From positions 1 to 29,030 of IMG/VR virus record IMGVR_UViG_3300047374_000108: 29,030 bases of DNA. One strand, 5' to 3'. A program made the translations under genes and the position numbers. Origin of the DNA: a virus. The notes beneath the pieces were generated by a model. It was not told the DNA's origin. It saw nothing but the letters and a program-made list of their open reading frames with translations, and did no database searches. Shown in pieces: positions 1 to 29,030 of this stretch. The number at the start of each line of letters is the position of its first letter. The first letter of the stretch is position 1.

Positions 1-895
1 CTTCAGAACCGACAGAGGCAGAAGAGCCCGGGCCAGTACCGAAGTAAGGTAGGTTGTTAGACTTATAAACACGGAAGCCACGGATAAGACCATTTCCAAC
101 ACGGCCGTTACGAATTTCTTCGCCACCGCCGAAGTCTGCGTTAACAAACTTGGAGTCTTCATCCATTAGCAACTCGTAGAACACTGGATCTGCAACGAAC
201 CAACGTCCTTCTGAGTCAACATTCGCCTCGTCCATCTTACGAGCCATACGGTTCAAGATAGCAAGAGGTGAAGTGATTGCACCAGCACCACCACCAGCGG
301 CAGTAGGAATCGAAGTCAGAGCGTGTGTATCCGCGTCTGCTGATCCACCCAAGTCAGAACCACCGAAGTCAGTGATGTCTAGCTTGTTAGCTACTAGCAG
401 TTCGTCTGAACCAGCACTTGCATCGGCCTTAGTACCGTTTGCGGCTGAACGAACAATCCATGCAGTACCACCTGAGTTACGCTCGTAACCAGACAGATAA
501 CCTAGCACTTCTTGGTCGAAAGTGTCGCTCAAACGGAAAGCCGCACGGTCTGTTGCCAGATCCATGAAGTTAACGTGAGAGTGAGCCGCTTCGATATCGT
601 CAACCTTGAACATGAAGTAGTTCGCTTGGTCAACAACAAGGCTGAAATCAGCGTCTGACAAGTCTTGAGCGGCTACAGTTGTACCACGCTTATAGTCAGA
701 AACAGTGATTTCTGGTTCTTTGATAATACGGACTGAGTCACCATAGTTGGCGATCTCACCCATGTAATCCGTATTGGTGATGTCTTCTACTACAGAAGAT
801 TTGCGGAAAGCCTTTTGAACTTTCTGCGAGTAAATGACAGGACTAAAGTTACCGTTGGGAAGGTTACTATACCCTGACGCGCTTGGAAAAGCCAT
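1..895 (-). CDS. Major capsid protein, C-terminus cut by window edge
   Basis: The reading frame opens with ATG at 895 and stays open for 298 codons to the left edge, so the end of the gene is missing. The start is preceded by a strong ribosome site (AAGGAGAT, 5 nt before ATG). The N-terminus MAFPSASGYSNLPNGNFSP and the order of segments (an early stretch running into IANYGDSVRI, a later DQANYFMFKVDDI stretch) resemble capsid proteins of marine podoviruses; this is recognition by eye. It is the last gene of the visible packaging/head operon (portal, scaffold, capsid), the usual order. All 14 arginine codons visible are CGT (13) or CGC (1), matching the phage tRNA-Arg(ACG) at 27099. Expected role: the shell subunit, assembled around the scaffold encoded just upstream. 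Confidence 0.85.
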   Translation of the reverse strand, partial: MAFPSASGYSNLPNGNFSPVIYSQKVQKAFRKSSVVEDITNTDYMGEIANYGDSVRIIKEPEITVSDYKRGTTVAAQDLSDADFSLVVDQANYFMFKVDDIEAAHSHVNFMDLATDRAAFRLSDTFDQEVLGYLSGYERNSGGTAWIVRSAANGTKADASAGSDELLVANKLDITDFGGSDLGGSADADTHALTSIPTAAGGGAGAITSPLAILNRMARKMDEANVDSEGRWFVADPVFYELLMDEDSKFVNADFGGGEEIRNGRVGNGLIRGFRVYKSNNLPYFGTGPGSSASVGSE

Positions 896-1207
896 AGTTC
901 ATCTCCTTTTAGATGTTATGAAATTCAACACCAGTCAATTTGTACGAACTCAGCTATTGCTGAATTACGCCACTAGTGTCGTTACAAAACAGAAGGGATA
1001 GCTTCATGAAGGGCTAAGTGAGACGGGGTATCTTCCGAGGAAGGGCCTTTTCAACTTAGGTAACTTTAGAATTAAACTTCTGAAAATAGGGAAGGGTGAG
1101 GTAGGAAAGTATGATAAAACTAAAGTAAGACTTTAGAATTACATAGGTTTCGGCTCTGATATTATTAAGGTTGTTATACCACAATAACTAAGTGTTTAGC
1201 AAGTGGT
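896..1207 (-). other. Long non-coding leader of the capsid gene
   Basis: No gene is seen in these 312 bases. If the promoter at 1173-1202 is used, the capsid mRNA has a leader of roughly 270 nt. It contains two copies of ACTTTAGAATTA (1063-1074 and 1130-1141), a 7-bp stem CTAAAGT/ACTTTAG (1120-1136) and a 5-bp stem TCAGC/GCTGA (950-963). The stems are short and A/T-rich, so they may not be functional. Confidence 0.5.
1173..1202 (-). promoter_or_regulatory. Candidate promoter for the capsid gene
   Basis: On the minus strand TTGCTA (1197-1202) is followed after 18 bp by TATAAC (1173-1178). The same TTGCT ... TATAACAA arrangement with 17-bp spacing occurs upstream of the small basic protein operon at 8924-8952. 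The spacer here holds TAGTTATTGT, like one half of the dyads found at other promoters in this window. A dedicated promoter would let the capsid gene be expressed above the scaffold gene. Confidence 0.5.
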
Positions 1208-1993
1208 TTAACGCGCTCCGCCAGTTACATCGTAATCGAACAATCCCTTTTTGATCGAATCCATGATCGCGGCTTCATTCTTTTCGTATTCGGCCGGTGT
1301 CATAGACTGTACCTGACTTTCCTTGAATGAAGACTTTCCACCTGTTGGGGCGGCTACACCACTTCGGCCTACGGCTTGAGCGGCAAGACTTACATTCTTG
1401 GATCTCTTTTTACGGATGCCCTTGTCGGCTTTGTAGAGGTCAATTGCTCTAGCGGCCGCTCGTGCATCTGTATTGTTCTTGTACAAGGCGTCCTGAACGT
1501 ATTTTGGTTGTTCAGTTACCCAGTTATGAAATTCTTTGGTTGCACGGATGGTGTCAAAGTCTGGGTGGAACTTCTTGAGTTCTAGAAGAGCTTTTTCAGT
1601 CTTGATGTTCTTTTGCTCTTTTTTGATCTCTTCGAATTCCATTTTAGCATCAGTTACGGCCTCTTGGACACGTTTCTGTGCAATGGTATCCACAATCTTT
1701 GCGACATCAGGATATTTTTTACTCCAAGCATCAACTTCTTCTTCCGTTTTAGGGAACCTGATTTGAGCTTTTGTAGCATCCGACAATTGTTGACGGACTT
1801 GTTGGATCTCCTGATCTCGTTCTGCCATTTGCTGTTGCATGTGGCGTCTTAGATCACCATAACGTTTTTTAAACGTTTCTTCCTCTGGGTTAGCAGAGGC
1901 TTTTGGTTCAGCTTGAGTTTGAGGTTGAGCCTGAACATTCTCAACAACGGGATCATCTAGCGTATCCCGATACGCATTTTTATATTTAGCCAT
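1208..1993 (-). CDS. Capsid scaffolding protein
   Basis: A 261-residue, highly charged protein rich in Lys, Glu and Gln. Heptad-like stretches at residues 41-72 and 101-142 suggest long coiled-coil helices, and the C-terminal third is basic. Composition, size and position between portal and capsid genes fit the scaffolding protein that guides procapsid assembly and then leaves. The ATG at 1993 has a good ribosome site (AGGAG, 6 nt upstream). Function is inferred from context and helix pattern; no catalytic motif is expected. A structural protein of unknown role is the alternative. Confidence 0.72.
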   Translation of the reverse strand: MAKYKNAYRDTLDDPVVENVQAQPQTQAEPKASANPEEETFKKRYGDLRRHMQQQMAERDQEIQQVRQQLSDATKAQIRFPKTEEEVDAWSKKYPDVAKIVDTIAQKRVQEAVTDAKMEFEEIKKEQKNIKTEKALLELKKFHPDFDTIRATKEFHNWVTEQPKYVQDALYKNNTDARAAARAIDLYKADKGIRKKRSKNVSLAAQAVGRSGVAAPTGGKSSFKESQVQSMTPAEYEKNEAAIMDSIKKGLFDYDVTGGAR

Positions 1994-2022
1994 ATTTCTC
2001 CTGATGGGGGCCGTTAAAGTAG

Positions 2023-2038
2023 ACTAGCCAAAGCTAGT
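2023..2038 (-). other. Small hairpin between head genes
   Basis: On the minus strand ACTAGC-TTTG-GCTAGT forms a perfect 6-bp stem with a 4-base loop in the 73-bp gap before the scaffold gene. There is no T-run after it, so it is not a typical terminator; an mRNA processing or stabilising stem is possible. Confidence 0.35.
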
Positions 2039-2066
2039 GGTTTATGCGGGTAGCCCGGGCCGCAAA

Positions 2067-2867
2067 TTAGCCTTTCATCAGAGCGATTTTCACGCTCGGA
2101 CGATATGTATTCTTGCCGTCCGACTCTTCTTCGTCTTCTGGTTCTAAAACTTCTTCTTCAATTTCTGTTTGTGCAATTTCGACGACGTTATCTTCTGGAG
2201 TTTCGTACTCCTCTTGACCGTCGTAGTTTAGTTCAGTCATTTCAGACTGTTTGTCTTTGTAGCTAGGCATGTCATCTTCTTCATATTCTTCATCGACATG
2301 GTGGTATCCACGGCCGTCGCAATGATCACATCCTTCCCCTTCACACTCGGGGCATTCAATGACCTCCATATATTCTTCGAGGTAATCATCCTCGTCATCG
2401 AGAGTCTGAATCTGGCCTTCCATATGCATAGCCATCAATCCAATCTTAGCTTCGTCGCGCAACATCATGAATGTCTTCAATCCGTGGTAGCGAACAACAT
2501 CGGCTGGGACGACATACTCACCGTCGCTTAGAGCGGCTGGAATATCATCACGAACATTCATTTCGTTAGAGCCGGGGGGAACTGGATTTCCAGATACTGG
2601 ATCCATACCGATAGACATATCACCGCCGCACTCTTCGCAACCGCAATCAGACATTGGGTCGCCCATAAGACCACCGCACATCATCTCTACAGGTTCTTCA
2701 TCACCCATTGCTTTTTGAACAGCTTCACCGCGAGTTTTCTCGTACTCAGACAGTTTACCGTCGTTATCAAGATCTGCTTCGATCTCGTCTAATTGAAATT
2801 TTTTATCAGCCATATCTCTCCCCGCTTTGGTTTTAATACCCCTCCGCATTTCTTCTTTTGAATTCAT
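2067..2867 (-). CDS. Acidic structural protein with EF-hand and DnaJ-like zinc motif
   Basis: A 266-residue acidic protein. Residues 32-43 form a complete EF-hand loop (D32-x-D34-x-D36-G37-x-L39-S40-x-x-E43). Residues 172-187 are a DnaJ-type cysteine pair, C172-x2-C175-x-G-x-G-C180-x2-C183-x-G-x-G, and a second cluster sits at C64, C75, C77 and C80. Around residues 105-140 the ALSDGEYVVPADVVRYHG segment resembles one often seen in phage virion proteins. It lies between portal and scaffold genes, so a virion or assembly role is likely. The ATG at 2867 overlaps the previous stop by 4 nt (ATGA); an internal ATG at 2813 (residue 19) follows GGGGAGAG and could be the true start. Metal binding is inferred from motifs only. 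Confidence 0.7.
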   Translation of the reverse strand: MNSKEEMRRGIKTKAGRDMADKKFQLDEIEADLDNDGKLSEYEKTRGEAVQKAMGDEEPVEMMCGGLMGDPMSDCGCEECGGDMSIGMDPVSGNPVPPGSNEMNVRDDIPAALSDGEYVVPADVVRYHGLKTFMMLRDEAKIGLMAMHMEGQIQTLDDEDDYLEEYMEVIECPECEGEGCDHCDGRGYHHVDEEYEEDDMPSYKDKQSEMTELNYDGQEEYETPEDNVVEIAQTEIEEEVLEPEDEEESDGKNTYRPSVKIALMKG

Positions 2868-3079
2868 TTCGCACCTTCGTTCGCCTGTTCACGAAGTGTT
2901 TGGAAAATCCTTAATTCTGCGATAGCACCTTGGATCTCTAATATTTTTTCATGAGACTTTTGTACTTCGAGAAAGCATTGCAGAGCTTTAATTCTTTCCT
3001 CTACATACGCTTGTAAAATCTTGTACTGATCCTCGTCGTTAACGAGTGGTAAAACATTACGAGCCATTTCTCTGTGCAT
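2864..3079 (-). CDS. Small helical protein between portal and EF-hand protein
   Basis: A 71-residue, mostly helical protein of unknown function. Its ATG shares one base with the portal stop (TAATG), and its own stop overlaps the next gene (ATGA), so it is embedded in the portal-scaffold translation chain. It has one cysteine and no membrane segment. An internal ATG at 3067 (residue 5) is an alternative start. The tight coupling suggests a virion assembly accessory protein, but nothing in the sequence fixes a function. Confidence 0.65.
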   Translation of the reverse strand: MHREMARNVLPLVNDEDQYKILQAYVEERIKALQCFLEVQKSHEKILEIQGAIAELRIFQTLREQANEGAK

Positions 3080-5199
3080 TACTGAGGTTGTCCTTCTTGT
3101 GGTGGTGGATTTCCTCCGTTAGCTCCGCCGCCTTCGCCGGTAAAACCGGGTGCGCCGGGCTCTGGTGCGTTACCGGGAACTGCTTGTCCCCCGCCGTTTC
3201 CAGTCGGATCTTGTACGTTTGGGCCACCTTGTTGAGCTTGCTGTGGCTGTTGCTGTTCCGGCATCATAGCGGCTACAGCGGCCATCATCTCAGCTTGTAT
3301 TGCGGCTTCTCTTGGATCGTTAAGGATCTTGTCCTCATCTAGATCCATGCTGGCGGCAATCTCACGCAGGATGTAGTCATACTTAACAAATGGAGCCATA
3401 CCGGGGTTAGCTGTCATCTGCATAAATTGCAGTAGACGTTGTGACCTTATCTCGTTTCGCATGAGGCTTTCAGTCCCCTTGGCTACGACATCGAGATCCC
3501 CTCTAATATCTTTGTCAAAATTAAATTGCATGTTGAACGCAAACAATGAGCGTCCAAGTGGAGACAACAGGTAGTCATCCACATTTCTTACAACGGCTTT
3601 AATATTCTGAGCCGCCGCGCCCATGAGCATAGACATACCGCTGGCTGTTCGACCAACGCCCATAACGCCTGTGCTTCCATGTGCAAAAGAAGGCATACCA
3701 GTAGCTTCATCCGCTAACTGACGCGCCTTATCAAAAACTTGTATACATTCGCCGGTTACGTTCGGGAACTTAGTCCCGAAGATAGCTTGACCCGGTGCCC
3801 CTGCTTGTCGGCGGAATATCTTGCCGGGATAAACAGATAGGTCTTGCCCGGGGACGAGGTTCGTCTCGTCAATCTCAATCAAGAGATTAGAAGACAGTGC
3901 CGCGTTATCGACAGCGAGACGCATGAAACCATTCATGATCTCTTGAGTGTCTTCCATATTTTCTGCAAGACCGATACCGAAGAAGCTGTAAGGATTTAGC
4001 TCGTACGGTACGGCGTGGTAAGGAATACGGCTTGGTGTGAATGGATTGACGACTAGACGTAAAACCTGACCATTACAGATCCACGCATTAACTTGTACTT
4101 CGTCTTCATCTGCTACCTCATCAGGTAGCTCAAGATCCGCTTTTTCTGCAATATCTGCATCAATAACGCCCCAGTATTCTAGAACTTCATATCTCTCTAC
4201 GTTAGAGGACATGTCGTTATCTTCTAGAGCCTCTTCCCAATATTCTGGAGTATAATTCGGGCCAAATTCAATTGCCTCTTCAATTGCCTCCTCACGGAAG
4301 AAAGGTCGTTTCTTCAATGCTCTCATCTGAGAACGGTTAAGTCTGTGTCGTTCAATTACATATTCAGTTTCAGCCATATTCCTTGCATCGGGATCTGGGT
4401 AAAAGTTCCAGATACTGACTGATTCAATCTTAGGAATGGTTCTAAAGACGGGGTCGTATTGACCTTCCTCATTCCAGTTTGGGTATTCTTTGTTAAGAGC
4501 AAATGGCCCTTTGATAATACCTGTTCCAAATAGCGACATTTCAAATGCCGTAGAACGTAAATGTTTGTTAGCTTGGCTTTCGTCTAGCTGTTCGTGGATG
4601 GTAGATTCCATCTTACGAGCGGCTTTTTGTGCGGGTTCAAATGTGAGAGCCGTCGGAGTTTTACCGGGCCCTTCTCGTAGTTTATCTTCCACACGTTCTA
4701 GTTGGTCTGCATATGGGCCAACATTCTTTAAAATCTCTGGTCGTGCTACTGTAGCTGACTTAGGTAGTTTAACTTGACCACCTGTAGCTTCGTCTACCTT
4801 GTCTTGAGTAATTTCTTTTGGATCAAAGTGTACCGCACCGGCAACGCCTAATGGTTTTTGGCTAGGCTCTATGCCAATGGGAAACTTACTACCAGCAAAC
4901 AGAACATCAACAATTTGAGCATAAGCGGCAAGTACCTTGGTCTTGGTGATCTTGATGAATGCTTGGCTCTTTTCTTTTTCAGTAAACTGAACTTCCGGCC
5001 CATACAAACCTCGGTAATTACGATACGCAGTAAGCCAACGATCCTCGTCGGACTCACGCGAAGTCTTAGAACGGTTATAACGACCTTCGACCCATCCAAT
5101 CAGACCATCAAGCTCAAATGCTTGTGGGTCGTCAGAGTCTTTCAGGCCAATACCCGCCTCTTCAATGTCTATGTCTTCTGGTCGATCTACTATTGCCAT
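3079..5199 (-). CDS. Portal protein
   Basis: A 706-residue protein directly after the large terminase gene, with the size and place of a podovirus portal (head-tail connector). It has an acidic N-terminus, a long mixed alpha/beta core, and a low-complexity Gln/Pro/Gly-rich tail over about the last 65 residues. The portal forms the dodecameric ring through which terminase packages DNA. The ATG at 5199 lies 4 bp past the terminase stop, with only a weak ribosome site (GGATA), so translation is probably coupled. The stop overlaps the next ATG by one base. No single motif proves a portal; the call rests on length, gene order and overall resemblance to marine podovirus portals. Confidence 0.82.
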   Translation of the reverse strand: MAIVDRPEDIDIEEAGIGLKDSDDPQAFELDGLIGWVEGRYNRSKTSRESDEDRWLTAYRNYRGLYGPEVQFTEKEKSQAFIKITKTKVLAAYAQIVDVLFAGSKFPIGIEPSQKPLGVAGAVHFDPKEITQDKVDEATGGQVKLPKSATVARPEILKNVGPYADQLERVEDKLREGPGKTPTALTFEPAQKAARKMESTIHEQLDESQANKHLRSTAFEMSLFGTGIIKGPFALNKEYPNWNEEGQYDPVFRTIPKIESVSIWNFYPDPDARNMAETEYVIERHRLNRSQMRALKKRPFFREEAIEEAIEFGPNYTPEYWEEALEDNDMSSNVERYEVLEYWGVIDADIAEKADLELPDEVADEDEVQVNAWICNGQVLRLVVNPFTPSRIPYHAVPYELNPYSFFGIGLAENMEDTQEIMNGFMRLAVDNAALSSNLLIEIDETNLVPGQDLSVYPGKIFRRQAGAPGQAIFGTKFPNVTGECIQVFDKARQLADEATGMPSFAHGSTGVMGVGRTASGMSMLMGAAAQNIKAVVRNVDDYLLSPLGRSLFAFNMQFNFDKDIRGDLDVVAKGTESLMRNEIRSQRLLQFMQMTANPGMAPFVKYDYILREIAASMDLDEDKILNDPREAAIQAEMMAAVAAMMPEQQQPQQAQQGGPNVQDPTGNGGGQAVPGNAPEPGAPGFTGEGGGANGGNPPPQEGQPQ

Positions 5200-5203
5200 T
5201 TAA

Positions 5204-7090
5204 TTAATATCCAAATTTTAAACTTGCTGGACGATATGCTTGCTCCGTCTTTTTGCCCCAGTCTTCGAAAGGTGAAGTTGCTCGGGGTCTACTCATGATG
5301 CCGTAGCGAATACTGTCGTAAGTGTGGTCGCTGGCGTATCTTGAATCGATGTCATCACTGCCCTTGGGGTCAGATGGAATGACGGGGAGATCTGCAATGA
5401 TCTGTCGGCAAGAACTGAAGAACACGATGCCGGGTGTTTCGATTTCTTCATCGTATTTAAGTAATTCATGAAGCCGGTTTTTACCCGCAACGCGAGAGCC
5501 GGTGCTTCTATCTGATGGTCGCCATCTGCAACCCATCGAGATCATTTCTTCCGCTATACTTGGGCCAATCTGTCCTCGATTATGCCAGCAAGAAGAATCC
5601 AGTACACCATAACTTATTTTCTCGCCTTTTTCAAGCTCCATGACCTTTGCGGCTAGATCTCGTGCTGTGTGCTTATTGACGTATAACTCTCTGTAAACAA
5701 TCAATGTTTCGTATGCTGGATCTATTGCATACCAGTGTACGGCACTCCAAGAACTGTAACCAAAGTCACATGATCTAAATCTTCGCCACTCTAGTGGAAT
5801 TTCAAACGGATCAACAATGTGGATCGTCTGTTTAAACTCACTAAACGCCGCTCCGTCGGCAATGGCCCAATCACCTTCCAATAATTGTCTGCGTTGCATC
5901 TCAGGCAACGATAGAAGGTTAGCCTCGTAGGAACCCTCTTGATACAGATAGGGATTGTCTCGAAGCGTGGCTGGAATAAAGCGTCTGTCAAATAAGGGCT
6001 TCCCTGCCTTTTCATGTCCTTCCGGGTAAGTTAGTTCTTCACCCGTCTCCAGATCCTTCGCACTAAACGTTGTGTTTGCCGGAGCCGGATCAATAAACAT
6101 TTTCTTGACCCACGAATGGCCGGGCCCACCCGGGTTCGTAGTAGCTCGCATAAAAATAGGTAAATCTGGATCAGTAGTACGAAGACGAGAACGCATATAG
6201 TCCCAAGCGAACGGAGTAGGGTGCTGAGTGAGTTCGTCAAACCCAATGTAACTAAAGGCTTGACCTTGGTATCGTAGTACGTCTTCAGGTCTTTCAAGAT
6301 ATGTCATCCATAGTCGTGCCCCGCTCGGGAAAACCCACTGGCTCTTTTTCTCTTGCCACTTGGCTCCCGGGTAGGCTTGCGGGTAAACTTCTTGGGATTT
6401 CCAAATAAGTTCACGCAATTCATCATTAGTACGGCGGAGTATTAGTCCGTTGAAATTTTTGTTGGAGAAGTATCGCATGGGATCTGCGAGGAGTCCCACT
6501 GATTTACCTCCACCGGCCGCGCCCCCGTATAGTACTTCTCTTTCCGATGCCGCGAGAAATTCTGTTTGCGGCCCCGGGTTGGGTGCGAAGATAACAGCCT
6601 GTTCTTTTGGGGGTGACTCGAAGTCGAGTGTGTCACTAAACTGGAGTGAGACTGGTTCGAGGTTTGGTTTTTCCTCTTCCCCATTTAAGGCTTGTAACTT
6701 TTTCTTTGTTGCTGTGAGGCTACGTTTTGCCGCCGCCTCGCGCTTCTTGAGATCGTGGACTTCACGTTCTTCCTTAGTCTTCGGCGCATTTTTGCGCTTG
6801 CGTTTCGCAAGCTGTTTAATCCGAGGATTTTTCGCGTCACCTCTGTGACGTTTCCAAATATTAGCAAGACCTTGGTGTGATACTTCCTGACCGGAGTTCT
6901 CACTTAACCATCTTGCCGCCTCTCTATACGAATTCCCTTCGTCGAGGAAATCCATCGCTTTCTCGATAAAACCAATAAGGTTCCAATCGGGAACAGCTAG
7001 TAATTCATCATCCTCACTTTGCTTATATCCATACGGTAGTTTGGACGTTTTGTTCGGACGTTTCTTATTCGGCCAGTTGTTCGCAGTCAT
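5204..7090 (-). CDS. terL: Terminase large subunit
   Basis: A 628-residue packaging motor. The ATPase domain shows Walker A GGAAGGGKS (residues 189-197) and Walker B YIGFDEL with D285/E286. The C-terminal RNase H-like nuclease shows acidic residues D442 (CDFGYSS), D498 (VLDSS) and an Asp cluster at 579-592. Unusually, about 160 residues precede the usual core: residues 54-84 look like a helix-turn-helix (SYREAARWLSE ... SHQGLANIWKRH), followed by a very basic helical linker (about 96-135). The gene starts inside the small-subunit gene (26-bp overlap) without a clear ribosome site, which suggests coupled translation and an assured stoichiometry between subunits. Confidence 0.95.
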   Translation of the reverse strand: MTANNWPNKKRPNKTSKLPYGYKQSEDDELLAVPDWNLIGFIEKAMDFLDEGNSYREAARWLSENSGQEVSHQGLANIWKRHRGDAKNPRIKQLAKRKRKNAPKTKEEREVHDLKKREAAAKRSLTATKKKLQALNGEEEKPNLEPVSLQFSDTLDFESPPKEQAVIFAPNPGPQTEFLAASEREVLYGGAAGGGKSVGLLADPMRYFSNKNFNGLILRRTNDELRELIWKSQEVYPQAYPGAKWQEKKSQWVFPSGARLWMTYLERPEDVLRYQGQAFSYIGFDELTQHPTPFAWDYMRSRLRTTDPDLPIFMRATTNPGGPGHSWVKKMFIDPAPANTTFSAKDLETGEELTYPEGHEKAGKPLFDRRFIPATLRDNPYLYQEGSYEANLLSLPEMQRRQLLEGDWAIADGAAFSEFKQTIHIVDPFEIPLEWRRFRSCDFGYSSWSAVHWYAIDPAYETLIVYRELYVNKHTARDLAAKVMELEKGEKISYGVLDSSCWHNRGQIGPSIAEEMISMGCRWRPSDRSTGSRVAGKNRLHELLKYDEEIETPGIVFFSSCRQIIADLPVIPSDPKGSDDIDSRYASDHTYDSIRYGIMSRPRATSPFEDWGKKTEQAYRPASLKFGY

Positions 7091-7466
7091 CGTCTGGGGT
7101 CACCTGTTTCGGCGGAAGAATAAAAATACCCCCTTCTGGCCCCTTAATCTCGACTTGTTCTTTTTTGACGAGTCCGGCTCTGTCCAAGATTTGAGTGGCC
7201 GCCGCAACCGCGTTTCTCGCTCCCATTGCGCCGGGGTCATGTAATACATCAATCATACTGAATGTCGCTCTAGGAGCGTTCATAGCAAGAAGATCACTAG
7301 CGCGATTTACTATCTCATCACGCAAAGGCCCAACCACTTCACTAATACGAGTGTTAGGCGAGTACCCAGCCATATTCATAGCTTCACGAATATTACCTCG
7401 TGCCTCTCCGCATAATGCTTCGAGAAAGGCTTCTTGCATTTCAGTATACTTTTTCTGTTCAGTCAT
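7065..7466 (-). CDS. terS: Terminase small subunit
   Basis: A 133-residue protein immediately before terL. The N-terminus (KYTEMQEAFLEALCGEARGN, then REAMNMAGYS) has the look of the helix-turn-helix that recognises packaging DNA in small terminase subunits. The end, IKGPEGGIFILPPK, resembles small subunit C-termini. It overlaps the upstream gene by 8 nt and terL by 26 nt. Expected role: an oligomeric ring that binds the pac or cos site and recruits the large subunit. The call rests on sequence feel and gene order. Confidence 0.78.
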   Translation of the reverse strand: MTEQKKYTEMQEAFLEALCGEARGNIREAMNMAGYSPNTRISEVVGPLRDEIVNRASDLLAMNAPRATFSMIDVLHDPGAMGARNAVAAATQILDRAGLVKKEQVEIKGPEGGIFILPPKQVTPDDDCEQLAE

Positions 7467-7818
7467 TTGTTTTGGTGTCCGCGTCTCGAAGAGCTTCCAT
7501 AGTCCCTAACCTGATAGTGATTTCGTGGACTTGCTCTTGTATCAGACGTAAATCATCAACGTCTCGTTCTAGTCCTTCAATCATCATATCTTGCCGGGCG
7601 TCTGCCGGTAAGGCACCTAGCTCTCCCCTAGGCCATTTAATTCTAAATTCGTTATTCTGATCTATCTCCATCTGGCTCTTATCAAACGCATGTTCGAGCG
7701 TGTTTATACGCTCCTGCATCGAGAAGTAGGCCATAGTACCTACTGATGAAGCAAAGATCATGGCAATGAGGTTTCTCAACGGTATAGTAATATCCGTATT
7801 ATCGCTTAACTTTGCCAC
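7459..7818 (-). CDS. Membrane-anchored coiled-coil protein
   Basis: A 119-residue protein starting with GTG at 7818, preceded by a G-rich ribosome site (GGGGGG, 4 nt spacing). Residues 13-33 form one hydrophobic membrane segment; the rest is charged and helical, with a stretch around 57-78 (RIKWPRGELGALPADARQDM) that I recall from other marine phages as a protein of unknown function. One N-terminal anchor plus a periplasmic or cytoplasmic coiled coil would fit a spanin-like or holin-associated lysis protein, but no lysis partner is visible and this is only a suggestion. Confidence 0.7.
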   Translation of the reverse strand: MAKLSDNTDITIPLRNLIAMIFASSVGTMAYFSMQERINTLEHAFDKSQMEIDQNNEFRIKWPRGELGALPADARQDMMIEGLERDVDDLRLIQEQVHEITIRLGTMEALRDADTKTND

Positions 7819-7840
7819 TAATCCCCCCTAGAAATCTCCT

Positions 7841-8089
7841 CTACCATTTTTTGCAAGACCAATATCTTGCGGTAAATTTATCTTTTGCAGTATCGCACTT
7901 ATGCCGTGCGCGAAACGACTTGCGTCGTTTTGGATTGGACTTCTTGATCTTCATGTTTGGATCACCGAAACGAATGATCTTTTCCTTTCCATCCTTACAT
8001 GCCTTAACAACAAACTTCTTGGATCCTCCCGAAGTTCGTCGCGGCTTGTTGCAAGCCATCTTTGACTTGTCTACCGGTTTAGAGGCCAT
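7841..8089 (-). CDS. Small basic four-cysteine protein
   Basis: An 82-residue, strongly basic protein with cysteines at 13, 31, 65 and 79 and the segments IRFGDPNMKIKK and RRKSFRARHKCD followed by YWSCKKW. I recall this pattern from many large and marine phages as a conserved small protein without assigned function. Its ATG shares one base with the preceding stop (TAATG). The four cysteines could bind a metal, and the charge suggests DNA or RNA contact, possibly in the head; both are inferences. Confidence 0.78.
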   Translation of the reverse strand: MASKPVDKSKMACNKPRRTSGGSKKFVVKACKDGKEKIIRFGDPNMKIKKSNPKRRKSFRARHKCDTAKDKFTARYWSCKKW

Positions 8090-8277
8090 TAGTACTTCTT
8101 CTTTTTCTTAGCGGACTTTTTCATATGCCCACCACCGTACATGCCTTTCTTCTCTTCTTTGTTAATGTCGAGTTTCTGTAGGCCGTCACCCATTTTCATG
8201 AATCCACCGGAGTTCATCTTCTTAGGCTTTTGACTTGATTTAACTGAAGCCCCACAGTTTGATTTCTTAGAATGCAC
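8089..8277 (-). CDS. Small Lys/Gly-rich protein
   Basis: A 62-residue protein with a Lys-rich C-terminus (KKSAKKKKKY), Gly and Met repeats and one cysteine. The GTG start at 8277 has a near-perfect ribosome site (AGGAGG, 5 nt spacing), which strongly supports translation. It is the second of four small basic genes in a row. No family is recognised; low complexity makes homology hard to judge. A DNA-condensing or head-internal role is possible from charge alone. Confidence 0.65.
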   Translation of the reverse strand: MHSKKSNCGASVKSSQKPKKMNSGGFMKMGDGLQKLDINKEEKKGMYGGGHMKKSAKKKKKY

Positions 8278-8286
8278 TACTTCCTC

Positions 8287-8532
8287 CTATTTCTTTGAGC
8301 GTACCTTCGCCTTTTTTGTATTAGATACAAATTGCTTACCCTTCTTGCCCCCGGCCTTTTTCTTCTTGGCTGTGGCGGCTCGTTCAGATTTGCTGAGAGA
8401 CTTAGCTTTAGCCATTGGTAAACATCGATCAGGCCGTTTTTTATTCTTGCTAGTGCCGCAAGGGCCTTTGATAGATCCGTCAGTGCCAATACGCACCCAC
8501 TTCTGGTTTACCCACTTCTTTAGCTCTCCCAT
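8287..8532 (-). CDS. Small basic KWV...CGTSK protein
   Basis: An 81-residue protein with an N-terminal KKWVNQKWVRIGTDGSIKGP segment, cysteines C25 and C37 (PCGTSK, RCLPMAKAKSLSK), and a very basic C-terminal half. The W-V-x-I ... CG ... P-x-C-x-P layout resembles the DUF5872-type small proteins of phages and large viruses, as I remember them; a profile search is needed. The ATG at 8532 lies 2 bp past the upstream stop with a purine-rich but weak ribosome site. A shadow frame at 8277-8489 was not chosen because it lacks this conserved content. Confidence 0.75.
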   Translation of the reverse strand: MGELKKWVNQKWVRIGTDGSIKGPCGTSKNKKRPDRCLPMAKAKSLSKSERAATAKKKKAGGKKGKQFVSNTKKAKVRSKK

Positions 8533-8534
8533 GA

Positions 8535-8720
8535 TTATTTCTTCTTCTTTTTAGACTTCTTGGCGTAATTAGGATCTTTGCAGTACTTAGACGCGGCCAT
8601 GTTGGCGTACGCGCTGGGGTACTTATCAAAGGTTCTCTTCGCCCACGCGATACCTTTGTCGCATATCTTGTTGCTCGAAGTTGAGTTCTTGCGCTTCGAA
8701 GTCGTCTTTGATTTCGCCAT
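8535..8720 (-). CDS. Small basic two-cysteine protein
   Basis: A 61-residue protein with a basic Ser/Thr/Lys-rich start, a central KICDKGIAWAKRTFDKYPSA segment, a second cysteine at 47 (SKYCKDPNYAKK) and a poly-Lys tail. The central part is one I recall as recurring in marine phage genomes without known function. Its start lies inside the upstream gene: the two frames overlap by 95 nt. No ribosome site is evident before ATG 8720, so initiation may be coupled to translation of the overlapping gene. Confidence 0.75.
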   Translation of the reverse strand: MAKSKTTSKRKNSTSSNKICDKGIAWAKRTFDKYPSAYANMAASKYCKDPNYAKKSKKKKK

Positions 8721-8907
8721 AGTCGTAATCGTAAAATTCGGAATACCCCCGGAATATCGTGGCTTCTTTTCTCGCCTGATTAGGGGTAATTAGACCTTCC
8801 TCTAGAAGGTATTGACGGACTTCCTCTAATTTCAGGGAAACGCCCGTAGCCGCTTCAATTGCGGCTTTTATGTAGATAAGATTTATTGAATTAGTTTTTG
8901 AAGACAC
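8626..8907 (-). CDS. Acidic small protein overlapping the next gene
   Basis: The open frame reaches GTG 8955, but the candidate promoter -10 box at 8924-8929 lies inside that extension, so I place the start at GTG 8907 (93 residues). The core, EVRQYLLEEGLITPNQARKE followed by ATIFRGYSEFYDYDYGE, reads as a real helical, acidic protein and contrasts with the basic proteins that follow. The last 95 nt are read in two frames. Function is unknown. With the promoter as proposed the leader is only about 10 nt. The start is the least certain part of the call. Confidence 0.6.
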   Translation of the reverse strand: MSSKTNSINLIYIKAAIEAATGVSLKLEEVRQYLLEEGLITPNQARKEATIFRGYSEFYDYDYGEIKDDFEAQELNFEQQDMRQRYRVGEENL

Positions 8908-8923
8908 TGTGCTTCTGGTAATT

Positions 8924-8952
8924 GTTATAACACTACTACGGTAATAAAGCAA
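8924..8952 (-). promoter_or_regulatory. Candidate promoter for the packaging operon
   Basis: Minus-strand TTGCTT (8947-8952), 17-bp spacer, TATAAC (8924-8929) inside the palindrome GTTATAAC (8924-8931). It resembles the candidate capsid promoter at 1173-1202 in both boxes and is placed before the first gene of the minus-strand block. Confidence 0.5.
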
Positions 8953-9019
8953 CACCCTGTTAACCCGTAGTTATTAAATTAATTGGGCTTAATTATTGAC
9001 GAATGACAAAATCCATGAT

Positions 9020-9061
9020 AAAACAAACAGGCGTTTGCCGGGCGGTCTATATATATACCGC
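9020..9061 (-). terminator. Candidate weak terminator after the nuclease gene
   Basis: Just after the stop of the nuclease gene the minus strand has a near-perfect 20-bp palindrome (9042-9061, arms GCGGT/ACCGC around TATATATA) and then CAAAC-GCCT-GTTTG followed by TTTT (9020-9037). The stems are short, so termination may be partial. Confidence 0.45.
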
Positions 9062-9492
9062 TAATGGATAGCCAAGGAATGCCATGCCGTATGTGGGCAT
9101 GTTTCTGAATGCTCATCTCGGTTCAGATAGATCGAGTTCTTTCCATCATGATCCGAACACATCTGGAAGGTAATTGACATGTCCTCTAAGCAAACCAAAG
9201 CAAACACATCACACTGACCCGCTTCGTACTCACGAAACGTCGTCGTCTTACCCTTTCGAATACTATAGAGCCGCGCACCTGTCGCGGCTTTTTTCGTTTT
9301 AACGTCTACACGAATAACACCTTCGCCATCCGGTAGCATAACGAGTAAATCGTACCCCGCTCCAGCGGTATGGTGTACTTCGTAACCAAAACCGGCCAAT
9401 AGGGCGGCTACTAGATGCTCTCCGATACGTCCAATCTGGGTAGCATCAAGATTTTCCATGAAATCTGGGTTAAATAACGTCTTCATTGTCAT
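9061..9492 (-). CDS. PD-(D/E)XK nuclease
   Basis: A 143-residue protein with the fold signature of the restriction-endonuclease/resolvase superfamily: E25 in GRIGEHLVA, D48 in AGYDLLV and D63-x-K65 in RVDVKTK, a typical metal-binding triad. It should cut DNA, but whether it acts on junctions, foreign DNA or host DNA cannot be read from the sequence. It overlaps the upstream gene by 23 nt, with ATG at 9492 (a second ATG at 9486), so the two are co-translated from the tandem promoters at 9855-9914. It lies apart from the replication genes, next to the lysogeny region, which suggests an accessory role. Confidence 0.75.
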   Translation of the reverse strand: MTMKTLFNPDFMENLDATQIGRIGEHLVAALLAGFGYEVHHTAGAGYDLLVMLPDGEGVIRVDVKTKKAATGARLYSIRKGKTTTFREYEAGQCDVFALVCLEDMSITFQMCSDHDGKNSIYLNRDEHSETCPHTAWHSLAIH

Positions 9493-9802
9493 CGAATAGG
9501 TCTTCGTTCAGGTGCTTACCTTCTACATGCTCTGCAACGCTTCGTAGGTTGTCTGCATGGCGGTGAAGCTCATTCGCGATCATATAAAGTTGACCATAAC
9601 CGGCTGGGGTGTGGTCTTCGCGATAGAAATCGATCAGATTATCGATGATATGTTCGAAAGGGATGCGTGTTTCGACGGAATCGTCACTCTCATCAGGGAA
9701 AAGGAAGGTTACAACGTAAAACATGCCCTCGTTATCGACTTCCAAGTCGTTTTCAACGGTTATGGGCAGTTCAAGCGTCGTTGTTTCGCTTGGGAGGCTC
9801 AT
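9470..9802 (-). CDS. Acidic protein co-expressed with nuclease
   Basis: A 110-residue acidic protein with no family I recognise. The first half looks beta-rich (LELPITVENDLEV, FYVVTFLFP); residues 65-95 look helical (GQLYMIANELHRHADNLRSV). The ATG at 9802 has GGAA about 8 nt upstream. Its 3' end overlaps the nuclease gene by 23 nt, so it may be a partner, inhibitor or specificity factor for that enzyme; this is inference from gene order only. The acidic character would also fit a DNA mimic. Confidence 0.6.
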   Translation of the reverse strand: MSLPSETTTLELPITVENDLEVDNEGMFYVVTFLFPDESDDSVETRIPFEHIIDNLIDFYREDHTPAGYGQLYMIANELHRHADNLRSVAEHVEGKHLNEDLFDDNEDVI

Positions 9803-9854
9803 ATTTTATTCCATATAAAGCAAATACTCCAACTATTGCCAAAGTCATACCGTT

Positions 9855-9883
9855 AGAATACGTTAATTACCCTAACTAGTCAA
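9855..9883 (-). promoter_or_regulatory. Candidate promoter P2 of the nuclease cassette
   Basis: Minus-strand TTGACT (9878-9883), 17-bp spacer, TATTCT (9855-9860). The spacer contains TAGTTAGGGTAATTA, whose reverse, TAATTACCCTAACTA, recurs at 20064-20078 in the promoter region of the SSB-like gene. Transcription would start about 45 nt before the 110-residue gene. Confidence 0.5.
9864..9878. repeat. 15-bp promoter-spacer motif, copy 1
   Basis: TAATTACCCTAACTA on the plus strand, identical to 20064-20078. Both copies sit between the -35 and -10 boxes of a candidate promoter, in opposite orientation relative to transcription. Confidence 0.6.
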
Positions 9884-9885
9884 CA

Positions 9886-9914
9886 ATTATACGATAATTA
9901 ATCCCTTTTGACAA
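9886..9914 (-). promoter_or_regulatory. Candidate promoter P1 with dyads
   Basis: Minus-strand TTGTCA (9909-9914), 17-bp spacer, TATAAT (9886-9891), close to the bacterial sigma-70 consensus. A perfect inverted repeat AATTAT-CGT-ATAATT (9885-9899) covers the -10 box. A second one, TTGACA-N7-TGTCAA (9908-9926), covers the -35 box. Both would be suitable repressor or activator sites. P1 lies directly upstream of P2. Confidence 0.65.
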
Positions 9915-9926
9915 ACTTTGTGTCAA

Positions 9927-10430
9927 TACCCCCCATAAACGTTCAGGGGAATTCGGTATTTTACAGTATATAGTCCGTAGGGCCCCTCGGATCTGTTGAC
10001 AGTACCCATTTTCCAATCTCTGGCGGTAGTTGTATACGGTAACGGGTACCCCCCACCCGGCACTGGCGGCCCCGGTTCGGCCTTGTCCGGCCGCAATATC
10101 CCACGGCAAAACCCACGGGGCCCGGGAATCGCCCGGAATCATTGGGGAAAATTACCCGGGGCGCATAACGCATAGTTATTAGCCGGGGAAATATCGGGCC
10201 CGGGAAACGTCCGCCGCCGGTGTTTACAAAATAAACCGGGCCGAGGGCGGGGCGTCGCGGTGTACGCTATAGCCGGTTAAAAATACCCCTACCCCCCCGG
10301 ACGGCCCCGGCCATATCATAAGGCGGCCATATAACGCCACCACGGGCGGAAACATCCCGGGCAATACTAACCCACCGGGGCCGGATAAAACGCCACCACG
10401 GGGCCGAGAATAGGACGGGAAACAATAGGC
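9927..10430. other. GC-rich non-coding stretch
   Basis: About 500 bases with no convincing gene. The open frames here begin inside the terminator at 10431-10458 or lack ribosome sites and sensible protein composition. The stretch is dense in CCGG, GGCC and GGGCCC and holds an 18-bp direct repeat with one mismatch (10329-10346 and 10385-10402, core AACGCCACCACGGG) and a bulged hairpin around CCGG-TTTA/TAAA-CCGG (10217-10239). It could be an origin, a packaging region, or decayed DNA; the sequence does not decide. Confidence 0.45.
10329..10402. repeat. Two copies of an 18-bp direct repeat
   Basis: Copies at 10329-10346 and 10385-10402 differ at one base and share AACGCCACCACGGG; their period is 56 bp. 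They lie in the GC-rich non-coding stretch just beyond the terminator of the DUF932 operon. Confidence 0.6.
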
Positions 10431-10458
10431 AAAAAAAACCCCGGCACAATGGCCGGGG
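10431..10458 (-). terminator. Intrinsic terminator
   Basis: Minus-strand stem CCCCGGC/GCCGGGG with a 6-base loop followed by eight T (10431-10438). It lies 24 bp beyond the stop of the gene at 10482, closing the GC-rich operon. Confidence 0.9.
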
Positions 10459-10481
10459 CTGGATACGTTAACGGGCCCGGA

Positions 10482-10703
10482 TTAAAACCGGGGCGGGGTA
10501 TAGTCCGGTAAATGCTCGGCCGCCGTGGCGTAGGTTTCCGGGCAATGCTCGGCCGTTCCGTCATAGTCCGGCCAAACCCCGGCCGCCACGTTGTCGCAAT
10601 ACATAACGGCGGCCCTTAGTTCATCATTAAAATCGGCGCGGCCCACCATGCCAAGGGCGATGATAAACACCGCCCCGACAAGGATATAGGCTAAACGGCC
10701 CAT
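10482..10703 (-). CDS. Small exported or membrane protein
   Basis: A 73-residue protein with an N-terminal hydrophobic segment (about residues 4-21, AYILVGAVFIIALGMVG) followed by a polar region with two cysteines (C36 and C54). It could be a signal peptide or a single membrane anchor, putting residues 22-73 in the periplasm with a possible disulfide. Its ATG shares one base with the DUF932 stop (TAATG), and a terminator follows. Function unknown; a cell-surface role such as altering phage entry is only speculation. Confidence 0.65.
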   Translation of the reverse strand: MGRLAYILVGAVFIIALGMVGRADFNDELRAAVMYCDNVAAGVWPDYDGTAEHCPETYATAAEHLPDYTPPRF

Positions 10704-11638
10704 TATGCCGCCACCCTTTGGAATGCGTCGCCGTCTACAATTCGCTGAACTTCACGCTCGCGGCCGTCTAAAGTTACCGCCACGTTGTCAACGTTCCCGG
10801 AATTGCGAACCCCGAAACGCTCGGAATTGTGCGAGGCATAATTAGTAAGGGCCGAGTAAAAGGCCCAAACAGTGCGCCCACGGGCCGCCGCTTCATTTTC
10901 GAATTGTTGCATTACATTCTTAACCTTGCGCCCGGCCATTCCGGCATCATTTAACACGGCCTCGGCCTCGGCTGGCGTCATGGTGTTTTGCGCCCATGCT
11001 TGCCACGTTCTAACGCGGGTTTTAAAATTGGCCGCTTGCTCTTCTATAAACCCGGCGAAAATTTCCGGGGTAAAGCCGGACGTATGACGGGCCGCCTTGC
11101 GGGTATATTCACCCGAGACGCAACCATTCGAGCACCATAAATCAACCGCCCCGGCGAATAGGCGAACCGCCCCGGATCCGTTGAAACTATTAGTTAACCC
11201 AATTTTAAAAAGTAATTGAGTAGATGAACCGGTTAGCTGGCGAATATCGGCACCCATGCCCGGGAATGTCAATTCTATGCGGGTGAATTGTCCGCCGTAG
11301 CTGGATTTTTCCGATAGTTCTACCCCGGCCATTTCATGACGGCCAAGGGCGGACTCGGCCCCCGCTTTCATCATTTCATATATAGGGCCATTGGGCGCGA
11401 TACCATAACGGGCCCCGACAACCCCGAGGGCGTCGCCATTATCTGAGCGCGTTACCGCTTGCCCGATTGTTTTCGATAAGGGCGAATAATAAACCCCGCC
11501 AATATCGCCGGACATTTCCCGGCCGGTATATATAGGCTGTAGCACGGCGTCAAAATCCGTCGCTTCGGTTAGTTCCGGCCAGTCAAACCCGGCGCGGGTG
11601 TTAATGTTAAAAACGTTTTGTGCGTTTTGATAAGTCAT
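10703..11638 (-). CDS. DUF932-like protein
   Basis: A 311-residue protein whose layout (short N-terminus, YTGREMSGDIGGVYYSPLSK, then GDALGVVGARYGIAPN, a long alpha/beta middle and a helical C-terminus) resembles the phage/plasmid DUF932 family. Family function is unknown; members are common on mobile elements. The ATG at 11638 has GGAG about 11 nt upstream, inside a leader element that also precedes the GP88-like gene. The gene uses many GCC, GGC, CCG and CGG codons, unlike the virion and replication genes. Confidence 0.75.
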   Translation of the reverse strand: MTYQNAQNVFNINTRAGFDWPELTEATDFDAVLQPIYTGREMSGDIGGVYYSPLSKTIGQAVTRSDNGDALGVVGARYGIAPNGPIYEMMKAGAESALGRHEMAGVELSEKSSYGGQFTRIELTFPGMGADIRQLTGSSTQLLFKIGLTNSFNGSGAVRLFAGAVDLWCSNGCVSGEYTRKAARHTSGFTPEIFAGFIEEQAANFKTRVRTWQAWAQNTMTPAEAEAVLNDAGMAGRKVKNVMQQFENEAAARGRTVWAFYSALTNYASHNSERFGVRNSGNVDNVAVTLDGREREVQRIVDGDAFQRVAA

Positions 11639-11656
11639 AATGATTTACTCCATTTT

Positions 11657-11668
11657 GCTAGTTAAAGG
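11657..11668 (-). repeat. Shared leader element, copy near DUF932
   Basis: Minus-strand CCTTTAACTAGC followed by AAAATGGAG. The GP88-like gene has CCTTTCACTAGC, then TAAAATGGAG, at the same place (about 12609-12632). The two leaders are clearly related, pointing to duplication or shared translational control. Confidence 0.6.
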
Positions 11669-11696
11669 CCGGGCACCACGCCCCGCCATATTTCCT

Positions 11697-11724
11697 ATTA
11701 TGCATATAAAAAGCCCCGAGTAAA
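11697..11724 (-). promoter_or_regulatory. Candidate promoter for the DUF932 gene
   Basis: Minus-strand TTTACT (11719-11724), 16-bp spacer, CATAAT (11697-11702). The -35 box lies in the stem of the upstream terminator, so the two signals overlap. Confidence 0.4.
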
Positions 11725-11734
11725 TACCCGGGGC
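11706..11734 (-). terminator. Intrinsic terminator after GP88 operon
   Basis: Minus-strand stem of about 10 bp (11713-11734, outer part GCCCCG/CGGGGC, one G-T pair, ATTT loop) followed by TTTTT. It separates the GP88-like and DUF932-like transcription units. Confidence 0.82.
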
Positions 11735-11768
11735 CGATTATTATTAGGGGCGTTAGTAGAGGCGTTAT

Positions 11769-11882
11769 CTACAGCGAACCGGCCACCCATGACAGCACCA
11801 CCCACCAAAAAACAAAAAAGCCGATAAAAGTATATAAAGGCCGCAACGTTCCGAGCGGGTATTTTTTGGGGCGTTTCATCAT
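11769..11882 (-). CDS. 37-residue membrane micro-protein
   Basis: A 37-residue frame, basic N-terminus (MMKRPKKYPLG) then one strongly hydrophobic aromatic segment (about residues 16-37, with FFVFWWVVLSWV) and TAG at 11769. Its ATG overlaps the GP88-like stop (ATGA), and a strong terminator follows, so gene spacing supports it. The charge pattern predicts an N-in single-span peptide. Such peptides can be toxins, holin modulators or membrane exclusion proteins; none is shown here. Confidence 0.55.
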   Translation of the reverse strand: MMKRPKKYPLGTLRPLYTFIGFFVFWWVVLSWVAGSL

Positions 11883-12601
11883 GCCACCGATAGGGCCGGG
11901 ATTAGATCGGCATCAATAATAAAGCCGGATTTATCCGCTTTAGCTAACGGGCCTTTTGCCTTTAGTCCGATAATGACGGGCCCGGCCTTGCTGTTTACTA
12001 GGTCGCTGGCGTCGCCATCTATTACCGGGCGGCCCAAAAATTCCGCCGGGAATTCATCGCGAAACACCACGGCCACCGGAACCCCGGTTTTAAGGGCGGC
12101 GGAAACTTGCGCCGCATATTGTGCCCGGCCCGAGTAACTAAACATAAGGCGGTAATTGTCCGGGGTTTTATTTAACCGGGCCGCCCTTTTGGTGTAGTCA
12201 TAAAAATATATTTCCGGGAATAGTTCCGGGATATATCCGCCCTCGGCCTTTTCCCATGCAATATCACTAAGGACATTTAAACGGGCGGCGGGTTTTAATC
12301 CGGCCCGGTTGCACGTTTTAATAAAGGCGGACAATTCACGGGTTAACCGTTCCAAAAATTGGGCCCGGTCGTTGTGCCATAAATCGGCCCGCCATTGTCG
12401 CCCGGCGGCCACGTTATCAAACCGGCCACGCCCGGCGGATTTTAAACAGCCCTCGAAACATCCGGCCGCTTTACTGCCCGGGCATAATATCCGGTCGGGC
12501 ATTAAAGAAAGGGACGCCACCCGATAGGCCGCGCCCTTGTTAGTTTTTGCAATCTTAGTATTTCCCCCGGACGTATCCAGCAATTTTAAATGTTTATTCA
12601 T
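11879..12601 (-). CDS. GP88-family-like protein
   Basis: A 240-residue protein resembling the phage 'gene product 88' (GP88) family as I recall it: an N-terminal Asn/Lys-rich start, a cysteine triad C40-x7-C48-x3-C52 within CPGSKAAGCFEGCLKSAGRG, then a helical region and an alternating alpha/beta C-terminal half with VPVAVVFRDEFP. The cysteine triad could bind an iron-sulfur cluster or zinc; biochemical function is unknown to me. The ATG at 12601 is preceded by GGAG about 11 nt upstream in the shared leader, and a promoter lies at 12663-12690. Codon use is GC-rich like the rest of the island. Confidence 0.72.
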   Translation of the reverse strand: MNKHLKLLDTSGGNTKIAKTNKGAAYRVASLSLMPDRILCPGSKAAGCFEGCLKSAGRGRFDNVAAGRQWRADLWHNDRAQFLERLTRELSAFIKTCNRAGLKPAARLNVLSDIAWEKAEGGYIPELFPEIYFYDYTKRAARLNKTPDNYRLMFSYSGRAQYAAQVSAALKTGVPVAVVFRDEFPAEFLGRPVIDGDASDLVNSKAGPVIIGLKAKGPLAKADKSGFIIDADLIPALSVA

Positions 12602-12619
12602 TTTTTATAGTCTCCATTT

Positions 12620-12632
12620 TAGCTAGTGAAAG
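12620..12632 (-). repeat. Shared leader element, copy near GP88 gene
   Basis: Minus-strand CCTTTCACTAGCTA before AAATGGAG, paralleling 11657-11668. Its 9-mer CACTAGCTA also occurs at 16179-16187 (plus) and 27031-27039 (minus), at or next to intergenic sequence each time. Confidence 0.55.
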
Positions 12633-12662
12633 GGCCGCCACCACAGCGAACCCATGACCCCG

Positions 12663-12690
12663 ATTATATATAAACGCCCTTTATTGTCCA
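12663..12690 (-). promoter_or_regulatory. Promoter for GP88-like gene
   Basis: Minus-strand TGGACA (12685-12690), 16-bp spacer, TATAAT (12663-12668): a good sigma-70-type match about 60 bp before the GP88-like ATG. Confidence 0.65.
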
Positions 12691-12890
12691 GCTTTTGTTC
12701 ATTAGTTAGGGGCGCATTTACCCGGGCCCGGTTTTTTGATTTTTTCTGCTATCACCCCCATGAGGGCGTAGCTACACCCCTAAGTGTAGGCTAGTTATCC
12801 CTAGGTAAGGTATTTTGTGTTTGACGCGCCAGTTTTTTTAGAGTACCAAAATGACACAAAATTTAACTGAATGGAGGAAGTAAGGGGTCA
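12691..12890. other. Divergent intergenic region
   Basis: Non-coding DNA between the minus-strand GP88-like gene and the plus-strand gene at 12891. It holds the palindrome CCGGGCCCGG followed by T-rich DNA (12722-12746), a 6-bp inverted repeat CTACAC/GTGTAG (12772-12789) and copy 1 of the TTTGACGCGCCAGTT repeat. Base composition switches from GC-rich to A/T-rich within it, marking the island boundary. Confidence 0.5.
12820..12834 (+). repeat. TTTGACGCGCCAGTT repeat, copy 1
   Basis: A 15-bp element identical to 13308-13322. TTGACG could be a -35 box; at 17 bp downstream there is only a poor -10 (TACCAA). The two copies precede the two plus-strand genes at 12891 and 13373, so they may be promoter parts or regulator/recombinase sites. 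Confidence 0.55.
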
Positions 12891-13130
12891 ATGCCCAACA
12901 GAAAAAGTAATGAGAGAACAAATTTGCCAGCTAAAGAGCTAAAGCTAACTATAGCCGAAGCAGAAGACTTTGTTATGGCTATCAATGATGCAATAGACAT
13001 AGCTCAAAAGGGTGATACAGCCGAGATCATACTCGTAGGACGCACCCGAGTAGCGACTAAATCAGGTAACACTGATCATGAATTTAGAATTTACCCCGAC
13101 AAAAAGTCACAGATTCTAAAATTAGTCTAA
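12891..13130 (+). CDS. Small protein next to integrase, unknown
   Basis: A 79-residue protein with a polar start, a helix (TIAEAEDFVMAINDAIDIAQ) and probable beta strands (AEIILVGRTRVATK, HEFRIY). I see no helix-turn-helix and recognise no family. The ATG at 12891 has two purine-rich segments upstream, GGAGGAA and AAGGGG, both able to pair with loops of the candidate RNA encoded on the opposite strand at 13141-13290. Its position before int would suit a regulator or directionality factor, but that is only context. Confidence 0.6.
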   Translation: MPNRKSNERTNLPAKELKLTIAEAEDFVMAINDAIDIAQKGDTAEIILVGRTRVATKSGNTDHEFRIYPDKKSQILKLV

Positions 13131-13140
13131 TAATTCATTA

Positions 13141-13290
13141 AAAAATAAAAAAACCCCGGTGTTTATCCCAAAATGGGCACCGGGGTTAGTTTTTGGTGTC
13201 ATGAAAAGGGGGAGTCTGACACCTCGCAGTCGTTGAGAGTGGGAGGAATACCCTCAACACCATCAAGGTTACTAAAACGCCCCTAGTAAG
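13141..13290 (-). ncRNA. Candidate structured small RNA with anti-SD loops
   Basis: On the minus strand a promoter-like sequence (13297-13324) is followed by four stem-loops in a row and a canonical terminator. Stems: TTACTA/TAGTAA (13269-13289); GTTGAG/CTCAAC (13232-13258) with loop containing UUCCUCCC; GGTGTCA/TGACACC (13195-13223) with loop containing CUCCCCCUU; and AACCCCGGTG/CACCGGGGTT (13152-13187) followed by TTTTTTTATTTTTT when counted with the stem end. No ORF fits. The two C-rich loops match GGAGGAA and AAGGGG in the leader of the neighbouring gene at 12891. Alphaproteobacteria are known to make small RNAs with CCUCC-type loops. The transcript is predicted, not shown; the plus strand would fold too. 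Confidence 0.5.
13152..13187. terminator. Bidirectional intrinsic terminator
   Basis: A 10-bp stem AACCCCGGTG/CACCGGGGTT with an inner CCCA/TGGG hairpin. On the minus strand it runs into a long T-rich tract (TTTTTTTATTTTTT); on the plus strand it is followed by TTAGTTTTT. It can end the gene at 12891 and, more strongly, a leftward transcript from 13290. Confidence 0.88.
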
Positions 13291-13296
13291 TCAACT

Positions 13297-13324
13297 ACTA
13301 TACGATATTTGACGCGCCAGTTAA
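13297..13324 (-). promoter_or_regulatory. Candidate promoter of the minus-strand RNA
   Basis: Minus-strand TTAACT (13319-13324), 16-bp spacer, TATAGT (13297-13302), preceded by ATATCG as at P1 (TTATCG before TATAAT). It overlaps the TTTGACGCGCCAGTT repeat used in the opposite direction, so the two promoters would compete. Confidence 0.42.
13308..13322 (+). repeat. TTTGACGCGCCAGTT repeat, copy 2
   Basis: Identical to 12820-12834, 488 bp away, in front of the integrase. Confidence 0.6.
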
Positions 13325-13337
13325 TTTGGTTTATCGT
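13309..13337 (+). promoter_or_regulatory. Candidate integrase promoter
   Basis: Plus-strand TTGACG (13309-13314), 17-bp spacer, TATCGT (13332-13337). The -35 is good, the -10 weak, fitting a regulated or activator-dependent promoter. TATCGTGTAAC here resembles TATCGTTTAAC in the operator at 26389-26405. Confidence 0.42.
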
Positions 13338-13351
13338 GTAACTCTAAACAC

Positions 13352-13368
13352 ATAACTAATGGAGTTAT
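13352..13368 (+). promoter_or_regulatory. Inverted repeat over the integrase ribosome site
   Basis: ATAACT-AATGG-AGTTAT, a perfect 6-5-6 dyad ending 4 bp before the integrase ATG. The GGAG ribosome site lies partly in the loop and partly in the right arm, so either a protein bound to DNA or folding of the mRNA could control integrase synthesis. Confidence 0.45.
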
Positions 13369-13372
13369 ACGA

Positions 13373-14461
13373 ATGACAAAATACTTAGAAAAAAGGCATA
13401 AAGCCGATGGAACGGTCTTCTGGGCCTTCAATCCTAACCAGAGTGTTCGCAAGGCACTCGGTTACAAATATAAATCCTTCCCAAGCAAACGCGATGCCGA
13501 ACTTAGGTGTCGGAAAGTTGCCGCTGAGTTCAATTTGTACCTCAGAAAGAAAGCTGAGAACGTACAGATCAGTGAAGACAGCGTACTTGGGCTGATTAAT
13601 TTCTATAAAACCACCAAAGAATGGCAGAAATTGGCTGAAAATAGTCAAATTCACTACAATTTGGGGCTCAAAACGGCCACTGAGTTCAGTATAGGCAACT
13701 CAAACAAGACATTTGGCGAGTTAGACGCCAATTCCATTACTGCAACCAAGGCTGACGCACTCTACACGCAGATTTTCAAGGCATTTAGTGAACATCGGGC
13801 GGCTAGTTGTGTAAAAGTACTCAGAAAAGTGTGGAACGAGGGATTTAAGCACGACAGAGTACGCGCTAACCCCTTTAGTAACATGAGAATACCCGACTTA
13901 CCGTCTCGAACAGTGCTTTGGGATCCCGAACAGGTACAAACGATGATTGATACGGCCGATGAAATGGGTTTTTCATCTATCGGTACCGTCACATTGCTCT
14001 GTTATGACTTATGTTCTCGTCCCGGGGACATGAGACAGTTAATCTGGGACAACTATGACGGTGTGTATATGGACTACATACAAGAGAAGAATAAAACTCA
14101 TGTCACTGTACTTACTTCGCCTAGACTAACTGCTCGTCTCGCTACACTAAGAGATGCGGCAAACGGCGGCGAAAAGCGTCCAAAAGACTCGATCATCATA
14201 TCTGAAGTAACTGGACGCCCTTACACGAAGGACTTCCTTACCAAATCGTTTGCGAGGATACGTCGTCAAGCCGGGTTACCTAGTCATCTTCAGTTACGAG
14301 ATCTGCGCCGTACAGGTGCAACTGAAATGGCCGAGGCTGGGTGTACTGAGGATGAACTAAGATCAGTAACCGGGCACCAGTCCCGAGAGATCCTAGCGAC
14401 CTACGTTAGACCTACCGCCAAGCTGGCTACTTCAGCCGTCAACAAGAGGTTTGCGTCATGA
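13373..14461 (+). CDS. int: Tyrosine-family integrase
   Basis: A 362-residue site-specific recombinase. The N-terminal half carries arm and core-binding domains (a basic start, YKYKSFPSKRDAE, then a helical SAM-like domain about 68-165). The catalytic C-terminal part shows R216 (CSRPGD), a Lys around 239-241, R309-x-x-R312 (LRDLRRTGAT), H335 (TGHQS) and Y344 (ATYVRP). The box usually written H-x-x-R has Arg in first position, a variant I recall from alphaproteobacterial integrases. It should integrate the phage at the attP located 393 bp downstream. The ATG at 13373 has GGAG 8 nt upstream within a dyad. Its stop overlaps the next small gene (ATGA). Confidence 0.93.
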   Translation: MTKYLEKRHKADGTVFWAFNPNQSVRKALGYKYKSFPSKRDAELRCRKVAAEFNLYLRKKAENVQISEDSVLGLINFYKTTKEWQKLAENSQIHYNLGLKTATEFSIGNSNKTFGELDANSITATKADALYTQIFKAFSEHRAASCVKVLRKVWNEGFKHDRVRANPFSNMRIPDLPSRTVLWDPEQVQTMIDTADEMGFSSIGTVTLLCYDLCSRPGDMRQLIWDNYDGVYMDYIQEKNKTHVTVLTSPRLTARLATLRDAANGGEKRPKDSIIISEVTGRPYTKDFLTKSFARIRRQAGLPSHLQLRDLRRTGATEMAEAGCTEDELRSVTGHQSREILATYVRPTAKLATSAVNKRFAS

Positions 14462-14604
14462 TGGGCGTCGAGCATCTAATTGGGGGCCTACTCGCATTAC
14501 TGGGCTTACTACTTCTGTACCTTCAGGCCGTTGTTATGGAAGAAGAGAAGCGCGGGAAACATATTCCTCTGTTCTGGGAAAGGGAATTCTGGAGGAAGAA
14601 ATGA
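14458..14604 (+). CDS. 48-residue membrane micro-protein after integrase
   Basis: A 48-residue frame starting at ATG 14458, overlapping the integrase stop (ATGA) and ending TGA 14604, which in turn overlaps the ATG of the next gene. AGAGG lies about 8 nt upstream. Residues 7-26 form one hydrophobic segment (LIGGLLALLGLLLLYLQAVV) and the tail is charged (EEEKRGKH ... REFWRKK). Overlaps on both sides argue for real translation. Function unknown. Confidence 0.62.
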   Translation: MMGVEHLIGGLLALLGLLLLYLQAVVMEEEKRGKHIPLFWEREFWRKK

Positions 14605-14831
14605 AGACTTACGAGAAGCATTACCCGGAGTATATTACTTGTGATTTCTGTGGTCGATCTACTCAAGGAAAGATTGAGCCGAACGATCCCGAATCAGTAA
14701 AATGCACCTCGTGTAACATGGAATTAACTAAGGTAAGTGATAGTGTAGTGGTAGATGGCATATACAAAGATCCCATTTTTGACCCATCCCACACCACGGA
14801 TGAACTTACTCAAGGCAAGTTATTTGATTAA
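14601..14831 (+). CDS. Small zinc-ribbon-like protein
   Basis: A 76-residue protein with two CxxC knuckles, C14-x2-C17 and C35-x2-C38, spaced like a zinc ribbon, and an acidic C-terminus. The start at 14601 is chosen because GGAGGAAG precedes it; a longer frame to 14451 has poor composition and overlaps the integrase. With int and the membrane micro-gene it forms a three-gene chain. It may bind nucleic acid or protein, perhaps as a recombination or transcription accessory factor, which is inference. Confidence 0.65.
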   Translation: MKTYEKHYPEYITCDFCGRSTQGKIEPNDPESVKCTSCNMELTKVSDSVVVDGIYKDPIFDPSHTTDELTQGKLFD

Positions 14832-14910
14832 TAACAGTGACTTAGCGGTATATTGGTTGCGGGAGTAGGATTTGAACCTACGACCTTCAGGGTATGTACT
14901 TACTGTTATT
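14830..14910. repeat. Inverted repeat flanking attP
   Basis: AATAACAGT (14830-14838) and ACTGTTATT (14902-14910) form a perfect 9-bp inverted repeat enclosing the attP core. The right arm is followed by TTTT. It may bind integrase or an excision factor, or form a long-loop terminator after the int operon. Confidence 0.55.
14854..14892 (-). other. attP: Phage attachment site (attP core), initiator tRNA 3' part
   Basis: Read on the minus strand, 39 bases match the 3' part of a bacterial initiator tRNA-Met: anticodon-stem arm CCTGA, variable loop AGGTC, T-arm GTAGG-TTCAAAT-CCTAC, acceptor strand TCCCGCA, then A and CCA. Immediately 5' of it CAT is also present. There is no tRNA 5' half, so it is not a tRNA gene. 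A tRNA 3' end next to an integrase gene is the classical attP form: integration restores the host tRNA. The acceptor 3' strand ending in A72 fits the C1-A72 mismatch of initiator tRNAs, though a U1-A72 elongator cannot be excluded. Confidence 0.85.
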
Positions 14911-14960
14911 TTTCAATAACTTAGATGTTAATAAATGGGTCGAACGCATAACTAATGTAA

Positions 14961-14977
14961 TTACTATAATTTAGTAA
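14961..14977 (+). promoter_or_regulatory. 17-bp dyad over a TATAAT box
   Basis: TTACTA-TAATT-TAGTAA, a perfect 6-5-6 inverted repeat containing TATAAT (14965-14970). No good -35 box is seen at the right distance. The layout matches the dyads at 13352 and 26366-26405. Confidence 0.42.
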
Positions 14978-14982
14978 AGTAA

Positions 14983-15011
14983 TTGACTAGTGGCGTTTTT
15001 CATGGTAAAAA
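14983..15011 (+). promoter_or_regulatory. Candidate promoter for the primase operon
   Basis: TTGACT (14983-14988), 17-bp spacer, TAAAAA (15006-15011), about 50 bp before the primase ATG. TTGACTAGT is shared with P2 on the minus strand at 9875-9883. A short GC-rich stem (GCTC/GAGC, 15020-15034) lies in the leader. Confidence 0.45.
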
Positions 15012-15064
15012 AGCGAGGCCGCTCCGGGGCCGAGCTACCCCTTAACCGGTAATTTGGGCGGAAT

Positions 15065-15883
15065 ATGTATAATCGAAAAGAACAAATCGACTTATTAAAG
15101 TCGATCAAGATAAAAGAAGGTACGTCTATGACGATAGACTGTCCTTTCTGTCACGGTAAAAAGAAATTCAGCATCACGAATAACGACGGTACGATTTTAT
15201 GGAATTGTTATAAAGCGTCGTGTAATGCCCGGGGAGCCTATCGTAAGGGAATGACCCTTGAACTTGTTAAACGTCGCTTACACGAGCCCAGAGAGTCTCT
15301 CAGCGACTATATTGACCGGCAGATCACCGAAAGAAAAATGTATCTCGGTAAACCAATACCGGAAATCCTATCGAAGCCGGATCAGCACGTTGATGTAATG
15401 AATTATCTCATCGATAATAATTCACTCGAAGCCTATCAATCCGGCCTAATTAAAGTTCGCTATGCCCCGGCCGATAATCGGGTTCTATTCTTTAACAACA
15501 ACGGTGAAGGTGCGGTTGGTCGAGCCCTTGATGATCGTAAGCCTAAATGGATGTCTTATGCGGATACCGGGGGTGTTATAACCGTGGGTAATGGTGACCG
15601 TGGCATAATAGTCGAAGATGTGCCGTCTGCCTGTGCAGTTGGTGTACTCGAAGGCTATACTGGCGTCGCTATTCTCGGGACTAATCTAAGTACAAAGCAG
15701 AAACGAAAGGTGAAAACGCTCAAAAATTGTACAATTGTTCTTGACAACGATGCTAAGAAAAAAGCATTGGTGTTACTACAGCAACTACAAGGGTTATTGC
15801 CGGTGACTATTAAGTTCACAAGTAAAGACCTGAAGAGTTGCAGTAGAAAAGAACTAACAAAGGTATTAAGTAATGAAATGTAG
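15065..15883 (+). CDS. DNA primase, T7-type, without helicase domain
   Basis: A 272-residue primase. An N-terminal zinc finger shows C26-x2-C29 and C48-x4-C53. A TOPRIM domain follows, with E184 (IIVEDVPS) and D227-x-D229 (VLDNDA) as metal ligands. It corresponds to the primase half of T7 gp4, here split from the helicase at 16187. It should make RNA primers at the replication fork. The ATG at 15065 has GGGCGGA upstream. The 3' end overlaps the next gene by 11 nt. Confidence 0.9.
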   Translation: MYNRKEQIDLLKSIKIKEGTSMTIDCPFCHGKKKFSITNNDGTILWNCYKASCNARGAYRKGMTLELVKRRLHEPRESLSDYIDRQITERKMYLGKPIPEILSKPDQHVDVMNYLIDNNSLEAYQSGLIKVRYAPADNRVLFFNNNGEGAVGRALDDRKPKWMSYADTGGVITVGNGDRGIIVEDVPSACAVGVLEGYTGVAILGTNLSTKQKRKVKTLKNCTIVLDNDAKKKALVLLQQLQGLLPVTIKFTSKDLKSCSRKELTKVLSNEM

Positions 15884-16076
15884 AGCCGTAGCGGTCATAG
15901 ACTACGACCTACCCGGAGGGTACAAAGAAGCCGCCGTAGAGGAAGAAGCTCTACAGAAGGCTATCGCAGAATTAGTTAAAGGAAACCCACGGGTGGTCTA
16001 TTACGAGACAGATATGAAGGAACGCCGGGGTGAAAATAAACCCGACATCAAAAAGATGAAGTTCCGTACCAGCTAA
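15873..16076 (+). CDS. Small conserved phage protein, unknown
   Basis: A 67-residue protein: short beta start (AVAVIDYDLPGGYKEAA), a helix (EEALQKAIAELVKG), and an ending of the form KERRGENKPDIKKMKFRTS. The layout recalls small proteins beside replication genes in several podoviruses, function unknown. It overlaps the primase by 11 nt and is followed by a strong terminator, so it ends the primase transcript. Confidence 0.72.
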   Translation: MKCRAVAVIDYDLPGGYKEAAVEEEALQKAIAELVKGNPRVVYYETDMKERRGENKPDIKKMKFRTS

Positions 16077-16100
16077 ATTCCCCTTATTAATAAAATTATG

Positions 16101-16130
16101 AAAGCCCCTTCGAAAGTTGGGGCTTTTTTT
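16101..16130 (+). terminator. Intrinsic terminator
   Basis: Stem AAAGCCCC/GGGGCTTT (16101-16108 and 16119-16126) with a 10-base loop and seven T (16124-16130), 24 bp after the stop of the small gene. Confidence 0.9.
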
Positions 16131-16159
16131 ATTTTTCGTTTAATGGTATCGTGTAGCAG

Positions 16160-16186
16160 AACTATAACTTAACTATTACACTAGCT
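16160..16186 (+). promoter_or_regulatory. Candidate -10 and direct repeat before helicase
   Basis: TATAAC at 16163-16168 could be a -10 box, placing the start point about 12 nt before the helicase ATG. AACTAT is repeated at 16160-16165 and 16171-16176 (11-bp period, one helical turn), suggesting a regulator site. TATCGTGTAGC upstream (16147) recalls TATCGTGTAAC before int. No clear -35 box and no ribosome site are seen. Confidence 0.35.
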
Positions 16187-17410
16187 ATGGACATAAAGAT
16201 ACTTAAAGCCCTACTCTCCTTCGACTTTTACGAGTCTAATAAAGCGAATCTATCGCGGAACCTATTCGGGGCCGAGATACAGGATGCTTACGATTTAATT
16301 GTTGAAGCCCACGAGAAATACAAACAGGATCTCTCTCCATCAGATATTACCGCATTATGGGATAACCAAAACCCTGTTGCAACGAATGCTGATAAATTAG
16401 AGTTCCATGAACTAATAGAAGATGTACACGCTACGGACGAACTTAACCAAGCCGTAGTATCTGATTGCATCAAAGGATTATGGCAACGCCATATCGGAAC
16501 TAAGGGAGCCAATATCTGCGTCGAGATTGCAGATGGTAACCCTACAGCTATGGAACGACTATACACCCTTGTCGAACAAACCCGGCAGGGGTTTTTGCCT
16601 ACTGAGTTTGGTGAAAAGACAACGAAAGATATCCATACCCTACTTGCTGGGGTGAGTGATGAAAACCGATTCCAATTTAACATAAGCACGTTATCTCGTC
16701 ATGTGTATGGTATTGGCCCTCGTGAGTTTGGGTGTATCTTCGCATTACCAGAGACAGGTAAAACGGCATTCTTAGTTTCTATCTGTTGTGGGCCCGGCGG
16801 GTTCTGTGAACAAGGTGCGAAAGTAATCTACCTCGGTAACGAAGAAGCGACTGACCGCACCATGCTTAGAGCCATACAAGCTCATGCCGGTGTTACCCGG
16901 GAGCAAGTAGTCGCTGACCCTATAAGCGCACGAACCAAGTTCGACGACATAGCCGACTTGTTTGATATGAATGAAGTACAGGACTGGGATCTAGCTAAGA
17001 TCGAAGCCTACGTCGAACAGGAACGCCCAGACATTCTGATTATTGATCAGGCTGACAAAGTAAACATCAACGGTAACTTTAACGCTTCCCATGAAAGGTT
17101 GCGTGAACTTTATCGTCGTTTGCGTGAGACAGCCAAGAAGTTTGACTGCGCCCTGATTGCAGTAAGTCAGGCCAGTAATGATGCTAAAGGCAGAACCCGT
17201 TTATCGGGTTTCGATATGGAAGGCTCAAAGATAGGTAAGATGGCAGAGACAGATCTAGTAATAGGCATAGGCCGACATGAAGCTGGTGATGTTGACGATA
17301 GTGAACCCGATACCACGAGATACATTACGGTCAGTAAGAACAAACTGTCCGGGTGGCATGGTACCGTTATCTGCAACATTCAACCGGAGATTAGCCGTTA
17401 CACGGTGTAG
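16187..17410 (+). CDS. Replicative DnaB/gp4-like helicase
   Basis: A 407-residue RecA-fold ATPase. Walker A is P188-E-T-G-K192-T193; Walker B is LIIDQAD with D287; the later AVSQASNDAKG motif and a KNKLSG loop near the end fit hexameric replicative helicases. The first 160 residues are helical and probably contact the primase. In T7 the two activities are one protein; here they are separate genes. The ATG has no ribosome site, and the candidate leader is very short, so initiation may be leaderless. The nuclease gene begins 3 bp after the stop. Confidence 0.88.
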   Translation: MDIKILKALLSFDFYESNKANLSRNLFGAEIQDAYDLIVEAHEKYKQDLSPSDITALWDNQNPVATNADKLEFHELIEDVHATDELNQAVVSDCIKGLWQRHIGTKGANICVEIADGNPTAMERLYTLVEQTRQGFLPTEFGEKTTKDIHTLLAGVSDENRFQFNISTLSRHVYGIGPREFGCIFALPETGKTAFLVSICCGPGGFCEQGAKVIYLGNEEATDRTMLRAIQAHAGVTREQVVADPISARTKFDDIADLFDMNEVQDWDLAKIEAYVEQERPDILIIDQADKVNINGNFNASHERLRELYRRLRETAKKFDCALIAVSQASNDAKGRTRLSGFDMEGSKIGKMAETDLVIGIGRHEAGDVDDSEPDTTRYITVSKNKLSGWHGTVICNIQPEISRYTV

Positions 17411-17412
17411 CT

Positions 17413-17925
17413 ATGCTGGTTCGAATAACCAAGCAGGATGCACATAGTTCAAAGGTCATGGGGGCCGATACGGTCAAGCTATGCGAAATGCAAGGCTTCA
17501 AACCCAGACTTGAGAACGAAGGACAATCCCGGGTTCAAGCAAATATATTCGGCTTCAAAGCTGAGTTTGCTGTAGCCCGGTTATTGGACTTAGACCCACC
17601 GACATTGAATGTCGTTACAGATGGTGGTGTCGATCTATGGTTCGACGACATATCGATTGATGTGAAGTTCACGAACCAAGAATTTGGGCCGTTGATATTC
17701 GACGACATAACCAAATTCAAAAGCCAGATTGCTGTCCTAGTCGGTAGGACGGACGACTCGAACGTAATGAGAGTTAATGGCTGGATTGATCGCAAGACAT
17801 TCAAAATAGAAAGCGTACCACAGGACTTTGGGTACGGTGAGCGTTTGATGATGGAGGTCGATGATCTTCTACCCATCGAACAACTTTGGAGAAAATTAAT
17901 GGAACATAAATTTAAAGGGGATTAG
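17413..17925 (+). CDS. PD-(D/E)XK nuclease in replication operon
   Basis: A 170-residue protein with E51 (GFKAEFAVARLL), D74 (GGVDLWF) and D83-x-K85 (SIDVKFT): the metal-binding pattern of PD-(D/E)XK nucleases. The C-terminal part (residues 95-170) has beta strands and a helical tail. It lies 2 bp after the helicase and directly abuts the polymerase ATG. It may act in recombination, repair or host DNA breakdown; the substrate cannot be read. It is distinct in sequence from the nuclease at 9061. Confidence 0.72.
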   Translation: MLVRITKQDAHSSKVMGADTVKLCEMQGFKPRLENEGQSRVQANIFGFKAEFAVARLLDLDPPTLNVVTDGGVDLWFDDISIDVKFTNQEFGPLIFDDITKFKSQIAVLVGRTDDSNVMRVNGWIDRKTFKIESVPQDFGYGERLMMEVDDLLPIEQLWRKLMEHKFKGD

Positions 17926-20043
17926 ATGACTAGAATATTTGTTGGTGACCTTGAGACTACTGTGCAGTTTGAGGATCATGGGAAGGACAACAGCCCGAAG
18001 CACCCGAAGAATAAAATCGTGTCAGCACACTGGCGCGTTATAGAGGATGGAGTAATTGGCCCAGCAAGACGGGCTATATTTCATCATGATGAGAAACCAA
18101 TCGGGGACACCCGTTACCCTATCCAAGATGACTTAGACCGGTGTAGCGTGAGCGTCTGGCATAATGCCAAGTTCGACGTATCATGGATGTTGGAAGCCGG
18201 TTTCGATATACCAAATAAGGTGTACTGTACTATGATTGGCGAGTACATCTTAGCAAGAGGACAACGTCAAGAACTGTCCCTGAAGGCTACTGCCGAACGA
18301 AGGGATGTAACCCGTAAAAAATCCGATTTAATCGATGAGATGTTCAAGAAGAAGATTGGCTTCGAGAAGATGCCGCTTGATACAGTCATTGAATACGCAG
18401 ACGCAGACGTTCTATCCTGCGCCGAGATTTACCAAGCCCAGCAAGAAGACCTGACCAAGGACTCAAACAAGGGGCTAAAACCCGTCTTCACTCTCATGAA
18501 TGAAATGCTCCTGTTCCTAGTGGAGCTAGAGAGAAACGGGATCGCTATCGATATTGAGACGCTACACAAAGTGCGTGATGAATATCTGGCTGAGAAGCAA
18601 TCTATAGAGAAACGTCTAGACGATATCGTAGCTGACGTAATGGGCGACACCCCCATCAACTTAAACTCTGGTATCGACATGACGGCCGTCGTTTATTCAC
18701 GCTCAGTAAAGAACCGGGATTACCATAAGAATGCGTTTAACATTGGATTGAACGCCCGGGGTAAACCACTCCCACCACCGCGTATGAGCCCAGCGCAGTT
18801 TGCGAATACAGTGCGTAAGTCTACACGCCGGGTAATGCGAACCATCGCTCATCATTGCGATTACTGCAAAGGTAAGGGAAAGGTACAAAAGATTAAGGTT
18901 AATGGTGAGCCCTACAAGAACCTATCTAAATGCGCTCACTGTGACGGCAAAGGTTATACACTTACTGAGACTGGACAAGTAGCCGGGCTAAAGCTCGTAC
19001 CTACTACACCAATGGATGCCAGTATCAACGGTTTCAAGACTGATAAGATTACGATCAAGAAACTGATTAGTCAGGCTGAACAAAAAGATAATTTAGTAGC
19101 GGTAGAGTTCCTAACTAAGATGTCTAGGCTGAATGCTATCAGTACTTACCTAGACTCGTTTATTAAGAATATAGATCAGTCTACAAGAAAGACCGGGCTA
19201 CTCCACGCCCAGTTTAACCAGACTATCACTCGTACAGGGCGACTATCTTCTAGCAACCCGAACTTCCAGAACATTCCAAAAGGATCCAAGTTTCCCGTAC
19301 GGAAAGCCGTACACTCTCGCTTTGATGGCGGGACGATTATGGAAGCGGACTTTAGCGGTCTTGAGTTTAGAGTAGCTGGAGAACTTTCTCGTGACGATCA
19401 AATCATCAATGACATCCAAACAGGCAAGGATGTTCACAAACAAACGGCTTCGATTATTAATCAATGTGATGTGGCGGATGTTGATAAGGATATGCGACAG
19501 GCGGCCAAGGCGTATACTTTCGCTCCGTTATATGGCGGTATGGGTGCCAATGAACCACCGCATGTTCAAGCCTATTTCAAAGAGTACTTTAAAATCTACA
19601 AAGGACTCGCGGAGTGGCACAAACAATTGATGAACGGTGTACTGGCGGATGGTATCGTAAGGATCCCGTCGGGCCGTGAGTTTTATTTCCCGGGTGCTAA
19701 ACGACTTCGTAACGGCCGGGTAACTAATGCCACCGCAATTGTTAATTACCCGTGCCAGAGTTTCGCTACAGCGGATCTGGTTGTGTTGTCCTGTGTGAGA
19801 GCCTTGCGTCGTTTCAAGGAAGATAAATTACAGAGCAAAATGATCCTGACAGTACACGATTCCATTGTGGTTGATGTGTACCCGGGAGAAGACAAACAGG
19901 TAATCGAAGCGATTAAATGGTCGATGCAGGAACTACCAGAAGAGGTAGAAGAACGCTTTGGCTATAAGATGTTGTTACCGTTAGATATTGAGATCAATCA
20001 AGGCCCAAATTGGATGGAACAAATTGAGATCCCGATTGACTAA
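17926..20043 (+). CDS. Family A DNA polymerase with DnaJ-like zinc insertion
   Basis: A 705-residue replicative polymerase. The 3'-5' exonuclease has D8-x-E10, N80-x2-F-D84 and Y157-x3-D161. Residues 311-343 carry two DnaJ-type units, C311-x2-C314-x-G-x-G and C336-x2-C339-x-G-x-G, an insertion reported for HMO-2011. The polymerase domain has motif A D475 (EADFSGLE), motif B R524-x3-K528-x3-F532-x3-Y536-G and motif C H644-D645-S646. F532 corresponds to E. coli Pol I F762, a site discussed as a lifestyle marker in marine phages. The ATG follows the previous stop directly. Confidence 0.96.
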   Translation: MTRIFVGDLETTVQFEDHGKDNSPKHPKNKIVSAHWRVIEDGVIGPARRAIFHHDEKPIGDTRYPIQDDLDRCSVSVWHNAKFDVSWMLEAGFDIPNKVYCTMIGEYILARGQRQELSLKATAERRDVTRKKSDLIDEMFKKKIGFEKMPLDTVIEYADADVLSCAEIYQAQQEDLTKDSNKGLKPVFTLMNEMLLFLVELERNGIAIDIETLHKVRDEYLAEKQSIEKRLDDIVADVMGDTPINLNSGIDMTAVVYSRSVKNRDYHKNAFNIGLNARGKPLPPPRMSPAQFANTVRKSTRRVMRTIAHHCDYCKGKGKVQKIKVNGEPYKNLSKCAHCDGKGYTLTETGQVAGLKLVPTTPMDASINGFKTDKITIKKLISQAEQKDNLVAVEFLTKMSRLNAISTYLDSFIKNIDQSTRKTGLLHAQFNQTITRTGRLSSSNPNFQNIPKGSKFPVRKAVHSRFDGGTIMEADFSGLEFRVAGELSRDDQIINDIQTGKDVHKQTASIINQCDVADVDKDMRQAAKAYTFAPLYGGMGANEPPHVQAYFKEYFKIYKGLAEWHKQLMNGVLADGIVRIPSGREFYFPGAKRLRNGRVTNATAIVNYPCQSFATADLVVLSCVRALRRFKEDKLQSKMILTVHDSIVVDVYPGEDKQVIEAIKWSMQELPEEVEERFGYKMLLPLDIEINQGPNWMEQIEIPID

Positions 20044-20052
20044 CGCCACTAA

Positions 20053-20082
20053 TTAACATATACTAATTACCCTAACTAAATT
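20053..20082 (+). promoter_or_regulatory. Candidate promoter before the SSB-like gene
   Basis: TTAACA (20053-20058), 18-bp spacer, TAAATT (20077-20082). The spacer includes TAATTACCCTAACTA (20064-20078), identical to the copy inside P2 at 9864-9878. Boxes are weak, so activation may be needed. Confidence 0.4.
20064..20078. repeat. 15-bp promoter-spacer motif, copy 2
   Basis: TAATTACCCTAACTA, identical to 9864-9878. Confidence 0.6.
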
Positions 20083-20098
20083 TTCATTGAGGTAAACT

Positions 20099-20950
20099 AT
20101 GAATGAACTTACGACAATCTCCCGATCTGAACAGATGGAACTTGCCGCCGCTATGGGCATGGGCGGTTCTTCTGCTCCTTCTGATGACCGTCTTCCCGAA
20201 CTGAAGATCAACTACCAAGAGGAAAACGAGCAAGGCCAAGAGCTACCGCGTGGTCAGTTTTATGTAAAAGGTACAGGTGATGACCCTGTTTTCGCCAAAA
20301 CGGTAACCTTCCGTCCACTTAGCCAACTCTTTCAATGGATCCAGTACGATCCAGAAGAAAACAAGGTTAAAAACAAAACCTTGATGGTTCCTATGCTCCG
20401 TGACGAAGCGAGAGATATGCGTGGTAGTACACGCTGTGGTAAGCCAACCTCAAACGTCCTTCGTGAAATGTCGAAGGAAGAACAACGACAGTACAGCGAT
20501 ATTAAATGCTTCCGTCAGATCCGTGGCCTAGTTTCCTATAAAGGAAAGAATGCCGATGGTGAGGAAGTTACTATCGAGAACACGCCGTGTATCATCATGG
20601 CAAAAGGATCCGGCTTTAATCAGTTTGAAGACGAGTTCCTGAAGAAAATACCCCGGGGCCGTAAGATGTATGAATACGAAGCCAAAATGACCCTTACCCG
20701 TGAAAAAGGTACAGGCGGAAATGTTTGGTGGGTTATGCACTATGACCCGGATCTTGTGAACGCTCACCCTATGACCGAAGAGATTTTTGAAACCGTCAGA
20801 GTTATGGCGGGTATGGTCAAAAGTGAAAACGAGCGTGTTGAGTCAGCTTATCAAAAAGCGTTGCGTGATCGAAACCTAGATGACGATGCTATTGATGCAA
20901 TTGCTGGCGTAGTAGAGGATTTAGATAGCGATCTAGTAGACGACGAATAG
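20099..20950 (+). CDS. Probable single-stranded DNA-binding protein
   Basis: A 283-residue protein with a beta-rich, basic middle and a strongly acidic tail (EDLDSDLVDDE). Its place between DNA polymerase and exonuclease, and the acidic tail used by T7 gp2.5 and other SSBs to contact replication partners, point to ssDNA binding. Two cysteines (RCGKPTSN, IKCFRQIRG) may be structural. I recall similar proteins in marine podoviruses without confirmed function. GAGG precedes the ATG, and a separate promoter is likely, as an abundant SSB would need. Confidence 0.62.
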   Translation: MNELTTISRSEQMELAAAMGMGGSSAPSDDRLPELKINYQEENEQGQELPRGQFYVKGTGDDPVFAKTVTFRPLSQLFQWIQYDPEENKVKNKTLMVPMLRDEARDMRGSTRCGKPTSNVLREMSKEEQRQYSDIKCFRQIRGLVSYKGKNADGEEVTIENTPCIIMAKGSGFNQFEDEFLKKIPRGRKMYEYEAKMTLTREKGTGGNVWWVMHYDPDLVNAHPMTEEIFETVRVMAGMVKSENERVESAYQKALRDRNLDDDAIDAIAGVVEDLDSDLVDDE

Positions 20951-20978
20951 TTAAACGAACCGTTTCTGTTAACTATTC
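20945..20978. repeat. Perfect 10-bp inverted repeat at the SSB-like gene end
   Basis: GAATAGTTAA (20945-20954) and TTAACTATTC (20969-20978), with inner AAACG/CGTTT. The left arm contains the stop codon. No T-run follows, so it is not a usual intrinsic terminator. It carries the TAGTTA/TAACTA half-sites seen at promoters; an RNA processing or attenuating hairpin is the other option. Confidence 0.6.
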
Positions 20979-20990
20979 TGAGGTACTTAT

Positions 20991-21851
20991 ATGTCGCTAA
21001 ATCTGCTTGAAACAAAGCTCCACATGGTGCTGGATAAGCTCTCTAATAATGAGCCTGTCGAGTACGATGAAGCGTGGATAGAAGAAGCCGGGGAGCAATT
21101 CAAAGCTACCCTGCGTAAACAGCTATCCCGTGAAAACGAGCCCTTCCGTCTCCGTATGTCTAATGTGGGCAGACCTTTGTGTCAGCTACAACAAGAGAAG
21201 GCGGGGAAACCTAGAAACCGAAACCCCTATCATGCGATAGTGAAGTTCATGCTCGGTGATGCATCCGAAGTATTGGTTGAACTGTATCTTAAATTAGCTG
21301 GAGTAAATATCACCGGCGGTAAGACTAAGGTCAATCTGGATGTTAACGGGCTAGGCATCAAAGGCGAGAATGATATCGAGATCGATAATAAGGTCTACGA
21401 TACCAAGTCCAGTAGTCCTTGGGCCTATGAACATAAATGGGGTGAGGGTATCCGTGGCGTAGCCTCAGATGATGCCTTCGGTTATATTCCACAATTAATA
21501 GGATACAGTGATGGCGCGGGTCTAGAACCCGGGGGATGGATCGTCCTCAATAAGTCTACTGGTGAGATCCGTATTGTGGAAGCGGAGCTAGACGAGGCTC
21601 AGTGGGAAGAAGTACGAGAACGAATTAGCAACACCGTAGAAGTCATTACTTCTGACGCTCCATTCCAAAGATGTTTTGAGCCGCAAGAAGAGACTTTCAG
21701 ACGAGTCCCTACAGGCAATAAGAGATTACATACTACATGTACTTTCTGTCCGTATATTAACTCGTGCTGGCCGGATGCTAAGTACCGTCCGCAAACTGGC
21801 AGTAAGGCGCAGAACCCTAGACACTACTGGTATGCGGAGTACGCTGAATAA
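20991..21851 (+). CDS. RecB/Cas4-like exonuclease with iron-sulfur cysteines
   Basis: A 286-residue PD-(D/E)XK exonuclease: E93 (GDASEVLV), D128, D137-x-K139 (VYDTKSS) and the Q168-x3-Y172 box. Four cysteines are placed as in Cas4/AddB nucleases, C64 before the core and C250-x2-C253-x5-C259 after it, which suggests a 4Fe-4S cluster. It probably fills the role of T7 gp6, degrading host DNA and removing primers. GAGG precedes the ATG, and the stop shares a base with the next ATG (TAATG). Confidence 0.85.
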   Translation: MSLNLLETKLHMVLDKLSNNEPVEYDEAWIEEAGEQFKATLRKQLSRENEPFRLRMSNVGRPLCQLQQEKAGKPRNRNPYHAIVKFMLGDASEVLVELYLKLAGVNITGGKTKVNLDVNGLGIKGENDIEIDNKVYDTKSSSPWAYEHKWGEGIRGVASDDAFGYIPQLIGYSDGAGLEPGGWIVLNKSTGEIRIVEAELDEAQWEEVRERISNTVEVITSDAPFQRCFEPQEETFRRVPTGNKRLHTTCTFCPYINSCWPDAKYRPQTGSKAQNPRHYWYAEYAE

Positions 21852-22300
21852 TGGCTTTTCGTAATATAAGGCGAAGGGCTATCGCTAATGGCTATCGTTC
21901 AGGTCTGGAAGAAGATATTGGGCTTCAATTAAAGGAGTGCGGTATCAAGGCAGAATACGAACCGTTTCGTATCTTGTACAATGTTCCAGAACAGAGACGT
22001 AATTACACCCCTGACTATGTTTTACCTAACGGTATCATTATAGAAACTAAGGGCCGTTTCACTCCAGAAGATAGAAAAAAACACCTCTACATACGCGAAA
22101 CATATGGGCCGTCTCTCGACCTGCGCTTTGTGTTCAATAACCCAAACGGAAAACTCCGTAAGGGTGCGAAGACAAGTTATGCCGACTGGTGCGAGAAGAA
22201 CGGCTTTTTATTTGCCGGGAAAGAAGTCCCGGAACAATGGATAAATGAGAAGCCTAAAAAGCGTTCTCTAAAAATAATTGAAAAAATACGGGGCGTATGA
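21851..22300 (+). CDS. Endonuclease I (Holliday junction resolvase)
   Basis: A 149-residue homologue of T7 gp3. The active-site residues fall at E20 (RSGLEED), D55 (YTPDYVLP) and E65-x-K67 (IIETKG), the same numbers as in T7 endonuclease I. The enzyme cuts four-way junctions and branched DNA to resolve replication intermediates before packaging and helps break down host DNA. It starts one base inside the exonuclease stop and overlaps the next gene by 4 nt. Confidence 0.95.
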   Translation: MAFRNIRRRAIANGYRSGLEEDIGLQLKECGIKAEYEPFRILYNVPEQRRNYTPDYVLPNGIIIETKGRFTPEDRKKHLYIRETYGPSLDLRFVFNNPNGKLRKGAKTSYADWCEKNGFLFAGKEVPEQWINEKPKKRSLKIIEKIRGV

Positions 22301-22653
22301 TGGCAGATGGGAAATTTGTAGGCGCATTTATTGAACTAGTTCCTAACGAGACTAACGAAGGAATAGACTTCCGATTTGGGTGGGAGTTTCCAGATAACAT
22401 GGATGCGGAAACCCAAGAGACATTTAAAAACCTAGTAGCCGGTATCTTCGGTCTGATGACTAATCAGGATGAAGAGATACTTGCTGTAGGACAGATCGTT
22501 CGTAACGTTTCCGGCTTCGATGATAGCATTCAAGTTGTTAACGAAAGCGAATTAATCTTCACACCGGACGATGAGCTTCTTGAGAAGATCCAAGAGAAAA
22601 CAGAAACCAAGGTAATCGATATATCCGATTTCAAACCCAAGCGAGGTAAATAA
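22297..22653 (+). CDS. Acidic protein of unknown function
   Basis: A 118-residue acidic protein with a beta-rich N-terminal half (GAFIELVPNET, IDFRFGWEFP) and a helical, charged C-terminus ending in KPKRGK. No family recognised. The double ATG start overlaps the endonuclease stop (ATGA), and its stop overlaps the kinase ATG (TAATG), so it is translated within the nucleotide/DNA metabolism chain. Confidence 0.68.
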   Translation: MMADGKFVGAFIELVPNETNEGIDFRFGWEFPDNMDAETQETFKNLVAGIFGLMTNQDEEILAVGQIVRNVSGFDDSIQVVNESELIFTPDDELLEKIQEKTETKVIDISDFKPKRGK

Positions 22654-23204
22654 TGGCTCGTTTGTTAATTGGTCTGTGTGGCAAAAAAGGCTCCGGTAAA
22701 ACTTACATTGCAAACCATATGTGTCAGGAATTCGACGCTAACGTTTGTCGCTTTGCGGATACACTCAAGTCGATGATGAAAGTCATGGGCCTGTCTGACC
22801 GTGAAATAAATGGTGATCTAAAAGAAGTCCCCTGTGATCTACTCAGCGGTAAGACACCGCGCTACGCCCAACAAACTCTAGGGACAGAGTGGGGCCGGGA
22901 TCTCATCAATGAGAACATCTGGGTAAACATCGGAATTAACAAAGCCATGCAATACGACGGCATTGCTATCTTCGATGATGTCCGGTTCCCAAATGAAATA
23001 AAAGCCATCCATGACAATGGTGGCGTCGTTGCGTGGGTTGAACGCGACTCAATTTATAACGGTGGCGATCAACATGCCTCAGAAGTCTCAGTGAGCCCGG
23101 CTGACTGCGATATCTTTTTAGACAACACCGTAGATACAAATCTCGTCTGCATGAACCTCGAAGGTTGGGCGACATTGCAGACCCACATTAGAAAGAAAAA
23201 ATGA
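22653..23204 (+). CDS. Deoxynucleoside monophosphate kinase
   Basis: A 183-residue P-loop kinase with G10-K-K-G-S-G-K16-T17 and a FADTLKSMM helix followed by LKEVPCDLLSGKTPRYAQQT and GTEWGRDLINENIW, as in phage T4 gp1-type dNMP kinases. It phosphorylates dNMPs from degraded host DNA to dNDPs, feeding synthesis with the neighbouring ribonucleotide reductase. The DDVRFPNE segment near residue 110 completes the family pattern. The stop overlaps the nrdA start by 4 nt. Confidence 0.88.
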   Translation: MARLLIGLCGKKGSGKTYIANHMCQEFDANVCRFADTLKSMMKVMGLSDREINGDLKEVPCDLLSGKTPRYAQQTLGTEWGRDLINENIWVNIGINKAMQYDGIAIFDDVRFPNEIKAIHDNGGVVAWVERDSIYNGGDQHASEVSVSPADCDIFLDNTVDTNLVCMNLEGWATLQTHIRKKK

Positions 23205-24985
23205 TGAAAGAAGAAGAGCTAATTATAGATCTAGAAAGGGATGGCTTATTTGATGACCTCGGACTTACAAGATTACGCGAAAGCTACATGCGCGAAGAAG
23301 AAGGTAGCCCACAAGAAAGGTTCGCCTACGTTTGTGAAAAGTTTGGCACAGACATTGAACACGCCCAGCGGCTCTACGACTACGCTAGTCAGCACTGGTT
23401 GTCCTTGTCCACGCCTATCCTCAGTTATGGGAGAAGTAATCGAGGATTGCCCATATCATGCTTCCTGTCCTACCTTGATGACAGTGCAGACGGCCTTGTC
23501 GAGACTCTCTCAGAAGTAAACCGACTATCGATGCTTGGGGGCGGGGTGGGTATCCATGTCCGTACTCGTGCGTCTGACGATAAATCAGTTGGAGTAATGC
23601 CGCACCTCAAGGTGTATGACGCAAGCTCCCTAGCCTATCGTCAGGGCCGTACAAGACGCGGAAGCTACGCGGCTTTCTTAGATATAAGTCATCCTGATAT
23701 TATCTCGTTTATCGAGATGCGTAAGCCTACAGGTGACCAGAACTTTCGTACGCTAAATCTACATCACGGCGTCAATATATCCACCAAGTTTATGGAAGTT
23801 ATCGAGAACGCAATGCGCGACGAAAACTTTGATGACTCATGGGATTTAATTAATCCTAATAATGGTGAGGTAGCTGAAACTGTATCGGCTAAGTCCCTCT
23901 GGATTAAACTGCTTGAAATGCGTATCCAGACTGGTGAGCCTTACTTTATCTACCTAGACAATGCGAATGCAAAACTACCGAACTGGCTCAAGGAACAGGG
24001 CCTAGAAATACACGGTAGTAATCTATGTACTGAAATCTTCTTACCAACAAATTTAGAGCGTACGGCAGTATGCTGTCTATCCAGTCTTAACCTTGAGTAT
24101 TACGACGACTGGAAAGCCAATAAGCAATTTATTCCAGACGTTATGGAAATGCTCGATAACGTACTCCAGATGTTTATCGATAACGCACCGGACAGTATTT
24201 CCCGGGCTAAGATATCGGCTGAACGTGAGAGATCTATCGGCATTGGTGCGCTGGGCTTTCACGCCTATCTACAGAAAAACAACATGCCGTTTGAAGGCGT
24301 GATGACTAAGGTCGCTAACAAGCAGATCTTTAGCCACATACATAAAGAATGTAAGCGAGGCGATAAGCTACTGTGTGATAAACGTGGCCCATGCCCGGAT
24401 GCTAAAGTAGCTGGAGTAGATCGTAGGTTCAGTCACTGGACAGCGATTGCACCTAACGCTTCTAGCTCGTTAATCATGGGTAACACCAGCCCGAGTATAG
24501 AACCGTACAGGGCAAATGTGTTTAGACAAGACACAATGTCCGGGGCCCATATTCAACGTAACAAATACCTCGAAGCTAAACTTGAAGAACTGGATATGAA
24601 CACCCAGAAGACATGGGCTAGTATCACAGCTAACGACGGATCCGTTCAACATCTAGAGTTACCGGAACACGTTAAAGATACCTTCAAGACTGCTAACGAG
24701 ATTGATCAACTTTGGTTGGTTGACCTTGCCTCTGATCGTCAGGAATTCATCGATCAAGGACAAAGTCTAAATCTATTTTTTAGGCCAGATGTCAACGTGA
24801 AATACTTACACGCTTGTCACTTCCTAGCTTGGAAGAATGGCCTCAAGAGCTTGTACTACTGTCGCTCTGATAAGCTCCGCAAAGCTGATCGTGTCGGTAT
24901 GCAAATTGAACGTAAACGAATTGAGGACGAGGTAGATCTATCGGCAGTTGCGGATGGTGATGTTTGCCTCGCGTGTGAGGGATAA
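23201..24985 (+). CDS. nrdA: Ribonucleotide reductase class I alpha subunit
   Basis: A 594-residue large subunit. Active-site residues: C87 (LPISCFLS), N274-x-C276-x-E278 (SNLCTEIF) and C291/C292 (VCCLSSLN). A YY pair (SLYYCRSD) for radical transfer and a C-terminal C589-x2-C592 for re-reduction are present. It reduces ribonucleotides to deoxyribonucleotides with NrdB. Only about 65 residues precede the core, so the N-terminal ATP-cone of E. coli NrdA is absent, which should remove dATP feedback inhibition. The double ATG start overlaps the kinase stop. Confidence 0.96.
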   Translation: MMKEEELIIDLERDGLFDDLGLTRLRESYMREEEGSPQERFAYVCEKFGTDIEHAQRLYDYASQHWLSLSTPILSYGRSNRGLPISCFLSYLDDSADGLVETLSEVNRLSMLGGGVGIHVRTRASDDKSVGVMPHLKVYDASSLAYRQGRTRRGSYAAFLDISHPDIISFIEMRKPTGDQNFRTLNLHHGVNISTKFMEVIENAMRDENFDDSWDLINPNNGEVAETVSAKSLWIKLLEMRIQTGEPYFIYLDNANAKLPNWLKEQGLEIHGSNLCTEIFLPTNLERTAVCCLSSLNLEYYDDWKANKQFIPDVMEMLDNVLQMFIDNAPDSISRAKISAERERSIGIGALGFHAYLQKNNMPFEGVMTKVANKQIFSHIHKECKRGDKLLCDKRGPCPDAKVAGVDRRFSHWTAIAPNASSSLIMGNTSPSIEPYRANVFRQDTMSGAHIQRNKYLEAKLEELDMNTQKTWASITANDGSVQHLELPEHVKDTFKTANEIDQLWLVDLASDRQEFIDQGQSLNLFFRPDVNVKYLHACHFLAWKNGLKSLYYCRSDKLRKADRVGMQIERKRIEDEVDLSAVADGDVCLACEG

Positions 24986-24987
24986 AC

Positions 24988-25203
24988 ATGGAAAGTGATC
25001 TTATTTATACAGCCCTGCTTAAAAAGTTTGAGGCTGAGAAATTGGCGGCAAAAGCCAATATTGAAGTGTATCTCGGACGGTCTGTAGGTGTCGCAGAACA
25101 CCCGGACGTTATCGAGACTATGGATGGCCTAGTAGAGAAGTACTGCGCGGCCGCTGAGAAGCTAGAACGCTTCCAGAAAGATTTTGATTCAAGGGGGAAT
25201 TAA
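24988..25203 (+). CDS. Small helical protein between nrdA and nrdB
   Basis: A 71-residue, helical protein of the form LLKKFEAEKLAAKANIEVYL ... GVAEHPDVIETMDGLVEK ... KLERFQ. I recall this pattern from other phages, without a known function. GAGGG lies before ATG 24988, and its stop shares a base with the nrdB ATG. Sandwiched between the reductase subunits, it may act on the complex, but its presence outside such contexts would argue against that. Confidence 0.7.
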   Translation: MESDLIYTALLKKFEAEKLAAKANIEVYLGRSVGVAEHPDVIETMDGLVEKYCAAAEKLERFQKDFDSRGN

Positions 25204-26177
25204 TGACAAAAAAGAAACTTAAATTAACGGACACACGGGATTTTTATAAACCGTTTAACTACCCGTGGGCGTACGAGGCGTTTCAAGCCTCAGAACAAAT
25301 GCATTGGTTATGGACGGAAGTACCGATGCTTGAAGATACTAAGGACTGGCGACACCGCCTGAACGATGGGGAGAAGGATTTCTTAACGAAGATCTTCCGC
25401 TTCTTTACTCAGGGCGACATAGATGTGTCCGGTGCCTATGTGAACAATTATCTACCATACTTTCCACAGCCGGAAGTGCGTATGATGTTATCATCGTTTG
25501 CGGCCCGGGAAGCGATCCATGTAGCGGCGTATAGCCACTTGATTGAAACCTTGGGTATGCCGGAATCTACCTACAACGAATTCCTAGAATATGAGGAAAT
25601 GGTAGAGAAGCATGAGTTTTTCCAAGACCTACAGAAAGATGAGAATTTACCGGCTCAGATAGCGGCTTTCTCTGCATTTACTGAGGGTATGCAATTGTTC
25701 AGTTCATTCGTTATGTTGCTGAACTTTGCACGACACGGAAAGATGAAAGGTATGGGCCAGATCATTGCATGGTCTATTGCTGACGAAACACTGCACACCG
25801 AAAGCATGATAAAATTATTCCGTACCTACATTCAGGAGAACCGTGGCGTTTGGAATGATGAAACTAAAAGCATGATTTATCGCACCGCTGAAAAGATGGT
25901 GGATCTAGAAGATAAGTTTATCGGACTTGCATTCGGCGTTAATCAGATGGAGGGACTGACACCAATCGAGGTGAAGCAGTACATCCGCTATATCTGTGAT
26001 CGTCGTCTTATCGCCCTTGGGATGAAGGGTATATACAAAGTTAAAACAAATCCATTGCCGTGGGTAGATGGGATGTTGGGTGTTACACACACTAACTTCT
26101 TCGAAAACAAGGTAGTTGATTACGCTAAAGGGGCACTGACCGGCGATTGGGCCGAAGTATGGGGAGCGGTAGCGTAG
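25203..26177 (+). CDS. nrdB: Ribonucleotide reductase class Ia beta subunit
   Basis: A 324-residue radical-generating subunit. The di-iron ligands are D72, E103, H106, E161, E195 and H198, and Y110 lies seven residues after E103 as the stable tyrosyl radical of class Ia enzymes. It delivers the radical to NrdA and needs oxygen and iron, implying growth in oxic water. GGGGGAAT precedes the ATG, which overlaps the previous stop by one base. Confidence 0.97.
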   Translation: MTKKKLKLTDTRDFYKPFNYPWAYEAFQASEQMHWLWTEVPMLEDTKDWRHRLNDGEKDFLTKIFRFFTQGDIDVSGAYVNNYLPYFPQPEVRMMLSSFAAREAIHVAAYSHLIETLGMPESTYNEFLEYEEMVEKHEFFQDLQKDENLPAQIAAFSAFTEGMQLFSSFVMLLNFARHGKMKGMGQIIAWSIADETLHTESMIKLFRTYIQENRGVWNDETKSMIYRTAEKMVDLEDKFIGLAFGVNQMEGLTPIEVKQYIRYICDRRLIALGMKGIYKVKTNPLPWVDGMLGVTHTNFFENKVVDYAKGALTGDWAEVWGAVA

Positions 26178-26186
26178 GAGCTATCT

Positions 26187-26372
26187 ATGTCTAATAAACG
26201 TCAGGCCAAAAAAAAGCCACTGCAAGTGGCCTTCGATATGGGCAAGAACGCATTCTATAGGGGTATTTTTGATAGCCCTTATAAGAAAACCTCGTTTCTT
26301 CACAAGGAGTGGCAACGAGGCTGGAACACTGGGTATTTCAATAATTTGGACAAGAATACTCAGCACAGTTAA
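26187..26372 (+). CDS. Ribosome modulation factor-like small protein
   Basis: A 61-residue basic protein. The pattern A-x2-x-G ... SPYKKTSFLHKEWQRGWNTGY, i.e. Pro-Tyr, then a Trp-x-x-Gly-Trp-like element, resembles RMF proteins that dimerise and silence 70S ribosomes in starved bacteria. RMF-like domains are known in phages. AGGAG lies 7 nt before ATG 26187, 9 bp after nrdB. It might alter host translation; the fold assignment is by eye and moderately secure. Its stop codon lies within the first operator of the next gene. Confidence 0.6.
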   Translation: MSNKRQAKKKPLQVAFDMGKNAFYRGIFDSPYKKTSFLHKEWQRGWNTGYFNNLDKNTQHS

Positions 26373-26411
26373 GCGGTAACTGTTTACTTAGTTATCGTTT
26401 AACTGTATAAT
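26366..26411 (+). promoter_or_regulatory. Promoter with two 17-bp operators
   Basis: TTTACT (26383-26388) and TATAAT (26406-26411) are 17 bp apart. The spacer is exactly a dyad, TAGTTA-TCGTT-TAACTG (26389-26405). A second dyad, CAGTTA-AGCGG-TAACTG (26366-26382), directly abuts the -35 box. Centre-to-centre distance is 23 bp, about two helical turns, so two dimers could bind side by side and block RNA polymerase. This is the clearest repressible promoter in the window. Confidence 0.75.
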
Positions 26412-26435
26412 TTATTAATCATTAATGAGGTCTAC

Positions 26436-26738
26436 ATGAGTTTAGATAAGTTAACTGACGACATCCTCGGATGGGGTATTGATAAAGGAATTCTGCCACA
26501 CGCGGATCCTCTATCTCAGCTTGAAAAGACGGAAGAAGAAGTCGCTGAATTGCGACAAGCCATCTACGAGCATGACCAAGCGGAAGTGATAGATGCGATT
26601 GGTGACATTTACGTCACTATCGTCATGCAAGCTGAAGCATGGAACGTAACGATGGAAGAGTGTGTGCAAGCCGCATACGACGTTATTTCGAAGCGTACAG
26701 GTCGAATGGTTGGCGGTAAATTCGTAAAGGACAAATAG
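26436..26738 (+). CDS. MazG-like nucleotide pyrophosphohydrolase
   Basis: A 100-residue protein with the MazG-type metal-binding pattern: E34-E35-x2-E38 (KTEEEVAEL) and E50-x2-D53 with D57 (EVIDAIGDIY). Such enzymes hydrolyse (d)NTPs or related nucleotides; phage copies have been proposed to alter alarmone levels or recycle nucleotides. GAGG precedes the ATG. It has its own promoter with tandem operators, unlike the preceding chain of genes, so its timing is probably controlled separately. Confidence 0.85.
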   Translation: MSLDKLTDDILGWGIDKGILPHADPLSQLEKTEEEVAELRQAIYEHDQAEVIDAIGDIYVTIVMQAEAWNVTMEECVQAAYDVISKRTGRMVGGKFVKDK

Positions 26739-26746
26739 GAGTATTC

Positions 26747-27013
26747 ATGGCAAAAGAAAAGTCAGAGGCGAAACAAGAACAGCAAGTCAAAACACCGGAT
26801 GATTTGTTGGAGTCTCTAAAAGGTAAATATCAGAATTGTCTGGTAACCGGGTTTGATAATGACGGCCACATTTATTTGGCGAGTTCGGTAAGTAATTTAC
26901 CGTTTATGCATTGGACTTTAAACCGGTCAATATTCGAATTGAATTTGGCTGAGAAGAACGGGCAACAAAAAACCCCGGAGTCTGAAGTTGACGCCGAGGC
27001 TTCTAAGTCTTAA
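26747..27013 (+). CDS. Small phage protein, unknown
   Basis: An 88-residue protein with a charged Lys/Glu/Gln-rich start, a central NCLVTGFDNDGHIYLASS segment and a helix (HWTLNRSIFELNLAEK). The centre recalls a short protein common near the end of podovirus early regions, function unknown to me. AGGAG lies 7 nt before ATG 26747. It closes the rightward operon before the terminator. Confidence 0.72.
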   Translation: MAKEKSEAKQEQQVKTPDDLLESLKGKYQNCLVTGFDNDGHIYLASSVSNLPFMHWTLNRSIFELNLAEKNGQQKTPESEVDAEASKS

Positions 27014-27021
27014 ATCTGTTT

Positions 27022-27044
27022 TTGCTCCAATAGCTAGTGAGCAA
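27022..27044 (+). other. Hairpin before the terminator
   Basis: TTGCTC/GAGCAA, a perfect 6-bp stem with an 11-base loop that contains TAGCTAGTG (reverse of CACTAGCTA). It lies between the stop of the last gene and the terminator. Confidence 0.45.
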
Positions 27045-27047
27045 TCG

Positions 27048-27094
27048 GCCTCCACCTCCGTCTAACCAACGGGCCCAAGGTGGGGGCTTTTTTT
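27048..27094 (+). terminator. Strong intrinsic terminator of the rightward operon
   Basis: A 10-bp stem GCCTCCACCT/AGGTGGGGGC (one T-G pair) with an inner CCGT/ACGG stem, followed by seven T (27088-27094). Confidence 0.92.
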
Positions 27095-27098
27095 ATGT

Positions 27099-27175
27099 GC
27101 GCCCGTAGCTCAGTTGGATAGAGCGTGTGGCTACGAACCACAAGGTCGGGAGTTCGAATCTCTCCGGGTGCGCCA
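27099..27175 (+). tRNA. tRNA-Arg: tRNA-Arg (anticodon ACG)
   Basis: A complete 77-base cloverleaf: acceptor GCGCCCG/CGGGTGC, D-stem GCTC/GAGC, anticodon stem TGTGG/CCACA with loop CTACGAA (anticodon ACG), variable loop AGGTC, T-stem GGGAG/CTCTC with loop TTCGAAT, discriminator G and encoded CCA. It starts 5 bases after the terminator T-run and ends one base before the stop of the opposing gene. With A34 modified to inosine it reads CGU, CGC and CGA, the Arg codons used in the capsid gene. Expression would require read-through or rightward transcription from a promoter not seen. Confidence 0.95.
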
Positions 27176-27176
27176 G

Positions 27177-29030
27177 TTACTCGATCCCTAGTTCTTGGGA
27201 TTGAATAAACTCGTCACGCGCTCGTGTGAAATCTAATTCTGTTTGTGCAAGCTGTTCCATGAATGTACGTTGATCTTCTTCGTTTCCTTCACGATAGATC
27301 CCTGCACGAACCATCATCTTGTACATAGCACCACGGTCTAAGTAGAGAGTAAGATCGTCCTTTCCAAGGAAGTTTTCTGCCTTACTTGTTCCCGGTAGTC
27401 TAATTGGAATAGTACCGACTGCACGTTCATTCTTAACAACTTCTTTAGCAACACGGATAAATTCATCCGGGTTAGCCATAAGGTTGTCCACCATATTGTA
27501 ATAGGCGTTTGCATTGAAATTCTGTTGAATAGCACCAACAGCCGTCGTACGGATTCTTGCGCCTATACGAGATAGGACACCAAGAGTAGCTGTAATACCA
27601 CGGTTAACAGCCGCTATTTGCTCAGTCAGTTCGGCCGTACCAGATCCAGTCGGTATTGCTTTGGATCCACGAGAAGCCTGAATTAAACCCGCCTCAGTTA
27701 ACAATGTGTCTAGGGCTGATACAAATTCTGGTTTGTCTTTAAATACTATACTTGCGTAATCAAACGCATTCTTAACACCCTCTTCGTTCGCCATAAGGCT
27801 ACCGGCTTTCATTGTTCTATCGCCAGCGGCTGACTTAGTAGATCCTAGGAAGTTATTACGGAACCAGCGTGTATACGCGGCTTGAATACCTTCTTGAATG
27901 ATAGGGTTGTCTTCCGCTCTTGCCATAAGCTGGGTAAGGCGGTCTGAGTTTTGTTGGTTAGTAAATATCTTAGATAATGTTTCGTAGCCGTTTGGATTAC
28001 GAATACCTTGAGAGGTAAAGAAACCATTTAGTTCCTGTTGGTAAATTCTGTTTTTAGCTTCGTCCGCTAGACGTTGTGCCCTGATGACCTCGTCTTGGAG
28101 TTGTTGTTTGGTTAATTTGTTGTCGCCTAGTTTAGTTACGAGAGCATCAATACGGTCAGCTTCTTGACCAAAGTTCTTTCTAATTAGCGTAGAGTAACGT
28201 GACAGACTTTGGCGTACAGCATTTAGACCAAGGTCAGATACTGCTTCTGGGCCATCTAGTCGTGTGCTGAGTGTGCTTAACACATCACCGATAATAAAGT
28301 CTGTAACTAGGTTAGGATCAGCGGCCGCTTCAGGACGCTCAAGTAGTTTAACCATGTTAGCCGCTACAGAACGGTTATCATCACTGATAGTAGTTTTAAC
28401 TTGTTGACGAGCCGCATCTTCAAACATTGGAGTTTGTTTGCCACGAGCCGTTGTAGTACGTCTGAGACTACCAATTTCCTGTAGAGTAGACGCATCATCC
28501 CAGAACGGAGCCCAGTCTTCACGGAAGTAACGCATTGCTTCATTAGCGGCGTCTAGTGTTTCGTCATCCGCAACATCTTCGAGGTGCTTCATCGCATCTT
28601 CGTCAATGTATTTCTTAAACTTGATTAATGCTTTTGCGGCACCTTTTTCAGCCGCACTACCACGCTCTAATGAGTTGATTGAGTCTACGAGGCTAGGGCG
28701 TATTTCAGTAAATAACTTAGCGAAGTCTAGACCATTACTTTCTGCGAAACTTGCGAAACGCGCTTGCATTTCTTCAGTAGTCTCACGAACCATTTTGCCG
28801 TCTACTTCTTTCATTCGTCGCTTAGTTTGCTCAAGCAAAGTACCGAACAGATTATCACCGGGCATTGCGCTTGCCGCCGCGTCTAGTTGACCGGGTTTAA
28901 GGCTACGAAGGACATTGATCATCGCATCAAAGTCTACTGCACCACCTTCAATGGCGTTAAATAGATTGTTCTTCTGTGTGTCCATTGCTTCGGACGCACG
29001 AGAGATGGCGGCTACAATTTCATCCGCTGA
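27177..29030 (-). CDS. Large virion protein, N-terminus beyond window
   Basis: The frame is open from the right edge to TAA at 27177, 617 codons here. The ATG at 28985 is probably internal, since 15 further sense codons precede it and no ribosome site is evident. The protein is soluble-looking, Ala/Glu/Arg-rich and almost wholly helical, with an amphipathic GITATLGVLSRIGARIRTTA stretch near residue 450 counted from 28985. Size, helix content and placement suit a podovirus internal virion (ejection) protein. Enzymatic domains, if any, would lie upstream. The role is inferred. Confidence 0.6.
   Translation of the reverse strand, partial: SADEIVAAISRASEAMDTQKNNLFNAIEGGAVDFDAMINVLRSLKPGQLDAAASAMPGDNLFGTLLEQTKRRMKEVDGKMVRETTEEMQARFASFAESNGLDFAKLFTEIRPSLVDSINSLERGSAAEKGAAKALIKFKKYIDEDAMKHLEDVADDETLDAANEAMRYFREDWAPFWDDASTLQEIGSLRRTTTARGKQTPMFEDAARQQVKTTISDDNRSVAANMVKLLERPEAAADPNLVTDFIIGDVLSTLSTRLDGPEAVSDLGLNAVRQSLSRYSTLIRKNFGQEADRIDALVTKLGDNKLTKQQLQDEVIRAQRLADEAKNRIYQQELNGFFTSQGIRNPNGYETLSKIFTNQQNSDRLTQLMARAEDNPIIQEGIQAAYTRWFRNNFLGSTKSAAGDRTMKAGSLMANEEGVKNAFDYASIVFKDKPEFVSALDTLLTEAGLIQASRGSKAIPTGSGTAELTEQIAAVNRGITATLGVLSRIGARIRTTAVGAIQQNFNANAYYNMVDNLMANPDEFIRVAKEVVKNERAVGTIPIRLPGTSKAENFLGKDDLTLYLDRGAMYKMMVRAGIYREGNEEDQRTFMEQLAQTELDFTRARDEFIQSQELGIE

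Follow-up and report, generated by a model that had tools for sequence, protein, structure and literature searches.

Organization of the integrase locus

The window analysed here, a stretch of 29,030 nucleotides, is listed in IMG/VR as a virus record, and its gene content is that of an HMO-2011-type podovirus. This assignment agrees with its integrase, which is related to those of CRP-3 and CRP-235, and DnaJ-like CXXCXGXG motifs, a feature of the HMO-2011 type, are visible in the DNA polymerase open reading frame (ORF) at 17926–20043. The nearest annotated relatives of the integrase are found in the Roseobacter phages CRP-235, CRP-3 and CRP-212, with 42–46% amino-acid identity; CRP-3 integrates into a host tRNA-Met gene (PMC6918029). 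Between the integrase gene and a small gene upstream of it, the minus strand carries a predicted small RNA (sRNA) gene with its own promoter. The features of the locus are as follows.

12891–13130, plus strand: 79-aa upstream protein, with no Pfam or PHROG match
13147–13261, minus strand: predicted small RNA of about 115 nt (fold z-score, conservation, and an Rfam ar14 match with nearly the same ends)
13147–13187, minus strand: intrinsic terminator, with a stem at 13187–13152 and a T-run to 13147 (relatives keep the T-run on the minus side)
13195–13223, minus strand: hairpin 2, with loop CUCCCCCUU at 13214–13206 (three pairs changed on both sides)
13232–13260, minus strand: hairpin 1, with loop UUCCUCCC at 13248–13241, the anti-Shine-Dalgarno seed (pairing, wobble and loop conservation)
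13266–13294, minus strand: predicted sigma70-type promoter of the sRNA, with −35 TTGACT at 13294–13289, a 17-nt spacer and −10 TAACCT at 13271–13266 (conserved in relatives)
13269–13289, no strand assigned: dyad TTACTA-N9-TAGTAA, a possible operator (found in most members of the window's subgroup but not across the family)
13309–13337, plus strand: divergent integrase promoter TTGACG-17-TATCGT (promoter scan; TTGAC box aligned in relatives)
13373–14461, plus strand: tyrosine integrase (Pfam PF00589, E 3e-13; PHROG 1, E 5.5e-29)

The start of the small RNA, estimated from the −10 box, falls at 13260–13264, and its 3′ end lies in the T-run. The minus strand of 13131–13325 folds more stably than its shuffles (z −3.8), and the trimmed RNA at 13147–13261 reaches a z-score of −4.1, with 0 of 200 shuffles as stable. 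The predicted RNA comprises three hairpins, two of them presenting seed loops and the third forming the terminator; UUCCUCCC is fully unpaired in the predicted fold and CUCCCCCUU largely so. No ORF of at least 60 aa lies within the element, and such reading frames as the RNA has are short or interrupted by stops. A preliminary description, made from the sequence, had placed here a minus-strand phage small RNA with two C-rich anti-Shine-Dalgarno loops and a terminator, in a region without an ORF, and in each of these respects it is borne out, the RNA itself by conservation, covariation, strand-specific wobble and the polarity of the terminator. Of the four stem-loops it counted, all exist as structures, but the first is the promoter dyad of the window's subgroup, which leaves three in the RNA. 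This dyad (13289–13269), kept with matching changes of its outer bases in much of the subgroup, lies between the −35 and −10 boxes of the sRNA promoter and is therefore probably not transcribed.

The promoter itself required revision. A minus-strand sigma70-type promoter is present, as had been proposed, but the boxes found by scanning at 13324–13297 (TTAACT-16-TATAGT) are not conserved in relatives. The conserved −35 is that at 13294–13289, whose TTG is kept in 41 of the 42 relatives aligned, with its distance to the first hairpin almost constant, and it moves the transcript start, previously put near 13290, to about 13260–13264. The −10 box of the window, TAACCT, is weak, and relatives have better ones (for example, TATACT).

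An exact 15-bp repeat, TTTGACGCGCCAGTT, occurs upstream of the 79-aa gene (12820–12834) and in the −35 region of the integrase promoter (13308–13322), and many relatives have a related sequence, TTGACGTGCGAGTA, close to where the upstream gene ends; the repeat is possibly a regulator site. Relatives carry a small gene of about 60–90 aa at the position of the 79-aa gene, and a scan with the 79-aa protein itself matched only the window's own twin contig. A type I toxin–antitoxin pair formed by this gene and the sRNA was rejected, because the protein is small, acidic and soluble-looking and because many relatives have a separate terminator ahead of the sRNA at which the upstream message can stop.

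Conservation and covariation of the minus-strand unit

Viral loci with related integrases were collected in two overlapping sets, 69 fetched first and 80 then obtained from a profile scan. A scan of bacterial genomes for integrase relatives found none, which left no host or prophage context to draw on. Most related phages have the minus-strand unit upstream of their integrase gene, among them the isolates CRP-3 (at 258–339 of its genome), CRP-235 and CRP-212, and the integrases of its carriers are only about 44–65% identical to that of the window. The conserved unit opens with a TTG(A/C)-type −35 box and a spaced −10 box; a hairpin whose loop reads (U/C)CUCC(C) comes next, then either a linker or another hairpin, and finally a G+C-rich hairpin followed by a T-run. 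The loop of hairpin 1 keeps CUCCC in relatives, and hairpin 2 is absent from compact members such as CRP-235. L016 and L066 have an extra small ORF inserted between the promoter region of the sRNA and the integrase gene, and the sRNA stays with the upstream gene.

A detector combining the promoter, a YCUCC hairpin loop and the terminator was applied to 67 distinct integrase-upstream regions, of which 44 were positive on the minus strand and none on the plus strand or after shuffling; the 44 loci share descent and are not independent trials, and the strand contrast is the stronger argument. Over eight phage genomes or contigs (802 kb, both strands counted) the detector gave seven positives, six of which fall at the sRNA site. 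A detector match at 47979 in CRP-235 was rejected as a plain inverted repeat between genes. Among the detector-negative regions, variants are recognisable by eye in L019–L021, L043, L048, L074, L128–L136, L176 and L190, and L027, L037 and L134 were found by the covariance model described below; the variants in L128 and L153 have a shorter UCUCC seed only. L017, L018, L023, L185 and L188 appear to be without the unit. Two exact-pattern scans of the viral collection returned contigs that all gave an integrase match as well.

The stems are supported by compensatory change. Every cell of the first stem is paired in the compact group (100%), with 11 double-sided changes, a level that 0 of 500 shuffles reach; slid alignments drop to 17–39% paired. 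The window's subgroup has eight pairs with double-sided changes (0 of 500 shuffles), slid alignments here dropping to 33–53% paired, and its hairpin 1 is paired in 98% of cells, with G-U against A-C cells at 29:0. Overall, the wobble cells read on the minus strand are G-U in 49 cases and A-C in one, an asymmetry of 49:1 which argues that the structure is kept as minus-strand RNA. The RNAs of representative relatives fold with z-scores of −2.9 to −7.1, and in nearly all of them the C-rich stretch is free of pairing. The terminator is polar too: at least six T in eight follow it on the minus side in 37 of 56 relatives and on the plus side in 3 of 56. The stronger minus-strand T-tract on which the preliminary description had partly relied is thus a property of the relatives, the window being an exception in that T's also follow its plus-strand copy of the terminator.

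A covariance model was built from 14 relatives. Outside this training set it matched CRP-3, L045, L047, L049–L051, L059, L134 and L175 with E < 1e-5, in the same place and on the same strand. The model had no match in CRP-1, CRP-2, CRP-207, CRP-345, CRP-603 or HMO-2011, whose integrases are more distant, and the unit is therefore not universal in the group. A weak match of model R1 at 11708–11777 on the minus strand was rejected as a strong ordinary intrinsic terminator (fold z −1.1) after the GP88-family gene at 11879–12601 (Pfam PF17338). The gene boundaries, strand and structure, the conservation beside the integrase and the conserved anti-Shine-Dalgarno loops are established by computation, and the sequence comparisons make it very probable that a conserved, phage-encoded small RNA gene is real.

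Relationship to known small RNAs

At their own thresholds, no Rfam family reaches its cut-off at the sRNA site. With relaxed thresholds the best match is ar14 (RF02344), which runs end to end over 13147–13267 on the minus strand with an E-value of 4.3e-5. The match remains below the cut-off, at 34.3 bits against a gathering score of 58.8, and the window RNA, which probably works like an anti-Shine-Dalgarno sRNA, is therefore not filed as an ar14 member. The link to alphaproteobacterial small RNAs with CCUCC-type loops, drawn earlier from the sequence, accordingly finds support in a full-length but sub-threshold match.

AbcR1/2 and the RsaE-type sRNAs of Staphylococcus have a seed of the CUCC/UCCC kind in C-rich loops and act on many ribosome sites; the phage RNA shares this kind of seed but has no sequence match to them at Rfam thresholds. 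Its likeness to the ar14/NfeR1 RNAs of Rhizobiales lies in C-rich, CCUCC-type hairpin loops followed by an intrinsic terminator, and NfeR1, an ar14 member, silences mRNAs at the ribosome site through its C-rich loops (PMC10746234). However, ar14 has three seed loops, all with the identical sequence CCUCCUCCC, whereas the phage RNAs have one or two, and those of the window differ from each other (UUCCUCCC and CUCCCCCUU) and precede the terminator. The window RNA is, moreover, phage-borne and adjoins an integrase gene.

The plan of two stem-loops with an anti-Shine-Dalgarno motif in each is that of the Rhodobacter sphaeroides sRNA RSs0680a (PMC3927594), one of the cuckoo/CcsR RNAs of Rhodobacter, which belongs to the same bacterial order as the known phage hosts. 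CcsR RNAs are processed from the transcript of a DUF1127 gene and act in stress defence (PMC10253847). The phage RNA, in contrast, has a conserved promoter of its own and no adjoining DUF1127 gene, the upstream gene being on the opposite strand and without a Pfam match. These resemblances would fit a phage copy of the host's cuckoo/CcsR- or ar14-type RNAs that takes over or titrates the host targets of those RNAs (stress and metabolism mRNAs) or their chaperone, and both the end-to-end ar14 match and the role of CcsR in stress defence lean that way. We consider such a copy unlikely: ar14 matches only the window RNA, L122 (27.0 bits) and L049 (24.2 bits), and most family members have no match.

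Phage RNAs that act by base pairing include c4 of P1 and P7, which turns complementary loops against a ribosome site (reviewed in PMC12197685), and AsxR and AgvB of Stx phages. Whereas c4 targets the ant mRNA of its own phage, and AsxR and AgvB sponge host sRNAs, the window RNA has a generic anti-Shine-Dalgarno seed, for which no conserved phage partner was found. An independent gene with promoter and Rho-independent terminator, and a conserved seed exposed in a loop, place it, on sequence grounds, among trans-acting anti-Shine-Dalgarno sRNAs. In the openly licensed literature we found no published description of a small RNA of the HMO-2011 group, and a 2022 comparative paper on the group is without the words 'promoter', 'noncoding' and 'sRNA'. 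A common origin with the phage tRNA-Arg (anticodon ACG), which lies at 27099–27175, flanked by the early module and a long minus-strand gene, was rejected, as the two share no 10-mer.

Predicted mode of action and candidate targets

The best explanation of the locus, and one that we hold to be likely as a whole, is a phage-encoded sRNA that represses translation in trans by anti-Shine-Dalgarno pairing; for this predicted RNA we infer transcription in cells, action in trans and translational repression. A sigma70-type promoter of its own, divergent to that of the integrase, would drive its independent transcription, and an intrinsic terminator of its own would end it. One or two hairpins would hold the (U/C)CUCC(C) seed single-stranded in the loop as a mimic of the 3′ end of 16S rRNA. 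By pairing with the Shine-Dalgarno regions of selected mRNAs, of the host or of the phage itself, the seed would block 30S loading and so turn their translation off.

Sequences complementary to the loops occur nearby. GGAGGAA at 12873–12879, which matches loop 1, and AAGGGG at 12882–12887 lie upstream of the 79-aa gene, exact matches that had been reported one or two bases away, and GGAGGAA also precedes the genes at 14601 and 8277, as described before. A 7-nt GGAGGAA match is expected for any strong Shine-Dalgarno site, and these candidate targets are ordinary. The preliminary description had the RNA control neighbouring lysogeny genes. In that form, a real RNA would repress the integrase or the 79-aa gene through their ribosome sites and so set lysis against lysogeny; the unit always adjoins the integrase and is divergent from it, and some pairings are strong (−22.4, −18.7 and −20.0 kcal/mol in L046, L054 and L059, respectively). 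Comparison across relatives, however, makes this doubtful. At the integrase ribosome site, taken across 42 loci, the RNAs pair with their own sites no better than with swapped ones (269 of 2,000 permutations as good). Over 41 orthologue groups from eight genomes or contigs, the mean for the own loop is −8.46 kcal/mol against −8.45 kcal/mol for swapped loops, in predictions whose start sites were picked by a simple rule and which are unreliable singly. The ribosome sites of the upstream gene and of the integrase vary freely among relatives, and that of the upstream gene is no conserved complement of the loop. None of the neighbouring genes has a ribosome site that covaries with the loop, which makes mRNAs of the host, or several of the phage, more probable targets than one neighbour; the null result for coadaptation points to a generic seed for several messages, perhaps those of the host. 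Control of lysogeny genes by the predicted sRNA is possible.

A large tail-type gene starting MAGYTRQS (L003, L002, L074 and L054) has the ribosome site CAGGGAG(A/C) before its start codon. In the RNAs of CRP-3, CRP-235 and CRP-212 this site is matched by CUCCCUG, and in the form AGGGAGAA it comes close to a match with the L054 RNA; the gene is a weak candidate target.

Beyond translational repression by the sRNA, it is conceivable, as a speculative extension, that a temperate HMO-2011-group lineage domesticated an alphaproteobacterial cuckoo/ar14-like anti-Shine-Dalgarno RNA and made it a core component of the integration module, where it might serve as a broad switch of host and phage translation in choosing or keeping lysogeny. 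The HMO-2011 group is among the most abundant phage groups of the ocean, and a conserved anti-Shine-Dalgarno RNA next to the integrase offers a tangible way into the question of how such phages control translation and lysogeny. Direct testing is possible, as the carriers CRP-3, CRP-235 and CRP-212 share one cultured host, FZCC0040, and CRP-3 integrates.

Two further readings do without a minus-strand RNA. That the hairpins belong to a plus-strand RNA, either a leader or a CsrB/RsmY-like sponge exposing GGGAGGA to a CsrA-type protein, is highly improbable: the plus strand folds too (z −3.2), as had been remarked, and a looped GGA agrees with a CsrA site, but the wobble cells favour the minus strand by 49 to 1, none of the 67 regions has a plus-strand unit, T-runs lie on the minus side, and in many relatives a distinct plus-strand terminator stands upstream of the unit. 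Equally remote is a DNA element, such as attP or a recombination or replication site, for although attP is often found next to int, and inverted repeats may act as arm sites for a recombinase, DNA would not be expected to show strand-asymmetric wobble pairs, and the published attL/attR primers of CRP-3 (2829–2849 and 3642–3662) bracket an attP far from the sRNA of that phage. In CRP-3 (MK613345.1), attP falls between 2849 and 3642, around the gap before the primase gene, and the window has a noncoding gap before its primase gene, at 14832–15064, in the same relative place.
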